From: Leucobacter denitrificans
GTDB taxonomy: Bacteria; Actinomycetota; Actinomycetes; Actinomycetales; Microbacteriaceae
Direction: 5' to 3'
DNA length: 64,000 nucleotides
Assembly: GCF_014396385.1 (NCBI RefSeq)
Contig: NZ_CP060716.1
Span: 1,054,001-1,118,000 of the forward strand
Under the pieces are notes generated by a model. That model was not told where the DNA came from. It did not search any database and saw only the letters and a list, made by a program, of their open reading frames with translations. The translations under genes and the position numbers were made by a program. Each line of letters opens with the position of its first letter. Position 1 is the stretch's first letter. Shown one piece after another: positions 1-64,000 of this stretch.

Positions 1-1
1 C

Positions 2-177
<176 letters not shown>

Positions 178-202
<25 letters not shown>

Positions 203-286
203 CGTTTGCGCAGCTCGCTGTGCCGCCCACGGCGGCAGCCCACGGAGCGAAGCGAGGGGTGGCGAGCTGCGTCGGCAAACGCATAG
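178..286 (+). repeat. gene-tail repeat unit, acs copy
   Basis: The last 21 bases of the acs gene before its stop region (178-198) recur at 262-282, each followed by a TAG triplet after one variable base. A partial inverted copy (203-218) follows directly after the stop codon. Between the inverted and direct copies lies a core (219-261) containing the hairpin GCCGCCCACGGCGGC and the string GGAGCGAAGCG. The same arrangement with the same core, but with arms matching another gene, is seen at 34712-34827. What made it is unknown. Confidence 0.8.
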
Positions 287-300
287 TCACACTAAAACAA

Positions 301-361
301 AAATGTGCGCAGGAATGTGCGTCAAATCCCATCGGAAAGACGCACATTCCTGCGCACATTT
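301..361. terminator. long hairpin between convergent genes
   Basis: A perfect 23-base inverted repeat (301-323 and 339-361) encloses a 15-base loop. It sits between the rightward acs gene and the leftward RidA gene. The position suggests a bidirectional terminator, though no long T-run is attached beyond short A/T flanks. Confidence 0.6.
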
Positions 362-370
362 GTGAACTAA

Positions 371-847
371 CTAGTCGCGCACGCGGAACACGAACTCGAT
401 CTCCACTGGCGCATCGAGCGGAAGCACCGCGACGCCAACGGCTGAGCGCGCGTGAATGCCCGAGTCACCGAAGACCTTGCCGAGGAAGACCGAAGCGCCG
501 TTCGCCACGGTTGGCTGGCCGGTGAATGATGGATCGGAGGCTACGAAAGCGTTGACCTTCACTACCTGCTCGACCTTGTCGAGCGATCCAACGAGACCGC
601 GAACCGCAGCGAGTGCATTGAGCGCGCAAGTCTGCGCGAGCTCGGCGGCGGTTTCGGGATCAACTAGCCCCTCGCCCTCGCCTACCTTGCCAACTGCAGG
701 CAGCCCGCCATCGACGAAGGGAAGCTGACCTGAGGTGTAGACGTAGTTGCCGTCGCGCAGCGCAGGCACATACGCGGCAACCGCCGCAGCGACCTCAGGA
801 ATCTCGAATCCGAGTTCGCGAACGCGATCTTCAATAACCGTTGCCAT
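371..847 (-). CDS. RidA family protein (long form)
   Basis: A 158-residue protein of the YjgF/YER057c/UK114 superfamily. Visible signatures are SGQLPFVDG near residue 40 and the closing stretch ending in VEIEFVFRVRD. RidA proteins hydrolyse reactive enamine and imine intermediates released by PLP enzymes; this longer subfamily is common in Actinobacteria and its substrate is less certain. The start codon lies one base after the stop of the small upstream gene on the same strand, so the two are probably co-transcribed. The family is clear; the exact substrate is not. Confidence 0.9.
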   Translation of the reverse strand: MATVIEDRVRELGFEIPEVAAAVAAYVPALRDGNYVYTSGQLPFVDGGLPAVGKVGEGEGLVDPETAAELAQTCALNALAAVRGLVGSLDKVEQVVKVNAFVASDPSFTGQPTVANGASVFLGKVFGDSGIHARSAVGVAVLPLDAPVEIEFVFRVRD

Positions 848-848
848 T

Positions 849-1016
849 TCAGGCCTTTCTCTTCATGTACGCGACGTTTCCGCCGGCAGGGCCTTCAATG
901 ATCTGCACGAGCTCCCACCCCTGCGATCCCCAATTGTTCAGAATCTGCGCCTCATTGTGCAGCAGCAATGGAGTGACGAAATACTCCCAGCGTTCGGTCT
1001 CTGTCGTGTCGGACAC
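849..1016 (-). CDS. small conserved protein, DUF4177-like
   Basis: A 55-residue protein whose core reads as ERWEYFVTPL, then NNWGSQGWELVQI, then GNVAYMKR. This pattern resembles small actinobacterial DUF4177-type proteins found next to RidA genes. The GTG at 1016 is chosen because AGGAG lies just upstream; the open frame continues further upstream but reads into the PBP promoter region. It ends one base before the RidA start, which suggests translational coupling. Function unknown. Confidence 0.75.
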   Translation of the reverse strand: MSDTTETERWEYFVTPLLLHNEAQILNNWGSQGWELVQIIEGPAGGNVAYMKRKA

Positions 1017-1107
1017 ACAGACTCCTATCTTGGTTCTTCGTGAAAATTGCGTCGCAAATCGACGCGAGCGGCGCTGATTTTCAGCAACGTCACTTACCCT
1101 AGAGTCT

Positions 1108-3735
1108 ATGACCCCAAAGGCCACCAAGTCTTCGAGAGTGCGCACCGCAAAGCCCCGTTCAGCCGGCGGCGTACTCGGAGGAATCCTAGGAATGCTCGCA
1201 ATGAGCGCGATCGCAGGCATCCTCGTAACAGCTGCAATTACTCCAGTCGTCGCCCTGACAGGCGCTGCGGCGACCTCAGCGGTAAGCATCTTTGAGAACC
1301 TGCCAGGCAACCTGAAGCCTGGTCAGCTCGCACTTCCGACGACACTGTCGGCGATGAAAGACGGCAAGAAGGTGCAGTTTGCCGAGTTCTATGATCAAGA
1401 CCGCGAGCCGGTCGAGTTCGATCAGATCTCGCCGTACGTCACTGACGCACTCGTCGCGATTGAAGATCCGCGGTTCTATACGCACGGCGGCGTTGACGCC
1501 CTCGCGGCATCACGCGCAGTGATCCAGAACATGACGGGCGATGACCTCTCAGGCGCCTCGACGATCACGATGCAGTACGTGCGCAACGTGCTCGTGCAAG
1601 AGGCGACTGCGATTCCTAATGAGGAAGCGCAGAAGGAAGCCTATAACGATGCGATGCGCCAAGATATGGATCGCAAGCTGAAGGAAATGAAGCTTGCGAT
1701 TGGTGTTGAAAAGCAGTTCACCAAAGATGAGATCATCACCGGGTATTTGAACATCACGCTCTTCGGTCGCACGGTGTACGGCATCGAATCTGCTGCCCAC
1801 TATTACTTTGGTACGACAGCGAAAGACCTGACCCTGCCGCAGGCCGCGAGCCTCATCGCGATCGTGAACTCACCGACGCGATACCAGCTCGATATCGAGG
1901 AGAACATTCCTGCGAATACCGAGCGCCGCAATTTGATCCTCAAGCAGATGCTCACGCACGGCAAGATCACTCAGGCTCAGTACGACGAGGCTGTTGAGAC
2001 CCCGGTCGAGCCCAAGATCACGCCACGTATTCAGGGCTGTGCCGCTGCGGAGGCCACTTACGGGCTCGGTCACTTCTGTGATTACGTACAGCGTCAGCTC
2101 AAGCAAGACCCTGAGTTCGGCTCAGATCCTGAGACCCGCGAGTTCAACATGCGCCGCGGCGGCTACGACATCGTGACCACGATCGATCTCGACATGCAGA
2201 AGGCGGCGGTCGACGCGACCCGCGCGAACGTGGCCCAGACAATGGATGGCATCGACGTCGGCAGCGCGACTGTGAGTACTGAGGTGAACACGGGCCGCGT
2301 GCTGGTCATGGCACAGAATAGACCGTTTAGCACCGACGAATCCCTCCAATCCCAGGGATACACAGCGATCAACTACGGCACCGATTTTGAAGATGGTGGA
2401 TCAAGCGGCTTCCAGGTTGGTTCGACGTTCAAGCCGGTTACGCTTGCTGAGTGGATCCGCACGGGGCACTCGGTTCGCGACATCGTGAACGTGAGCGGAC
2501 GTACCGTGCAGCTGCAGAGCTTTAAGGCGAGCTGTATGCCTGGCGGCGTGTATGGCTATGGCGACTGGAAGTTCGGCAACGACAACCTTGGAGTGCAGGG
2601 CAACCAGACGGTTATGACCACGATCGCGCAGTCGCTCAACGGTGGTGTCGTCTCGATGCAGCAGAAGATGGACCTGTGCGGCACGTTCGACATGGCCGAG
2701 AAGATGGGCATGCACCGCGCAAGCAAGGCCACGAACCCAGACATGCCGAACAACGACACGTACAACCTCACCCGCACCCCGTCGAACACCTTCGGTGGTG
2801 TTGACGAGATGTCGCCTCTCACCATGTCTACGGCGTACGCGTCATTTGCTGGCGGTGGCACCACTTGCACCCCGGTAGCGATTGACTCGATCACCGGGCC
2901 AGATGGCGAGCCAGTACCGTTCCAGAAGAGCACGTGTTCAGAGGCCATGTCGTCTGACGTAGCTGCTGGCGTCGCTTACGTGTTACAGAACGCGATCTCG
3001 AACGGACTCGCGCGTCACGCTGCTTCGGCGTTCGGTATTCCGCACCTCGCAAAGACCGGTACCACCGACGACTACATCGACAACTGGACCATCGGTGCAT
3101 CGAGCAAGGTCTCGACCGCGACGTGGGTCGGCAACGCGGCCCCGTTCTGTTACAGCGATAACAACTGTGCTCGCGTCGATACTCGAAACTTCGGCGGCTA
3201 CCAGGGCCTCACCGCAGCAGACAGCCGCATCTGGCCTGAGGTTATGTACGTCGCAGACCAGAAGTATGGCGGCGAGGGCTTCGGCGATCCGGCAGCGGCC
3301 GCGCTCAAGCAGACCCTCGTTAAGGTGCCCGATTTCGCTGGGCAAACTTTCGAAGACGCGAAGAGCGCCCTCGAGACCGCAGGGTTCTCAGTTCGCGATG
3401 GCGGAGAGGTTGACTCATCACAGCCGAAGGGCATGGTGGCGCGCACCGATCCGAAGGCGGGCGACGAAGTTCCGCTCGGCTCAGAAGTCACCGTGTACCG
3501 CAGCCTCGGTAACTCTGGCAAGGTTCCAGACGGACTCACCGGAATGAGTGGGAGGGACGCGGAGTCTGCGCTCAGAGCCGCGAACTTCACGTCGGTGAAC
3601 CTCGTGTGTGAGGGCGGCGACGGCCAGCCTCACCCGAACCGCAGCGAAGTGAAGTCGGTTTCACCGGGCAGCGGCACCGAAACACGCTTTAACTCGACAA
3701 TTACGCTCACCGTCACCTGTGGCGAAGACGAGTAG
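1108..3735 (+). CDS. bifunctional penicillin-binding protein with PASTA domains
   Basis: An 875-residue class A PBP. It has a short cytoplasmic head, a membrane anchor at about 20-48, and a glycosyltransferase domain with EDPRFYTHGG (catalytic Glu near 119) and GASTITMQY. The transpeptidase domain shows STFK at 439-442, SLN at 509-511 and KTG at 649-651. Two PASTA repeats follow, at roughly 737-802 and 806-870; these usually bind uncross-linked peptidoglycan. It polymerises and cross-links peptidoglycan outside the membrane. The next gene starts 17 bases before its stop, so the two are probably coupled. All catalytic motifs look intact. Equivalent to PonA/PBP1 of other Actinobacteria. Confidence 0.95.
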   Translation: MTPKATKSSRVRTAKPRSAGGVLGGILGMLAMSAIAGILVTAAITPVVALTGAAATSAVSIFENLPGNLKPGQLALPTTLSAMKDGKKVQFAEFYDQDREPVEFDQISPYVTDALVAIEDPRFYTHGGVDALAASRAVIQNMTGDDLSGASTITMQYVRNVLVQEATAIPNEEAQKEAYNDAMRQDMDRKLKEMKLAIGVEKQFTKDEIITGYLNITLFGRTVYGIESAAHYYFGTTAKDLTLPQAASLIAIVNSPTRYQLDIEENIPANTERRNLILKQMLTHGKITQAQYDEAVETPVEPKITPRIQGCAAAEATYGLGHFCDYVQRQLKQDPEFGSDPETREFNMRRGGYDIVTTIDLDMQKAAVDATRANVAQTMDGIDVGSATVSTEVNTGRVLVMAQNRPFSTDESLQSQGYTAINYGTDFEDGGSSGFQVGSTFKPVTLAEWIRTGHSVRDIVNVSGRTVQLQSFKASCMPGGVYGYGDWKFGNDNLGVQGNQTVMTTIAQSLNGGVVSMQQKMDLCGTFDMAEKMGMHRASKATNPDMPNNDTYNLTRTPSNTFGGVDEMSPLTMSTAYASFAGGGTTCTPVAIDSITGPDGEPVPFQKSTCSEAMSSDVAAGVAYVLQNAISNGLARHAASAFGIPHLAKTGTTDDYIDNWTIGASSKVSTATWVGNAAPFCYSDNNCARVDTRNFGGYQGLTAADSRIWPEVMYVADQKYGGEGFGDPAAAALKQTLVKVPDFAGQTFEDAKSALETAGFSVRDGGEVDSSQPKGMVARTDPKAGDEVPLGSEVTVYRSLGNSGKVPDGLTGMSGRDAESALRAANFTSVNLVCEGGDGQPHPNRSEVKSVSPGSGTETRFNSTITLTVTCGEDE

Positions 3736-4654
3736 CCGACGACCAGGCACAGCCGCGGTAATTGGTACCGCGGCTGGTGTCTTGGTGTGGTCCACACTTA
3801 TCGAGCGACGTCTCTTTACGATTCGCCGCCATACGGTGCCGGTTCTTCCGGCTGGAGCCGCGCCGCTAAGGGTGCTGCAGCTCTCTGATCTGCACCTCGC
3901 ACCGTGGCAGGTCGGCAAGATCAACTGGGTGCGGTCGCTCCGCAACCTGAACCCAGACCTGCTCGTACTCACGGGCGACCTCATGGGGCACACGCAGGCC
4001 AGGCCAGCACTGCTCAATATGCTCGAGGCGTTCTCAGACGTGCCCGCAGTCTTCGTCCACGGTTCGAACGACTATTATGGCCCCAGGTTCAAGAACCCAC
4101 TTCGCTACCTCAAAGAGCCCAGCAGGCTTGCAACCCGTGAGCAAGACATCGACAACGCGGCCCTCACCCATGGGCTCGAAGGCCTCGGATTCATCGACCT
4201 CAATAATGCTGCGACGACGCTCGAACTACGCGGCACCGAGCTTGAACTGTTTGGGCTTGGTGATCCACATATCAAGCTCGACGATGAAGCCAAGATGCGC
4301 GAGGCGCGCGAATCGCTCGGCGCGAGCGACGCAGCGGTGCGGATCGGGGTGGTGCACGCCCCCTACCAGGCAGCCCTGAACTCGCTACTCGAAGCAGACG
4401 CCTCACTGCTGCTTGCGGGCCACACGCACGGCGGCCAGGTTCGCGTTCCCGGCGTCGGCTCGCTCACTGCGAACTGCGACCTACCAAACCGGCAGTCTCG
4501 GGGCTTAAGCGTCTGGTACAACGCACACACGGCGGCGTACCTGAACGTGAGTGCTGGCCTCGGTAATTCGATCTACGCGCCCGTGCGATTCGCTTGTAAA
4601 CCCGAAGCCAGCCTCATCACGCTTACCGCTCCAGAGATACCTCGCGCGTCGTAA
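3719..4654 (+). CDS. metallophosphoesterase
   Basis: A 311-residue calcineurin-like phosphoesterase with an N-terminal membrane segment at about 10-27. Metal-binding motifs are visible in order: SDLH near residue 56, GDLMGH near 86, GSND (a variant of the usual GNHD) near 117, and GHTHGG near 234. It resembles the YkuE/YkoQ group, some of which act on lipid-linked phosphates near the envelope. The GTG start overlaps the end of the PBP gene by 17 bases. Its 3' end overlaps the convergent dapL by 32 bases. Substrate unknown. Confidence 0.9.
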   Translation: MAKTSSRRPGTAAVIGTAAGVLVWSTLIERRLFTIRRHTVPVLPAGAAPLRVLQLSDLHLAPWQVGKINWVRSLRNLNPDLLVLTGDLMGHTQARPALLNMLEAFSDVPAVFVHGSNDYYGPRFKNPLRYLKEPSRLATREQDIDNAALTHGLEGLGFIDLNNAATTLELRGTELELFGLGDPHIKLDDEAKMREARESLGASDAAVRIGVVHAPYQAALNSLLEADASLLLAGHTHGGQVRVPGVGSLTANCDLPNRQSRGLSVWYNAHTAAYLNVSAGLGNSIYAPVRFACKPEASLITLTAPEIPRAS

Positions 4655-5867
4655 GCTTCGCGAAGACCTCAGCGAGCCGCTTGCTTGCCTCAAGAGTGAC
4701 CTCGTACGAGTTGAACGCACTCAGCCTGAAGTAACCTGCGCCCGCTGGCCCGAAGCCCTCACCGGGGGTGCCGACGACCTGTGCGTCTTCGAGCAGCAGG
4801 TCGAAGAACTCCCAAGAGCTCATGTCGCCTGGGCAACGGAACCAAATGTACGGTGAGTGGTCACCACCGACCGCCTCGATTCCGGCGTTCTGCACTGCCT
4901 CTTTGAGCAGCTTCGCGTTGCGCCGGTAGTACTCGATGTCTTGCTCGATCTGTTCGCGCCCCTCGGGGCTGTACACGGCCTCTGCGGCGCGCTGCACGAT
5001 GTACGGGGTGCCGTTGTACTTGGTCGCCTGGCGACGCGCCCAACCGTCGTGCAGTGACACTCCGTCGATCACGAGCTTCTTCGGCACGACGCTCCATGAG
5101 CAACGCAGACCGGTGAAGCCGGCTGTCTTCGAGAATGAGCCGAATTCGATCGCGACCTCGTCGGCGCCCTCGATCTCATAGATCGAGCGGGGAATCTCGT
5201 CGCCCTGAATGAATGCCCGGTACGCGACGTCGTAGAGGATCACGGCGCCATGCGCCTTCGCGTACGCAACCCACTCTTCGAGCTCTTCGCGCGTGAGCAC
5301 AGCGCCCATCGGGTTGTTCGGCGAGCACAGGTAGATGATCTCTACGGGCTGCTTCGGCAGGGGCGCCTGAAATCCGTTCTCTACGGTGCAATCGAGGTAG
5401 GTGAGGCCGTTCCATCGATCGTTCTCGAACGTGCCGATACGACCTGCCAGTGCGTTCGCATCGACGTAAATCGGGTAGACCGGGTCAGTCACGGCAACGG
5501 TCGCCTGCTCAGTGAACAGTTCTTGCGCGTTTGCCATGTCGGTCTTCGCACCGTCACCGATGAAAACCTCGCTCGCCTCAACGTCGACACCGATCGACGC
5601 ATACTCCCCCTGCGCGATTGCTTCGCGCAAGAAGTCGTACCCAAACTCGTTGCCGTACCCGCGGAAGGTTTCAGCGTGCGCCTGTTCCTCTACCGCCTTG
5701 TGCAGTGCCTCGATGATCGCTGGTGCGAGCGGGCGCGTCACGTCTCCAACGCCGAGCTTCAAGACCTTCGAGTCTGGGTGCTCCGCTTCGTACCGTCGTA
5801 CTCGGTCGTTGACCTCGCCGAACAGGTATGCCGAGGGAATCCCCCGGAAGTTCGCGTTGATTGGCAT
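4623..5867 (-). CDS. dapL: LL-diaminopimelate aminotransferase
   Basis: A 414-residue class I/II PLP aminotransferase. The N-terminus (SYLFxEV-type motif, then GVGDVTRPLAP and FRGYGNEFGY) is the hallmark of DapL. The PLP lysine lies in SFSKTAGF near residue 247. DapL converts tetrahydrodipicolinate directly to LL-diaminopimelate using glutamate, bypassing the acylated DapD/C/E route. It is third in a block of aspartate-pathway genes read leftward, lysC-asd-dapL. DapL is better known in plants, cyanobacteria, chlamydiae and some anaerobes than in Actinobacteria. The motif match is very strong. Confidence 0.93.
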   Translation of the reverse strand: MPINANFRGIPSAYLFGEVNDRVRRYEAEHPDSKVLKLGVGDVTRPLAPAIIEALHKAVEEQAHAETFRGYGNEFGYDFLREAIAQGEYASIGVDVEASEVFIGDGAKTDMANAQELFTEQATVAVTDPVYPIYVDANALAGRIGTFENDRWNGLTYLDCTVENGFQAPLPKQPVEIIYLCSPNNPMGAVLTREELEEWVAYAKAHGAVILYDVAYRAFIQGDEIPRSIYEIEGADEVAIEFGSFSKTAGFTGLRCSWSVVPKKLVIDGVSLHDGWARRQATKYNGTPYIVQRAAEAVYSPEGREQIEQDIEYYRRNAKLLKEAVQNAGIEAVGGDHSPYIWFRCPGDMSSWEFFDLLLEDAQVVGTPGEGFGPAGAGYFRLSAFNSYEVTLEASKRLAEVFAKLTTREVSLER

Positions 5868-5895
5868 CGGGGGTTCCTACCTTTGTGTTGCTGGG

Positions 5896-7008
<1,113 letters not shown>

Positions 7009-7527
7009 TTAGCGGCCGGTGCCTGCGTAAACCGTTGCCTCGTCGTCTGAGTCGAGGTCGAATGCGGTGTGCAGCACACGCACGGCCTTCTCCATGAGGT
7101 CGGCGCGGGTGACCACTGAGATGCGAATCTCCGAGGTTGAGATCATCTCGATGTTGATTCCTGCCTCGTAGAGTGCGCGGAACAACTGAGCCGATACACC
7201 GCTCGAGGTGCGCATGCCCGCACCTACGACTGCGATCTTTGCGATCTGATCGTCGTAGAACAGCGTTTCGTATCCGAGGTTCTCGCGCTCTGCTTCAAGC
7301 GCCTCGGTGACCTTCGGGCCCTCTGCCATGGGAACTGTGAAGGAGATGTCGGTGCGGTTCGTGTCAGCGGCAGAAATGTTCTGCACAATGATGTCAATGT
7401 TCGCGTCTGTCTTGGCGACAACCTCGAAAATTCGAGCGGCAACCCCCGGAACGTCGGGAACTCCGCTGACGGTAATCTTTGCTTCGCTCGCTTCAGCGGC
7501 GATGCCTGTGATGACCGACTCTTCCAT
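7009..7527 (-). CDS. aspartate kinase beta subunit (internal start)
   Basis: In-frame internal translation start inside lysC. The ATG at 7527 follows AAGGGAGACCAG and would produce a 172-residue ACT-domain polypeptide beginning MEESVITG. In C. glutamicum and Bacillus the aspartokinase is an alpha2-beta2 complex made this way. Use of this start here is inferred from the ribosome-binding-like site and from sequence similarity only. Confidence 0.6.
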
Positions 7528-8286
7528 CTGGTCTCCCTTCGGGTGCCCCTTTGCCGGGGTGTAAACGATGGTGCCCTCTTCGCCTGAGAATGAGGAGCGC
7601 ACATGAATCTCGACGCCGTGGCGTCTCGCGTATTCGACCGCGCGCAGGTGAAGCACCTTGGCGCCTGATGCCGCGAGTTCGAGCATCTCTTCAGATGAGA
7701 TCGCGTCGATCTTGCGTGCGTGCGGTGCCATGCGTGGATCAGTCGTGAAGATGCCGTCGACATCGGTGTAGATTTCGCATACGTCGGCGTTGAGTGCTGC
7801 GGCGAGCGCAACCGCGGTCGTGTCCGACCCGCCGCGGCCGAGCGTCGTAATGTCTTTGGAGTCTGGGCTCACGCCTTGGAAGCCCGCGACGATCGCTACT
7901 GCGCCTCCGTCGAGGGCGTCGCGCACACGGCCCGGTGTGACGTCGACGATCTTTGCAGCGCCGTGATCGCCGGTCGTGATCATGCCTGCTTGGCTGCCCG
8001 TGAATGAGAGTGCTTCGACGCCCATACCCTTGATGGTCATCGCGAGGAGTGCCATCGAAATTCGTTCGCCGGCGGTGAGCAGCATGTCGAGTTCGCGGGG
8101 CGCAGCGATGGGCGTGCACTCGTCTGCGAGATCGAGCAGTTCATCGGTGGTGTCGCCCATCGCGCTCACGACTACGACGACCTCATTGCCCGCGCGACGG
8201 GTTTCGACGATGCGCTTCGCGACTCGCTTGATGCTTGTTGCATCGGCAACCGACGAACCCCCGAATTTTTGCACGATCAATGCCAC
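7009..8286 (-). CDS. lysC: aspartate kinase
   Basis: A 425-residue aspartokinase that phosphorylates aspartate, the first step of the aspartate-family pathway. The N-terminal kinase domain shows KFGGSSVAD and [11 protein letters not shown], with [13 protein letters not shown] further on. The C-terminal third holds paired ACT domains for feedback control by lysine and threonine. The GTG start is preceded by AGGAGG. An internal ATG at 7527, after the ribosome-binding-like string AAGGGAG, begins MEESVITG and would give a 172-residue regulatory beta subunit, as known in Corynebacterium glutamicum. Confidence 0.96.
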
Positions 8287-8316
8287 GTGGGTCCTCCTAG
8301 TTTTGAGCCAAGGTCT

Positions 8317-8345
8317 ATTCTAACCCGTGCCGCATACCAGAAGCC
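8317..8345 (-). promoter_or_regulatory. candidate lysC promoter
   Basis: On the minus strand a -10-like TAGAAT (8317-8322) lies about 30 bases upstream of the lysC GTG. A weak -35 candidate, GGCTTC, lies 17 bases further upstream. No riboswitch-like structure was recognised in this leader. Confidence 0.4.
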
Positions 8346-8560
8346 TGCGGGGCGGGTCTTGGGGGCCGTTTCTATGTTGAGATGTCAGTGCCTGTTGGTT
8401 CCCGCAAAGGTGGATCAGATTAGAATCCAGTAGCGCGTTGCTCGCGTGGCCCAATTCCATAAGACGAATATAGCCATTGAGAAGTCACTAATGGCTGCTT
8501 CGCGCGAGATGAAGCAACCTCTTCTGCCAAGTCAACCTCGTAGGGGGTGGATCGACGCCG
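8346..8560. other. intergenic stretch without a gene
   Basis: Between the lysC promoter and the recR stop no gene or RNA was recognised. It holds two short imperfect hairpins, around 8472-8495 and around 8497-8518. Either could be the transcription end of dnaX-recR, but neither has a T-run. Confidence 0.4.
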
Positions 8561-9175
8561 TTAGTCGACGATGCGGCGACCTTCAAATGCGCGCCCGAGC
8601 GTGACCTCGTCTGCGAACTCGAGGTCGCCGCCGACTGGCAGACCGGAGGCGAGTCGCGAAACCGGCACCTCAATGCTGGTGAGGAGTCGGGAAAGGTAGG
8701 CCGCCGTAGCTTCGCCCTCGAGGTTTGGGTCGGTGGCGATGATGACCTCTTTCACCTGCACACCACCGTCTTCGGTCGCTGCGCTGAGCCTGCGCATGAG
8801 TGCGGGAATGCTCAGGTCGTCGGGGCCAATGCCGTCGATCGGGCTGATCGCCCCACCGAGCACGTGGTACAGCCCGCGGAACTGACGAGTGCGTTCGATT
8901 GCGACGACGTCTTTTGGTTCTTCGACCACGCAAATAATGGCCTGGTCACGGCGCGCGTCGCTGCAGATGCCGCACCGCACCTGCTCGGTGATGTTGCCGC
9001 ATACCTCGCAGAAGCGTACCTTCTCGCGAACCTCACTGAGGAGCGAGGCGAGCCTCGACACGTCAAAGTTTTGGGTTTGCAGAATGTGGAACGCAATGCG
9101 CTGCGCTGACTTCGGACCAATGCCCGGGAGCCTGCCGAACTCGTCGATCAGGTCTTGAACGATGCCGTCGTACAC
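8561..9175 (-). CDS. recR: recombination mediator RecR
   Basis: A 204-residue RecR. In order it shows the helix-hairpin-helix stretch [11 protein letters not shown] near residues 16-26, a zinc finger with cysteines 56, 59, 68 and 71, and a TOPRIM domain with VVEEPKD and [14 protein letters not shown]. RecR acts with RecO and RecF to load RecA on gapped single-stranded DNA. It follows dnaX with only a couple of bases between them, the standard bacterial order. Length is typical. Confidence 0.97.
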
Positions 9176-9177
9176 GG

Positions 9178-11883
9178 CTACCTCCTGTGCTCAGGTAAAG
9201 GGTGTTCCTCGAGGAATACTGCGCCAAGCACCTCGCGCACGACCGACTCACCGTATCGCGTGAACTTTGGTGCGACTTTTGGTGACGGCTTCGGTGTGTC
9301 GCTGGGTTCGACCCCTGTCGCCGCTTGTACCTGGGGCACCGCCTCTGCTGGCGTTGCCGGGGCTGCGGGTTCTGGCATTGTCTGAGGTGATACCTGGGGC
9401 CGTTGCGCTGTCTGCACCACAGATGCACGATCTGACTCAGCAACAGAGTCATGCTCTGGCATGTCTCGTGCGATCCCAGCGTACGGGTCATCATGTGGAT
9501 CGTCCCCCGCATCGAGCGGTTCAGGCTCATACAGCGGCTCCGAGGCAGCAGGAGTGAACTGTTCGGCAGGTGACTGCTGCTCACTTGCTGACCGTAGATC
9601 AGCAGGTCGGGGTTGCTGTGGTTCGACAGGATTCTGTAACCCGACCGGCTTCTGAGCCTCTGTCGGCGGTATCGGGTCGGCCCAGCCGGGGGCTGCAAGT
9701 TTCGGCCCGAGCGCACTCAGGCGCGCGGCCGCTCGCTCCACCGGGTCATCAGACCGCAAAGGATCGGGGCTTCCTCGGTGAGGCTCCTCTGATGCCGGTG
9801 CCGACCGTTCGCTTTGCTGTTCACGCGACTCACGTTGCGGCGCAACCTGGCGAGGCTTGTACTGCACGCGGAGACCGGTCGCCCCGAGAATTGCCTCGCG
9901 GAGTGGGCCTGCGCCCGTCGACTTGAACGCGGCAAGGTCTGAGTTGTTTGCAATACCAACGATCAACAACTCGCCCTCGAGCGCGAGTGGCTCAATAACC
10001 CGCACTGCGTTCCAGGCATCGCGATCTGTCTCGAGCAACTCTTCGAGCAGATCTGACCACATATCGCGGAGATCCTCGAAGCCTGGCAGTCCGTCTGAGT
10101 CAGCTGGTTGCACTGTCTCCGCGGGTGCGGCAGGTGCATCCGCTGTGGGTGCTGCCTGTGTCGGCGCAGATTGTGCCGGGTTTGTTCCTGCGGCCTGTGC
10201 TGTTGCAGGAGGCGCCGCGGCTGGTGTTTGTGTTGGTGCTGGCGAGCCCGCGCCAGTTGGTGCTTCGGATGCCTGCGCGGGAACTGGAGCTGGCTTCGTC
10301 GGCTCCGAGCCGATGCTCTCGATCTGCGAAGCGCTCAGCACGTCTGAGATCGGCCGTCCGAACCCTGCAGCACCCTCGTTTGGGTGCGGGATCTGATTCT
10401 GTCGCGGTGCCTCATTTGGACGTGTCGCCTTGTCCGCAGGCGGTGCCTGTGCAGCAGGCGGTATCTGCACGGCTGTTGGGGTTGGTGCAGCACCGGCATC
10501 ATCGTTACGCAGAAACTCGCGGATCGACGCTGCAGTCTGCGCCACCTCATTCACCTTGGTTGGTGTGGGGGTTGTAGGCGCGGGCGTTGCCGGCGCGGGC
10601 GCAGTTTGTGCCGGCGCAGACGGTGCAGGAGTGGTCTGATTTTGAGGCACAGACGGCTGCGCCTGGACCTGCGACTGAGGGGCAACTCCACCCTGTCGCG
10701 GAGCCTGCCCCGAAGCAGGAGCCGCGGCTTGCTGCGGCACCTGAGCAGCCGCTGGCTGCGTCGCCTCACTGCCCAAGCTCACGAGCGCTCGCGCAATCAT
10801 GAGTTCGAGGTGCAGCCTTGGCGGAGTCGCGCCGGTCATCTGGTCGAGCGTCTCGGCGACCGTGTCGGCGGTTCTCGAGAGTTCCTGTGCACCGAAAGTA
10901 CGCGCCTGTTCGAACATGCGGGTGAGCTGATCTTGCGGCACACCACGAAGCACAGCGGCGGCACCGTCGACGGTTGTCGCATTCACAATAATGAGATCGC
11001 GCAACCGCTCGAGCAGGTCTTCGACAAAGCGCCTCGGGTCTTGACCGGTCTGAATCACGCGGTCGGTCGCGGCAAACGCGGCGGCCGAATCGCGTGACCC
11101 GAGCGCCGCAACAACGTCGTCAAGCAGCTCGCCGTGCGTGTACCCGAGCAGCCCCGCGGCTCGCTCAGCGGTCACACGATTGCCCTCAGAGCCAGCGATG
11201 AGCTGATCGAGAATCGAGAGCGTGTCTCGCACCGAGCCGCCGCCGGAGCGCACGACGAGCGAGAGCACGCCGGGCTCGACCTCAATGCCCTCGCTGTCGC
11301 ACAACTGCTGTACGTACTGAATGAGGGTCGCCGGAGGAATGAGGCGGAACGGGTAGTGGTGCGTACGCGAACGGATCGTGCCAATGACCTTCTCGGGCTC
11401 GGTCGTCGCGAAGATGAACTTCACGTGTGGCGGCGGCTCTTCGACGATCTTGAGCAGCGCGTTGAACCCACCGGCCGTGACCATGTGGGCCTCGTCAATA
11501 ATGAAGATTTTGTAGCGGTCGCGCGCCGGCGCAAATACAGCCCGCTCGCGCAGGTCTCGGGCGTCGTCAACGCCACCGTGGCTTGCTGCGTCAATCTCCA
11601 CTACATCCAGCGACCCACCACCCGCGCGACTGAGCTCAACACAGCTCGGGCAGGTGCCGCATGGAGTGTCAGTAGGACCCTCTGCGCAATTGAGGCAGCG
11701 CGCAAGAATGCGCGCGCTCGTTGTCTTGCCGCAGCCTCTGGGGCCACTAAACAGGTAGGCGTGGCCGACGCGGCCGGTGCGAAGCGCAGTCATGAGCGGA
11801 TCGGTCACTTGGGACTGCCCGATCATCTCTGAGAACGACTCGGGCCGATACCGTCTATACAGCGCTGCTACCACGAAGACCAT
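9178..11883 (-). CDS. dnaX: DNA polymerase III subunit gamma/tau
   Basis: About 901 residues; clamp-loader ATPase of the replicative polymerase. The motor domain begins ALYRRYRPE and carries Walker A GPRGCGKT at about 47-54. A zinc module follows (cysteines near 66, 75, 78, 81), then DEAHMVT near 127 and an SRC-like sensor segment. The middle is a very long Pro/Ala/Gln-rich linker, and a tau-like C-terminal domain follows. ATG 11883 and GTG 11874 are both reasonable starts; the open frame extends upstream but lacks family similarity there. Operon with recR. Confidence 0.95.
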
Positions 11884-11976
11884 GCTACCTGCGGGCACTG
11901 ACATCGAGCGCAGTAATCCACAGGTGCGAGGCAACTCTAGACTTGTGAGGGTCTGAGTGCGGGAAGGAGGCACGCA

Positions 11977-13329
11977 ATGAGCGCAGACTCTGTTCAACGC
12001 CCAAGCGAACCTCCGATCTCCCACGCGGCTCGGTTCGCCTCACTCGCGACAGCGGCGCTCATCGTGTGCGTACTCGTCTCTATCGCGCTTCCGCTCGAAA
12101 CCACCGTGGCGGGTGTCGCGGCGCTCGTCGCGCTCGTGGGCTGCTTCCTCGTCGCCACCGCGAAGTCTCGCATCGTCGTGCTCCTACTCACCGGCGTGGG
12201 TGTTCTGAGCGCGATCATCGCTTTAACGGTGTTCGACGCTCGGCTCGAATGGGATCAGCTTGGTCGAGTGAACCAAGACCTCGTCGCGATGATCGCGGGT
12301 GGCGCGTTCATTCGCGGCGTTGTACCGCTAACACTCACCCAACCAAAGCCACGCCTCACAGGCACCGCAGCGCTCCTGCGCACCTCATTCCTCACGCACT
12401 TCTTCAGCTCGGTTCTCAACATGGTGTCGATCGGTATCGTCGGCGACCGGCTCGCGCGAAACGGCAAGCTCAGCCGCAACAACGCATCGCTCGTCTCACA
12501 CTCGTTCGCGACCGCCGCACTGTGGTCGCCATTCTGGGCGATTACGGCGCTGATCGTCATCTACTTTCCGCACCTGAACCTGCTGCCCGTGACGCTCACT
12601 GGAATGGCCGGAGCCGTCATGATCCTCATCGTCATCGCACTCTGGAACGCAGCGCGGCGCACCCCGCAAGAACTCGCCGAACCCGGGTACCCGCTGCAGG
12701 CGAGTCTGCTGTGGCTGCCGCTCGCGCTCATCGGGTGCGTCATCGCCACACACTTCCTCATTCCCGGCACACCGGTGCCAAGGCTCGTGCTGCTCGCGTC
12801 GATCATCGTGCCGCTCCTCTTCGGCACAGTGCGCACCGGGCTACGCGAGACCCTTGCAAAATTCGCTCGGGTCGCGACGAGCGGCCTCACCTCTTCGGCG
12901 AATGAGTCGGCGCTGTTCATCGCCGCGGGCATTTTCACAGTCGGTGGATCAATGCTTACCGCAAACCTCCCCATCACTCTTGCGGGAGTGCCCCCGACCG
13001 TGTTTTCGGCCTGGCTGCTCACCGTCGCGATCATGCTGCTGTCGCTGCTCGGTGTGCACTCGATCGTGTCGATCTCGATCGCGGCGGCACTCATGCTCTT
13101 CACGCCGGGCAGCGAGTACCTTTACGCGACCGCGATGGCGTGGGGTTGGAGTCTCTCCGGAGCCACGGGCCCCCTATCGGGCACGATCATCTACGTTTCG
13201 CAGCGATACAGCCTCAATGGGCGCTCACTCATCGCCGCGAACTTGCCGGTTGCGTTGTTCATGGTCGCGCTCGCGTTCCCCGCAATCTGGATCGTCGCGA
13301 GGCTATCCGAAGCCTGGGGCCTCGCGTAG
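11977..13329 (+). CDS. integral membrane protein, possible ion or anion permease
   Basis: A 450-residue protein with about a dozen hydrophobic segments in two halves separated by a hydrophilic stretch near 205-225. A strong GGAAGGAGG site precedes the ATG. The repeated layout with short re-entrant-like loops (SHSFATAALWSPFW and AMAWGWSLSGATGPLSG) recalls the ion-transporter superfamily that includes DASS and related anion permeases. The match is by general character, not by a diagnostic motif. Substrate and family uncertain. No co-directional neighbour suggests a pathway. Confidence 0.75.
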   Translation: MSADSVQRPSEPPISHAARFASLATAALIVCVLVSIALPLETTVAGVAALVALVGCFLVATAKSRIVVLLLTGVGVLSAIIALTVFDARLEWDQLGRVNQDLVAMIAGGAFIRGVVPLTLTQPKPRLTGTAALLRTSFLTHFFSSVLNMVSIGIVGDRLARNGKLSRNNASLVSHSFATAALWSPFWAITALIVIYFPHLNLLPVTLTGMAGAVMILIVIALWNAARRTPQELAEPGYPLQASLLWLPLALIGCVIATHFLIPGTPVPRLVLLASIIVPLLFGTVRTGLRETLAKFARVATSGLTSSANESALFIAAGIFTVGGSMLTANLPITLAGVPPTVFSAWLLTVAIMLLSLLGVHSIVSISIAAALMLFTPGSEYLYATAMAWGWSLSGATGPLSGTIIYVSQRYSLNGRSLIAANLPVALFMVALAFPAIWIVARLSEAWGLA

Positions 13330-13363
13330 CGAATCCGACGATCACGCCCACGGGCGGCGCCGG

Positions 13364-14194
13364 TCACGGCAAGAAGTCGTACCCGAGCCTGATTCGCCGG
13401 TTAACGATTGCGGGTAGGGACTCGCGCGCGCGGTCCACCGCCTCGGGACCAATCTCGGCGACGAGCACACCCTCATCGCGAGGCCCGAGCGCAGAGACCA
13501 CGGTGCCGAGGGGGTCGACGACGCGACTGAGCCCGACCGTGGCGGCGTTGCGCGATCCACCGCCAACGGTAGCGCAGGCGACGAACCAGCACACGTTCTC
13601 GATTGCGCGGGCTTGGGTAAGGGTTGTCCAGTGTTCTTCTTTGCCCTGCCCCGACGCCCATGCGGCAACGAGCAGCATCGCGTTTGCGCCGCGATCTGCC
13701 ATGCTGCGAAACAGTTCTGGGAAGCGCACGTCGTAGCAGTTCGCGAGCCCGAAGGTGAGCTTCTCGCCGCCTGCCTCGACGTCGAACACGGGTGGCAGTT
13801 CGCTGCCCGGCGCGGTGTGCTCGGCCTCGCTCGCGGCAAACGCGACGTAGAGGTGCAGCTTGCGGTAACGGGCGAGCTCGGTGCCGTCAGGCGCAACAAC
13901 AATCGTGGTGTTGAACGGCAGGCCATCTGGATTCGGCTCAAAGCCGGGCGCGACAACGACCGCGTTGTGGGTCGCCGCGAGCACAGCTGTAAGGGCCTCG
14001 AAGCGGCCCCACCACTCCGCAGCAATGCCCGACAGCCCCTCGATCGTCACGGCCTGCAGCAGCACCATCGCCTGTTCTGGGAACACGATCACGTGTGCAC
14101 CCTTGTCCGCCGCCTCGGCCGCACGGCGGCGCATCTGCTCGAGGTTCTCGGCAGGATCGGTGGTAGGCGTGAACTGTACGGCTGCGATCTTCAT
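13364..14194 (-). CDS. carbon-nitrogen hydrolase (nitrilase superfamily)
   Basis: A 276-residue enzyme with the complete Glu-Lys-Cys triad: E40 in VIVFPEQ, K112 in YRKLHLY, and C153 in NCYDVRFPE. Members hydrolyse amides or nitriles, and several bacterial relatives are omega-amidases or deaminated-glutathione amidases. It sits alone, leftward, just downstream of pta-ackA, with a gap of about 45 bases from ackA, so read-through from that operon is possible. Substrate not assignable from sequence. Confidence 0.92.
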   Translation of the reverse strand: MKIAAVQFTPTTDPAENLEQMRRRAAEAADKGAHVIVFPEQAMVLLQAVTIEGLSGIAAEWWGRFEALTAVLAATHNAVVVAPGFEPNPDGLPFNTTIVVAPDGTELARYRKLHLYVAFAASEAEHTAPGSELPPVFDVEAGGEKLTFGLANCYDVRFPELFRSMADRGANAMLLVAAWASGQGKEEHWTTLTQARAIENVCWFVACATVGGGSRNAATVGLSRVVDPLGTVVSALGPRDEGVLVAEIGPEAVDRARESLPAIVNRRIRLGYDFLP

Positions 14195-14240
14195 GTGTCA
14201 CTTCCCTGTGTTTTCAACGGCTTTGCTCGCGCGGCATTAC

Positions 14241-15422
14241 TTACACCGTAGCAATCGTCTGCCTGGCGATCTCAGTTTCTTCGTCGGTGGGCACAACGAG
14301 CACGGTCACCGTCGAGTCGGCCGTGCTGATCACGCGCGCGCCACGGTCTGGCGCTTCGTTGAGCTCTGGGTCTATGTGGATCCCGCACCACTCGAATCCC
14401 GCACACACTCTCGCCCGCAGGTCGGGTGCGTTCTCGCCAAGCCCAGCCGTGAACACGATCGTGTCGGCCCCGCGAAGCACCGCGAGGTAGGCCCCGAGGT
14501 AATGTCTGGCCCGGTGCACATAGACGTCGATTGCGAGCTTCGCGTCGTGGTCGCCGCGAGCCGCCGCCTCACGCACATCGCGGAAGTCGTTCGACCCCGT
14601 GAACCCGAGAAAGCCCGAGCGCTTGTTGAGGAGCGTATCGATCGAGTCGACCGTTTCTCCCCTGCGCAGCAGGTGGAAGATAACGCCCGGATCAATGTCG
14701 CCGGATCGCGTGCCCATAACGAGCCCCTCAAGTGGCGTGAGGCCCATTGAGGTGTCGACCGACTCGCCGCCGTCGATCGCGCACATCGAGGCACCGTTGC
14801 CTAAGTGCAGAACTATTTGCTTGAGCGATTCGACTGGCTTGCCGAGGTGTTCGGCCGCCCTGCGCGAGACAACCGCGTGTGAAATGCCGTGAAACCCGTA
14901 CCTGCGCACGCCGTGCTTCGCGGCGACCTCGGGAGCAATGGCGTAGGTGTATGCGGACTCTGGCATGGACTGGTGAAACGCAGTGTCGAACACCGCTATG
15001 TGTGGCAACTCTGGAAAGGTCGCGCGCGCCGCGACGATCGCAGCGTGGTGCCCGGGGTTGTGAAGCGGTGCGAGCTCGGCGAGAGCGAGAATGCGCTCCG
15101 CCACGCGATCGTCGATCAGGGTAGGCGCAATGAATTCGCTGCCCCCGTGCACAACGCGGTGCCCTACGGCAGAAATATCTAGCGATTCGATTGGAGCGCC
15201 CGCCTCTGCGAACGCGGCAACCATCTCAGCGAACCCAACCGTGTGGTCTGGAATTGCGAGTTCGCGCTCGACGCGCTTCTCCGCGCGATGTTCGATGCGA
15301 CCCTGACTCGATTCGCCGATCCGCTCTACGAGCCCGTCGGCGAGGCGCTCACCACTCTCTGCGTGAATCACCTGGTACTTGATCGACGACGATCCCGAGT
15401 TCACAACAAGTACTGCGCTCAT
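14241..15422 (-). CDS. ackA: acetate kinase
   Basis: A 393-residue acetate kinase that interconverts acetyl phosphate plus ADP with acetate plus ATP. It begins with VLVVNSGSSSIKY, the ASKHA phosphate-binding loop, and contains VFDTAFHQSMP and HLGNGASMCAI. Its ATG overlaps the pta stop codon by four bases, so the pair is translationally coupled. Together with the acs gene at the left edge the window covers both acetate-activating routes. Confidence 0.97.
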   Translation of the reverse strand: MSAVLVVNSGSSSIKYQVIHAESGERLADGLVERIGESSQGRIEHRAEKRVERELAIPDHTVGFAEMVAAFAEAGAPIESLDISAVGHRVVHGGSEFIAPTLIDDRVAERILALAELAPLHNPGHHAAIVAARATFPELPHIAVFDTAFHQSMPESAYTYAIAPEVAAKHGVRRYGFHGISHAVVSRRAAEHLGKPVESLKQIVLHLGNGASMCAIDGGESVDTSMGLTPLEGLVMGTRSGDIDPGVIFHLLRRGETVDSIDTLLNKRSGFLGFTGSNDFRDVREAAARGDHDAKLAIDVYVHRARHYLGAYLAVLRGADTIVFTAGLGENAPDLRARVCAGFEWCGIHIDPELNEAPDRGARVISTADSTVTVLVVPTDEETEIARQTIATV

Positions 15423-17536
15423 GCCTGCTTTGTCTCCCCCGCCTGCACCGCGGTGATTGCGACCGTGTTAAGAATGTCTTCGACAGTCGCGCCGCGCGAC
15501 AGGTCGTTGACCGGTTTATTCAGCCCTTGCAACACCGGGCCAACGGCAACAGCACCAGCTGAGCGCTGCACCGCCTTATATGTGTTGTTGCCCGTATTCA
15601 GATCGGGGAATATGAACACGGTGGCGTGGCCAGCAACTTGCGACCCTGGCATCTTCGTCGCGCCGGTCTCGGGGTCGCTCGCCGCGTCGTACTGGATAGG
15701 CCCCTCGACCAACAGCTCTGGGTGTGACTCGCGCACGAGCGCTGTCGCAGCGCGCACCTTGTCGACGTCTGCACCCGAGCCTGACTCCCCCGTCGAGTAC
15801 GAGAGCATCGCGATACGCGGATCTACACCAAACTGGGCGGCCGTCTGCGCAGACGAGGCCGCGATATCGGCGAGCTGTGTCGCGTCTGGGTCGGGGTTCA
15901 CAGCGCAGTCTCCATAGACGAGCACTCGGTCTGCGAGCGCCATGAAGAACACACTCGAAACGACTGAGACGCCCGGTTTGGTCTTGATGAACTCGAGACT
16001 TGGGCGGATCGTGTGCGCCGTCGTGTTCGCAGCACCCGAAACCATGCCGTCGGCGAGTCCCAAGTGCACCATCATGGTGCCGAAGTAGCTCACGTCGACC
16101 AGGCGGTCTCTTGCGTCTTCAAGCGAGATGCCCTTGTGCGCGCGCAGTCGCTGGTACTCGACCGCGAACTGTTCGCGAAGTGGTGATGTCGTTGGATCGA
16201 TCACGGTTGCGGCGTCGAGCGCGAGCCCGAGTTCACTCGACCGCTTGCGCACCGACTCTTCGTCGCCGAGCAACGTAAGCTTCACGACGCCGCGTGCGAG
16301 CAGCGTGCTCGCAGCCCGAAGAACCCGATCGTCGTGCCCCTCAGGAAGCACGATGTGCGCTTGCACCTCGGCCGCCCGGGCGAAAAGTTCGTAGGTGAAC
16401 ATCGCGGGCGTGCGCACGCTGCCCTTGTGTAGCCTGAGCCGTTCCTTGAGCGTTTCGGTGTCAACGTGGGCCTCAAACAGCGCGAGCGCAGTGTCAAACT
16501 TGAGCGGCGACTCCTCGGTGAGCAGGCCTCGCGAGTTTGTGATGCGCTGCGCTGTTGCGAACGTGCCGTAGGGCGAACGGATCACTGGAAGCACAGAGCC
16601 GATGCCATCCAGCAGCCGATCCACCGATTCGGGGACCTCGAAATCACCGTTCAACACAATCGCACCGAGCGTTGGGAACCCCGATGCCTCGTGCGCCATC
16701 GCAACGGCGAGCAGCGTCTCTGCGCGATCGGCCGCAATGACCACGACCGCGCCCTCAATGAGCCTGGGCAGTACGTTCTGCATTGACATGCCCGCAATGA
16801 CGATATCGCTCACCTCACGGGCGAGCAGCTCTTCGCTGCCGCGCAGCAGTGTGCCGTCGACCGACCGCATAACCTCGGAGACGGGAGGCGCGACCAACAG
16901 TCGTTCCTCAGGGATCGCCCACACCGGCGTACCCTCGGGCACCGCCTGCGAAACGGCTTCAACAATCTCTTCGCGGAGGTCACCGTCAGCCCGATTCACG
17001 AGCGCCGCGAGCACCGTCGCGTGTTCGTCGCGCAATTCGGCGAGCCCGAGATCCACTATCTGCGCGATGTCAGCAGCGGTTCGCGCACCTGACTGCCCGA
17101 GCACCTCTGGCACCTCGGGGCTGCGCCCACTCACCACGAAGAGCACCGGCGTATCGAGGTTCGCAGCGATGCGCGCGTTCGTTGACAGCTCGGTCGGCAC
17201 TGCGACGTCGGTGTAGTCAGAACCCACCACAACAATCGCGTCGCACTGCGCCTGAAGCGCGCGATACGCAGAAACGATCGAGGCCATGGCTTCGCCCGGG
17301 TTCTGGCTCAGCTCGTCGTAGGTCACGCCCACGCAATCGTCATAGCTCGCACCCGCGGTCGTCCGGCTGAGCAGCAACTCGAGCACGCGGTCACGCTCGG
17401 TTCGCGAACGGATCACAGGTCGAAACACCCCGACCCTCGGAGCATCGGCGCTGAGTGCATCGAGCACGCCGAGTGCGACAGCACTCTTGCCCGATCGCCC
17501 TTCGGCAGAGGTGAGATAGATACTTACAGCCACCAT
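15419..17536 (-). CDS. pta: phosphate acetyltransferase
   Basis: A 705-residue long-form Pta. The N-terminal P-loop-like domain (SAEGRSGKSAVALG near residue 9) and central DRTGG region precede the C-terminal catalytic domain, which starts around residue 375 and includes SYFGTMMVHLGLADG, SYSTGESG and FPDLNTGN. It moves acetyl between CoA and phosphate. First gene of pta-ackA, with a four-base overlap to ackA. Full length. Confidence 0.96.
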   Translation of the reverse strand: MVAVSIYLTSAEGRSGKSAVALGVLDALSADAPRVGVFRPVIRSRTERDRVLELLLSRTTAGASYDDCVGVTYDELSQNPGEAMASIVSAYRALQAQCDAIVVVGSDYTDVAVPTELSTNARIAANLDTPVLFVVSGRSPEVPEVLGQSGARTAADIAQIVDLGLAELRDEHATVLAALVNRADGDLREEIVEAVSQAVPEGTPVWAIPEERLLVAPPVSEVMRSVDGTLLRGSEELLAREVSDIVIAGMSMQNVLPRLIEGAVVVIAADRAETLLAVAMAHEASGFPTLGAIVLNGDFEVPESVDRLLDGIGSVLPVIRSPYGTFATAQRITNSRGLLTEESPLKFDTALALFEAHVDTETLKERLRLHKGSVRTPAMFTYELFARAAEVQAHIVLPEGHDDRVLRAASTLLARGVVKLTLLGDEESVRKRSSELGLALDAATVIDPTTSPLREQFAVEYQRLRAHKGISLEDARDRLVDVSYFGTMMVHLGLADGMVSGAANTTAHTIRPSLEFIKTKPGVSVVSSVFFMALADRVLVYGDCAVNPDPDATQLADIAASSAQTAAQFGVDPRIAMLSYSTGESGSGADVDKVRAATALVRESHPELLVEGPIQYDAASDPETGATKMPGSQVAGHATVFIFPDLNTGNNTYKAVQRSAGAVAVGPVLQGLNKPVNDLSRGATVEDILNTVAITAVQAGETKQA

Positions 17537-17578
17537 GCCAGCCTAAAGCAGGGCACCGACATTTCCCCTATCTCGACG

Positions 17579-18838
17579 CTAGAGCACCGAGGCGAGTGAC
17601 TCGCGCACGATCGCAAGACCGCGGTCGAGCTCGTCAGCCGTGATCGTGAGCGCGGGGAGGAACTTCAGAACCTCGTCTTTCGCGCCCGAAGTCTCGATTA
17701 CAAGACCACGCTCAAACGCGGCCTGCGAGACGGCACCTGCAAGCTCAGGCTTTGCCATCGACGCAAGACCGTACATGAGTCCGCGGCCGCGAACCGTGAA
17801 CTCTGCCTGCGGAAACTCTGCCGCAATTGCCTCAAGCGCCGCGCGCAGTTGGGCTGACCGCTCGGCGATCGAGTCGGTGAACGCCGAATCTTGCCAGTAC
17901 GTCTCGATCGCGATGCGGCCGGTGACGAACGCGGGGTTGTTGCCCCTGAACGTGCCGGTGTGCGCACCCGGCTCCCACACGTCGACCTCGGGCTTGAGTA
18001 ACACGAGCGACATCGGAAGACCCGACGCTGAAATCGACTTCGAGATGGTCACTAGGTCGGGCACGATGCCAGACTCCTCGAAGCTGAAGAACGCACCGGT
18101 GCGCCCGACGCCAGCCTGAATGTCGTCAACGATGAGCAGAATTCCGCGTGCCTCGGTGATGGACCGAAGTCGCTGCAACCACTCTGCACTCGCAACGTTG
18201 ATGCCGCCCTCGCCCTGTACGGCCTCAACGATGACAGTTGCGGGCAGGTCAAGGCCCGATCCTGTGTCGTCGAGCATGCGTTCGAAGAGGTCGAGGGTAT
18301 CAATGCCCTCCCCCAAATATCCGTCGTACGGCAGGCGGGTCACATCGCCGAGCGCGGTGCCGCCAGCCCTGCGGTACTTCGCGTTGCTCGTCGCGGCAAG
18401 CGCACCGAGGCTCAAACCGTGGAACCCGTTTGTGAACGCAACAACATTGGAGCGCCCAGTCGCCTGACGTGCGACCTTCAGCGCGGCCTCAACAGCGTTC
18501 GCGCCCGTCGGCCCGGTGAACTGCAACTTGTAGTCGAGCCCGCGCGGTTCAAGAATGTGCTTCGTAAACGCCTCGATGAACGCGCGCTTGGCAACCGTGG
18601 CCATGTCGAGCCCGTGAATGATGCCGCCACTCTGCAGGTATTCGATGAGCGCGGGAATAAGGGCTGGGTTGTTGTGCCCGTAGTTGAGCACCCCTGCGCC
18701 GCTGAAGAAATCTAGATATTCGCTGCCGTCTGCGGCAAACAGTGTCGAACCAGAGGCGCGATCGAAAACTATAGGGAAGGAACGGATGTACCCGCGAACC
18801 TCGGACTCGTAGCGTTCGAAGATATCTAGATCATTCAT
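17579..18838 (-). CDS. diaminobutyrate--2-oxoglutarate aminotransferase
   Basis: A 419-residue class III PLP aminotransferase. EctB-type signatures include FFSGAGVLNYGHNNP, LQFTGPTGANAVEAALK, VEAVQGEGG and DDIQAGVGRTG; the PLP lysine is in TISKSIS near 266. EctB makes 2,4-diaminobutyrate from aspartate semialdehyde and glutamate. No ectA or ectC is nearby, so ectoine synthesis is not supported here. In Microbacteriaceae diaminobutyrate is a peptidoglycan component, which would give this enzyme a cell-wall role (inference). It draws on the product of asd, encoded in the same window. Confidence 0.9.
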   Translation of the reverse strand: MNDLDIFERYESEVRGYIRSFPIVFDRASGSTLFAADGSEYLDFFSGAGVLNYGHNNPALIPALIEYLQSGGIIHGLDMATVAKRAFIEAFTKHILEPRGLDYKLQFTGPTGANAVEAALKVARQATGRSNVVAFTNGFHGLSLGALAATSNAKYRRAGGTALGDVTRLPYDGYLGEGIDTLDLFERMLDDTGSGLDLPATVIVEAVQGEGGINVASAEWLQRLRSITEARGILLIVDDIQAGVGRTGAFFSFEESGIVPDLVTISKSISASGLPMSLVLLKPEVDVWEPGAHTGTFRGNNPAFVTGRIAIETYWQDSAFTDSIAERSAQLRAALEAIAAEFPQAEFTVRGRGLMYGLASMAKPELAGAVSQAAFERGLVIETSGAKDEVLKFLPALTITADELDRGLAIVRESLASVL

Positions 18839-18862
18839 ATTGCGTGTCCCTTCACATTGAAA

Positions 18863-18953
18863 GACCCCTCACGCACCCGATAGAGCCCAGCTACCCTTGC
18901 TTCGTTTCCGACCTGGGGGAGTTCACCAAGATATCGCCACGTGAGGGGCCTCA
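18863..18953 (-). ncRNA. ffs: signal recognition particle RNA, small bacterial type
   Basis: On the minus strand the transcript begins GGCCCCTCACG and ends CGTGAGGGGTC, closing a long hairpin. The apical part contains CCCAGGTCGGAAACGAAGCA, the conserved domain IV with the GGAA tetraloop and the asymmetric internal loop bound by Ffh. It lacks an Alu domain, as in other 4.5S-type RNAs. It guides ribosomes making membrane proteins to the translocon. It lies just upstream of the aminotransferase gene on the same strand. Confidence 0.95.
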
Positions 18954-18984
18954 TTAGTCTAGCGGATCAAAACTGAGTCCCAGT

Positions 18985-21060
18985 TCACGAACCCTCAGTT
19001 GCAGGTTCTGCCTCCGCATCATCTGCACCCTGCTCCGTTACCGGAGCAGTTGGAGCGGCAGGATCGAGCGCTTCTTCGAGAGTAAAACTTTCTTCGGCGT
19101 CCTCGCCAGCAAACTGGGACTGGTAGAGCTCGTAATATGCGCCCTTCCTAGCGAGCAGTTCCTCGTGCGAGCCCTGCTCCACGATCCGACCGGCCTCCAT
19201 CATGAGAATGGTGTCAGCGTCTCGAATCGTCGAGAGTCTGTGTGCGATCACGAACGAGGTGCGATCGCTGCGCAGCGCCCGCATAGCCTCCTGCACGAGC
19301 ACCTCGGTACGCGTATCCACTGACGAGGTTGCTTCGTCGAGAATAAGCAGCGATGGATCCGCAATAAACGCACGAGCAATCGTGAGCAACTGGCGCTCGC
19401 CCGCCGAGAGCGACGAGGCGTTCTCTTCGATCACGGTGTCGTAGCCCTCTGGTAGCTGGCGCACGAACCGATCCACCATTGTCGCCTTCGCCGCCTCGAC
19501 CACCTCGTCGTCGGTCGCGTCGAGGCGCCCGTACCGAATGTTCTCGCGAATCGTGCCACTGAACAGCCACGCGTCTTGCAACACCATGCCGACGTGCGAG
19601 CGCAGGTCGGAGCGCGTGAGCGCGGTGATGTCGACGCCGTCGAGCAGGATTCTGCCGCTGTTGAGCTCGTAGAACCGCATGATGAGGTTCACGAGCGTCG
19701 TCTTGCCGGCGCCTGTCGGGCCGACGATTGCGATCGTGTGGCCGGGGCGGGCCTCGAGCGACAGATCCTCGATGAGTGGGGTGTGTGGATCGTAGCTGAA
19801 CGACACATTCTCAAACGAGACATGGCCGTCGGTACGCTCTGGCAGCTTCGCGCTCTCAGACTCGGGATCTTGCTCATCGGCGTCGAGCAGCTCAAAGGTG
19901 CGCTCGGCCGAGGCCACGCCCGACTGCAGCATGTTCGCCATGCCAGCCATCTGGCCCACGGGCTGCGCGAACTCGCGCGAGTACTGAATGAACGCGGTCA
20001 CATCACCGAGCGTCAGGTTGCCACTCGTGACGCGCAGCGCACCCACCACAGCGATGAGCACGTAGGTGAGCGACTGCACGAAGTTCATCGACGGCATGAT
20101 CGCGCCGGATAGCGCCTGCGCCTTGAACGAAGCGTCGAAGAGACCCTCGTTGCGGCGGTCGAACTCCTCGGTCATTTCTTTGTCACGGTTGAAGATGCGC
20201 ACGAGTTCGTGCCCGGTAAACGACTCTTCAATGTGGCCGTTGAGGTCTCCCGTGTGCTTCCACTGAGCCGCGAAGAGCTTCTGCGCGCGCACGCCCACTA
20301 CACCAGCGATGATGCCCGAGAGCGGCAGCGCGATGAGCGCGATAAGCGCGAGCTGCCACGAGACCACAAACATCATCGCGGTGATGCCGATTACGGTCAG
20401 CAGCGACTGCACGAGCTGCGAGAAGGCCTGCTGCAGCGCCTGCTGAATGTTGTCGACGTCGTTCGTTACGCGCGAGAGCGTGTCGCCGCGCTGCCGCCCA
20501 TCGAAGTACGACAGTGGCAGCCGGTTGATCTTCTCTTCGATGTCAGCGCGAAGCTTGTAGACCACGCGCATCACGAGGCGGTTCAGAATATACCCCTGCA
20601 GCCACATCAAGAACGAAGCAACCAGGTACAAGCCGAGCACAACGACGATCAGCGAGCCGAGCAAGCCAAAGTCGATGCCCTCACCCGGCACGACGTTCGC
20701 GCCCTGCAGCATATCTGCGAACTGCGTCTGGCCGTCTGCGCGCAGCGACTCAATGATCACCTCGACCGGAACGCCGGCGGGCAACTGCATGCCGAGTACG
20801 CCGTTAAAGATCACGTCCATGGCCTGGCCGAGTACGCGCGGCGCGATGACCGTGAGCACCACAGATGCCACAACGAGCAGCACGACAAACGAGAACTTGC
20901 CCTTCTCGGGCCCGAGCAAACCAACGAGGCGCTTCGCCGACGGCCAGAAATGCTTGGCCTTCTTCGGTGGGGCTCCCTCGGCAAACATGTCGCCGCCGGG
21001 CTCGAAGTTCTCCCAGTCCTCTTCTTCGACGACTTCTGGTTCTATATTCTTGGCCATCAC
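18985..21060 (-). CDS. ABC exporter half, catalytically complete subunit
   Basis: A 691-residue fusion of six membrane helices and an ATPase. The ATPase has Walker A GPTGAGKTT near residue 448, signature LSAGE (a variant of LSGGQ) and Walker B ILDEATS with the catalytic glutamate. An acidic N-terminal tail and a low-complexity Glu/Ala C-terminal tail frame the core. Its start overlaps the stop of the neighbouring exporter gene by four bases, so the two probably form a heterodimer. Substrate could be a drug, lipid or peptide; nothing in the sequence decides it. Confidence 0.93.
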   Translation of the reverse strand: MMAKNIEPEVVEEEDWENFEPGGDMFAEGAPPKKAKHFWPSAKRLVGLLGPEKGKFSFVVLLVVASVVLTVIAPRVLGQAMDVIFNGVLGMQLPAGVPVEVIIESLRADGQTQFADMLQGANVVPGEGIDFGLLGSLIVVVLGLYLVASFLMWLQGYILNRLVMRVVYKLRADIEEKINRLPLSYFDGRQRGDTLSRVTNDVDNIQQALQQAFSQLVQSLLTVIGITAMMFVVSWQLALIALIALPLSGIIAGVVGVRAQKLFAAQWKHTGDLNGHIEESFTGHELVRIFNRDKEMTEEFDRRNEGLFDASFKAQALSGAIMPSMNFVQSLTYVLIAVVGALRVTSGNLTLGDVTAFIQYSREFAQPVGQMAGMANMLQSGVASAERTFELLDADEQDPESESAKLPERTDGHVSFENVSFSYDPHTPLIEDLSLEARPGHTIAIVGPTGAGKTTLVNLIMRFYELNSGRILLDGVDITALTRSDLRSHVGMVLQDAWLFSGTIRENIRYGRLDATDDEVVEAAKATMVDRFVRQLPEGYDTVIEENASSLSAGERQLLTIARAFIADPSLLILDEATSSVDTRTEVLVQEAMRALRSDRTSFVIAHRLSTIRDADTILMMEAGRIVEQGSHEELLARKGAYYELYQSQFAGEDAEESFTLEEALDPAAPTAPVTEQGADDAEAEPATEGS

Positions 21061-22874
21061 TCGACCTCTCGCTTCGCTCCGTAGGCTGCCGCTGTAGCGG
21101 CACCAGCCGACGAGTCGAACGCGATGCGTTCTTGGTCATCGTCTGCTTCCGCCTGCTCGAGCTGAGATCTCACGATCTCCTGATACACCTCGTTGGAGCC
21201 GAGAAGCTCATCGTGGGTACCACGGCCGACGATCTCGCCACCCTCGATGACGAGGATCTGATCCGCATCGGTAATCGTCGAAACACGCTGCGCAACGATG
21301 ATCGTCGTCGCGCCCTGAGTCGCCGAGGGAAGCGCCGCGCGAAGCCTCGCGTCGGTCGCAACGTCGAGCGCAGAGAACGAGTCGTCGAACAGGTACACCT
21401 TCGGCTTCGAGACGAGCGCACGCGCGATCGAGAGGCGCTGCCGTTGACCGCCCGAGACGCTCGTGCCGCCCTGAGAAACAGGTTCGTCAAGACCGAGCTC
21501 ACGCTCACGCACGAAGTCTTCACCCTGCGCGACCCTCAGGGCCTCCCACAGTTCTTCGTCGGTTGCTGCCGTGCGACCGAATCGCAGGTTCGAGCCAATG
21601 GTCCCCGAGAACATATACGGCCGCTGCGGCACCAGGCTCAGCGTGTCAGCGAGCTGGTCGCGAGTGAGCTCAGACACTGGGGCACCATCGACCGTAATTG
21701 ACCCCTGCTGTGGATCGTAAAGCCTGAGCGCCAAATTCAGCAGTACTGTTTTGCCAGCGCCGGTCGATCCAATGATCGCCGTCGTCTTGCCCGGCTCGGC
21801 AGCGAAACTCACGTTCTTAATCACGGGCTTCTCTGCGCCCGGGAAGCCGAAGGTGACATTCTCGAAGACCACCCGACCGGCCTCTGGAGTCTCGAGCGTC
21901 GCCGCTTCAGGGAACGAGAGCGTCGACTTCGTGTCGAGCAGCTCGCGAATGCGCTCAGCACACACCACAGCGCGCGGAATCATCATGGTCATGAAGACGC
22001 CCATCATGACCGCCATAAGAATCTGCATGAGGTACTGCAGGAACGCCGTCAGCGATCCCACTTGAATGTCGCCGTCTGCGACCCGGTACCCGCCGAACCA
22101 CAGCACCGCGCCGGTAGCGAGGTGCAGCACCATCATGATCACGGGGAACATGAGCACGAAGATATTGCCGACCTTGACCGACACATCGGTGATTTCGCGG
22201 TTCGCGACACCGTAGCGATCGGTCTCAAACGGCTCACGCACGAACGCGCGCACGACGCGGATACCCATGATCTGCTCGCGCAACACGTTGTTGATCGCGT
22301 CGACCTTGTCCTGCATCACTCGGAAGAGCGGCAGCAGGGCCCACACCAAGAACCCAACGATGACCGCGAGCACCGACACCGATACCCACACGAGCCACGA
22401 GAGCCCGGCGTCTTCGCGCAGCGCCATGATGATGCCGCCGATCATCATGATTGGGGCAGAGACCATGAAGTTCAGGGTCATGAGCACGAGCATCTGAATC
22501 TGCTGCACGTCATTCGTGCCGCGTGTGATCAGGGTGCCCGCGCCAAACTTGGTCGCCTCGAGCGTTGCGAGCGAGTCGACCTTTCTATACACCTCACGGC
22601 GCAGGTCGCGGCCGAAGCCCATCGCCGTGCGCGCGCCGAAGTAGACGGCCGCAACGGCGACGGCGAGTTGGCCGAACGAGGCGAGCAACATGATGCCGCC
22701 GGTTCGCCAAATAAAGTCGGTATCACCAAGCGCAATACCGCGGTCAATAATCTGAGCGTTCAGGCTCGGAAGCCAGAGCAGTGCCATCGTCGACAGCAAC
22801 TGCAGAACGAGTACGAAAACGATAAAAACCCAGTAGGTTTTCGCATGGCGTAAAGCCAAGGAGATGAGTGCCAC
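21057..22874 (-). CDS. ABC exporter half with a degenerate ATPase site
   Basis: A 605-residue ABC exporter half: six membrane helices, then Walker A GSTGAGKT near residue 370, signature VSGGQ, and Walker B region YLFDDSFSALD. Aspartate replaces the usual catalytic glutamate, so one of the two composite sites is probably slow or inactive, as in TM287/288-type heterodimers. The last residues (AGAATAAAYGAKREVE) are encoded by DNA matching the core of the gene-tail repeat described at 219-261. First gene of the pair; preceded by AGAGGATCC rather than a strong ribosome-binding site. Confidence 0.93.
   Translation of the reverse strand: MALISLALRHAKTYWVFIVFVLVLQLLSTMALLWLPSLNAQIIDRGIALGDTDFIWRTGGIMLLASFGQLAVAVAAVYFGARTAMGFGRDLRREVYRKVDSLATLEATKFGAGTLITRGTNDVQQIQMLVLMTLNFMVSAPIMMIGGIIMALREDAGLSWLVWVSVSVLAVIVGFLVWALLPLFRVMQDKVDAINNVLREQIMGIRVVRAFVREPFETDRYGVANREITDVSVKVGNIFVLMFPVIMMVLHLATGAVLWFGGYRVADGDIQVGSLTAFLQYLMQILMAVMMGVFMTMMIPRAVVCAERIRELLDTKSTLSFPEAATLETPEAGRVVFENVTFGFPGAEKPVIKNVSFAAEPGKTTAIIGSTGAGKTVLLNLALRLYDPQQGSITVDGAPVSELTRDQLADTLSLVPQRPYMFSGTIGSNLRFGRTAATDEELWEALRVAQGEDFVRERELGLDEPVSQGGTSVSGGQRQRLSIARALVSKPKVYLFDDSFSALDVATDARLRAALPSATQGATTIIVAQRVSTITDADQILVIEGGEIVGRGTHDELLGSNEVYQEIVRSQLEQAEADDDQERIAFDSSAGAATAAAYGAKREVE
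21066..21104 (-). repeat. repeat core inside a coding end
   Basis: Read on the minus strand, GGTGCCGC, a 4-base loop, GCGGCAGCC and then ACGGAGCGAAGCGAG match the cores at 219-261 and 34742-34784 with a few changes. The stem is kept although the loop differs. Here the repeat is translated and supplies the last residues of the ABC transporter, so the protein end appears to have been built from the repeat. Confidence 0.65.
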
Positions 22875-23342
22875 GAAATTCCCTCCAAGAGGATCCGGGT
22901 GACCTTAGAAAAGTCAACCGCACAACGCTAGCAGAGCCGCGTCGTAATGGCTACGTTTTTCTTGAAATGGGAGCCCGATAATTGTCGCCGCGAGTATCGC
23001 CGTGAGCTGAGCGAACTGGATATTCAGCCGAAATTGAGGTAGTACTTGATAGGTCAGGTGAATGCACGCGGCCGACCAGAGTATGAGGTCCGATCGCTGT
23101 TCCACCTGATTTTCTTTGCGCCGCGCGCGGCGAATACATACTGGCTGCGCGCACCCAAACTTCAACAAGGAGCAGCCCTATCTCACCCGCGTTCACGTTC
23201 GTTCCGGCCGATATGGCCACTCATCTCACATCTGTCCGCCCTCCGCTCCCCCTGGTGAGCGAGCAACGTATTCCCACTTAGCGAGTTTCCTTCCGATCAG
23301 CACCTCGGCAATCGCCGATCCGCATTGTGAAAGGAACCTCAA
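22875..23342. other. intergenic region between divergent transporter genes
   Basis: About 470 bases separate the leftward ABC exporter pair from the rightward symporter. It must hold both promoters. Short open frames exist here on the minus strand but show no family motifs or convincing ribosome-binding sites. The G+C content is lower than in the flanking genes. No RNA gene was recognised. Confidence 0.5.
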
Positions 23343-25037
23343 GTGGAAGCACTCCATCAACTTTCTGGCCCAGTAGTGCTGGGCCTATTTCTCGCGTTCT
23401 TTGGCGCGAGTCTCATCATCTCGCTGCGCATCAGTAAGAAGCGCGAGAACGCCGACGGGTATATGACCGGTGGCGGCAAGCTCGGTTTCGGCATTTCGGC
23501 CGCATCGATGACAGCGACGTGGATCTGGGCCGCGTCCATGTACGCCTCGGCCACTTCGGGCTACACCTACGGTTTGTCAGGCCCGATCCACTACGGCCTC
23601 TGGGGCGCGCTGATGATTCTGCTCATCTACCCATTCGGACGCAGAATTCGTAAGGTCGCCCCGCGCGCGCACACCATCGCAGAGGTCATGTTTGCGCGCC
23701 ACGGCCGCTCGAGCCAGCTGCTGCTCGCGGGCTCAAACGTGCTCGGCAGCCTCATCAGCCTCACCTCGAACCTCATCGCGGGCGGCGCGCTCATCGACCT
23801 GCTCTCGCCGTTCACGTTCGGACAGGGCGTCATCGCCATCGGCGCGGGCGTGCTGCTGTACACGCTGTGGGCGGGGTTCCGCGCGTCGGTGCTCACCGAC
23901 TTCATGCAGGTTCTCTTCATGCTTGGCGCTGTGGTCATCATCATTCCGGTCGTGTTCTTCGCGGCCGGTGGCCCCTCACTCTTCGAAACGGGCGCGCACA
24001 ACCTCACGCCGCAGCAGAGCAGCTTCTTCTCGTCTGACGCCTTCTTCAACCAGGGTGCCCCATACATCGCGGCGGTGCTCGCCTACGCGATCGGCAACCA
24101 GACCATCGCCCAGCGCCTCTTCGCGGTGCGCGAGGATCTCATCAAAAAGACGTTCGTCACCGCGACCTTCGGGTACGGCGCGACGATCATCGGCATCGGC
24201 ATGCTCGGCGTCATCGCACTGTATGCGGGCATTGACCCCATGGGCGGCGACACGAACAACCTGATCCCGCAGATGGCGGCAACGTACCTCACGCCCGCGC
24301 TGGTTGCCCTGTTCTTCGTCATGATCATCGGCTCGCTCTCGTCGACCGCAGACGCAGACCTGACCGCACTGTCGTCAATCGTGATGGCAGACATCTACGG
24401 CCAGAACGTTGCGGGCAAGCGCAACGCGAACCCACGCATCATGGTGCTCGTTGGCCGCATCACAATGATCGTCGCGATGACCGCCGGAATGTATTTCGCC
24501 GGTTCGCAACTCAACATTCTCGACCTGCTCGTGTTCGTCGGTGCACTCTGGGGCGCGCTCGTATTCCCGGTTATCGCGAGCTTCTACTGGAACCGCGTTA
24601 CCAACGTCGCATTCAGCGTCTCGGTTGTTGCTGCGCTCGCCGTGTTCATTCCGGTGCGCTTCGAGTGGATCGACATGGTCGGCGGTGTCGCCATCGGCTT
24701 CGACGTGCTCTCAACCCTCGGTATTGGTGTGGTGCTCGGGCTCATGGCGTTCGGGTTCTTTGGCCTGCGAACCGCGCTCGTGGTCGGGATCGGATCCACC
24801 ATCGCCGCCGCACCGTTCGCGATCGGGTTCTTGCACCAGTACGCGGTGCTCTCTGGTTCACTCGTCGCATACGCCGTGAGCACCATCTTGTGTGTCGTGC
24901 TCACGCTCGCGTCGAAGAAGGAGCGGTTCGACTTCTCGCTCATCAAGCTGCGCACGGGCGACTTCGACCCCGAGGAGGACTTCACCGGTACTCCCCCGCA
25001 GAGCGCAGAAATCGACATGTCGAGCATCAGGAAGTAG
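23343..25037 (+). CDS. sodium:solute symporter family protein
   Basis: A 564-residue membrane protein with about 13-14 helices. It has the SSS-family opening (YMTGGGKLGFGISAASMTAT then WIWAASMYAS) and the core stretch GSLSSTADADLTALSS that matches the sodium-site helix. The GTG start is preceded by AAAGGAAC. Such proteins use sodium to import urea, amino acids, sugars or organic acids; the substrate is not clear. A 45-residue single-helix gene follows 12 bases downstream, an arrangement seen with other actinobacterial symporters. Confidence 0.9.
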   Translation: MEALHQLSGPVVLGLFLAFFGASLIISLRISKKRENADGYMTGGGKLGFGISAASMTATWIWAASMYASATSGYTYGLSGPIHYGLWGALMILLIYPFGRRIRKVAPRAHTIAEVMFARHGRSSQLLLAGSNVLGSLISLTSNLIAGGALIDLLSPFTFGQGVIAIGAGVLLYTLWAGFRASVLTDFMQVLFMLGAVVIIIPVVFFAAGGPSLFETGAHNLTPQQSSFFSSDAFFNQGAPYIAAVLAYAIGNQTIAQRLFAVREDLIKKTFVTATFGYGATIIGIGMLGVIALYAGIDPMGGDTNNLIPQMAATYLTPALVALFFVMIIGSLSSTADADLTALSSIVMADIYGQNVAGKRNANPRIMVLVGRITMIVAMTAGMYFAGSQLNILDLLVFVGALWGALVFPVIASFYWNRVTNVAFSVSVVAALAVFIPVRFEWIDMVGGVAIGFDVLSTLGIGVVLGLMAFGFFGLRTALVVGIGSTIAAAPFAIGFLHQYAVLSGSLVAYAVSTILCVVLTLASKKERFDFSLIKLRTGDFDPEEDFTGTPPQSAEIDMSSIRK

Positions 25038-25049
25038 GAGGGAGAAAGC

Positions 25050-25187
25050 ATGGAACTCAACACCGTATTACTCACCATTTACGTACTCATGTGGCCCGTG
25101 ATTGTGACCGGCACACTGTTTGTCATCGTGCGCGCCTTTATTAAGGAGATGCGTAAGGCGAAGCGCGAGGGCCGCCAGATCGTTTAA
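25050..25187 (+). CDS. putative transporter small subunit
   Basis: A 45-residue protein starting MELNTVLLTIYVLMWP: one hydrophobic helix at about 5-28, then a strongly basic tail (IKEMRKAKREGRQ). It follows the symporter by 12 bases with GGAGGGAG just before the ATG, so it is likely co-translated. Similar tiny membrane proteins accompany some sodium:solute symporters, as MetS accompanies MetP. A stabilising or regulatory role is inferred from context. Confidence 0.75.
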   Translation: MELNTVLLTIYVLMWPVIVTGTLFVIVRAFIKEMRKAKREGRQIV

Positions 25188-25200
25188 GGGCCCGCCCTCT

Positions 25201-25279
25201 GCTTCATTCGGTGGTCAGTTTGATGCACTCTCCTTGAAGAAGTTGCACCAAACTGACCACCGAAGCAGGGGTGTGGATC
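25201..25279. repeat. dispersed hairpin repeat, copy 1
   Basis: An inverted repeat with arms TTCGGTGGTCAGTTTG and CAAACTGACCACCGAA lies shortly after the stop of the small transporter gene and is followed by GTGTGGATC. The same sequence recurs at 33229-33304 in the same orientation and context. It may act as a terminator or be a miniature mobile element. Confidence 0.75.
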
Positions 25280-25323
25280 CTTGGATCTGCGCCCTGGCCT
25301 TGCGCCAGCCCCCGGGCAAAGCG

Positions 25324-25355
25324 AAAGGGCGGGAACCGATTGGTTCCCGCCCTTT
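25324..25355. terminator. bidirectional terminator
   Basis: A perfect stem AAAGGGCGGGAACC / GGTTCCCGCCCTTT with a four-base GATT loop, between the rightward symporter operon and the leftward secreted-protein gene. A nearly identical stem is found at 26371-26408 on the other side of that gene. Confidence 0.85.
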
Positions 25356-25382
25356 CTGCGTCTGCGCTTAGTAGCCGTGGGG

Positions 25383-26190
25383 CTATGCAGCTGTTTCGAT
25401 GCGCTCAGGCGCAGTCGGAGCTACCGGGGCCTCCGGTGTCGTCGGAGCGTCCGCGGAAATTACCTCGGCGTAGTACGTCACCGTGGATGCGTCACCTGCG
25501 GCAACAACGCGAATGAAGTCGCCGACCTGAGCACCAGTGACCCACAGGGCACCGGAGCCAGCGCCGTCAGCGCCAACGGTGGTGGAGAAATCGCCGATCG
25601 TCTCGTATTCCCAATCATTGGCTTCGCTCATGATCTCGATCGTGCCATTGAGTGTTTCGTCTGGCAGGAAGCCAGCGAACTGCGGGGCAACGCCTTCTGC
25701 ACTCTCGAGCTGTGCCGCGGTCACCCGGGCGGGGCCAGTCACGCTCGCACCGTCGAGGATAGTGAGTTCAATATCATCCGCATAAACGTACTCTGTTGTA
25801 CCATCGACCACGTACGTGTAGTTCGCGGTCAGCGAGTAGTAAGGGTAGCCGTCTGCATCTGGCGCAACTGGTGAGCTCTCAGCCGGTGGCACGTAGGTGC
25901 CCTCAACAGTTCCATCAGCGTCCTCGTCGATGACTTCGAGTGCGTCACCGATGAGGCCGCTACCATTTGCGCCGCCCGAACCCACCATCACAGTCGCTTC
26001 GGTCACACCTTCAGGGAGAGTCAGCGTGAAGTTGATCCCGCTCCCCCAGCTGCCAGCGGTGAAGGTCGTCGTATCCGAATCAATGACGAGTGGATCACCC
26101 GGTGCAGCAAACGCTGGCGCGCTCACCAGCGTTTGCTCCGAGCGCGAGCGCTCCGACGATGGCCAGTTTTCCGCGAGTTTTCAGTCGCAT
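25383..26190 (-). pseudogene. secreted protein gene with a frameshift in its signal peptide
   Basis: The ATG at 26190, after AGGAAG, opens a typical signal peptide (MRLKTRGKLAIVGALALG). That frame stops after 31 codons. One base off in frame, the reading continues as SAPAFAAPGDP, a perfect end of a signal peptide with an AxA cleavage site, followed by about 235 residues of acidic, Thr/Gly-rich secreted protein without recognised domain. The switch falls in an 11-base inverted repeat (26107-26136). Either the gene is broken, the site is variable, or the assembly has an error at the hairpin. Product function unknown. Confidence 0.75.
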
Positions 26191-26370
26191 AACTTCCTAA
26201 ACTTTATGTGATGTGTTGGGCGCGCAGCGGCCCGCCCAGAGAACTTTGATGCCCCGCCTGCACCCCGTAAGCGAACGCACCTTTTTAACCCAATCACACG
26301 CTCAAGCACCCACGCAAAATTGAGATAAATCTGTTTATGCGAGCTTTATGTGAGCATCAGAATTTAACGC

Positions 26371-26408
26371 AAAAGGGGCGGGAACCAAACGGTTCCCGCC
26401 CCTTTTTT
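26371..26408. terminator. bidirectional terminator
   Basis: Stem AAAAGGGGCGGGAACC / GGTTCCCGCCCCTTTT with an AAAC loop and T-rich end. It lies between the end of the importer operon and the promoter side of the secreted-protein gene. It shares its central stem with 25324-25355. Confidence 0.85.
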
Positions 26409-26456
26409 CGCCTAAGCGAAGAACTTACGCAAGCTTTACGCCAGCGCCAGCCTCTT
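26405..26456. repeat. 52-base copy of the rplL 3' end
   Basis: This block is identical to 33358-33409. That source covers the last ten codons of rplL, its stop codon and 20 bases downstream into the terminator T-run. Here it lies in the same orientation directly after the permease gene, beside a terminator. It encodes nothing by itself. It looks like a captured gene tail. Confidence 0.9.
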
Positions 26457-26477
26457 TATAAATAAGGTATTGACTTG

Positions 26478-27557
26478 CTACCTCGCAGCGGTGACCTTCT
26501 TCGAGATGCGGAACCGCACCCGGAGCCGGTCAACCAGCAGTGCAATCACGAGCAGCGCGCCGAGCAAGATGTCTTGGATGTAGCTCTGCACGCGAATAAG
26601 GTCCATGCCGTTGCTCAGCAGCACAATGAACAATGCACCCATCACGGCGCCTGAAACGCGGCCTTCACCACCGGCGAGCGCGATACCACCAATAACCGCG
26701 GCGATGATCGACTCGAGTGGGTACTGAATACCGATGTTCGCTTCACCGGTAGAGACGCGTGCGGTCAGCATCACACCAACGAGTCCGGCGAGCACGCTGC
26801 CGAGCACCATCATGGTGAGGATCGTGCGCCCGACGTTCACACCCGACTGGAATGCCGCACTCGCGTTTCCACCAGCGGCATAGGCCTGACGACCGCGCCT
26901 AGTCCAATTGAGCAACACATAAGCGAGGGCAATGATGACGATGTAGATGATCGTCGGGAACGGCACGCCTGCTACGGACGAGGTGCCAAAGTACTTCGTG
27001 AATTCAGTGGGCAATCCGGTAACGGGCACGCCACCGGCAACGAGCAATGCGACGCCGGTTGCAGCGGATCCCATTCCAAGCGTCACCATGAATGACGAAA
27101 TCTTGTAGTACCCAATGAGCACACCGTTGATGATGCCGACCACTAGCCCGATGATCACTGCGACCAAGACGCCCGCACCCATCGCACTCCAGGCGCCCGA
27201 ACCGGTGCCAGTCATCGTCACCATGATCGTGGCACACACGATCGATGAGAGCGCGACTGTTCCACCGTTGGAAAGGTCGTAGTTGCCGGTGATGAGGTAG
27301 AACATCTGCCCGACAACGATGATTCCGAGGAAGCTCACTTGGCGTGCGACATTGATGAGGTTCTCGCCCGAAATAAAGCGCGGTTCGGTAATCGCGAACG
27401 CGACAATCAGCACAACCAGCAAAATCGGGAGGATGCCGTAGTTCACAAACTGGCTCCGGAAGAACCTGCTGAGTGCGCTCTCGCGGGCTTCCGGTTCTGG
27501 CCTACGAACGGCACCGGTTCGCGGCTCGCGCGTTAACTCGTCTAACTGGTTGCTCAT
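26478..27557 (-). CDS. ABC transporter permease, RbsC-like
   Basis: A 359-residue permease of the sugar/autoinducer importer family (BPD_transp_2), with about nine or ten helices and the family stretch GGIALAGGEGRVSGAVMGALF. It would form the channel with the ATPase encoded upstream, which overlaps its start by four bases. Last gene of the operon cupin-binding protein-ATPase-permease. Confidence 0.92.
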   Translation of the reverse strand: MSNQLDELTREPRTGAVRRPEPEARESALSRFFRSQFVNYGILPILLVVLIVAFAITEPRFISGENLINVARQVSFLGIIVVGQMFYLITGNYDLSNGGTVALSSIVCATIMVTMTGTGSGAWSAMGAGVLVAVIIGLVVGIINGVLIGYYKISSFMVTLGMGSAATGVALLVAGGVPVTGLPTEFTKYFGTSSVAGVPFPTIIYIVIIALAYVLLNWTRRGRQAYAAGGNASAAFQSGVNVGRTILTMMVLGSVLAGLVGVMLTARVSTGEANIGIQYPLESIIAAVIGGIALAGGEGRVSGAVMGALFIVLLSNGMDLIRVQSYIQDILLGALLVIALLVDRLRVRFRISKKVTAAR

Positions 27558-29068
27558 GAGATTGGTTCCTTCATTTCCTGGAAGAAGTACGGAAGCATGT
27601 TGTCTTGACTCAGTTCGTCGCCGGTGAATTCTCCGACGACATATCCCTGAGAGATGACGTATGCGCGATGGACCAGACCGATAACTTCGGGCAGGTCAGA
27701 TGAGATGACAAGCACGGCTGCGCCTGATTCAGCGAGCGCTTGCATTGCGTTGTAAATTTCTGCGCGCGCACCAACGTCGACCCCAGCGGTGGGTTCGTCA
27801 AATACGTGGATCGCATAGTCTCTGGTGAAGCCGCGCGCGAGCACGATCTTCTGCTGGTTACCACCCGAGAATGTGCCGGGAAGACTCTCGGGATGGTTTG
27901 GGCGAAGGTGCATTTTCTGGAGCACCTTCTCGGCGGCAGCGCGCTCAGCCTTTCGATTCACAAAACCGAACTTGGTCCAGGAGTCGAGCGCTGACAGCGT
28001 GGCATTCTGAAACGCAGCCATGGTCTGAATGAGACCATCGCGCTTTCGGTCTGACGGGTAGTAAATAATCTCTTGCTGAATTCGCTGTTCTGGCGAACCA
28101 GCTCCGATTTCTTCGCCATCAACCGTGATGCTTCCCGCGAGAACCTCGGCGAGTCCAAACACTGAGCGACCGACGTCACCCTTGCCTGAACCTACGAGAC
28201 CTGTCACGCCGACAACTTCTCCGCGTCGTGCGGTGAGCGTGACATCGATAAGTTGCGACGTCGATACGCGACGCAACTCAAGTCCGCCCTCACGCGGATT
28301 GTGCGGAATGTCAGGGAAGAGGGACTCTACTTTTCTTCCCACCATGAGCGTTACGAGCTCTTCATCAGTGACATCCTGGATTTCCATCGTGTCGATGAGA
28401 GCACCATCACGCATCACCGAGACGGTGTCACCAATCTCGCGGATCTCACCCATTCGGTGCGTGATGTAGATGATTGCCAGGCCCTCTGCCTTGAGGCGCC
28501 GCACGACCTCAAACAGACGACTCGTCTCATCCTCGGTAAGCGAGGCCGTCGGTTCGTCAAGAATGAGAAGCTTTGCGGATCCCTGCAAGGCTCGCGCAAT
28601 TTCGACGACCTGCTGATCGGCTCGACTCAGGTCGCGTGCTGCAGAATCGAGCGAAAGTGTCGAACCCGCCTGTACAAGCGCTTGCTCGGCTGCGCGTCGA
28701 TTCTGTGCCCGATTCAAGAAACCGCTGCGCAGGTGCTCACGGCCCAAGGTGAGGTTCTCGGCTACCGAAAGAGTTCCTACAAGAGCTGGCTCCTGAAACA
28801 CTGACGAGATTCCGAGCTCACGGGCCCGCTGGGGGCTGACCAGGTCAGCCCCCACACCCTCAATCTCCACGGTTCCCTCTGTCGGCTGGTGCACGCCCGA
28901 GAGCACATTGATGAGCGTCGATTTTCCTGCACCATTCTCACCGAACAGCACATGCACCTTCCCCTGGTAGAAATCGATGCTCACGTCACGAAGAGCGGTC
29001 ACCGCCTGGAAATTCTTCGTGACATGCTTCACCGATACAACGGGGACATCACCAGTGTGGGTATCCAT
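27554..29068 (-). CDS. ABC transporter ATP-binding protein, RbsA-like
   Basis: A 504-residue tandem ATPase. The first domain has Walker A GENGAGKST near 40 and signature LSRADQQ; the second has GLVGSGKGD near 285 and SGGNQQK near 400 with FDEPTAG. Two fused ATPase domains are typical of the ribose/galactose-type importers. It lies between the binding protein and permease genes with short or overlapping junctions. Confidence 0.93.
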   Translation of the reverse strand: MDTHTGDVPVVSVKHVTKNFQAVTALRDVSIDFYQGKVHVLFGENGAGKSTLINVLSGVHQPTEGTVEIEGVGADLVSPQRARELGISSVFQEPALVGTLSVAENLTLGREHLRSGFLNRAQNRRAAEQALVQAGSTLSLDSAARDLSRADQQVVEIARALQGSAKLLILDEPTASLTEDETSRLFEVVRRLKAEGLAIIYITHRMGEIREIGDTVSVMRDGALIDTMEIQDVTDEELVTLMVGRKVESLFPDIPHNPREGGLELRRVSTSQLIDVTLTARRGEVVGVTGLVGSGKGDVGRSVFGLAEVLAGSITVDGEEIGAGSPEQRIQQEIIYYPSDRKRDGLIQTMAAFQNATLSALDSWTKFGFVNRKAERAAAEKVLQKMHLRPNHPESLPGTFSGGNQQKIVLARGFTRDYAIHVFDEPTAGVDVGARAEIYNAMQALAESGAAVLVISSDLPEVIGLVHRAYVISQGYVVGEFTGDELSQDNMLPYFFQEMKEPIS

Positions 29069-29078
29069 GAAGATGCTC

Positions 29079-30305
29079 CTAGTTCTTCACCGAGAACGTC
29101 GGCTTAAAGCCCTCTGGCGGAAGGTTGAGCTGCTTCACCAGCGTGTCAAGATTATTGAACTGCTCACCAGCAGCCGATCCACACACTACGTTCGCTGCCA
29201 TACCGATGTGGTTGCCACCATTAAACGGCTGACCTTCAAGCACGCGGAGCGCCATGTCGACTGCAATCTTGCCGAGGATGAGGTCGTTGCCCGCGCTTGA
29301 GCAGGTAGCGCCGCCCGACTCGAGAAGCGAGTACACCTCTGGGGTGAAGTAGTACGAAGCGGTTTGTACCTGGCCAGCGATTCCGCGCTCGGTGAGCGGC
29401 CCGACCGCGGCATCAACCGTGGTCGCACTGCCAATGATGTAGTTCATCTCGGGGTACGCCGAAAGCGCGTTCTCCACGAGAGCAAGCTGGGCGTCTTTTC
29501 CGGTGTCACCGTAAGAGACTCCGAGCACCTCTACATTGCTTCCCTCGGTCTGCGCCTCGAAGCATGACATAAGTTGCTCAAGCGATCCCACGCCTGCGGG
29601 GCCAGGGAACCATACAGCCTTTACCTCTTCGCCGCTCTCTGCAAGGTGACGACCAAGGTTGCCACCGAGCGTGCAGTAGTCGAAGAGTGCTCGACCATCA
29701 ACGTTCGTAGAGGTCACACCGTTGACCGCGTCGATGACAGGAATGCCCTTCGCCGCAATCTGGTCAATCGTCGCGTTGAGCGCCTCATTCGAGACCGCGC
29801 TCACGATAACCGCATCTGCACCGTTCGCAACACAGTTCGACAGCTGGTCGAGCTGCGTACCGATTTCGGTGTACCCGCCAGCCTCATAGACCTGGAGCCC
29901 TACCTGAGCGCGCTGAGCTTCTTGAACGAGGTTCGCATCAATGCCGAGCCAGTATGGATCCTTCACGTGCGGTACAACCGCGCACAATTCCCAATCCTCG
30001 GTGATCTCATCGGGCGAGAGAGGCGTGTAGACGCTCTGCGTGCGTTCGCCATCACAACCCGGCTCGCCACAGTCGATGATTTCAACCGGAACTGCCCAGT
30101 CATCTGAAGTCACAGCCTTGACGAGTGCATCTGAACTGTTTTGGGTTGGGTCGGCAGAAAGGCCGTTTGCCTCAGCAACCGCAGCGGTCGGAGCCGGCTG
30201 TTCGGCACGTTCTGATGCATCGGGTTCCGTTGTGCAGCCCGCGAGTACGAGCCCAAGCGCTGCGGCGATAGCCACAACTGCAAGGGGCCTACGTGTGTTG
30301 CGCAT
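29079..30305 (-). CDS. ABC importer binding lipoprotein, TorT-like
   Basis: A 408-residue lipoprotein: the signal peptide ends in LVLAGC (lipobox), followed by a linker and a periplasmic-binding fold. The stretch VPHVKDPYWLG, then EAGGYTEIGTQ and NCVANGADAVIV closely resembles TorT, the TMAO-sensing binding protein of E. coli, rather than ribose-binding proteins. The start at 30305 follows AAAGGAG. It would sit on the outer face of the membrane and deliver a ligand to the permease. The ligand is unknown; a small amine or osmolyte is a possibility raised by the TorT likeness. Confidence 0.85.
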   Translation of the reverse strand: MRNTRRPLAVVAIAAALGLVLAGCTTEPDASERAEQPAPTAAVAEANGLSADPTQNSSDALVKAVTSDDWAVPVEIIDCGEPGCDGERTQSVYTPLSPDEITEDWELCAVVPHVKDPYWLGIDANLVQEAQRAQVGLQVYEAGGYTEIGTQLDQLSNCVANGADAVIVSAVSNEALNATIDQIAAKGIPVIDAVNGVTSTNVDGRALFDYCTLGGNLGRHLAESGEEVKAVWFPGPAGVGSLEQLMSCFEAQTEGSNVEVLGVSYGDTGKDAQLALVENALSAYPEMNYIIGSATTVDAAVGPLTERGIAGQVQTASYYFTPEVYSLLESGGATCSSAGNDLILGKIAVDMALRVLEGQPFNGGNHIGMAANVVCGSAAGEQFNNLDTLVKQLNLPPEGFKPTFSVKN

Positions 30306-30370
30306 TCGTTTCTCCTTTGAAAATGCGTACATATTTTGCGGTGAGTACTCACTCGCCGCGGAAAAGTTGT

Positions 30371-30754
30371 TTAGAGTTCCTCGTACTTAAACTGGCTCGA
30401 CTCCTCGCCATTTGGGTTCGACCCATAGACGCCGAGCATACGAGCGAATACTGGCGCCTCGTATCGGCCGAGCTTGCCTGCGGGAACCGTAGCGGAATCC
30501 CCCGTTTTCAGGACTACCGTCTTTCCGTCGACGGTAATGTGCAGTTCGCCTTCCAGCACGTAATTGTACTCAGGGTGCGGGTGAAAGTCTTCCCAAGCTG
30601 CGCCTTCGAGCGACCACTCTGCGACGAGAAAATCACTCCACCCTTCCCTGCGAATGGGAATAATCGCGTTGTTCCGCATCCGAGGCCACTCCTCTTTGAA
30701 CAGCGGTAGCTCTATTGCCGGAAAGTAATCGATTTGACCGTCCTCGCGAGACAT
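30371..30754 (-). CDS. cupin-domain protein
   Basis: A 127-residue single-domain cupin with the metal-binding pattern HPHPEYNYVLEGELH and a second motif, GDSATVPAGKLGRYE, though the usual final histidine is replaced. The ATG at 30754 follows GGAGGACA. It is the first gene of the importer operon, behind a promoter with two operator-like repeats. Cupins in such operons are often isomerases or sensors; no specific reaction can be assigned. Confidence 0.85.
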   Translation of the reverse strand: MSREDGQIDYFPAIELPLFKEEWPRMRNNAIIPIRREGWSDFLVAEWSLEGAAWEDFHPHPEYNYVLEGELHITVDGKTVVLKTGDSATVPAGKLGRYEAPVFARMLGVYGSNPNGEESSQFKYEEL

Positions 30755-30804
30755 CTTTGTCCTCCAGTTGTTCGTTCGGTGGCTCTGCGTTCGCCACTGG
30801 AGAG

Positions 30805-30852
30805 ACAGTATCAAGGACACTTGTCTACGTCAAGCGACTAAGACACTTGTCC
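30805..30852 (-). promoter_or_regulatory. importer-operon promoter with two TetR-type operators
   Basis: On the minus strand TTGACG (-35, 30828-30833) and TACTGT (-10, 30805-30810) are separated by 17 bases. The spacer contains GACAAGTGTC (30816-30825), and the same ten bases recur at 30842-30851, just upstream of -35, 26 bases away. The repeats would let a repressor block the promoter. A related site lies in the aldehyde dehydrogenase promoter at 31645-31674. Confidence 0.65.
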
Positions 30853-30936
30853 AAGAAGTATTTTTCGCACAGCAAGAATGCCCCCGGAGATCCGAGGGCA
30901 TTCTTTCCAAAGAAACTAAATACGGGAGCCTCTTCC

Positions 30937-31542
30937 CTAGACCGGTGCGTGTTCTCCGAGCACGGAGTCCACGAGATTTCGAATCAAGAAGAAGAAATTC
31001 TCCTTGTGCACAGTCAAGTCAGGTTGGAGCAAATACTGCAGGCTGCAGCCGTCGAACACTGTCAGCAGAAGTCGAACAAACTCTCTAGCCTTGAACGTCT
31101 GGCCGGGCCGCTCGTTTTCGAGAGCAGCAGCGAAGATCCCCGAAAGCTCATCCTCGTAGCCGGTATAGATGAGTGGCCTCAGTTCGTCATCGTGGCGAGC
31201 TGACCACAGCACGAGTTCAATCTGGGCGAGGACATCGTTGGGAGTTCGCTCTAAATCGGCCCAGTACAGTTCGGCAAATGAGAGCACTGCAGCACCAAAT
31301 CCCGCAGTAGTCGGAATGTTCGCAGCATAGCCAACCATGTTGGCAAGCCATCGAACGACCGCGGCCCGAATGAGAGCTTCTTTGTTTTCAAAGCAATAGT
31401 GCACGGTTGCCAACGGAGCGTTCGCCCGCTTTGCGATTGTGCGGAGCGTAATGGACTGAACGCCTTGCTCTTGCATGACAGCGATCGTTGCTTCGATGAG
31501 CTGTTCGCGCCGCTCATCTAACGGCACTCTTGGATTCGCCAT
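30937..31542 (-). CDS. TetR family transcriptional regulator
   Basis: A 201-residue regulator with an N-terminal helix-turn-helix (residues about 10-57: RREQLIEATIAVMQEQGV, then TLRTIAKRANAPLATVHYCF). The C-terminal ligand domain is ordinary in length. It lies between two divergently read gene sets whose promoters share operator-like sequences, so it is the likely repressor of both the importer operon and the aldehyde dehydrogenase gene. The start is preceded by GGAATGGGG. Confidence 0.9.
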   Translation of the reverse strand: MANPRVPLDERREQLIEATIAVMQEQGVQSITLRTIAKRANAPLATVHYCFENKEALIRAAVVRWLANMVGYAANIPTTAGFGAAVLSFAELYWADLERTPNDVLAQIELVLWSARHDDELRPLIYTGYEDELSGIFAAALENERPGQTFKAREFVRLLLTVFDGCSLQYLLQPDLTVHKENFFFLIRNLVDSVLGEHAPV

Positions 31543-31644
31543 AACCCCATTCCGTTCTGGTCGCCACCCTATTCACCACGTCTACCCTACTCTCGGGTTT
31601 TTCTTATGGCATTCACAGGGAGCGAGTTTCCTCATTCTGGACAG

Positions 31645-31674
31645 TTGACTTAGACGCATGACTAAGACTAGCAT
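31645..31674 (+). promoter_or_regulatory. aldehyde dehydrogenase promoter with TetR-type operator
   Basis: TTGACT (-35) and TAGCAT (-10) are spaced by 18 bases. The spacer TAGACGCATGACTAAGAC shares TTGAC-N-TAGAC-NNN-TG-N-C with the promoter at 30805-30852. This supports common control by the adjacent TetR protein. Confidence 0.55.
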
Positions 31675-31752
31675 CTCAGCAGTGCCGTGGTGCCGAGCGC
31701 GCGGCCAACACCGAGACACTTCGGTGAGTGAATTACATCCAATGGAGGAAAC

Positions 31753-33198
31753 ATGGCACAGCAGCATCTCGAGCTACTCATCGGCGGAGAATGGGTCGCC
31801 CCAGCTGAGGGAGGCACTCGTGAGATCGTTAATCCCGCGACAGGCGAGGTGATCGCCGTCGTCGCTGAAGGGTCAAGCGCAGATGTGGATCGCGCCGTCG
31901 AGGCGGCAACCGAAGCTTTCAAGACCTGGAGAAAGACCACACCACGCGAGCGGTCGCAGCTCCTCGCGGAGTACGCGGATCGAGTTGAAGCGCGCAAGGA
32001 AGAACTCATTCAGCAGGAAGCGCTCAATGGCGGAAAGCCACTGTTTGGGGCTCGCTGGGAGATTGAGGACTTTGTCATCGACGGACTCAAGTACTTTGCG
32101 GGTGCTGCGCGCAACCTTGACGGAGTCGCATCGGCCGACTACCAAGAGGGTCGCACCAGCGTGCTGCGCCGCGAGCCACTCGGTGTCGTCGCGGGCATCG
32201 TTCCATGGAACTACCCGGCAGAGATTGCTGCTTGGAAGATCGGCCCGGTTCTTGCAGCGGGTAATACGCTCGTGCTGAAGCCCTCCGAAGGCACCCCGCT
32301 TTCGGCACTTATTCTCGCCGAGATTGCCACTGAGGTCTTCCCTCCGGGCGTTATTAACCTCGTCTTGGGAGACGGTAAGGTCGGTGCCGCAATGTCGGAG
32401 CATCCGGGCATCGCCGCAATCTCGGTCACCGGGTCGGAGCGCACTGGCGTCGCCGTCGCAGAGAAGGCCGCGAAGAACCTGAAGCACGTTGATCTCGAAC
32501 TCGGTGGCAACGCGCCAGTAGTGGTCTTCCCAGACGCAAACCTTGATCTACTCGTTGAGACCCTGCGCATGGGCACCTTTTACAACGCAGGCCAGGATTG
32601 CACAGCGGCCACCCGGCTCATCGTGCACTCGAGCGTCTACGACGACTTCATCGCAGCGGCAAAGACGATGTCCGAGAGCGTTGTGTACGGCGATCCACTC
32701 GCTGACGGAAATTCTGATGTCGAGATGGGGCCGCTCGCTTCTGAGGTTCAACGCGAGCGCGTAGAGGGATTCGTGAGTCGCGCCGTCGCTGGTGGCGCAC
32801 AGGTCATCACCGGTGGATCGAAGGCAGACGGCCCGGGTTACTTCTTCCAGCCGACCATCATCACCAACGTCGATCAGCATGACGAGATTGTGCAGGAGGA
32901 AGTGTTCGGACCCCTCATGACCGTGCAGCGGTTCGAGACCGAGGAAGAGGCGATCGCGCTCGGGAACGATGTGCGACAGGGCCTCTCTGCGTCTGTATGG
33001 ACGAAGGATCTCGGCATCGCGACCCGTGTCAGCGGCGCCCTGAGCTTCGGCACCGTTTGGGTGAACGAGCACCTCCCGCTTGTGTCTGAACTCCCCCACA
33101 GCGGGCACAAGATGAGTGGGTACGGCTCGAGCATGTCGAAGTACAACCTTGAGCAGTACACAAACACGAAGCATGTCATGATCCGCCACGACATCTAG
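31753..33198 (+). CDS. aldehyde dehydrogenase, aminobutyraldehyde/betaine-aldehyde type
   Basis: A 481-residue NAD-dependent aldehyde dehydrogenase. Motifs: PWNYPAEIAAWK in the cofactor site, ELGGNAPV with the general-base glutamate, and GQDCTAATR with the catalytic cysteine. The ending (ELPHSGHKMSGYGS) is like gamma-aminobutyraldehyde and betaine-aldehyde dehydrogenases. It oxidises an aldehyde to its acid in the cytoplasm. Shared operators with the TorT-like importer suggest that it processes a product of the imported compound. Substrate unproven. Confidence 0.9.
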   Translation: MAQQHLELLIGGEWVAPAEGGTREIVNPATGEVIAVVAEGSSADVDRAVEAATEAFKTWRKTTPRERSQLLAEYADRVEARKEELIQQEALNGGKPLFGARWEIEDFVIDGLKYFAGAARNLDGVASADYQEGRTSVLRREPLGVVAGIVPWNYPAEIAAWKIGPVLAAGNTLVLKPSEGTPLSALILAEIATEVFPPGVINLVLGDGKVGAAMSEHPGIAAISVTGSERTGVAVAEKAAKNLKHVDLELGGNAPVVVFPDANLDLLVETLRMGTFYNAGQDCTAATRLIVHSSVYDDFIAAAKTMSESVVYGDPLADGNSDVEMGPLASEVQRERVEGFVSRAVAGGAQVITGGSKADGPGYFFQPTIITNVDQHDEIVQEEVFGPLMTVQRFETEEEAIALGNDVRQGLSASVWTKDLGIATRVSGALSFGTVWVNEHLPLVSELPHSGHKMSGYGSSMSKYNLEQYTNTKHVMIRHDI

Positions 33199-33228
33199 GT
33201 CACTCGGCCGCGACCGCTCGATGTCGAG

Positions 33229-33304
33229 CGCTTCGGTGGTCAGTTTGGTGCACTTTTATTGCGCGAAGTGCACCAAACTGGCCACTGAAGCACGTGTGTG
33301 GATC
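33229..33304. repeat. dispersed hairpin repeat, copy 2
   Basis: Arms CTTCGGTGGTCAGTTTGGTG (from 33231) and its near-complement ending CTGAAG (33290) enclose a short loop, then GTGTGGATC follows. It is the same family as 25201-25279, again just after the stop of a rightward gene and before a terminator. Confidence 0.78.
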
Positions 33305-33323
33305 GGCAGCCGCGGCATCAGGG

Positions 33324-33361
33324 TAAAAAAAGAGGGCCACCCCGAAGGGTGACCCTCTTTT
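33324..33361. terminator. bidirectional terminator of rplL and the aldehyde dehydrogenase gene
   Basis: Stem AGAGGGCCACCC / GGGTGACCCTCT with a CGAA loop, flanked by A- and T-runs on both sides. It ends transcription of leftward rplJ-rplL and probably also of the rightward aldehyde dehydrogenase gene. Confidence 0.85.
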
Positions 33362-33377
33362 CGCCTAAGCGAAGAAC

Positions 33378-33761
33378 TTACGCAAGCTTTACGCCAGCGC
33401 CAGCCTCTTCGAGCTTGGTCTTTGCTTCCTCAGCAGCGTCCTTCTTGGCGCCCTCGAGAACAGCCTTCGGTGCTTCCTCAACGAGAGCCTTTGCCTCACC
33501 GAGGCCCAGGCCGGTGAGCTCACGCACAACCTTGATGACCTGGATCTTCTTGTCGCCTGCCGACTCGAGGATGACGTCGAACTCATCCTTCTCTTCAGCA
33601 GCCTCAGCTGCGCCACCGGCAGCCGGAGCAGCAGCAACTGCAACCGGAGCAGCAGCCGATACGTCGAAGGTCTCCTCGAATGCCTTTACGAACTCCGAGA
33701 GCTCGATGAGGGTGAGCTCCTTGAACTGCTCAAGCAGCTCTTCAGTTGAAAGCTTAGCCAT
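33378..33761 (-). CDS. rplL: 50S ribosomal protein L7/L12
   Basis: A 127-residue L7/L12. It has the N-terminal dimerisation part ([20 protein letters not shown]), the Ala/Gly-rich hinge, and the C-terminal factor-binding domain ([20 protein letters not shown] and the closing [12 protein letters not shown]). It forms the ribosomal stalk with L10. It follows rplJ on the same strand. Its last ten codons and downstream bases are duplicated at 26405-26456. Confidence 0.98.
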
Positions 33762-33851
33762 TGTGTTTCTCCTTGATTTTTGCCCTGCACGATGTCCGTA
33801 GACGGAGTGCGCAGGAGCGTTTGATTCTTGCGGATCAGCGGGTGCCGATCC

Positions 33852-34361
33852 TTACGCGTCCTGCTTCTCCTGCAGCGCGCCGAAGCCGCGAGCGGCCTTG
33901 GCGGGCAGAGCGTTGAACAGCTGTGCAGCACCGATCAGCGAAGCCTTCATAGCGCCGGCAGCCTTAGCCAACAGCACCTCACGGCTCTCGAGATCGGCAA
34001 GCTTGCCTACCTCAGCGGCGGTCAAAGGCTTGCCATCGAAGTAGCCTGCCTTGATCACCAAAAGAGGGTTTGCCTTGGCGAAGTCACGCAGCGCCTTCGC
34101 GACGGCGACAGTGTCACCGTGCACGAACGCGATTGCCGACGGGCCGTTGAGCTCGTCGTCAAACGCGTCGATTCCGGCCTTATTGGCCGCAATCTTGGTC
34201 AGCGTGTTCTTCGCCACAGCGTACGTCGCGTGCTCGCGGATGCTGTTGCGGAGTGACCGCATTTCAGAAACCGTGAGACCGCGGTACTCAGTCAGCAGCA
34301 CGGCGCTCGACTCTTCAAACTGCTTCTGAAGATCGGCGACCGTAGCGTCCTTCGTAGCCAT
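33852..34361 (-). CDS. rplJ: 50S ribosomal protein L10
   Basis: A 169-residue L10, beginning MATKDATVADLQKQF and containing LTEYRGLTVSEMRSLR and AVAKNTLTKIA. The ATG at 34361 follows AAGGGAG; longer open reading upstream runs into the leader. It anchors L7/L12 dimers to the ribosome and in the free state usually binds its own leader RNA to repress the operon. Confidence 0.97.
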   Translation of the reverse strand: MATKDATVADLQKQFEESSAVLLTEYRGLTVSEMRSLRNSIREHATYAVAKNTLTKIAANKAGIDAFDDELNGPSAIAFVHGDTVAVAKALRDFAKANPLLVIKAGYFDGKPLTAAEVGKLADLESREVLLAKAAGAMKASLIGAAQLFNALPAKAARGFGALQEKQDA

Positions 34362-34381
34362 GGCGCTCCCTTTGTTGTCGT

Positions 34382-34590
34382 ATCCGTACGGCGAGTGCCG
34401 CACGGTGGCCGTGCCGCTCGGAGCGATTCTCAAACGAAAAAAGCTCCGGCGCGCACGCACGGAGCTCTAGGAGATGGAACGAAGTTCACACTCAAGGAAT
34501 TCTGTACCTGCGCAGGTCTTCACTTTCGTGAACGTTACGGAGTTCTTGCGAACGCTACCGACGGTCTTGGGCCAACGAATACTCTACCAC
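34382..34590 (-). promoter_or_regulatory. ribosomal protein L10 leader RNA
   Basis: The region upstream of rplJ, read leftward, contains CCAAGACCGTCGGTAGC, a paired middle section with ACCTGCGCAGGT, and then an intrinsic terminator-like hairpin. This arrangement is that of L10 autoregulatory leaders, where L10(L12)4 binding favours termination. Assignment is from layout and the conserved-looking GACCGTCGGT segment, not from a covariance search. Confidence 0.7.
34437..34466 (-). terminator. attenuator hairpin in the L10 leader
   Basis: On the minus strand AGCTCCG and CGGAGCT pair around an 11-base loop and are followed directly by a T-run. It lies inside the leader upstream of rplJ, so it would act as an attenuator rather than a final terminator. 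Confidence 0.75.
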
Positions 34591-34614
34591 ACGAGAAAGG
34601 CAGCTACGAATTGA

Positions 34615-34705
34615 AGCGGGCCGGATTCGGGGCACGGTCGACAGGCTGGGTCTGGCAGCGAGCGAAGCGAGCCGGAAGGCGAACGTGCCCCGAATCCGGC
34701 CCGCT
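34615..34705. repeat. large inverted repeat enclosing a core-like loop
   Basis: A perfect 21-base inverted repeat (34616-34636 and 34684-34704; left arm starts GCGGGCCGGATTC) encloses 47 bases. The loop contains GGCAGC, then GAGCGAAGCGAG, resembling the core of the gene-tail repeats. It lies between the response regulator tail and the rplJ promoter region. Confidence 0.8.
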
Positions 34706-34711
34706 GAAACC

Positions 34712-34827
34712 TCAATCCGCTGGTTTGACCATGTAGCCCGCCATCCCGCGCTTCGCTCCGTGGGCTGCCGCCGTGGGCGGCACCGCGGGCCGCATGGTCA
34801 ATCCGCTGGTTTGACCATGTAGCCCGC
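34712..34827 (-). repeat. gene-tail repeat unit, response-regulator copy
   Basis: The 30 bases at 34798-34827, the 3' end of the response regulator gene including its stop, recur exactly at 34712-34741. A partial inverted copy (34785-34797) follows the stop. Between lies a core (34742-34784) nearly identical to 219-261, with GTGCCGCCCACGGCGGCAGC and GGAGCGAAGCG. Order and orientation relative to the host gene are the same as at the acs locus. Confidence 0.85.
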
Positions 34828-35529
34828 GCCACGCACCGTGTGGATCATTGCGGGCCGCCCCGAATCGATCTTGCGGCGCAGGTACGAGATGTACAGCTCA
34901 ACGACGGTCGGCTTGCCAGAAAAGTCGTAGCTCCACACACGGTCGAGAATCTGCGCTTTCGAAAGCACTCGCCCTGAGTTACGCATGAGGTACCGCAACA
35001 GCTCAAACTCGGTGCTCGTCAACTGAATGAACTCATCGCCACGGGTCACCTCGTAGCTATCTTCGTTCAGCTCAAGATCTCCGACGCGAAGAATCGGGTT
35101 CGGCTGCGAGTCAAGCACAATCTGCGAGCGGCGCACGAGACCGCGGAGCCGCGCGAGTAGCTCCTCAAGACTGAAGGGCTTCACGACGTAATCATCGCCG
35201 CCGGCTGTGAGGCCCGCTACGCGATCCTCAACTGAATCGAGCGCGGTGAGGAACAGCACCGGAAAGATCTCACCGGCCGAACGCACCCGCGACAGCAACT
35301 GCATGCCATCGAAGTCGGGCAACAGAATGTCGAACACCGCGACATCTGGCTTGAACGTGCGCACGGCTTCGAGCGCCTCTTCCGAGTTCGAGGCCGTTGA
35401 GACTTCCCAGCCCTCGTAGCGCAAGGCCATCGCGATAAGCTGCGTGATCGAAGACTCGTCGTCGACCACCAGCGCGCGCACAGTTGTGCCGTCAGGCTTG
35501 GTCGGCACCTCAATATTCATGTCATTCAT
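34798..35529 (-). CDS. OmpR-family response regulator, orphan
   Basis: A 243-residue two-component regulator. The receiver domain has the DD pair at 23-24, the phosphorylation site D67 in VAVFDILLPDFDG and the conserved Lys in VVKPFS. The winged-helix DNA-binding domain ends AMIHTVRGAGYMVKPAD. No histidine kinase gene lies on either side; directly downstream are the repeat structures and rplJ. Related actinobacterial regulators usually have a kinase directly after them, so the kinase may have been lost or lies elsewhere. Confidence 0.93.
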   Translation of the reverse strand: MNDMNIEVPTKPDGTTVRALVVDDESSITQLIAMALRYEGWEVSTASNSEEALEAVRTFKPDVAVFDILLPDFDGMQLLSRVRSAGEIFPVLFLTALDSVEDRVAGLTAGGDDYVVKPFSLEELLARLRGLVRRSQIVLDSQPNPILRVGDLELNEDSYEVTRGDEFIQLTSTEFELLRYLMRNSGRVLSKAQILDRVWSYDFSGKPTVVELYISYLRRKIDSGRPAMIHTVRGAGYMVKPAD

Positions 35530-35685
35530 TTTGCATGTAACGACTGGGTATCAACTGGGCAGCGGCTTAGAATCTCACGTGTAAAATACGCGCGAAGATC
35601 ATCTTCACGCACTGTCCAAACATAGTGGATCGCACCGCGATCCACGCCGCGCCGCAGGCTTGCCCGCCCGCGTTTCCATGGAAGA

Positions 35686-36291
35686 ATGGTGGCCGTGCCG
35701 GTCTCACCAACTCTTTCCGAAGCGCAGCTTAAGCGCATCGTGACCGACGGCACTGACCGCATGGCTTGGCTGCGGGCCCGCGCACGCGGGGTTACTGCAA
35801 CTGACATCGCGAAGCTTTCGACTCCGCGCTCGATTCAGTCTGCGGCGTACACGAAGCTGCACGGCAGCAGCTTCACCGGCAACGCCTTCACCGAGCACGG
35901 AAAGGCGCGCGAGCCCGAAATCGCGGCGTGGGTCGTCTCCGAGTACGACATTCACCCGAGCTCGGCTCTGTTTCACGCCGAGAACGACCTTAGGCATCTC
36001 GCCACGCCCGACGGAGCGGTTTTGCGCGAAAACGGCATCCTCGAGTTGTGCGAGATTAAGACGACGAATAAGGCGTGGCGTACGATTCCGCGCAACTACA
36101 TGAGACAAATTTGGTGGCAGCAGTACGTGCTCGGTGCTGAGCGCACGCTCATGGTGTGGGAGCAGCACGAAGATTTCGTGCCTGTGGGTGAGCCGCAGTT
36201 TCGGTGGGTGGATCGAGACGAGTCAGAAATCGAGCGCCTCGTGAAGCTCGCTGGCGACCTCATCGACGTGCTCATCGCCCGCACAACGTAG
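35686..36291 (+). CDS. YqaJ-type exonuclease-like protein
   Basis: A 201-residue protein with the YqaJ/lambda-exonuclease fold. Motifs in order: GKAREPEI with the first acidic residue, ATPDGAV with the metal-binding Asp, ELCEIKTT (the ExK motif), and MRQIWWQQYVLG. These enzymes chew one DNA strand for recombination and are commonly phage-borne. Here no phage recombinase or structural gene is adjacent, so it looks like a domesticated or solitary copy. Read opposite to both neighbours. Confidence 0.85.
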   Translation: MVAVPVSPTLSEAQLKRIVTDGTDRMAWLRARARGVTATDIAKLSTPRSIQSAAYTKLHGSSFTGNAFTEHGKAREPEIAAWVVSEYDIHPSSALFHAENDLRHLATPDGAVLRENGILELCEIKTTNKAWRTIPRNYMRQIWWQQYVLGAERTLMVWEQHEDFVPVGEPQFRWVDRDESEIERLVKLAGDLIDVLIARTT

Positions 36292-36300
36292 GGTTGTCGG

Positions 36301-36969
36301 CTAAAACCCGAACCCGGTCGACCGGATCTGCTCGTCGTAGCTGCGCTCTGAGAGTTCTTGAATGGCTGCGTGCAGATCTTTCACCCCGGGCGCGTCTGTG
36401 ATGCGGGTGGCTTCAGCGCCGACGAAGAGGTCGATGTCGCCTGACCCGAACATGCGCTGAATGGGGTTCTGCTTCGAGCGCACCTCGCGCACGCGTGCGA
36501 GCGAGACTTCGCTGCGATGCCGCACGAAGAACCCGTGGTGCACAATGGCGCGGCGCGAGGTGATGACGGCGCGGCGCGAGAGCCAGGCGAGGATCGGCAG
36601 AATACCCAGCACAATTGCGAGTGCGCCGGCCGCGCCGGCCGCGAGCAGGTTCATCCACGGCTCGGGGAATGTTCCGATGAAGTACCCGGACGCCGCAAAG
36701 ATCACCAGCAGGGCGAGCACCGGGAACGTGAGGTGCCGCCCGTGCCGTCGCACGCGGACAACGATGACTTCAGGCGGTTGGCCAGAAGCCGACGGCGCCG
36801 ACGGTGCCGCGGCGACCGAAGCCTGCGGTCCGAGCCCCAGTGGATCGGGCGCCGAACCCGGCGCCCCCGCACCGGACCCAGCCCCTGCGCCCCGAGGCAG
36901 GTGCGACTCAGACGACGGCAGCACCGTCGTCTCGTCGTTTGCCCTGCGGCTCGAGCTTCTCCCCCACAT
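36301..36969 (-). CDS. PH domain-containing membrane protein
   Basis: A 222-residue protein: a Pro/Gly/Ala-rich head (1-65), two membrane helices at about 80-125, and a bacterial PH-like domain (bPH2) with TSRRAIVHHGFF, LARVREVRSKQNPIQRMFGSGDI-type residues and a helix at the end. It ends ten bases beyond the convergent nuclease gene and lies just downstream of the flotillin gene. Such proteins are membrane-associated; function unknown. Confidence 0.85.
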   Translation of the reverse strand: MWGRSSSRRANDETTVLPSSESHLPRGAGAGSGAGAPGSAPDPLGLGPQASVAAAPSAPSASGQPPEVIVVRVRRHGRHLTFPVLALLVIFAASGYFIGTFPEPWMNLLAAGAAGALAIVLGILPILAWLSRRAVITSRRAIVHHGFFVRHRSEVSLARVREVRSKQNPIQRMFGSGDIDLFVGAEATRITDAPGVKDLHAAIQELSERSYDEQIRSTGFGF

Positions 36970-36988
36970 GATGGTGTTCGCTTACTGC

Positions 36989-38626
36989 CTACTGCTCGGG
37001 TGCGTAACCACCGCGGCCGTCAGCGGCCTCCTGTGCAGCGTGCGCGGCTTCGGCTGCAGCATCGACTGCTGCGTCTGCGGCGTCCGCAGTCAACTCTGCG
37101 GCGCGGCGACCCGCGCGGCTCGCAAATGCCTGGGCCTCGCTTGAGGTGTCTCCGGCGTCACTCGCAGAGTCGCCCGCTGAACCGGTTGAACCCGCTGAAC
37201 CAGCAGCGTTCGACTCGCTCGACCGCGAAGCGCGCCCGGCTGCAGCGCCAGCGGCGCTCCCGGTCACGACTCCGTTGAGCATGCCGACAAGGTCGACGCC
37301 CACGGTTTCGCGCGCCATTTCGAGCAGGCCCTTGATGTTGCCCATCGCGTCGCCTGCGACCTTCGAGGTGCCGTCTGCCGACACGACGGTCATGTTGTCG
37401 ATCGCGCCGATCGCCTGCGCGTATTCGGCGGCAATCTCTGGGAGCAGGTGGATCAGCTCTTGGGCGAGCACCGCCTCAGACTGGGTCTCGAGGGCGCGTG
37501 CACGGGCATCAATCGCCGACGCCTCAGCGGTACCCTTTGCCTCGATTGCCTCGGCCTCTGCACGACCCTCGGCAGCGAGCGCGGCCGCGGCGGCAATACG
37601 TGCCTCACGCGCGGCAATACCCTCGCGCTCCACGGCCTGCGCGCGACCCTCGGCCGCTGAAACCGCCGCGGCTGCGTCTGCCCGCGCGAGCGCTTCGACC
37701 CGGTACGCCTCGGCCTCGGCGACGGCACGCACGTCTGCGTTCAGCTTCTCGGTGCGCAGCGCGACCTCTTTCTGCGCGGTGATCTGCTGCTGCGCAACGA
37801 TGGCCTGCTGCTGAATTGCCTGCTCCAGTGGATCCGCCGCCTGCGCCTGCGCGTTGGCCTTGTCGGTCTCGGCCTGAATCTCGGCTTGACGCAGCTTGAG
37901 TTCACGGTTGCGGTCGAGCAGCACCTTCTCCGCGGCGATCTTCGCCTCTTCAGATGCCTGGTAGGCGTTGGTCTCGGCGATCTCAGCGGTCTGACGCACC
38001 TGCGCGGCCTCGGGCCGACCAATGTTGGTGATGTAATCCGATCCATCGCGAATTTCTTGGATCTGCAGCGTATCGACAACAAGACCCTGCTTGGTGAGCG
38101 CCTCTTCAGCCGCTTCGAGCACGCTCTGCGCAACGACGGCGCGGTCGCGAATGATCTGCAAGACAGTGAGCCCACCGATGATCGAACGGAGCGAACCCGA
38201 GAGCACCTCTTGCGTCGACTCGTCGATCTCATCTGAGTTCGAGAGGAAGCGCTGGGCAGCCGCGCGAATCATCTCTTGCGTTCCGCCGACCTTCACCACG
38301 GCGACGGCCTGCGCCTGAATCGTAATGCCGTCGGTGGTCTGTGCTTCGGTGGTGATCGAGAGTCTGCGCGAGCGCAGCGAGATGGTGAACGACTTCTGCA
38401 CGAACGGAACGACGAATACGCCACCGCCGGTGACGACCTTCTGGCCTGAGAGGTCGCGCGTCACAGACCCATCTGCCGTGCGCACCTCCTTGCCCTTTCC
38501 GCCGGTAACAATGATTGCCTCGTCGGGCTTCGCGATGCGATACCGCTTAATAATGACGAGCGCGATAAGCACGAGCGCAACAACGGCGCCAAAAATGCCA
38601 ACTATGGCGGGGGTCATAAGAATCAT
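36989..38626 (-). CDS. flotillin-like SPFH protein
   Basis: A 545-residue flotillin. An N-terminal membrane anchor (about 5-27) is followed by the SPFH/Band 7 domain, then a long coiled-coil region (about 220-420) rich in Ala/Glu/Gln repeats, and a low-complexity Ser/Ala tail. Flotillins organise membrane microdomains. The upstream neighbour encodes an NfeD-like membrane protein; flotillin and NfeD genes are typically paired. Start could be ATG 38626 or 38617. Confidence 0.92.
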   Translation of the reverse strand: MILMTPAIVGIFGAVVALVLIALVIIKRYRIAKPDEAIIVTGGKGKEVRTADGSVTRDLSGQKVVTGGGVFVVPFVQKSFTISLRSRRLSITTEAQTTDGITIQAQAVAVVKVGGTQEMIRAAAQRFLSNSDEIDESTQEVLSGSLRSIIGGLTVLQIIRDRAVVAQSVLEAAEEALTKQGLVVDTLQIQEIRDGSDYITNIGRPEAAQVRQTAEIAETNAYQASEEAKIAAEKVLLDRNRELKLRQAEIQAETDKANAQAQAADPLEQAIQQQAIVAQQQITAQKEVALRTEKLNADVRAVAEAEAYRVEALARADAAAAVSAAEGRAQAVEREGIAAREARIAAAAALAAEGRAEAEAIEAKGTAEASAIDARARALETQSEAVLAQELIHLLPEIAAEYAQAIGAIDNMTVVSADGTSKVAGDAMGNIKGLLEMARETVGVDLVGMLNGVVTGSAAGAAAGRASRSSESNAAGSAGSTGSAGDSASDAGDTSSEAQAFASRAGRRAAELTADAADAAVDAAAEAAHAAQEAADGRGGYAPEQ

Positions 38627-38678
38627 GTCTTCTCTCAGAGAGGTCGTGGGCGTGTAGTCGATCTAGGTCTGTTGCTGG

Positions 38679-39299
38679 TTACGAGTCAGTGTTGGTTTCA
38701 GGGCCAGGGTGTGGATCGGGCTGCGCGCCCGGCTGCGAATCTGCCTCGGCGCTCACGGGCAGCGGCTCTACCCGCACGGAGGTGGCAGTGAGTGAGTGGG
38801 TGATGCGCACTTGGGCACCGCGCGCGATCGCTACGTCTGACGACGCAGACAGCGACACCCGCTCGCCGTGGCGCACAAGCGCGACCTCGCCGAGGCCGCC
38901 CGCGGGTATCGCGAGCACGACGTTTGCGATCGACCCGACGACCTCGTCGCCCGAGATCGCGGTCGACGACTCAGCACTGCGGATCGCACGACTCAACCAC
39001 CACGCAGCGGCACCGCCGAGCACTCCCGCGAGCGCGCCAAGCGCACCCGCCATCGGCGTGCCAAGCCCGGCGCCCACGAGCGCGAACGACGTGAACCCAA
39101 AAATCGCGGTGAACGCGGCAATTGTGGTGAGGCTCAGCGGCCCGTCGCCGAAGTCGAACGCGTCGAAGATGCCGTCGAGCACGAGCGAGATAACAAGCAG
39201 GACACCGCCGACAATGCCGATGACGAGAAAGATGCCGCCCGCCATGAGCGACCCATCGAGAAGCCTCGACAGCCAGTCACCAATCGCGTCCACGTGCAC
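38679..39299 (-). CDS. NfeD-like membrane protein
   Basis: A 206-residue protein with about four membrane helices (15-100) and a C-terminal beta-rich domain (residues about 115-185: DEVVGSIANVVLAIPAGGLGEVAL and RVSLSASSD) resembling the OB fold of NfeD/YqiJ proteins. The last 30 residues are Pro/Ala/Asp-rich. It precedes the flotillin gene on the same strand, the usual partner arrangement. GTG start. Confidence 0.78.
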   Translation of the reverse strand: MHVDAIGDWLSRLLDGSLMAGGIFLVIGIVGGVLLVISLVLDGIFDAFDFGDGPLSLTTIAAFTAIFGFTSFALVGAGLGTPMAGALGALAGVLGGAAAWWLSRAIRSAESSTAISGDEVVGSIANVVLAIPAGGLGEVALVRHGERVSLSASSDVAIARGAQVRITHSLTATSVRVEPLPVSAEADSQPGAQPDPHPGPETNTDS

Positions 39300-39369
39300 C
39301 TCTTCGTTTTTCGTTTATGTTCCCAGCGTAGCAATGGCCTCGGACATTCGACCGCCCAATTTTGGTGGG

Positions 39370-41838
39370 CTATGCGGCGGGGAGTCGCGGAACCGCATCG
39401 AGCAGCTCGCGGGTGTAGTCGGCCTGTGGATCCACAAGCACTCGCCCACCCTGCTCGACAATGTGCCCGTGCCGCAGCACAACCACCTCATCGCACAGCT
39501 CGTGCACGACCGCGAGATCGTGCGAAATCACGAGCAGCGCAAGCCCATAGGACTCGCGCAACTCCGTGAGTAGCTTGATGATATCGGCCTGCACCGACAC
39601 GTCGAGCGCGCTCGTCGCCTCATCGGCGATGAGCAGCTGCGGATTCACCGCGAGCGCTCGCGCAATGGCGACGCGCTGGCGCTGGCCACCCGAAAGTTCA
39701 TGAGGGTACGCGTCGGCAGTCTCGGGCGCGAGCCCCACTTGGCCCAGCAACTCGAGCACCCTCGCGCGCTCAAGCCTGCGCGGCACGACTCGGTTGACGC
39801 GCAGCACCTCAGTAATCGCAGTGCCCGCTGTGCGGCGAGGGTTGAGTGACGACGCCGGATCCTGCGGAATGAGCTGAATCTTCGTGCGCAGCTGCTTGGG
39901 CCTGCGCCCGCGGGCGATGGGGCGACCCATGAACTCGATCGATCCACCAGCGAGCGGGAGTTCGCCCGTGATCGCGCGCGCGATCGTGGTCTTGCCCGAG
40001 CCCGACTCGCCGACGAGGCCTGTGGATCCGCGCACCTCGAACGACGCGCCCTCAACCGCGCGGGTGCGACCGTACTTGAGGTCGAGGTCGCGGACCGCGA
40101 GCACAGGTGTGGTCGAACTCGCCTGGGCCCCTCTCGGTGGATCGCCCGCTTGCCCAGGCAGCGCGGGCACCGCGTCGAGGAGCGCGCGGGTGTAGGGGTG
40201 CTCGGGCTCGACGAGTACGTTGCGGGTGGGGCCGACCTCGAGGATCTGCCCGGCGCGCATGACCGCGACCCGCTCGGTGATCTCGGCGACGACGGCGAGG
40301 TCGTGACTCACAAGCACGAGGGTGAGCCCGCGCTCGCGCCGCAGCGTGTCGAGCAGTGTGAGCACCTCGCGCTGCACGGTGACGTCGAGCGCGGTCGTGG
40401 GTTCGTCGGCGAGCAGCACGGCGGGGTTGCTCGCGAGCGCGATCGCGATGACGACGCGCTGGCGTTGCCCGCCCGAGAGCTCGTGGGGGTACGCGCGGGC
40501 GATTCGCTCGGGGTCGCGCAACCGCACGTCGGCAAGCAGTTCGAGCACGCGCGCCCGTGGGTTCGGCGCTCCGGCCGCTTCGCAAGCCTCGCGCAGCTGG
40601 GTGCCCACGCGCGTGAGTGGGTCGAGGGCCGCCAGTGGATCCTGAAACACCATCCCCACGTGACCCCCGAGCGAGACCTCGCCCGACTCGCACGCCACGC
40701 CTGGCGGCAGCAGCCCCGCGATCGCGCGCAGGGTGAGGCTCTTGCCCGAGCCAGACTCCCCCACGATGCCGAGCGCCTCGCCCGGTGCGACCTCAAAGCT
40801 GACACCGTCGACGAGGCGCGAGGTGGCCGGGTTGGTGGCGGTGGTGTTCGTGGTGGATCGCGTCAGCGCCACAAGCGTAAGAGATTTCACGCGAAGACTG
40901 CCCGGCACAACCCCACTGGCGCCGGTGCGGCCGGGGCTTGGATGGGTGTGGGTGGCGCGGGAGCGCCGCGATCCACCGCGAACACCAACAGCGCGGCCGG
41001 ACCCGCGGCCGCCCGCGCGCCCCGCAACGCGCATGGCGTCACCGAGCCCGTCGCCGAGCAGCGACAGCGCGATGCCCGTCACGACAACGGCGAGGCCCGG
41101 CAACGCCGACAGCCACCAGTGCGAGGTGACGAAGGCTTGCCCGTCGGCGATCATGGTGCCCCAGTCGGGGGTCGGCGGGCGAATGCCGAGGCCGAGATAC
41201 CCGAGTGTCACGATGGCGACCATGATGAGCACGACCTCGGTCGCGAGCAGCACGACCGCCTGCGGCAGCACGTTCGGCAACACATGGCGCACGAGTACGC
41301 GGGCGTCGCTGAGTCCGCCGCCGCGCGCCGCACGCACCCAACCCTGATCGCGCATTGAGGCAGTGAGGGCCCGGATCACACGGGCGTAGCCGACCCATCC
41401 GACGAGGGCGAACGCGACGACGATACCCCCGGCCCCGGCGCCGAGCGCGAACACGAGCGCGATGACGAGCACATAGAAGGGGAACGCGATGACTGTGTCG
41501 GTGACGCGCGAGATGACCCAGTCGGTTGCTCGCCCGAAGTAGCCCGAGACGAGCCCGAGCGTCACGCCAACGACGAAGGGAGTCAGGGCCGCGGCGAAGG
41601 CGATGCCGAGGTCGGTCCTTGCGGCGAAGAGCACGCGCGAGAACACGTCGCGCCCAAGCTGATCGGTGCCGAAGAGGTGCTCGGCAGACGGCGGCAGCAG
41701 GCCGGCCGAGAGATCTTGCGCGGTCGGCGAGTGCGGCGCGAGGGCGGGCGCAAAGACGGCTGCACCGACGATAAGAAGAAACAGAATCGCGCCGGGTACG
41801 AAACTCTTCGAGGCGAGCGCGCGGCGAAAGAATCTCAT
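39370..41838 (-). CDS. peptide ABC importer: permease fused to two ATPases
   Basis: An 822-residue single chain. Residues 1-275 are a DppC-type permease (FGTDQLGRDVFSR and the EAA-like loop AARGGGLSDARVLVRHVLPN). A Gly/Arg-rich linker follows at about 275-330. Then come a DppD-like ATPase with GESGSGKSL and a DppF-like ATPase with GESGSGKTT, each with LSGGQ and DE motifs. These three functions are normally separate genes. The first codon overlaps the upstream permease stop by four bases. All motifs look complete, so the fusion is probably functional. Confidence 0.92.
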   Translation of the reverse strand: MRFFRRALASKSFVPGAILFLLIVGAAVFAPALAPHSPTAQDLSAGLLPPSAEHLFGTDQLGRDVFSRVLFAARTDLGIAFAAALTPFVVGVTLGLVSGYFGRATDWVISRVTDTVIAFPFYVLVIALVFALGAGAGGIVVAFALVGWVGYARVIRALTASMRDQGWVRAARGGGLSDARVLVRHVLPNVLPQAVVLLATEVVLIMVAIVTLGYLGLGIRPPTPDWGTMIADGQAFVTSHWWLSALPGLAVVVTGIALSLLGDGLGDAMRVAGRAGGRGSGRAVGVRGGSRRSRATHTHPSPGRTGASGVVPGSLRVKSLTLVALTRSTTNTTATNPATSRLVDGVSFEVAPGEALGIVGESGSGKSLTLRAIAGLLPPGVACESGEVSLGGHVGMVFQDPLAALDPLTRVGTQLREACEAAGAPNPRARVLELLADVRLRDPERIARAYPHELSGGQRQRVVIAIALASNPAVLLADEPTTALDVTVQREVLTLLDTLRRERGLTLVLVSHDLAVVAEITERVAVMRAGQILEVGPTRNVLVEPEHPYTRALLDAVPALPGQAGDPPRGAQASSTTPVLAVRDLDLKYGRTRAVEGASFEVRGSTGLVGESGSGKTTIARAITGELPLAGGSIEFMGRPIARGRRPKQLRTKIQLIPQDPASSLNPRRTAGTAITEVLRVNRVVPRRLERARVLELLGQVGLAPETADAYPHELSGGQRQRVAIARALAVNPQLLIADEATSALDVSVQADIIKLLTELRESYGLALLVISHDLAVVHELCDEVVVLRHGHIVEQGGRVLVDPQADYTRELLDAVPRLPAA

Positions 41839-42878
41839 TGCACCCTCCGCAGCCTCGGGTCGATGAGCGCTGAGAGCACCTGCGCGACGAGTGTCACGAG
41901 CACGACGAGCACCGCGCAGTACAGCGCGACGCCCTGCACGACCGGAAAGTCGCGGCTCGAAATCGACTGAAACAGCAGTGTGCCCAGGCCGTTGATGCCG
42001 AACACCTTCTCGACCACAAGGGTGCCGCCGATGAGATACGCGAGGTTCACGCTCAAGAGGTTGAGGGTCGGCAGGGCCGCGCCTCTGAGCACGTGGTTGA
42101 AGCGGATCCGCCGCTCCGACACGCGCGCCGCGCGCAGCGTCGTCACAAACTCGGCCTCAGTCACCTCGAGCAGCTGCGCGCGAAGCGACCGAATAAGTGG
42201 TGGTGCCATGCCGAGCGCGACAGAAAGAGAAGGTAAGAAGAGTGAGCGGATCCACTCGAACGGCCCACCCCCCGAAGCAACGCCCCCAACCGGGAACCAC
42301 CCGAGGTTTACGGCGAAGACGATGATGAGCAGAAGGCCGATCCAGAAGAGGGGCATGCCCATCGAGATGCTTGGGAGGATGCGAACGGCGTGATCGATCC
42401 ACCCGTCTTTGCGCTGAACTGCGGCGAGCGCGAGCGGCACAGTAATAAGGAGCGCGATTGCGAGTGCGAAGGCGACGATGCCGAGGCTCACGGGTGCGCG
42501 CGACCAGATGAGGTCGCCGGTTGCGACACCGGTGACGAGGGAGTCGCCCGTGTCGCCGTGGGTGAAGATGCGCATGACGAACTCGGTGTACTGCTGCCAG
42601 AGTGGCGCGTCGAGGCCGAGCCGTTCGCGAAGTTCGGCGACGGCCTGCGGGGTGGCGCGGTCGCCGAGGATCATCGAAGCGGGGTCGCCCGGCACGATGC
42701 GGAGGAGGAAGAACACTGCGGTCACTACGCCGACCATCACGGGGAGCACGGTCGACAAGACTCTGAGCGCTGCGCGACCGATGGCACGCGGCAGCGCGCG
42801 GGACTCCCTCGTCGGGCTCGCCCCGCGCGCTGGTTCTTGCGCCGCCTCCGAAGCGGCAGCGCCCGCGCTCAAGCTCAC
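41835..42878 (-). CDS. peptide ABC importer permease, DppB-like
   Basis: About 347 residues: the first permease of the importer, with the family signature LRIVPGDPASMILG, then RERLGLDAPLWQQY and a C-terminal helix set. The open frame extends further upstream but overlaps the binding-protein gene. GTG at 42878 is chosen as the first start clear of that gene; a later start nearer the first helix is possible. Overlaps the fused permease-ATPase gene by four bases. Confidence 0.88.
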   Translation of the reverse strand: MSLSAGAAASEAAQEPARGASPTRESRALPRAIGRAALRVLSTVLPVMVGVVTAVFFLLRIVPGDPASMILGDRATPQAVAELRERLGLDAPLWQQYTEFVMRIFTHGDTGDSLVTGVATGDLIWSRAPVSLGIVAFALAIALLITVPLALAAVQRKDGWIDHAVRILPSISMGMPLFWIGLLLIIVFAVNLGWFPVGGVASGGGPFEWIRSLFLPSLSVALGMAPPLIRSLRAQLLEVTEAEFVTTLRAARVSERRIRFNHVLRGAALPTLNLLSVNLAYLIGGTLVVEKVFGINGLGTLLFQSISSRDFPVVQGVALYCAVLVVLVTLVAQVLSALIDPRLRRVQ

Positions 42879-42906
42879 ACTGTGCACACTATCGCGGCTT
42901 GCGCTC

Positions 42907-44490
42907 CTACTCCTCGATCCACGCGTCTTGGAACCGGATGCTTGCGTTCGGCAGCCCCTCGAGCCCGTGCACCTTCGACGTGGTGCCGTGCAGCGTTGAC
43001 GAGTAGTACACGGGAATGTACGGCACTTCTTCGGCGAGGATCCGCTGAATATCAAGGTAGATCTGCTCGCGCTCGGGCCCGTCTGGCGTGGTGCGGCCCT
43101 CGTGCATGAGCGCGGTGACTTCGTCGTTCGTGTAGTGGGTCCAGTACGAATTCGAGAATCCCTCTGGATCGGCCTGGAATGTCACCAACCCGTTCGGGTC
43201 TGGCGAGTCAGACTGGCCAGAGTTCAGCATGAAGTCGTAGTCGAACGCTCTGAACCGCTCGCGGAACGCCGCAAGGTCGATCGACTCGATCTCGATGGTG
43301 ATGCCAATCTGCGCCAGCGACTCTTGCACAATCTGGGCGATCTGCGCGCGCGATGCGTTGCCGCTCGCAATGAGCAGGGTCGCGGTGAAACCGTCGGGGT
43401 AGCCGGACTCTGCGAGTTCTTGCTTTGCTGCGTCGACGTCGTAGCCGAGCTCGAACCCAGCGTCGGCCGCGGAGTACGCGATCGACGGTGGAATGAGCGA
43501 GGTCGCGGCGCGCGCCGTGCCGAAGGTGGTCGCCTGCGTGATGCCCTCGAGGTCGAGCGCGTGGGCGATGGCGCGGCGCACGTGCACGTCTGCGAACTCT
43601 GGTTTCTGCGTGTTGAAGAAGATCTGCTCAATCGCCCACGAGTCGCCCGAGATGAGCGTGGTCGCCTCGTTGCTGTCGACCTCGGCCGCGTTGGCTGCGG
43701 GCACGGTCTCGATGGCGTCGATCTGGCCGGCGCTCAGGCGCTGCAGCAGCTGGTTATCGTCTGCGATGAATGTGTAGACAAGCGAGTCGAGCAGAGGCTT
43801 GCCCTCTTGCCAGTAGTGCTCGTTCTTCACAAAGGTGAGGTCGCCAGACGGATCCCACTCACTCACTACCCACGGGCCAGTGCCGATGGGGCTCTGGAAG
43901 AACTCTTCCTCACTCTTGCCGCCAAAGTCGCTCGGCAGCACACCCGCCGCGAAGCCGGTGAGCTCAGACAGGAACGGTGTGTAGGGCTCTGCGAGCGTGA
44001 TGACGACCGTTCGCGCCTCCTCGTCGGTCTCGATCGACGCGATCGGCGCGGTCAGCATGATCGGGCCCTGCTTCTCAATGTTGCGCTCGAGCGAGAACTT
44101 CACGTCTGCGGCCTGCAGGTCGGTGCCGTCAGAGTACTTCAACCCCTCGCGCAGCGTGAACGAGTACACGAGCCCGTCGTCTGAGATCTCGTGGCTCTCG
44201 GCGAGCCAGTCGATAATCTGCCCGCTCTCGTCGAACGACACGAGCGACTCGAAGATCTTGTCGATCGCGAACGCGTTGTTCGCTGTGATCTGGGTGTGCA
44301 GGTCGAGGTCGTTCGCCGAGGCAAGTCGACCGTAGGTGAGCGTGCCGCCCGCGGTCGGGGTGTCGTCGCTCGGCGCCGGGTCTGCCTGCGCGCAACCGGC
44401 GAGCAGCATCGCGGCGACCGTCGCTGTCGCGGCGAGAGACCACAGTCTGCGGCGGTGCAGCGGCTGAGTCGATGGTGTCGTGGGGCTCAC
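42907..44490 (-). CDS. peptide-binding lipoprotein (family 5)
   Basis: A 527-residue extracellular binding protein. The signal peptide ends in LLAGC (lipobox near residue 28), followed by GGTLTYGRLASANDLD and the family 5 core (PIGTGPWVVSEW, RRAIAHALD). It would capture oligopeptides or similar ligands for the downstream permeases. GTG 44490 follows AAAGGACA. The amidohydrolase frame from the upstream gene runs through its first 120 codons in another reading frame. Confidence 0.92.
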   Translation of the reverse strand: MSPTTPSTQPLHRRRLWSLAATATVAAMLLAGCAQADPAPSDDTPTAGGTLTYGRLASANDLDLHTQITANNAFAIDKIFESLVSFDESGQIIDWLAESHEISDDGLVYSFTLREGLKYSDGTDLQAADVKFSLERNIEKQGPIMLTAPIASIETDEEARTVVITLAEPYTPFLSELTGFAAGVLPSDFGGKSEEEFFQSPIGTGPWVVSEWDPSGDLTFVKNEHYWQEGKPLLDSLVYTFIADDNQLLQRLSAGQIDAIETVPAANAAEVDSNEATTLISGDSWAIEQIFFNTQKPEFADVHVRRAIAHALDLEGITQATTFGTARAATSLIPPSIAYSAADAGFELGYDVDAAKQELAESGYPDGFTATLLIASGNASRAQIAQIVQESLAQIGITIEIESIDLAAFRERFRAFDYDFMLNSGQSDSPDPNGLVTFQADPEGFSNSYWTHYTNDEVTALMHEGRTTPDGPEREQIYLDIQRILAEEVPYIPVYYSSTLHGTTSKVHGLEGLPNASIRFQDAWIEE

Positions 44491-45727
44491 GGTGTGTCCT
44501 TTCGGGGTGTGGATCAAGTACAACGCGCCCGCCAATAACGACGGCATACACGCTGTCTGGCGCACTGAATACGCCGGGTTCTCTCGGGTCTTGGGTAAAG
44601 AAGACTGCGTCGGCGATTTCGCCGGTTTCGATGCGACCGCTCGGTGCGCTGCTGGCGCCGTGTGGATCGGGATCCACCCGCCCAAGCAACTCGGCACCGG
44701 CGCGGGTGGCCGCGACGAGCGCCTCCTCGGGGCTGAGGCCCGCGCCCACGAGCGCGTCGAACTCGACTCGGTTCGTGCCGTGCTGCTCTGGTGTGCCGAA
44801 GTCGCTGCCGAGCGCAATCGCGAGTCCCGCATCGCGCGACCTGCGCACTGAGTCGGGGTGCGCGAGAACTGCCTCGGCAACGCGCGGCCCGAACTCCGCG
44901 GGAAGCTCGCCCTTCTCAATCATCTGTTGCACGAATCGGTAGATCGTGAGTGTCGGCACGTGGGTCATTCCGCGATCTGCAGCGCGCCTCGCCTGGTCAT
45001 CGGTGAGGAAGATGCCGTGCTCGATACTCATCACCCCGGCTTCGATCGCGTCGTCGATTGCCTGGCCACCCCACGCGTGGAGCATGACTCCTGCACCGAC
45101 CTCGGCCGCTCGCTCAACGACCTGCCGCTGTTCATCGAGAGTGAAGATGGGTTCGAGACCGGAACCGGGCGGGGAAGCGACCGACGCGGTGGCGAGGAGT
45201 TTGATCCACCGGGCACCGGCCTCGAGGGATCGCTCTGCGACCGCGAGCACACCGCCGCTCTCGTCGGCGAGTTCTCGGCTGAGCATGTGCACCGACGCCT
45301 GTATTCGCGGAATCTCGGGGACCTGTGCAGGAAGATGCGTGAACTCGAAGCCGGCCGCGTCACGCACGCTCGTGAACCCGTTGCGGAGCATCAGCTGCAA
45401 CACCGCGAGTGTCTTCGCGTTGCGCTCGCTCGGGGCGTCGAGTGCGCGGTCGGCCACGTTGAAGTAGTGCGAGGCAATATGACTGTGCGCGTCGACGAGC
45501 CCCGGCACCATCCAGAGGTCGCCCCCGTTCGGTGCCGCGAGGTCGGCGGTGCTTTGGGTTCTTGATGTAGAGCCGCCGGGCTCCGAGTCGCCACCGGCCA
45601 GCGAATCTCCCCCAAGCGCAAACCGGCCGCCTGCCCAGCTCACGCGCTGTGGCGCCGAGAAGTCACCCCACTCTGTGAGCACGCGCGCGCTCGCGACCGC
45701 GGTGGCTACTGCGACATTGCTCGGCAC
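44129..45727 (-). CDS. amidohydrolase with an overrunning C-terminus
   Basis: A metal-dependent hydrolase of the imidazolonepropionase/prolidase-like group. Motifs: VDAHSHI, the metal-bridging lysine in WIKLLATA, MLHAWGG, SIEHGIF, and ALGSDFGTPEQHG. The recognisable protein ends near VVIGGRVVLD around 44535. The frame then stays open for about 120 further codons, 362 bases of them overlapping the binding-protein gene out of frame and coding an Arg-rich tail. The start at 45727 (GTG after GGAGAG) is preferred; 45781 is possible. It probably cleaves a peptide or amide brought in by the adjacent importer. Confidence 0.85.
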   Translation of the reverse strand: MPSNVAVATAVASARVLTEWGDFSAPQRVSWAGGRFALGGDSLAGGDSEPGGSTSRTQSTADLAAPNGGDLWMVPGLVDAHSHIASHYFNVADRALDAPSERNAKTLAVLQLMLRNGFTSVRDAAGFEFTHLPAQVPEIPRIQASVHMLSRELADESGGVLAVAERSLEAGARWIKLLATASVASPPGSGLEPIFTLDEQRQVVERAAEVGAGVMLHAWGGQAIDDAIEAGVMSIEHGIFLTDDQARRAADRGMTHVPTLTIYRFVQQMIEKGELPAEFGPRVAEAVLAHPDSVRRSRDAGLAIALGSDFGTPEQHGTNRVEFDALVGAGLSPEEALVAATRAGAELLGRVDPDPHGASSAPSGRIETGEIADAVFFTQDPREPGVFSAPDSVYAVVIGGRVVLDPHPERTHREPHDTIDSAAAPPQTVVSRRDSDGRRDAARRLRAGRPGAERRHPDRGRHAHLRSTCLGERPRPAHPDHSEQRVRDRQDLRVARVVRRERADYRLARREPRDLRRRARVLVHAARGVEVL

Positions 45728-45907
45728 GTGCTCTCCGGTTTCTCTTGAATGGTCACTCTGGTTAATCACTGGCACACCCACTTACGGGACCAGCCTGTGG
45801 TCTTTTGATAAAGCCTAGTTAGTCGATTCTCAATGAACCACTTTCGGGTGGTTTGGCTGATCCACCGATCACGACTCTCACAACTTCGCCCTGGATAGAA
45901 TTGAGGG

Positions 45908-46276
45908 GTGACCAGTGAGCCCCAGTCGAATACCAGCCCCCGCGATTCTCAAGCACTTCAGGTGGTGCGCGGCGTCATCCATGTCGCCGTCGTCGTCAAC
46001 GCGACCGTGTGGGGGTTTTTCGATTGGGCGTTCCCGTTCCCGGCCGTCTTCGTCGGCCTCGGCGCGCTGTTGATCACCATCCTCATTTGGGCGCTGTTCC
46101 TCTCCCCCAAACCAGTGCTGCACACTGACCGTTTCGGTCACGGACTCATCGAGTTGCTCTTCCTCGCGTCGGGCGCGGGTGCGCTGCTCGCCCTCGGCGT
46201 TCCATGGTGGATCGCAGCGGCCTTCTTCGTCGTCGGCGCAATCCTTGGCTGGATAGTCCCCAACCGCAACAAGTAA
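45908..46276 (+). CDS. DUF2568 family membrane protein
   Basis: A 122-residue protein with four hydrophobic segments and the YrdB/DUF2568 pattern of a short helical bundle (VVVNATVWGFFDW, then LFLSPKPVLHTD). GTG start with GAGGGG upstream. Stands alone. Function unknown. Confidence 0.75.
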   Translation: MTSEPQSNTSPRDSQALQVVRGVIHVAVVVNATVWGFFDWAFPFPAVFVGLGALLITILIWALFLSPKPVLHTDRFGHGLIELLFLASGAGALLALGVPWWIAAAFFVVGAILGWIVPNRNK

Positions 46277-46456
46277 CGCTCCTCGACATCTCAACGCCAG
46301 TTTGCCGCGCCACCGGCTGGCCGATCTACCCACCTTTCAGCACCGATTTAGCGCCAGGCGAACTCCGAGCGTCAGGCGACCTCTCAGGCAAAAATCCTTC
46401 GCATGGTGCTCCAACTTCGCCCGAAGCTCACTGGGTAGGGGCGTCAAACTAGCAAT

Positions 46457-46726
46457 TCAGAGAACCTTGGAATCTGCGAGACCATCGAACGCCGCATCTA
46501 CTTTGTCGAACCTCGCATCAATCTGATCGAACCTCGCACCAATCTGATCAAACCTCGCATCAATCTGATCAAACCTCTTCTCAACCTGGTCGAACTTCTT
46601 CTCGAATTTCTTGTCGAGTTCGACGATCGGTCGACGCAAGCTGACATAGAGCGCGATCATTCCTCCCACCATCGCAACAAAGGTGATGATCGGACCAAAG
46701 ATCGTCATGATGGTTTCCAAGGACAC
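46457..46726 (-). CDS. small membrane protein with a repeated coiled coil
   Basis: An 89-residue protein: one N-terminal membrane helix (about 8-28), then a coiled coil built from seven-residue repeats of the form RFDQIDA, repeated about four times (FDQVEKR, FDQIDAR, FDQIGAR, FDQIDAR). The underlying DNA is also repetitive, so repeat number could vary between strains. No known family recognised beyond this architecture. Start GTG at 46726. Confidence 0.7.
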   Translation of the reverse strand: MSLETIMTIFGPIITFVAMVGGMIALYVSLRRPIVELDKKFEKKFDQVEKRFDQIDARFDQIGARFDQIDARFDKVDAAFDGLADSKVL

Positions 46727-46956
46727 ACTCCATATTTTTGCAGTTCCAGGTCGTTCACACCAGAGACGCTAACGCAATACCGGCACTTCTAAACCTGAAG
46801 CAAACCAATTGTGAATAACTCGGGAGGCAGAACCTCAAAACCCCGCCCTGTGAGCGACGCTAGGCTCCGAAAATACTCACAAGGTAGGGGAAACCCTCCC
46901 CCACATCGGGGGTTGCCACTGTGTTGCAGCGGCGCCCCGGCCCGTACCTTTGAAGC

Positions 46957-48324
46957 ATGACCACTTCTCAGAACCCGCAGGCGGGCGCGCCAATACCTCC
47001 GCGAGCAACTCCGCCAGCACCAACGCGGCCCGAGCAGGCAACCCACCCGCTGCGCATCGCGCAGACGCTTCTGCATCTCGCACTCCTCGGCACCGCCGGG
47101 TGGGCTGTACTAGCAACATTCTTCAGCGTGCTCGCCACCGGCATCGGCCTGGTGTTCGTGCTCGGCATCGGACTCGTCGTGCTCGTCGGCCTCATCTACG
47201 CCATGTTCGGCCTCGCCTGGTTCGAGACGGCCCGCGTCGGCGGCCTCTACGACCTCGATGTCACGCAGCCCACATTCGCGAAGCGCACACGGCCTACGTT
47301 TGGCGGGTGGATCCGCTCTCTCGGCCGCCAGCTCAAAGACGGCGGCATGTGGGCTGCCCTCGCAAACTTCGCGATCTCTGCGACGCTCGGCGCGCTGGTC
47401 ATTCCGCTCGTGCAGGGGTTCATCTGGTCGATCGGAATGATCATCAACCCAGCCTCACTTGGCACCGGGGTGTTCCGATGGATGTTCCTGCTCCAAGACG
47501 TAACCCCGACCCAGGGCAGACTGCTCGGCGCGCTCGGAATTGTAGTGACGGCAGCCGCGGTCTTCGGCCTCATCCTGCTGCACCGAACCCTCAGCGTCGC
47601 CCTCATCGGCGCCCAGGCAAGAGAAGAGAAACTCGCCGCCGAAGCCCAGCAGGCGACTCACCAACGCGAGGGCGCAGTAAGAGCCGCAGATGTTGAGCGC
47701 ACCCGCATTGAGCGCGACCTACACGACGGGGTCCAGCCAAGACTCGTATCGGTCGGCATGACCTTGGGCCTCGCGCAGCAGAAGATCGACTCCGACCCCG
47801 AGGGCGCAAAGGCCCTGCTCGCAGAGGCGCACACCTCGACAAAGGCCGCGATCACCGAGCTCAGGCAGCTTGCCAGGGGCATCCACGCTTCAGTACTCGA
47901 CGATCGCGGACTCGACGCCGCGCTCTCTGCGCTCGCGGGCCGCTCACACATTCCGGTCACGCTCGACGTGCGCATGGAGGGCGCGGGCCAAGCAGGCTCG
48001 CAAAGCACCCGCGTCGCCCGCGCAGCAGAGTCGGCCGTCTACTTCGTCATCGCCGAGTGCCTCACGAATGCTGCGAAGCACTCCCGGGCGAACTCGGTGC
48101 GGGTGACGGTGCGGGTTCGATCCACCGCGAATGCCGAGGGCCCCGACACGCAAGTGCTCTGGGCGCGCGTTGAAGACGACGGCATCGGCGGCGCCGAATT
48201 GCAGCCGGGCGGCGGCCTCGACGGCATCACGAACCGGGTGCGCGCGGCCGGCGGTACGATTCAGATCGACAGCCCTGCCGGGGGCCCAACCGCCGTGGAG
48301 GTGAGCGTGCCATGCGCATTCTGA
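46957..48324 (+). CDS. sensor histidine kinase, NarL-type
   Basis: A 455-residue membrane kinase. A four-helix sensor region at about 35-205 is followed by a HisKA_3 domain with H256 in RDLHDGVQPR and an HATPase domain ending near GGLDGITNRVRAAGG. It phosphorylates the response regulator encoded by the next gene, which overlaps it by 13 bases. The group with a DUF4097 protein downstream suggests an envelope-stress system. Confidence 0.93.
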   Translation: MTTSQNPQAGAPIPPRATPPAPTRPEQATHPLRIAQTLLHLALLGTAGWAVLATFFSVLATGIGLVFVLGIGLVVLVGLIYAMFGLAWFETARVGGLYDLDVTQPTFAKRTRPTFGGWIRSLGRQLKDGGMWAALANFAISATLGALVIPLVQGFIWSIGMIINPASLGTGVFRWMFLLQDVTPTQGRLLGALGIVVTAAAVFGLILLHRTLSVALIGAQAREEKLAAEAQQATHQREGAVRAADVERTRIERDLHDGVQPRLVSVGMTLGLAQQKIDSDPEGAKALLAEAHTSTKAAITELRQLARGIHASVLDDRGLDAALSALAGRSHIPVTLDVRMEGAGQAGSQSTRVARAAESAVYFVIAECLTNAAKHSRANSVRVTVRVRSTANAEGPDTQVLWARVEDDGIGGAELQPGGGLDGITNRVRAAGGTIQIDSPAGGPTAVEVSVPCAF

Positions 48325-48986
48325 TCTGTGAAGATTCGGTGCTGCTTCGCGAGGGTCTCGTGCGGTTGCTCGAGCACTCAGGCCACGAGGTCGTCGCGGC
48401 ACTCGCCGACGCTCACGCGCTCGCAGAGACGGTCGCCGAGCAGAACCCCGAGCTCTGCATCCTCGATGTGCGGCTGCCTCCGTCGTTCACCGATGAGGGC
48501 ATTCGCGGTGCACTCGAACTGCGGCGCATGCACCCCTCACTGCCGATCTTGGTGCTTTCGCAGTACGTCGAAGAGCAGTACGCGAGCGAACTCATCGGCA
48601 CAGGCGGTGGATCGAGCACCGGTGGCATCGGCTACCTCTTGAAAGACCGCGTCGCCGATGTCTCTGACTTCGTCGATGCGCTCGAGCGGGTCGGCAAGGG
48701 TGGCACGGTGCTCGACCCCGAGGTCGTCTCGCAGCTGCTCACCCGCAGGCGCCAGGATGAGCGCATGCAGCGCCTCTCTGACCGCGAGCGAACCGTGCTC
48801 GCAAGCATCGCCGAGGGGCTCTCAAACCACGCGATCGCGCAGCAGCTCTTCCTTTCGCTCGCGACCGTCGAGAAGCACATCACCTCGATCTTTCAGAAGC
48901 TCGAACTCGAACAAGACGAGTCGGGCAATCGGCGAGTGCTTGCGGCGCTCGCTCACCTCGAAAACAACGGTGGATCGGCGCAGTGA
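48312..48986 (+). CDS. LuxR/NarL-type response regulator
   Basis: A 224-residue regulator. Receiver domain with ED at 7-8 and phosphorylation site D52 in CILDVRLPP. The C-terminal LuxR helix-turn-helix covers about 153-205 (LSDRERTVLASIAEGLSNHAIA). Start overlaps the kinase gene end, so they are translationally coupled. Likely controls the DUF4097 gene just downstream. Confidence 0.94.
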   Translation: MRILICEDSVLLREGLVRLLEHSGHEVVAALADAHALAETVAEQNPELCILDVRLPPSFTDEGIRGALELRRMHPSLPILVLSQYVEEQYASELIGTGGGSSTGGIGYLLKDRVADVSDFVDALERVGKGGTVLDPEVVSQLLTRRRQDERMQRLSDRERTVLASIAEGLSNHAIAQQLFLSLATVEKHITSIFQKLELEQDESGNRRVLAALAHLENNGGSAQ

Positions 48987-49041
48987 GCGCCCGCACTAAG
49001 CATCCACAGTAAGCTCTCGCCTCACAGATTGGACCAACATC

Positions 49042-49848
49042 ATGAACTCCTTCAAACAGTCCTCGCGAACCATCGCGATCGTGGCCTCGGTCGTGGGCGG
49101 CGTCGTGCTGCTCGGGGTCGGCGCGACCGCCGCGGTAGCGACCTTCGGCAATATGAATGCCAGCAATTCGGGCGGATCGCAGTCGCTCGACGTGACAGGC
49201 ATTAACGGCGTCGAGGTCGTGTCGAATGCCGCAGACTTTGAGCTCGTCTTCGCCGACGTTTCAGAGGCGCAGCTCGACATCACCGGTAACAGCACGTACC
49301 GCTGGGAGATGCGTGTCGACGACGGTGACCTCGTGGTCGATTCGAAGCGCGGATTCTTCGACTTCTGCATCGGCTGGTGCAACATGGGTGAGCAGCAGGT
49401 GACGCTCACGCTGCCGAGCGAACTCGACTCGGGCAAGCTCGATGCCGAACTGCAGCTCAACGCGGGCACCCTGAACGCTGGCGGCAGTTGGAACGATCTC
49501 GCAATCGAGGTCAATGCCGGTGCGCTCGAGTTCGGTGGATCAGCCAATGCACTCGACACCTCAGTCTCTGCTGGGCGCGCGATCCTCGACGTCGATGGCG
49601 CCCGCACCGCGGATCTCGAGATCGCGGCGGGCCAGCTTATCGCTGAACTCACCGGTCGCACCCCCGGCGAGGTCTCGGTCGACGTGAGTGCTGGCAAGCT
49701 TGAGCTCACCGTGCCCGACGATACCTACGATGTGCGCTCGGACGTGTCTGCCGGCTCGTTTGACAACCGTCTCGATACCTCGAGCAATTCATCGCACCGC
49801 ATCGACGTGAGTGTCTCGGCCGGCTCCGCCGCCCTCCGCGCCGGGTAA
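49042..49848 (+). CDS. DUF4097 family beta-repeat protein
   Basis: A 268-residue protein with a single N-terminal membrane helix (about 10-35) and then an extracytoplasmic region of regular short beta repeats, in which alternating strands with Ala/Gly/Asn turns recur (AELQLNAGTLNAGG, EVNAGALEFGG, VSAGRAILD). This matches the adhesin-like DUF4097 fold, found next to envelope-stress two-component systems. It follows the response regulator by 55 bases. Confidence 0.85.
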   Translation: MNSFKQSSRTIAIVASVVGGVVLLGVGATAAVATFGNMNASNSGGSQSLDVTGINGVEVVSNAADFELVFADVSEAQLDITGNSTYRWEMRVDDGDLVVDSKRGFFDFCIGWCNMGEQQVTLTLPSELDSGKLDAELQLNAGTLNAGGSWNDLAIEVNAGALEFGGSANALDTSVSAGRAILDVDGARTADLEIAAGQLIAELTGRTPGEVSVDVSAGKLELTVPDDTYDVRSDVSAGSFDNRLDTSSNSSHRIDVSVSAGSAALRAG

Positions 49849-49874
49849 CCGCCGACACTTACCCTTCCAAAATG

Positions 49875-49926
49875 CGAGTGGGAGTTTGCTACTAAGACAC
49901 CAGCCTTAGTCGCAAACTCCCACTCG
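49875..49926. terminator. long hairpin between convergent genes
   Basis: Two 22-base arms (49875-49896 and 49905-49926; left arm begins CGAGTGGGAGTTTGC) with one mismatch and an eight-base loop. It separates the rightward DUF4097 gene from a leftward small gene. Probably a bidirectional terminator, of the same long-stem style as 301-361. Confidence 0.65.
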
Positions 49927-49975
49927 GATTCGCCCGCGTCACAATCCATTCGCGACTCCGCTGCTTGGCCAGGGC

Positions 49976-50290
49976 TCAATGGTGTTCACAAAGCAATTCG
50001 CCTTCCATGAACTCACCATGTTCATCCTCGTATTCGGGGAACCACTTTTCTGGACGCCTAAATACTTTGCCATTGGGCGCCTCGGTAACATCTAGCAGCT
50101 GCGCAGCCTTTATGTTTGCGATTGTGATTTGTCGCGAACTCGGCAGCATACGTTTCAGTGCATGTGACTCCCGACGAGGCGGGAATTGAGCAATAAGAGT
50201 CGCCTCGTTATCTAGAGTTCTCGCCATCTTCACCGCAGGTATGACGTCCTTCTTACCCTCATCCGAGTGGAAGTAAACATGCACACGCAT
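49976..50290 (-). CDS. hypothetical protein
   Basis: A 104-residue protein starting MRVHVYFHSDEGKKD and ending in an acidic stretch with EYEDEHGEFMEGE. It is hydrophilic with no membrane segment. No family was recognised. The frame is open further upstream, but that part overlaps the divergent oxidoreductase gene; ATG 50290 is the natural limit, although no clear ribosome-binding site is seen. The G+C content is lower than in its neighbours. Confidence 0.5.
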   Translation of the reverse strand: MRVHVYFHSDEGKKDVIPAVKMARTLDNEATLIAQFPPRRESHALKRMLPSSRQITIANIKAAQLLDVTEAPNGKVFRRPEKWFPEYEDEHGEFMEGELLCEHH

Positions 50291-50324
50291 GGAATATCCC
50301 GGCACCGGAAGCGTTGCACCAAGC

Positions 50325-51398
50325 ATGCAGACTTCAAAGAAGCCCCAGGTTGTGGCTGGCGCAACGGCTGACCAACTCATTCTCGGCCTTGACTCGTTCG
50401 GCGATGTAACCGTCGACAACGAAGGCACCCCCGTGCACCACGCGCAGGTGCTCCGCGACGTCGTCGAACAGGCAGTCCTCGCAGACGAACTCGGCGTCGA
50501 CGCGATCACCCTGGGCGAGCACCACCGCGACGACTTCGCGATTTCATCACCAGAGATCGTGCTCGCCGCGATCGCTGGCAAGACCGAGCGGATCCTCCTC
50601 GGCACCGGTGTCACCGTGCTCTCGAGCGACGATCCGGTTCGTGTGTACGAGCGCTTCGCCACACTCGACGGCGTGAGCAACGGGCGCGCAGAGGTCATCC
50701 TCGGTCGTGGATCATTCACCGAATCGTTCCCTCTCTTTGGGTACGAGTTGAGCGACTACGACTCGCTGTTCGCAGAAAAGCTTGACCTCTTCTCGAAGCT
50801 GCGCAGCGAGGGCCCGATCACCTGGTCGGGCAAGCACCGCAGCACGCTCGTCAATCAAGAGGTGTACCCGAAGACCGAGCACGAGGGCGGTCTTCCCGCG
50901 TGGATCGGTGTGGGCGGCAGCCCGCAGTCAGTCCTCCGCACGGTTCAGATGCAGATCCCGATGATGCTTGCGATTATTGGTGGAGACCCGGCTCGGTTCC
51001 TCCCCTTCGCAGACCTGTATCGCAGCGCTCAGCAGGAGTTGGGCAGCGCACCGATGCCTCTCGGCGTGCACTCGCCGGGGCACGTCGCGAAGACTGACGA
51101 GCAGGCTCGCGATGAGCTCTGGGAGCACTTCCGCGCGAACCGCATTCGCATCGGCCGCGAGCGCGGCTGGCCTGACCCGACGCGCGAGCAGTTCGAGGCC
51201 GAGGTTGAGCAGGGTGCCCTCTTCACAGGGTCGCCCGAGACGGTTGCGCAGAAGATCGCAAAGACCGTGAAGGTTCTCGGTGCGGATCGCTTCGACCTCA
51301 AGTACGCCAACGGCACGATGCCTCACGACCTACTCATGTCGAGCATCGATCTCTACGGCCGGGAGGTCATACCCCGCGTGCGCGAACTCCTTTCGTAA
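50325..51398 (+). CDS. LLM class flavin-dependent oxidoreductase
   Basis: A 357-residue luciferase-like monooxygenase-fold protein: LGLDSFGDVT at the N-terminus, DAITLGEHHRDDFA, RILLGTGVTVLSSDDPVRVYE and GRAEVILGRGSF are typical of this family. Members oxidise or reduce varied small compounds using reduced FMN or F420. The start at 50325 is tentative; 50289 is an alternative. Substrate unknown. Confidence 0.88.
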   Translation: MQTSKKPQVVAGATADQLILGLDSFGDVTVDNEGTPVHHAQVLRDVVEQAVLADELGVDAITLGEHHRDDFAISSPEIVLAAIAGKTERILLGTGVTVLSSDDPVRVYERFATLDGVSNGRAEVILGRGSFTESFPLFGYELSDYDSLFAEKLDLFSKLRSEGPITWSGKHRSTLVNQEVYPKTEHEGGLPAWIGVGGSPQSVLRTVQMQIPMMLAIIGGDPARFLPFADLYRSAQQELGSAPMPLGVHSPGHVAKTDEQARDELWEHFRANRIRIGRERGWPDPTREQFEAEVEQGALFTGSPETVAQKIAKTVKVLGADRFDLKYANGTMPHDLLMSSIDLYGREVIPRVRELLS

Positions 51399-51425
51399 AA
51401 AGCTAAACAACCCCAAATGACGGTG

Positions 51426-51513
51426 CGGTCAAATTGAGAAACTTGACCGTATCGTCAAATTTACAAACTTGACCGCTCTTGCCTATTCACAAACTTGACC
51501 GTACAATCAAGTC
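51426..51513 (+). promoter_or_regulatory. hipB operator array
   Basis: AAACTTGACCG occurs three times (51439, 51465, 51491) at 26-base intervals, each paired with an inverted GTCAA-type half-site just upstream (such as GGTCAA at 51427). The array ends at the hipB start codon. This is the arrangement expected for cooperative autorepression by a HipB dimer. Confidence 0.75.
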
Positions 51514-51897
51514 ATGAATCAGTCGCCTCAGATACAAACCGCTGCCGACTTCGGTTATCAGCTTCGCGAAGAGCGAGAGAAGCGCGGAATCACGCAAGCA
51601 GAGCTTGCTGCACGGGCCGACGTTTCAACGAGATGGCTTTCGAACTTCGAGCGGGGCAAGTCTCCCCGCGCCGAACTCATTAAAGTGTTGCACGTGGCAA
51701 AGTCCCTCGGGCTAACGTTCGAACTCGCTGAGGTTCGGCAGAAAGAGCTTCCCCCGCAGCAACAGGCGCTTATGGATGCCTTCATGAGTGGCCCCTACGC
51801 GCCGAAGCCCAATGCGGGTTACCCGACAGCCACACACCAACAGAGCAACGCCAAGAAACACACGGCTGAAGCCCTGGAGCACGATGGCGAAGCGTGA
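51514..51897 (+). CDS. hipB: HipB-like antitoxin
   Basis: A 127-residue XRE-type DNA-binding protein. Helix-turn-helix at about 15-70 (LREEREKRGITQAELAARADVSTRWLSNFERGK). The remainder is a flexible hydrophilic tail, as in HipB. It overlaps the following hipA fragment by 14 bases, the normal hipBA arrangement. An array of operator repeats lies directly upstream. The gene itself looks intact although its toxin partner is cut off. Confidence 0.88.
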   Translation: MNQSPQIQTAADFGYQLREEREKRGITQAELAARADVSTRWLSNFERGKSPRAELIKVLHVAKSLGLTFELAEVRQKELPPQQQALMDAFMSGPYAPKPNAGYPTATHQQSNAKKHTAEALEHDGEA

Positions 51898-52243
51898 ACT
51901 CAATGTCTTCCTGTACGGCGATCCGGTGGGCACGCTTACCGGTAGCGGCAGCCTCATTACCGGCTTCAGGTACCAGAGCGGGTATTCGGGGGCAGCGCTC
52001 TCCCGCTCGATGCCAATAACCAAACGCAGTGTTGGGCGCCAGACTGCGAGTGCGTGGTTTACGGGTCTTCTCCCCGAGGGAGAAGAGTTGCGTCGAGCCA
52101 TGGCAGACGCGCACGGCAGCCGCGATACTACGTCAATGGGTCTCCTTGAAAGCGCCGGGTTAGATTGCGCTGGCGCGGTTCAAGTTGCTCCCGAAGGTGA
52201 CCTGCCAGAGCGGGAACAGCGGTTCGAGCCGATAACCGGCTGA
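51884..52243 (+). pseudogene. hipA: HipA-like toxin, N-terminal fragment
   Basis: Only about 119 residues remain of a kinase that normally has about 400-440. The fragment matches the HipA N-terminal subdomain (NVFLYGDPVGTL, then FTGLLPEGE and GLDCAGAVQV). It ends shortly after FEPITG, where the kinase core would begin. Beyond about 52235 the sequence belongs to a GGDEF protein in another frame. The kinase ATP- and metal-binding motifs are therefore absent and the fragment cannot be a toxin. Confidence 0.85.
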
Positions 52244-52248
52244 ATGCC

Positions 52249-53394
52249 GTGAACGACCGTTACGGCCGCAATGCAGGCGATGATCTATTGAAAGCTGTGG
52301 CTGGCAGGTTCAACGGTTTCGTCAACGCACCAACAAAGTTGTTCCAGTACAGTGGCGACAACTTCATGATTGTGCATCGACACGACGAAGATAGTGAGGC
52401 TTTCACGTTCGCGTCTGCCGTTGAAAAGTTGTTGCGCGCACCGTTTGTGGTTGGTGGCCAAGATCTCATCATCTCTGCGAGCATTGGGGTCTGCGTTTTT
52501 CCACAGTACGGTTATGACCGCGACTCCCTGATACGGCGATCGGAAGACGCGATGCTGGAGGCGAAACGGCCTGGCCGTAGTCACATCACTTTCTTTCGAG
52601 AGCTTGCGAGCGATGAAGATTCCAGGCTCCTGAGACTCGAATTCGCGCTGCGGCATGCATTAACGAACGAGGAACTTTCCATCGTCTATCAACCGCAGGT
52701 TGCGGTGAACACCGGCGAGGTTCACGGCGCTGAGGCGTTGCTGCGCTGGAACCACCCTGAGTTGGGCCCGATATCCCCCGCTGAATTCATTCCGATCGCT
52801 GAACGCAGCGGCCTCATTCACGAGATAGGCATGTGGGTCATAGAGAACGCCTGCCAGCAACTGCGAACGTGGCACCATTTGGGGCATGCGAACCTTCGCC
52901 TGGCGGTAAACGCGTCGATTGACCAGTTTTACGATGCAGAGTTCTACGAGCGTCTAGAACGAGCTATTCAAGTCAGCGGCATCGACCCCGAATCGCTGGT
53001 AATCGAAGTCACCGAATCTATCGCTGCGAATGCTGACACTGTTGTTGAGCAGCTGCAGAGACTCAAGAGCCTCGGTGTGAGCATTGCCCTCGATGATTTC
53101 GGCACCGGCTACAGCTCGTTGCAGTATCTGAGAAGCTTTCCGGTCGATTATCTCAAGATTGATCGCTCGTTCACCTCTGGTCTTGGGTCGAACGACACGG
53201 ATCACAATCTCGTAGCAACGGTCATCGACCTCGCGCGGAGCTTTGGATTGTACACCATCGCAGAGGGTGTCGAGACGGGCGAGCAGTTGCGAATTCTTCA
53301 CGAGCTCGGTGCCCCACTTGCGCAGGGGTTCCACATCAGTCGACCAATCTCACCCGACGAGTTTGGGGTGTGGATCGACCAGTATTCGGCATAG
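52249..53394 (+). pseudogene. GGDEF-EAL protein lacking its 5' end
   Basis: 381 residues remain. The first, NDRYGRNAGDDLLKAVA, is the middle of a GGDEF domain; the part before it is missing at the junction with hipA. The active-site motif reads SGDNF instead of GGDEF, so cyclase activity is unlikely. The EAL domain looks complete: EALLR at 162-166, Glu253, DDFGTGYSS at 282-290, Lys303 and EGVET. It could hydrolyse cyclic di-GMP if expressed. A GTG at 52249 could allow translation, but no ribosome-binding site is evident. Confidence 0.8.
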
Positions 53395-53615
53395 TCCGTC
53401 GCTGACAGGATCATCATTCGCGCATAGTTAGTTCTAACTAGTTCCTTGTCTTATGCAAATCCGCACTACTAAGTTGATCTGCGGGGGCGTGAGCAGTCAC
53501 GTCTAAAACTGCTTGTGGTGGGGCGGGGCCTCGGGGTTCGTCGTGTCGTCAAGGAAGACTTGGGGATAAAGATGTCTAGTGCTGCCATGCCGAAAACTAG
53601 CCGCGGGCGCGGGCG
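53395..53615. other. non-coding stretch before the IS3 copy
   Basis: About 220 bases between the EAL gene and the left end of the IS3-family element. It contains a short palindrome around 53427-53445 and a small open frame beginning MSSAAMPKTS at 53573 after GGGGATA, which runs into the IS end and may be the start of an interrupted gene. No family recognised. Confidence 0.4.
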
Positions 53616-53669
53616 TGAAGCGCCCTGGTTCTATTGGAGACTCCATACTTTTGGAAAGAGAATGGAACC

Positions 53670-54004
53670 ATGGCCCAACACAAAAACAAAGGACGACGCT
53701 ACTCGGCTGAAGAGAAAGCCGCTGCGGTCAGGATGGTGCGCACTCTCCGCGCTGAGCTCGGCACAAGCCAAGGAACAGCGACGCGCGTCGCTGACCAGCT
53801 CGGTTACGGGGTTGAATCAGTGCGTGCACCTGGGTGCGTCAAGCCGACATCGATGACGGCGTTCAAGCCGGTGTCACGACCGATGACCAGACCCGGATGC
53901 GTGAACTTGAGCAAGAGAACCGTGAGCTCAAGCGTGCGAATGAAATCTTAAAGCGGGCCGCGTCTTTCTTCGGGGCGGAGCTCGACCGCCAACACAAGAT
54001 GTAG
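53670..54004 (+). pseudogene. IS3-family orfA, frameshifted
   Basis: Begins MAQHKNKGRRYSAEEKAAAV with the helix-turn-helix of IS3 orfA. After GVESVRA the frame shifts near 53828. The expected continuation, WVRQADIDDG and then the leucine-zipper part ELEQENRELKRANEILKRA, is read in a different frame and ends at TAG 54002-54004. The shift lies in the middle of the gene, not at the usual programmed site at the orfA-orfB junction, so it is probably a lesion. Confidence 0.85.
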
Positions 54005-54914
54005 TGGATTTCATCAATCGCAACAAGGATGACATTGTGGCTGGTCGTCGTCTGGGGGTCGAGCGCATTTGCAGCGCGCTGCAGGTGGCCCCGTCGACGT
54101 ATTACGCCGCCAACGGCAGGCCGGCCTCAGCGCGTCAGGTGCGAGATGCGGAGCTTGCTCCGCTGCTACTCGAAATCTGGGAATCGAACTACTCGGTCTA
54201 TGGGGTGCGCAAGCTCTGGAAAGCAGCGAAGCGAGCCGGTATCAATATTGGCCGAGACCAGGTGGGCAGGCTCATGAAAGTCCTCGAGATCGAGGGAGTA
54301 CGACGTGAGAAACGAGTAAAGACCACCAAGCCCGACCCGGTGTCTGTGCGACATCCTGACCTCGTGAATCGGGTGTTCTCAGCGGACGGTTGTGGGTGAC
54401 GGATCTGACGTTCGTGCCAACCTGGAAGGGTGTCGCCTACGTGTGCTTCATCATCGACGTATTCGACCGCGCGATTGTCGGATGGCGGTGTGCATCAACC
54501 ATGAAGACCGAGACCGTGCTCGACGCGATCGAAATGGCTCGCTGGTCACGAGGCAAGAAGCTCCCCGAACTTCGATGCCATTCCGATGCAGGGTCTCAAT
54601 TCACATCCATCCGTTACGGAGAACGCCTCGCCGAGATCGGGGCAACGCCCTCGATCGGGACGGTTGGCGATAGCTACGATAACGCTCTGGCCGAGTCCGT
54701 GAATGGGTATTACAAGGCTGAGCTCGTGCGCGGGCCTGCGAAAAAGGGGCCTTGGAAAACGATTGATGACCTTGAACTCGCGACGCTGGGTTGGGTGCAC
54801 TGGCACAACACCGAGCGCCTGCACGGATACCTCGGCGACGTGCCGCCTGCAGAGTTCGAAGCGGCATTCTATGCTGGGATCACCAGCGCCAAAGAACTGG
54901 TCGAACTCAAATGA
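54004..54914 (+). pseudogene. IS3-family orfB transposase, frameshifted
   Basis: First part (to about 54389) carries the HTH_21 segment YSVYGVRKLWKAAKRAGI. The second part, in another frame, holds the DDE core: WVTDLTF, HSDAGSQF and NALAESVNG. At the switch the usual PNRLW-type residues are missing, which suggests a deletion of roughly ten bases near 54386-54392. The GTG start overlaps the orfA stop. Confidence 0.85.
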
Positions 54915-55008
54915 GCTGAGTCTCTAAGAAACCCAGGGCGCTTCACAGCGTTACCAACAACAGCTACGTCCCAGCATTCACGTATGGGAACATGACAAAG
55001 TTTATGGT

Positions 55009-55155
55009 ATGAATAATGAGATCTATCGTAACTATTTAGTCGGCATACCCAGCGGAGTCGCAGTGCGTGTCACGGTTAAGGGCCTCGGAAATGTTGTCGG
55101 CTGCGATAATACTCCAGGAAGCTCAGGAGTGACCAATCTCACTTGTCAATACTGA
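55009..55155 (+). pseudogene. tail fragment of a possible secreted protein
   Basis: Codes 48 residues ending GVTNLTCQY, with YLVGIPSGVAVRV inside. In a shifted frame the DNA just upstream (from about 54947) codes a related-looking stretch (SVTNNSYVPAFTYGNM), so this is probably the 3' end of a larger gene cut by the IS and a frameshift. It overlaps the convergent polymerase gene by ten bases. No family recognised. Confidence 0.4.
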
Positions 55156-56531
55156 AAAGGTGCGTTAAAAACATGGGAATTCTTCCGTAATCGTTGCCCT
55201 TTAGGTTGCACTTCATTGGAGAAGTTTGCTATGAATGCGAACATCAGTAGAGCGAGTGCTGCTGGAATAGTCTCCCAAAGAGGGAAGGCGAAACCAATAG
55301 AAAGGAAAGTAACTGCTGCTGCAACCACTTCGATTGAACGTCTCCGTAATGCCGACACTGCCATGGTCGCTAGGACAACCAAAAGCATACCGACACCTAA
55401 AAGCCCTAGACTCGAGAGCGAGCCCATCATTGCGTTCTCGAGAAGCAGGCCCGTCTCATCGAAGATCTGCCGCGAAGCAACTCCCGGTCCGACTCCGAGC
55501 ATCTGATTAGTTTCGTATAGGGCTTGCGCTTGTTGAAATGCAAGCCCAGAACGATACTCCGTAGATCCAGCAGCTTCATCAGACCCCAAACGCTCTTGGA
55601 GTACTGGGTTCATCCAAATTATCGCCCCAATTACCGCGAAGAACGCGACGCCAAACGTCTTAGTCATGACGGATGTCTGAGAAAGCCCGAGTAAAACAAT
55701 CAGCCCGGCCAAAGCACCCACCGCAAGCCCGATCACTCCACTTCGAGAAGCTGTGGAGGCCGTCGCTACGGCAGAAATAATCGCTACAACTCCTGGCGCT
55801 AGCTTTCTTTCTCGAATCGCCCACAGCCCCAGAAATACGGACGACATGCCGAAGAATAACCCGTTCATAAGCGGGTGCCCGAGTGACGTCATAACCCGGT
55901 GCACGCTCCAATGCTGATCGAAGGTGTAGAAATTCGCAAGGGGATTGATCCGCGTGAATGTCTCAAATAAGGCAGCGAATGACAGAATCAGTGCGGTTCC
56001 CATCCAGGCCTTCCGCAGAGCAAGTGCGGTGCGTGCTTCGATACGATCTGCAAGTAGTACTGGGATGATGAGCAGAACTACGACAGTCGCTGACCAGATT
56101 GCACTAAAAATTGGCTCATCACTCAATACCACAAGAAGCGTGAGGACCAAGATGGCTAGCACTGCCGGGAGCTTCGCCATGCGTTGGTCTTCGATTCGCC
56201 TGGAACTAATCAGGCGGATGAGCCACACTGATATTATTGCGACGGTCGGCGTGACCGTACCCCGCGGAAAGCCTAAGTCAATCGGAAGATAGGTGATGGG
56301 GAAAAAGGCAAAAACCACCATTGCCACGCTCGGCAGTAGGTAATTTGAGAATGAAAAGGCGAAGATCATACTTCCCAGAAGGAGTAGTCCTATAAAGGCA
56401 GTGCCTGGCAACATGCTCGCGCCAAAGAAGCTGCCCACAACCAGCAGAACAGCAACCACAATCCCAACGACGTGCACTCTCTTCGGGTTGGTATGCGCAC
56501 TTCCCTTCACGTCGAGCCGATTAATCTTCAA
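55146..56531 (-). CDS. O-antigen ligase/polymerase-like membrane protein
   Basis: A 461-residue protein with about 11-12 helices and one large extracytoplasmic loop. The stretch STASRSGVIGLAVGAL is the Wzy_C/O-antigen ligase signature, and a second conserved part is GVGPGVASR in the big loop. It likely joins polysaccharide repeat units outside the membrane. G+C content is visibly lower than in the housekeeping part. Neighbouring epimerase and UDP-sugar dehydrogenase genes on the same strand support a surface polysaccharide role. Confidence 0.85.
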   Translation of the reverse strand: MKINRLDVKGSAHTNPKRVHVVGIVVAVLLVVGSFFGASMLPGTAFIGLLLLGSMIFAFSFSNYLLPSVAMVVFAFFPITYLPIDLGFPRGTVTPTVAIISVWLIRLISSRRIEDQRMAKLPAVLAILVLTLLVVLSDEPIFSAIWSATVVVLLIIPVLLADRIEARTALALRKAWMGTALILSFAALFETFTRINPLANFYTFDQHWSVHRVMTSLGHPLMNGLFFGMSSVFLGLWAIRERKLAPGVVAIISAVATASTASRSGVIGLAVGALAGLIVLLGLSQTSVMTKTFGVAFFAVIGAIIWMNPVLQERLGSDEAAGSTEYRSGLAFQQAQALYETNQMLGVGPGVASRQIFDETGLLLENAMMGSLSSLGLLGVGMLLVVLATMAVSALRRRSIEVVAAAVTFLSIGFAFPLWETIPAALALLMFAFIANFSNEVQPKGQRLRKNSHVFNAPFQY

Positions 56532-56567
56532 TTCACCTACCGTGCGGTTTCGACTAATGGGGTCGGC

Positions 56568-57503
56568 TCAGACTGACTGGAAGTACCAGTCATAGACCTC
56601 GCGCAGCGCGTCAGGTAACGCAGGAGCTCGAAGGTCGTGAATTAACGACTGCAAAAGGCTCGAAGAGGCTTGCGAATGTCGCACATCGCCCGGACGGGGC
56701 TCGGTATAGTCAACTCCGATCGGTGCGGGATGGATCTTACGCAAGATTTCGATTGCTTCGTTAAGCGTCGTGCGGGTACCGAATGCGAGGTTAACTGGAG
56801 ACGGATAGGTCACTTTGCGTAGAGACGCCTTCGCTAAAGCATCAACCACAACGTGCACAGAAGTAAAATCACGTGACTGCTCACCATCTCCGTACACAGT
56901 GAGAGGCTTCCCCTGCTTAAGCGCTTCGATAAATAGAGGAACTACTGCCGCATACGCATGATCAGCTCGCTGCAACGGCCCAAATACGTTAAAGAAGCGA
57001 AAAGCCAAGGTCGGAAGACCATAACTGTGGAGATAGGAATTTGTTAGAGACTCCGTCGCCAGTTTGCTCACTGCATACGGACTTACCGGCTGCGGAACAA
57101 GCCCTTCACTCTTCGGAAGAGTCGGATTCGCCCCGTAAACTGATGACGACGACGCAGAGACCACGTGTTCAAGCCCGTGGACCCGCGCGGCTTCGAGTAC
57201 GTTCAACGTACCGATCACATTCACGTCAAGCGAGGACCGCGGATCTTTGATCGATCGTGGCACCGAAGGAAGGGCACCGAGATGCACGACACGGTGTACT
57301 CCTGCGAACGCGCTCAGTACCTCATCTTGGTTTCTGAGGTCACCCTCAATCACTTTGACACGGGGATCAACGTATTCACGTCGGATACCGGTCGAAAAGT
57401 CATCAAAGATACGTATCTCTGAGACTTCGGTCTCTTCCATAAATCGTTCAACGAGATTCGCGCCGATGAACCCGGCGCCACCGGTTATGGCTACTGAAAT
57501 CAC
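56568..57503 (-). CDS. NAD-dependent nucleotide-sugar epimerase/dehydratase
   Basis: A 311-residue short-chain dehydrogenase-type enzyme. Rossmann loop GGAGFIG at 8-14, SSSSVYG with the catalytic Ser region, and YAVSK with the catalytic Tyr/Lys near 145. It resembles UDP-glucose/UDP-GlcNAc 4-epimerases. It would supply a precursor for the polysaccharide built by the neighbouring genes. The exact sugar cannot be told. Confidence 0.88.
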   Translation of the reverse strand: MISVAITGGAGFIGANLVERFMEETEVSEIRIFDDFSTGIRREYVDPRVKVIEGDLRNQDEVLSAFAGVHRVVHLGALPSVPRSIKDPRSSLDVNVIGTLNVLEAARVHGLEHVVSASSSSVYGANPTLPKSEGLVPQPVSPYAVSKLATESLTNSYLHSYGLPTLAFRFFNVFGPLQRADHAYAAVVPLFIEALKQGKPLTVYGDGEQSRDFTSVHVVVDALAKASLRKVTYPSPVNLAFGTRTTLNEAIEILRKIHPAPIGVDYTEPRPGDVRHSQASSSLLQSLIHDLRAPALPDALREVYDWYFQSV

Positions 57504-57529
57504 GTTCCACCTCTCATAGCAATCAATGA

Positions 57530-58798
57530 CTACAGGCGCTCGACAGCAGGCCCGCGAAGCACGTTCTTCGTATCCAGAACTGGCACCTGCAAGCCCTCAA
57601 TCAGCCTCAAATCGACATCGTCATGATCGGTTATGAGAACCACCGCGTCTGCGCGTTCCAAAGCCTCCAGGTCAAGACCAACACGTTCGACGCCTTCTGG
57701 CCAACGGTGGGGCTCAACGTATGAATCGAATGCGATGAGGTTCACGCCATAATCACGGAGGAGATCGATTATACGAAGAGAGGGCGCTTCTCTAGTGTCG
57801 CCCGTTCCCCTCTTGTACGCGAGTCCAACAAGCAGCACCGTCGCACCTCTGGCAACAGTGCCTGCCTGGTTGAGTAACATCGTTAGACGGCTCACCACAT
57901 AATCGGGCATATGCTCATTTACATCGTTCGCGAGCTCCACGAATCGGAACGATCGTCCAAGCTTCCTCCTCACCTCCCAGGAGAGGTAACTCGGGTCCAC
58001 GGGAAGGCAGTGTCCACCAACGCCAGGTCCAGGGGTGAACTCCATGAAGCCAAACGGCTTTGTACTTGCAGCCTCGATGGATTCCCAGACGTTTACACCG
58101 AGCTGATGGGCGAAAACAGCGAGCTCGTTCACCAGCGCGATGTTGACGTGCCGAAAGGTATTTTCGAGAAGCTTCGTGAGTTCCGCTTCCCGAGTTCCAC
58201 TCACCGCCACAGTCGTGTCAACAAGACGATCGTAAAATTCCTGCACCTTTTCAAGGGAAATCGGGGAGGTTCCAGAAACGACCTTCGGAGTCTCAACGAA
58301 TCCCCAAGTCTTGTTCCCTGGGTCAATACGCTCCGGACTATATCCGACGTAAAAGTCCTGGTCGACTTTCAGACCCGAGACTTCCTCAAGGATCGGAACT
58401 AGGAGTTCCTCAGTGGTGCCAGGATAAGTTGTGGATTCGAGTACCACCGTAGCGCCGGGAGAAAGGTATTCCGCCAAACTTCGCGCAGAACTTTCAACAA
58501 AACTTAAATCAGGGAGGGATTCCTTAAGCGGCGTAGGAACGGTGATCACCGCAATGTCAAACCCTTCAGCGGCAGCATAGTCTTCGCTGGGAACGTAGTT
58601 TTGTGAGTCAACAGCAGCAGCAAGCTCCTCGGAGCTCACGTCATCAACATAAGACTCACCCGAACGCAGCCCCGCAACTCGCTTGGAGTCAAGATCGAGT
58701 CCCACTACATTGAACCCAACTTTGACAGCCCGCATGGCGACAGGTAATCCAACATAACCTTGACCGATAACAACTAGTTTCTGAGGTTCAGTGTCCAT
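57530..58798 (-). CDS. UDP-sugar 6-dehydrogenase (WecC/WbpA type)
   Basis: A 422-residue dehydrogenase. It begins with IGQGYVGLP, has the middle helix region with TVPTPLKE and ESTTYPGTTEE, and the catalytic cysteine in GVGGHCLPVDP near residue 264. It also has the C-terminal domain with GLAYKRGTGDTREAP. Such enzymes oxidise UDP-GlcNAc or UDP-ManNAc at C6 to uronic acids. ATG 58798 is chosen from homology; the longer frame upstream has no family similarity. Same strand as the epimerase. Confidence 0.9.
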   Translation of the reverse strand: MDTEPQKLVVIGQGYVGLPVAMRAVKVGFNVVGLDLDSKRVAGLRSGESYVDDVSSEELAAAVDSQNYVPSEDYAAAEGFDIAVITVPTPLKESLPDLSFVESSARSLAEYLSPGATVVLESTTYPGTTEELLVPILEEVSGLKVDQDFYVGYSPERIDPGNKTWGFVETPKVVSGTSPISLEKVQEFYDRLVDTTVAVSGTREAELTKLLENTFRHVNIALVNELAVFAHQLGVNVWESIEAASTKPFGFMEFTPGPGVGGHCLPVDPSYLSWEVRRKLGRSFRFVELANDVNEHMPDYVVSRLTMLLNQAGTVARGATVLLVGLAYKRGTGDTREAPSLRIIDLLRDYGVNLIAFDSYVEPHRWPEGVERVGLDLEALERADAVVLITDHDDVDLRLIEGLQVPVLDTKNVLRGPAVERL

Positions 58799-59156
58799 GA
58801 CCGACTCGGAGCCTTCCTGATTCTTATATTTTAACGAGCGCAGGCGCCCACAGGCTATTTGGCTACCACACTTACGTAAGAACTTAAATCCTAAGCAACA
58901 TGCGCTCAATGCCGCTCATAATGCGAGAGTGATTCCGAACGATAGCTTACTCGCAAATCCACGCGAGTTTCGACCCAAAGGGCTGTCCTTCGCACAAAAG
59001 CCGCTCTACGACTAAGGTTCTTGGCCACGGCCTGCTTGCATAAATCCCAGGACGCGGGCCAAAGAGTTTCAGTCACCCCACAGCGCGCCCGTCTACATAT
59101 GCGCTGAAGAGTGCGCCCGTACGCTGATTTGAGACAACGCTAAGGAGAATCTGTTA
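58799..59156. other. intergenic region before IS remnants
   Basis: Roughly 360 bases upstream of the dehydrogenase gene. It should hold the promoter of the leftward polysaccharide genes. It contains a ten-base palindrome, CTTACGTAAG, near 58869-58880. The last part probably includes the left end of the following IS, but no matching right end is left to prove it. Confidence 0.4.
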
Positions 59157-59447
59157 ATGTCAGATCGTCGGAAGTTCACGGCTGCGTTCAAGGCTGACGA
59201 GGTGGAGTTGGTGATCACCTCGGGGCGCCCGGTAGCTCAGGTCGCGCCGGAAATCGGTGTCAACGAGGACACGCTGGGGAACTGGGTGCGCACGTGGCGA
59301 GAGGAGCATCCGGAGGCGGGGGCTGCCGATCCTGGCCCGGTGGAGTGGGCCAAACATCAAGCGTTACAGGCAGAGAACGCGGAGCTGAAGCGGGAGATCA
59401 AGTTCCTGGGAAAAGTCAGCGCCTTCTTCGCCGCGAAGCAACGATGA
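59157..59447 (+). CDS. IS3-family orfA
   Basis: A complete 96-residue transposase helper: helix-turn-helix (FTAAFKADEVELVITSGRPV, then EIGVNEDTLGNWVRTW) and a short leucine-zipper part with LQAENAELKREIKFL. ATG follows AAGGAG. The catalytic orfB that should start at the end of this gene is absent; the sequence changes just beyond the stop into an oppositely oriented IS fragment. Confidence 0.85.
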   Translation: MSDRRKFTAAFKADEVELVITSGRPVAQVAPEIGVNEDTLGNWVRTWREEHPEAGAADPGPVEWAKHQALQAENAELKREIKFLGKVSAFFAAKQR

Positions 59448-59449
59448 TC

Positions 59450-59583
59450 GACTATTTCGTGTTCGAGGACCATGTTCACGGCGTCATCTTTGAACTGATC
59501 GCTGAATTCGCGTTTAGGGCGGGGTGTAGACATTTGTTTCTCTCCTTCAGTGAAGCGTTTCACTGTCTACAACAAGCATGACA
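59450..59583 (-). mobile_element. second IS3-type remnant, head only
   Basis: On the minus strand an ATG at 59533, after GAAGGAGAG, starts MSTPRPKREFSDQFKDDAVN, the opening of an IS3-family orfA different from the one at 59157. It is cut after about 24 residues where it meets the first IS near 59455. The likely outer end, reading inward, is TGTCATGCTTGTTGTAGACA near 59583. Confidence 0.7.
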
Positions 59584-59624
59584 CTTCAGCGATCAGTGGC
59601 CCAGCCCTGGCCGGGGACGAAGCC

Positions 59625-60560
59625 ATGAGCGCGTTGCAGGATGCCCTCACCGACTATCTGGAGTTGCGTCATAATCTCGGGTACAAGTTGGCCGATGCGG
59701 GCCGGCTACTTCCAAGGTTCGTGGCCTGGCTCGAGGAGACCGAGCAGGCCAGCATCACGATCCAGAACGCGTTGACCTGGTGTCAGTTGCCGGAGGTTCC
59801 GTCGGAAAGTGTGGTCTGGTCAGCCCGGATGACGGCCGTTCGTGGCTTCGCCCGCTATCTGTCGGGCATCGATCAGAATACCCAAGTCCCACCGACTGGG
59901 CTACTGCCATCACGGCAACGTTGGCGGGCCCCATTCGTCTTCACCGCTGAGGATATCGCGGCGCTCATGAGCCAGGCCGACACCTCGTTAGATCCCCGGC
60001 TGCCGGCGGCGACATACACCACCTTGATTGGGTTGCTGGCGACGACCGGCTTGCGAATCGGGGAGGCTATCCGATTAACCCGGATGGACGTGGATCTCGT
60101 TGGCAGCTCTCTATTGATTCGGGAATCGAAGTTTGGCAAGACCCGCCACGTTCCGGTCGAAGCCAGCACGGTCGCGGCGTTGCGTAGGTATGCACGGCAA
60201 CGCGACAGGTTCCATCCGAAGCCAGCGACGAATAGTTTCTTCGTCACCATCACGGGGAAGACGTTGCTCTATCCGGTTGTGCAGAAAACATTCCGGGGTC
60301 TTTGTGTTGATGCGGGAATCGGTGTCGGCGTCGCGAAGCGTCCCCACCTCCACGCCTTTCGGCACACCTTCGCCGTGATGACGTTAGTCGGTTGGTACCA
60401 AAACGGTGTCGATGTTGATGCGCACCTGCCCTACCTGTCGACCTATCTGGGGCACCGGGACCCTCGTTTCACTTACTGGTATCTGTCGGCCGCACCCGAA
60501 CTGTTGGCATTGGCCGCCGACCGTCTGCAACAGCGCAACGATGGGCGGGCGCAGTCATGA
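59625..60560 (+). CDS. tyrosine recombinase, second of a trio type
   Basis: A 311-residue site-specific recombinase. N-terminal SAM-like binding domain at about 1-90. Catalytic residues: R144 in TTGLRIGE, a Lys near 169-172, H243 and R246 in HAFRHTF, H277 in LGHRDP, and Tyr at 286. It resembles the middle member of the three-recombinase sets found in actinobacterial mobile elements. ATG 59625 follows GGGGACGAA; the open frame extends upstream into IS-derived DNA. Its stop overlaps the next recombinase start by four bases. Confidence 0.88.
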   Translation: MSALQDALTDYLELRHNLGYKLADAGRLLPRFVAWLEETEQASITIQNALTWCQLPEVPSESVVWSARMTAVRGFARYLSGIDQNTQVPPTGLLPSRQRWRAPFVFTAEDIAALMSQADTSLDPRLPAATYTTLIGLLATTGLRIGEAIRLTRMDVDLVGSSLLIRESKFGKTRHVPVEASTVAALRRYARQRDRFHPKPATNSFFVTITGKTLLYPVVQKTFRGLCVDAGIGVGVAKRPHLHAFRHTFAVMTLVGWYQNGVDVDAHLPYLSTYLGHRDPRFTYWYLSAAPELLALAADRLQQRNDGRAQS

Positions 60561-61546
60561 GCCAGATCGCACCGACCGTCCAAATGTTCTTCACTGATTA
60601 CTTGGCCAAACAACGCCAGGCCAGCGTCCACACGATCTCCTCTTATCGGGATACCCTACGATTACTGTTCGCTTTCCTTACGCAACGCATTGGGAAGTCC
60701 CCGTCGGCCCTGGACTGGGACGACCTTGGCCATGACATCATCAGCGCATTCCTTGACCATCTCGAAACCGAGCGTGACAATAGCGCGCGAACCCGCAACA
60801 CCCGACTCGGTGCCCTGCGTTCACTGTTCCGCTATGCCTCTCTGCAGCATCCTGAGCACGCCGAACTCATCGCCCGCGTGTTGGGGATTCCACCGAAACG
60901 ATTTACCAAAGCAACCGTCTCCTACCTGACAGCGGTCGAAGTGGATGCGTTGTTAGCTGCACCAGATCTGACCCGTTGGGAAGGGCGCCGCGACCACGCC
61001 CTACTGATGCTCTGCATCCAGACCGGGCTGCGCGTATCAGAGCTGACTGGTCTGAATTGTGCCGACATCGCCACCGGCACCGGGGCCCACGTACGATGCC
61101 AAGGCAAGGGGCGCAAGGAACGTGCCGTCCCGTTGACCACCCCGACTGCGACGGTCTTGCATGAATGGTTGATCGAGCGAGCCGGCAGCCCCAGCGAACC
61201 TTTGTTTCCAACCCGGACCGGGCGACGGCTCAGCCGTGATGCCGTCGACCAACGACTGACCGTTCACAGAGTTGTCGCCTCCAAAAACTGTGCCACGTTG
61301 CAAACGAAAAGGCTCAGCCCTCACAGTTTGCGGCACACCACCGCGATGACGCTTTTGCAGGCCGGGGTCGACACCACCGTCATCGCGCTTTGGCTCGGTC
61401 ACGCCGACACCCGCTCCACGAACGCGTACCTGCACGCCGACATGACTATCAAAGAACGAGCTCTCGCGCTCACCACTCCGGTCACGTCACGGGCCGGCCG
61501 ATACCAACCAGCCGACACGCTCCTCGCGTTTCTTGAAGGGCTGTAA
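60557..61546 (+). CDS. tyrosine recombinase, third of a trio type
   Basis: A 329-residue recombinase. N-terminal core-binding domain with QASVHTISSYRDTLRLL. Catalytic residues R159 in TGLRVSE, K184 in GKGRKER, H256 and R259 in HSLRHTT, H282 in LGHAD, Y291 in YLHADM. It closely resembles the last member of recombinase-in-trio elements. Translationally coupled to the preceding recombinase. Intact. Confidence 0.92.
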   Translation: MSQIAPTVQMFFTDYLAKQRQASVHTISSYRDTLRLLFAFLTQRIGKSPSALDWDDLGHDIISAFLDHLETERDNSARTRNTRLGALRSLFRYASLQHPEHAELIARVLGIPPKRFTKATVSYLTAVEVDALLAAPDLTRWEGRRDHALLMLCIQTGLRVSELTGLNCADIATGTGAHVRCQGKGRKERAVPLTTPTATVLHEWLIERAGSPSEPLFPTRTGRRLSRDAVDQRLTVHRVVASKNCATLQTKRLSPHSLRHTTAMTLLQAGVDTTVIALWLGHADTRSTNAYLHADMTIKERALALTTPVTSRAGRYQPADTLLAFLEGL

Positions 61547-61683
61547 TTATGTCGATAAGTTCTTTGGTGCCGTAGCTCCGCAGCCCTTGCAAGAGAAGGA
61601 GATTACCGTTGGCCCACTTGACATATCGGCATAATCACGGACTCGGCATAAGTCAATCTATGCGGATATCCGCATAGATTGAC
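61547..61683. repeat. palindromic site cluster downstream of the recombinases
   Basis: Contains a perfect 32-base palindrome at 61652-61683 (half GTCAATCTATGCGGAT). Related half-sites TTATGTCGATAAG (about 61549) and, inverted, CATATCGGCATAA (61622-61634) and GGCATAAGTC (61646-61655) share the pattern TATGNNGAT. This looks like an array of recombinase-binding half-sites marking the right end of the recombinase element. Function inferred. Confidence 0.6.
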
Positions 61684-61920
61684 GAGCTGGGCTACTTGCC
61701 GATCGATGGGCAAGGGGCACGCCTGCTGTTCCGAGTGATTGCAGACGCGTACGAGAAACGCAGCATCATGTACACCTCAAATCTCGAGTTCTCGAGATGG
61801 GGGACCGTGTTCGGGGACGAGCAGATGGCGGCGGCGATTATCGACCGGACAGTTCACCACGGCCGCATGCTCAGGTTTAAAGGAGGGTCGTATCGGGTAG
61901 CCCACGCCACCATGAAATAA
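61681..61920 (+). pseudogene. istB: IS21-family IstB, C-terminal fragment
   Basis: Codes DELGYLPIDGQGARLLFRVI, beginning at the Walker B aspartate-glutamate, then TSNLEFSRWGTVFGDEQMAAA and a short tail ending ATMK. This is the last third of the AAA+ helper ATPase of IS21 elements. The upstream part is missing; the fragment starts exactly at the end of the palindrome at 61652-61683, so the recombinase element probably interrupted it. Confidence 0.88.
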
Positions 61921-62040
61921 GCTCAGCAGCACCAAACAATCAGTAATTCAATAGCGGAAGACGTGCTCGATGAGCAGGCGTGCACAGATGGCTCAATTTG
62001 AGCCGCTCAGGTGGCTCAATTCTTGTGCGCACATGGCTCA
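61921..62040 (+). mobile_element. IS21-type right end
   Basis: After the istB fragment TGGCTCAA occurs at about 61989, 62009 and 62034 with GAGCCGCTCAGG between the first two. Multiple spaced terminal repeats of this type are characteristic of IS21-family ends. Confidence 0.55.
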
Positions 62041-62044
62041 ACAA

Positions 62045-62199
62045 AATTTGACAAAACACAAGAAACCAAAGCATACGTCGAGAAAAGACTCGAAGAAGGC
62101 CGAAGTAAACGAGAGATCCGCCGCTGCATCAAACGCTATATCGCTCGGCATCTGTACCGCACTCTAAACACCACTCATGCGGCCCTAATCACCGCTTGA
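62045..62199 (+). pseudogene. IS110-like transposase, C-terminal fragment
   Basis: Codes about 50 residues ending YVEKRLEEGRSKREIRRCIK, then RYIARHLYRTL and a short tail. The pattern EGRSKREIRRCIKRYIARHLY matches the very end of IS110/IS116/IS902 transposases. The rest of the gene is missing. It abuts the truncated secreted-protein gene on the opposite strand. Confidence 0.65.
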
Positions 62200-62730
62200 C
62201 AAACATAGAAGCGTCTCACGTGCCAGCCAGCGGATGCTCGTTGCGTGGAATGACAGTTCTGCAAACCCCTCAGATCCGAGGTAGGCGTGGGAACCATTGC
62301 TGTCTTGAGAAGAAGTGTTCGTTACCCAGGCGCCTTCGAACCGAATTGCCGTGTCACCGTTCTCGTAGACTCCGAACCCAGCCGCCGTCATCGCTACGGT
62401 TCGCGGCTGCGTTGTAGAGCTTTCTTTCCAAGAAGGGGATTCTTGCAACTCGAACGACGCAGCCCTTTTAGAGTTTGCGGAAGACCCATCCGAGAACTCG
62501 GTGAGTGTGCCTTCTGGATCATTCAGTACATCGGTTGGATATTCTTCCGGAGTTGGGATTGTATTAGGTGTACTCGGACGCGTCTCGGAAAATTCTGATC
62601 GTGGTGCCTCTTGTGGAATCATGACGCCCCGGTCGAGGCCAGCCTCCAGTGGAAAAACCATCATCACATTGACGAGGAAAATGAAGAAAGCGAAACTAGC
62701 CCGACTGGGTAAGGAATCGAGCCGTCTCAT
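62200..62730 (-). pseudogene. truncated secreted protein gene
   Basis: Starts MRRLDSLPSRASFAFFIFLV with one hydrophobic segment (signal anchor), then a Pro/Thr/Ser/Glu-rich linker (about 40-105). The beginning of a jelly-roll-like domain follows (FGVYENGDTAIRFEGAWV, then GFAELSFHATSIRWLA). The domain is cut where the IS110 fragment begins near 62205. Domains of this look often follow in cell-wall or polysaccharide-acting proteins. Broken copy. Confidence 0.6.
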
Positions 62731-62901
62731 CGGTGTTCTTGCTTCCCCTGGGAGACCCGATTAGGTACTACTAATCATATTCGCCAAATAAGCTTGAGCG
62801 CCATTGAGTTTTGTTGATCCGCAGCCTCTAGCAGCTTCGTGAAGTGAAAAATTGAAGCTGCAAACATCAGTCAATGCTGCCAATCTGATAGAGGTCGAAA
62901 C
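62731..62901. other. intergenic stretch
   Basis: About 170 bases, A/T-rich, between two leftward genes. It probably contains the promoter of the truncated secreted protein gene; no clear terminator or other element was seen. Confidence 0.4.
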
Positions 62902-63999
62902 TTAGATTTCGGAAATAGTAGGTGCAATTCTCCAAAGGACCACTCCGTAGGCTATTAGTGAAACGAATCGAGTGCATATCGTAGCGAGAATAATTCCAAA
63001 GGGGCCGAGTAGCGTGAAAAAAATAGCATTCAATGTCAAATTGGTTACTAACGTCAGGAGTGAGAACCAGAGTAAGAGGCGTTGCCTGCGAGCGATGATC
63101 AGTAGACGAGATGCCGACATAATGATGATTGATGCAGGCAATGAAAGGAGTAACACGATCGCCCAGGAGGCACTTGTTCTCCACAAATCGGGGAGCGGTA
63201 GCAACATGGCACAAAGGAGTGCTGAAGCCCCAATCGCGGATAATACGGCCGCTGTGATGCCGAGGAAGAACAGATCTTTTCGGAGCAACTTCTTCGCATC
63301 CACACGGGATAACTGAGGCAGCCTGCTCCAACGACCGACCCGCCGGACGAGGAAACCGTAATTTAGGAACTGGAGCGCTGCATAGTAGAGCTTGTCCGCA
63401 AGCTCATAGGTGGAGACTGACCCGATCGGTGCGTTGGAAAGAAACACGCGGTCGATCACAGGGGCACCCTGTGAGGTCGCAGCAGAAAGCGATTGCCATA
63501 TCATTCCCTTCGTTAGCAGTTCTCCGGACTGAACTGCATCATAACGACGCAGAATAGTGCTTCGTCGACGCACGAGAAAAAGGTAACGAGAAAGTTCACC
63601 AATGATAAAAGCAAAGGGAAGAACGAGAAGCGGTACTTCTCGCCATACAAGGATGACAATTGCCGGAATGGCAGTTCGGAGGACTTGTAACCCTATCGAG
63701 TAGGCTGAATCCCCGACTGCTATCAGGATTCCGGACTCGGTCGCTGAAAAAATACCGATTAGTGGTACTACGGTCATCGAGCCGCATAGTAAGAGAAACT
63801 GCCAGGACGGAACACTGCCCCAGGAGTAGAAAACAGTAAGAAGTACGGAGATGATCCCGACTGCATAGAACCCGTAACTTCTCACGCGACGGCGATAGCC
63901 GTTCACGCTCGAGCGAGGAGGCATTTTAGTGTCGCGGAGGCTGCGTCCAAGTTCACTTACTGTATTCAGCTCGATTGCGCTACCAACTATGGCAGTCAA
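62902..63999 (-). CDS. polysaccharide flippase-like membrane protein (partial)
   Basis: 365 residues are visible, with about eight to ten helices in pairs and the general character of the MATE/MOP superfamily (Wzx or MurJ-like). The region corresponding to the first few helices is not present, so the gene probably begins beyond the right edge, and the ATG at 63999 may be internal. It would move lipid-linked sugar units across the membrane, matching the nearby polymerase and UDP-sugar genes. Low G+C like the rest of the polysaccharide locus. Confidence 0.75.
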   Translation of the reverse strand: MTAIVGSAIELNTVSELGRSLRDTKMPPRSSVNGYRRRVRSYGFYAVGIISVLLTVFYSWGSVPSWQFLLLCGSMTVVPLIGIFSATESGILIAVGDSAYSIGLQVLRTAIPAIVILVWREVPLLVLPFAFIIGELSRYLFLVRRRSTILRRYDAVQSGELLTKGMIWQSLSAATSQGAPVIDRVFLSNAPIGSVSTYELADKLYYAALQFLNYGFLVRRVGRWSRLPQLSRVDAKKLLRKDLFFLGITAAVLSAIGASALLCAMLLPLPDLWRTSASWAIVLLLSLPASIIIMSASRLLIIARRQRLLLWFSLLTLVTNLTLNAIFFTLLGPFGIILATICTRFVSLIAYGVVLWRIAPTISEI

Positions 64000-64000
64000 T

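Follow-up and report, generated by a model that had tools for sequence, protein, structure and literature searches.

The question raised by this locus is why the last 30 bases of a response regulator gene, stop codon included, stand a second time just beyond that gene, and whether a like arrangement at an unrelated gene reflects a process that copies local 3′ ends around a mobile core, as the original prediction proposed for the 64 kb stretch of DNA analyzed here (the window). The host gene encodes an OmpR-type response regulator (RR), with profile matches to Response_reg (2.5e-26) and Trans_reg_C (3.6e-26) and at least one strong homologue in each of the 54 genomes of the genus, inferred to be Leucobacter. 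Our preferred reading, which we hold in even balance between acceptance and doubt, is that a non-coding mobile palindrome targets gene 3′ ends or stop codons and has its first arm copied from the target. The following features carry the argument, X being the gene tail, X′ its inverted copy, and X1 and X2 its first and second direct copies.

34798..35529, minus strand: the OmpR-type RR gene, host of the unit, an open reading frame (ORF) of 243 aa.
34798..34827, minus strand: X1, the RR gene tail (the last nine codons plus TGA), identical to 34712-34741.
34785..34827, minus strand: H1, the hairpin formed by the RR tail and the inverted copy X′, seen as a fold and an inverted repeat.
34766..34782, minus strand: H2, the core hairpin TGCCGCC-CAC-GGCGGCA, with covarying pairs in alignment A1.
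34742..34765, minus strand: H3, the hairpin GCCC-A-CG-GAGCGAAG-CG-CG-GGAT of alignment A1, with the strongly conserved loop GAGCGNAG.
34712..34741, minus strand: X2, the second RR tail copy including the stop, 30/30 identical.
178..286, plus strand: the first unit (X1 178-202, H1 178-218, core 220-261, X2 262-286).
21060..21151, minus strand: a third unit, which had no entry in the earlier list, found as a covariance model match (G000:C1:1075060-1075150, 6.7e-9).

On the sense strand the RR gene ends in GCGGGCTACATGGTCAAACCAGCGGATTGA; 13 bases (CCATGCGGCCCGC) follow, then a 43-base core, then the same 30 bases again, the two copies (34798-34827 and 34712-34741) agreeing at 30/30 positions with a start-to-start distance of 86. 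The 13 bases and the TGA make up TGACCATG-cg-GCCCGC, the pairing partner of GCGGGC-ta-CATGGTCA at the tail start, and H1 reads GCGGGC-ta-CATGGTCA-(loop)-TGACCATG-cg-GCCCGC. The partial inverted copy that had been described at this place is indeed there: X′ (34785-34800, minus strand) pairs with the tail start through 6 bp, a 2-base mismatch, and 8 bp. The core is near-identical to that of the first unit (41/43 positions, 220-262 against 34783-34741 on the minus strand), and the two are homologous rather than unrelated hairpins. The first unit's tail (GCGAGCTGCGTCGGCAAACGC) differs from the RR tail, and the arm before its core is largely the inverse complement of that tail. Chance does not account for the RR repeat, since two of the window's three exact direct repeats of at least 14 bases at a spacing of 30 to 260 bases are the RR unit and the unit at 178/262. 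An upstream ORF, ABC-type by eye, has the third unit at its end; its sense frame stays open across the unit and, as traced by eye, crosses the core and stops at a TGA that overlaps the following ATG.

Other repeats occur in the window. The remaining direct repeat of the above kind, at 46509-46570, has 20 exactly matching bases at a 42-base spacing. An inverted repeat at 34615-34705 (26 bases, 96%, with a 39-base loop containing GGCTGGGTCTGGCA) is perhaps another repeat family; GGCTGGGTCTGGC is also present downstream of the RR gene at loci L148 and L162. A second 26-base inverted repeat (96%), at 298-364, is found directly downstream of the first unit. An Rfam scan of the window at the gathering threshold gave a single match, the bacterial small SRP RNA at 18857-18953, and none of a curated family to the units.

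The units belong to a family. A DNA search of the genome that contains the window (G000, hereafter the own genome; 2.40 Mb, one contig) gave 15 matching places, the query included. We collected 110 stretches around matches for comparison, aligned 61 units (A1), and built from A1 a covariance model, R1; the same 61 sequences also built the direct-copy profile used below and match both R1 and profile by construction. At an E value of 0.01, R1 finds the family in at least 24 of the 54 genus genomes, the own genome included, with at least 1 to 32 copies per positive genome (at least 32 in G022, 18 in G026, 16 in G060, 15 in the own genome, and 10 in G016), and among the matches listed at E 0.001 none falls in the 148 other genomes of the order, 9 of which represent other genera of the same family; up to 79 candidates per genus genome and up to 28 per other genome of the order were scored by R1, and the counts are lower bounds. 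The exact core pattern also matches Leucobacter musarum and has no match in viral contigs, where phage carriage was sought. Carriage by plasmids was rejected as well, the five weak matches in a plasmid collection all lying in the RR gene part of the query and none in the core. Own-genome copies divide 7 and 8 between the replication strands, an informal count by eye with the origin assumed at the contig start, which indicates no strand bias. Full tandem copies of units occur. At L018, L118, and L122, in three genomes, the core is longer, with H2 replaced or extended by hairpins ending ATTCCGTG before H3.

Read in the sense direction, the unit consists of X, usually the stop, a small hairpin, X′ (the inverse complement of X), H2, H3, and X2. 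The small hairpin is approximately AACGC-NNN-GCGTT and is absent from the RR unit; a d(GCGNAGC) minihairpin, a motif unusually stable in DNA, is present in H3 and in many small hairpins. The spacing is regular: in 84 of the 89 units whose X2 is clear, X begins 55 to 69 bases ahead of H3, and where a gene stop and a recognizable X2 are both present (49 units), the stop lies 6 bases after the start of X in 19. GGC directly precedes X in 36/62 and H3 ends as GGTG in 34/62. The site often resembles GGC-GNNGCN-stop, the boundary falling after GGC. A sense ORF of at least 100 codons ends in the scanned range at 92 of the 116 first units, with the stop at −57 to −46 from H3 in 60 of these 92; when the range is narrowed, 47/90 sense ORF ends share the most populated 12-base bin, compared to 13/50 antisense ends in theirs. 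Two observations count against the preferred reading. First, no sense ORF of 100 codons ends near 24/116 of the first units; these include tRNA 3′ ends (L015 and L128) and units within open frames (L109 and L111). In the latter two, from G023 and G016, the unit occupies the same position of one gene, whose product looks CcdA-like by eye, within open frames of 437 and 431 codons. Second, X2 has no fixed right end, its limits being spread from tail to core, and full tandems exist, so that the direct repeats have no constant length and no fixed-length target duplication was found. In the units inspected by eye, none of the hairpins H1, H2, and H3 was seen to be followed by a T run.

In many units, X2 and X′ match the tail of the very gene at which they stand. 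The direct copy X2 scores at least 10 against its own X1 in 89 of 152 units, compared to 1.8% of 1793 mismatched pairs, and at least 20 in 68 of 152, compared to 0.4% (19 profile matches without a recognizable H3 were left out of this test). Since the tail copy varies by gene, these duplications do not go back to one simple tandem event. The inverted copy is also local: at least 6 exact complementary bases link X′ to the local X in 51 of 74 distinct X (5.9% of mismatched pairs) and at least 8 in 15 of 74 (0.33%), with the start of X set by X2 alone and not by the fold. A fold-free, fixed-window test with a re-placed window gave a score of at least 7 in 43/82 units compared to 5% of mismatched pairs, the 82 units being what remained of 88 core matches after 6 were dropped as false by eye; two earlier tests with badly placed windows were weak (9/88 local against 41/1848 mismatched, and 13/82 against 6.4%). 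Counted against the preferred reading are these two weak outcomes, the 23 of 74 distinct X with fewer than 6 matching bases in X′ and the fact that the own X′ region ranks in the top three for only 33 of 74.

Whether X′ was matched at once or by slow co-evolution can be approached through the length of X2. X′ is matched in 34/48 units with a long X2 and in 6/13 with a shorter one; a long X2 goes with a matched arm no less often than a shorter one does, which disfavors slow co-evolution. Further, in 23 within-genome pairs whose cores are at least 95% identical, X′ agrees at a mean of only 4.9 of 8 bases (best of 5 shifts), with 4.0 to 4.3 of 8 in pairs with less alike cores, and agreement reaches 7 of 8 in only 2 of the 23, which means that the core is shared and the arm mostly local. 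The long-X2, stop-offset, later G-T, and near-identical-core counts omit L076 (a second entry for the L244 site) and loci that carry no genome label, reducing 152 units to 140, with 106 first units, whereas the X′ and ORF-position tests keep 116 first units.

The fold is conserved, and asymmetrically so. Of the 17 consensus pairs in A1, 11 covary, both partners having changed. What pairs as G-T on one strand reads as A-C on the other. Isolated non-Watson-Crick stem positions comprise 17 G-T, 0 A-C, and 10 others in the 82 units; in the 106 first units they comprise 14 G-T, 2 A-C, and 16 others, compared to 6 G-T and 5 A-C in upstream control blocks. Related units contribute some of these counts. 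From the excess of G-T over A-C, it seems to be the sense strand that folds. The asymmetry is weaker over the 17 consensus pairs of A1, where G-U to A-C stands at about 30 to 10 with column pair 79-102 omitted, which we count against the preferred reading.

By coordinates, the RR tail itself bears a unit in 5 of the 54 genus genomes, namely the own genome, G016, G023, G060, and G063. The base of H1 at GCGGGCTAC is present in all five, and as this stretch is common to the five genes its pairing is hardly informative on local copying. Only the own genome among the five has the extra 8 bp at CATGGTCA. Given the 30/30 tail identity and the absence of the unit from the six relatives nearest by RR protein (L138 to L143), the own RR unit looks young. 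One of these six, L138 (G003), carries at its RR end a plain tandem copy of 21 tail bases with the stop, one base different, and no core.

These data bear on an explanation that needs little or no movement, namely, an old, vertically inherited, structured 3′ UTR element in which compensatory change keeps X′ matched and cores are homogenized within each genome. We consider this unlikely. It would accommodate the covarying stems, the excess of G-T over A-C, and the presence of units at the same tails across species, as at the RR gene and at the gene ending in SMFEGAA, which has units in nine genomes (9/10 loci inspected). It sits poorly with long identical X2 copies whose X′ is already matched, with the lack of the RR unit in the six nearest relatives, and with near-identical cores beside different X′.

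If units did arrive at new sites, the site before arrival becomes informative. At the gene ending in ATGGR, G016 has a full unit, and the corresponding site in G023, with flanks 94 to 96% identical, has X, TGA, and the small hairpin and no arm, core, or X2; it may represent the pre-insertion state or the trace of recombination between the repeats. This nearest empty site counts against the preferred reading to the extent that the hairpin may pre-exist or may outlast a deletion. One could hence suppose that the core inserts into X-hairpin-X′ palindromes already present at gene ends and duplicates the target, X′ having been there beforehand, a view to which the coreless hairpin at the RR tail of G062 also lends some support. 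We find it improbable on balance: the second arm X′ is missing or truncated in the empty sites of both G023 and G062, and no such hairpin was seen by eye at the ATGGR tail in G026 and G031 or at the RR tail of the six nearest relatives.

Under the preferred reading, X2 should be a copy of the local tail, and some diverged, coding-like X2 fit allele exchange better than local copying, a further point against it. In the sucD-like gene of the own genome, the two tails, TTCGCAGCGCTGTAA and TTTGCCGCACTGTAA, both encode FAAL-stop; at L078, both diverged copies encode RRS-stop; and at the SMFEGAA gene the pairs are GCAGCGTAA and GCTGCCTAG in the own genome, GCTGCCTGA and GCGGCGTAA in G022, and GCAGCCTGA and GCGGCGTAG in G030. 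Elsewhere the stop is lost (L096 and L234) or a residue changed (L246). Diverged X2 were listed only where at least 3 of 5 residues agree, which gave 21 rows, most differing solely at the left boundary of X. The sucD-like, L078, and SMFEGAA pairs look like two alleles, and exchange between orthologous genes may be part of their history; on an informal reading, units would have passed from one ortholog to another, X2 serving as the homology on the right. The predicted copying of local 3′ ends around a mobile core is supported by the data in an amended form, which allows for these allele-like pairs and leaves the route of copying to the model set out below.

Near-synonymous gene ends on either side of a core also recall the attachment sites of integrases. 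In prophage and island att duplications, e.g., that of e14 in icd, a near-synonymous copy takes the place of the gene end and the original end remains downstream, as in some units here, and the units might be remnants of site-specific integrative elements that restored the gene 3′ end and have shrunk to about 50 to 100 bases. The synonymous versions at the sucD-like gene, L078, and the SMFEGAA gene favor this idea, as do L274 and L270, which keep frame and stop with residue changes (translated by eye), and the duplication of tRNA 3′ ends at L059 and L056. An integrase site is fixed, whereas here a single core is found with dozens of unrelated tails, and att remnants leave X′ unexplained; we consider this origin very unlikely. 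The units also differ from known prophage and island duplications in measuring about 50 to 100 bases.

A similar plan recurs with another core. Two matches of the small-hairpin pattern led to the tail of an M48-type protease gene (named by eye) in the own genome, and the unit there is as follows.

G000:C1:2348154-2348407 (L074 1421-1675, L260): second-core unit at the M48-type protease tail, with two full 111-base copies plus 32 bases.

Here a GGGCGG tail, the stop, a CCGCCC arm, two hairpins, and the tail again follow one another, and the core sequence is unrelated to the first. Relatives of this query are found in 13 of the 54 genus genomes, the own included. Among 15 loci examined, the last hairpin was recognizable in 12, and 10 of these 12 have a tail-copy score of at least 9. 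The arm matches by exactly 6 or 7 bases in 5 of the 10 (four being, by eye, the same protease gene), by 4 to 5 bases in 4, and not at all in 1, these being counts without a mismatched control; judging from the second-core loci, the plan recurs with a less regular arm. Separately, 27 bases of the 3′ part of tRNA-Gly(ccc) are repeated 124 bases away at L059 (1408-1558), and 36 plus 27 bases at and beside the 3′ end of tRNA-Val are repeated 135 bases away at L056 (1416-1614); both repeats surround small hairpins of the AACGC type with other spacers.

Mobile palindromes near stop codons are already known, and several families resemble the units in part. Mycobacterial interspersed repetitive units (MIRU) are short, tandem-growing actinobacterial repeats, mostly in gene direction and near stop codons or stop/start overlaps. 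The present units likewise lie in gene direction at stops, as the ORF-end counts above indicate, and form tandems; they differ, by the description of MIRU, in having arms that match the local tail and a three-hairpin fold, and in the lack of listed R1 matches in the 148 other genomes of the order. Rickettsia palindromic elements are able to sit in frame within coding genes, as the L109 and L111 units do at the same place of one open frame, whereas most units described here are at stop codons and many have target-derived arms. Integron attC sites preserve structure over sequence, occur at gene ends with the stop inside, and have a basal stem, an internal loop, and an apical stem; the units share conservation of structure, position at gene ends, the internal stop, and a similar stem layout, and we know of no attC counterpart, comparing by description, to the core plus tail copy.

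REP/BIME sequences, associated with RAYT transposases, are the remaining comparison: they are palindromic, multi-copy, next to stop codons, and likely folded in mRNA, all of which can be said of the units too. Short palindromes in many copies adjoining genes might accordingly be taken for REP-like hairpins that a Y1 (TnpA-REP) transposase distributes, the flanks being alike by chance. To this we give hardly any credence. The Y1 transposase profile PF01797 has no match in the 54 genus genomes, compared to 5 of 14 control genomes, and the flanks, present in direct and inverse copy, match far above mismatched pairs. A resident reverse transcriptase was likewise rejected as a partner in the copy-rich genomes, RVT_1 occurring in 8 of 54 genomes and in none of the copy-rich G000, G022, G026, G060, and G016. 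No autonomous partner was found, which counts against the preferred reading.

Returning to the palindrome that targets gene ends, the combination of a shared core with local flanks suggests that the insertion process rebuilds part of the element from its new neighborhood, the first arm probably being copied by fold-back synthesis, for which we infer both the enzyme and the step. The element would settle at a gene 3′ end with the stop codon a few bases inside, and insertion would keep the coding end intact, place a second tail copy beyond the core, and make X′ the inverse complement of the tail. In such a model, the core would first be delivered by a putative factor or by template jumping; the growing strand would then turn back on itself close to the stop, in most cases at the small hairpin, and copy the tail to give X′; synthesis would next go back to the tail start and copy the tail again to give X2. 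The resulting direct repeats would permit tandem growth and deletion, and X2 may supply right-hand homology through which host recombination would move the unit into the same gene of another species. The triple hairpin would be retained as a folded sense strand, most simply as a structured mRNA 3′ end. The fold-back copying, the delivering factor, the exchange through X2, and the mRNA role are all read from sequence comparison and are proposed as such.

In its most ordinary form, the preferred reading describes a REP- or MIRU-like palindrome with a special target-fitting, and its novelty is provisional. A bolder version, which we advance tentatively and lean somewhat against, is that of a self-completing element: the core alone would travel, and fold-back synthesis would copy the host gene end both into the first arm and beyond the core. 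If this were true, the gene, the stop codon, and a functional hairpin would be rebuilt together at each insertion, and two unrelated cores within one genus would be using the same trick, which would make the copying process, and not the core, the conserved part. We know of no account of how a mobile palindrome that settles beside stop codons does no damage and retains a functional fold wherever it inserts. An arm derived from the target would be a direct, testable case of template switching within the cycle of a mobile element, and it would also explain duplicated gene ends that are easily mistaken for assembly errors or simple slippage.
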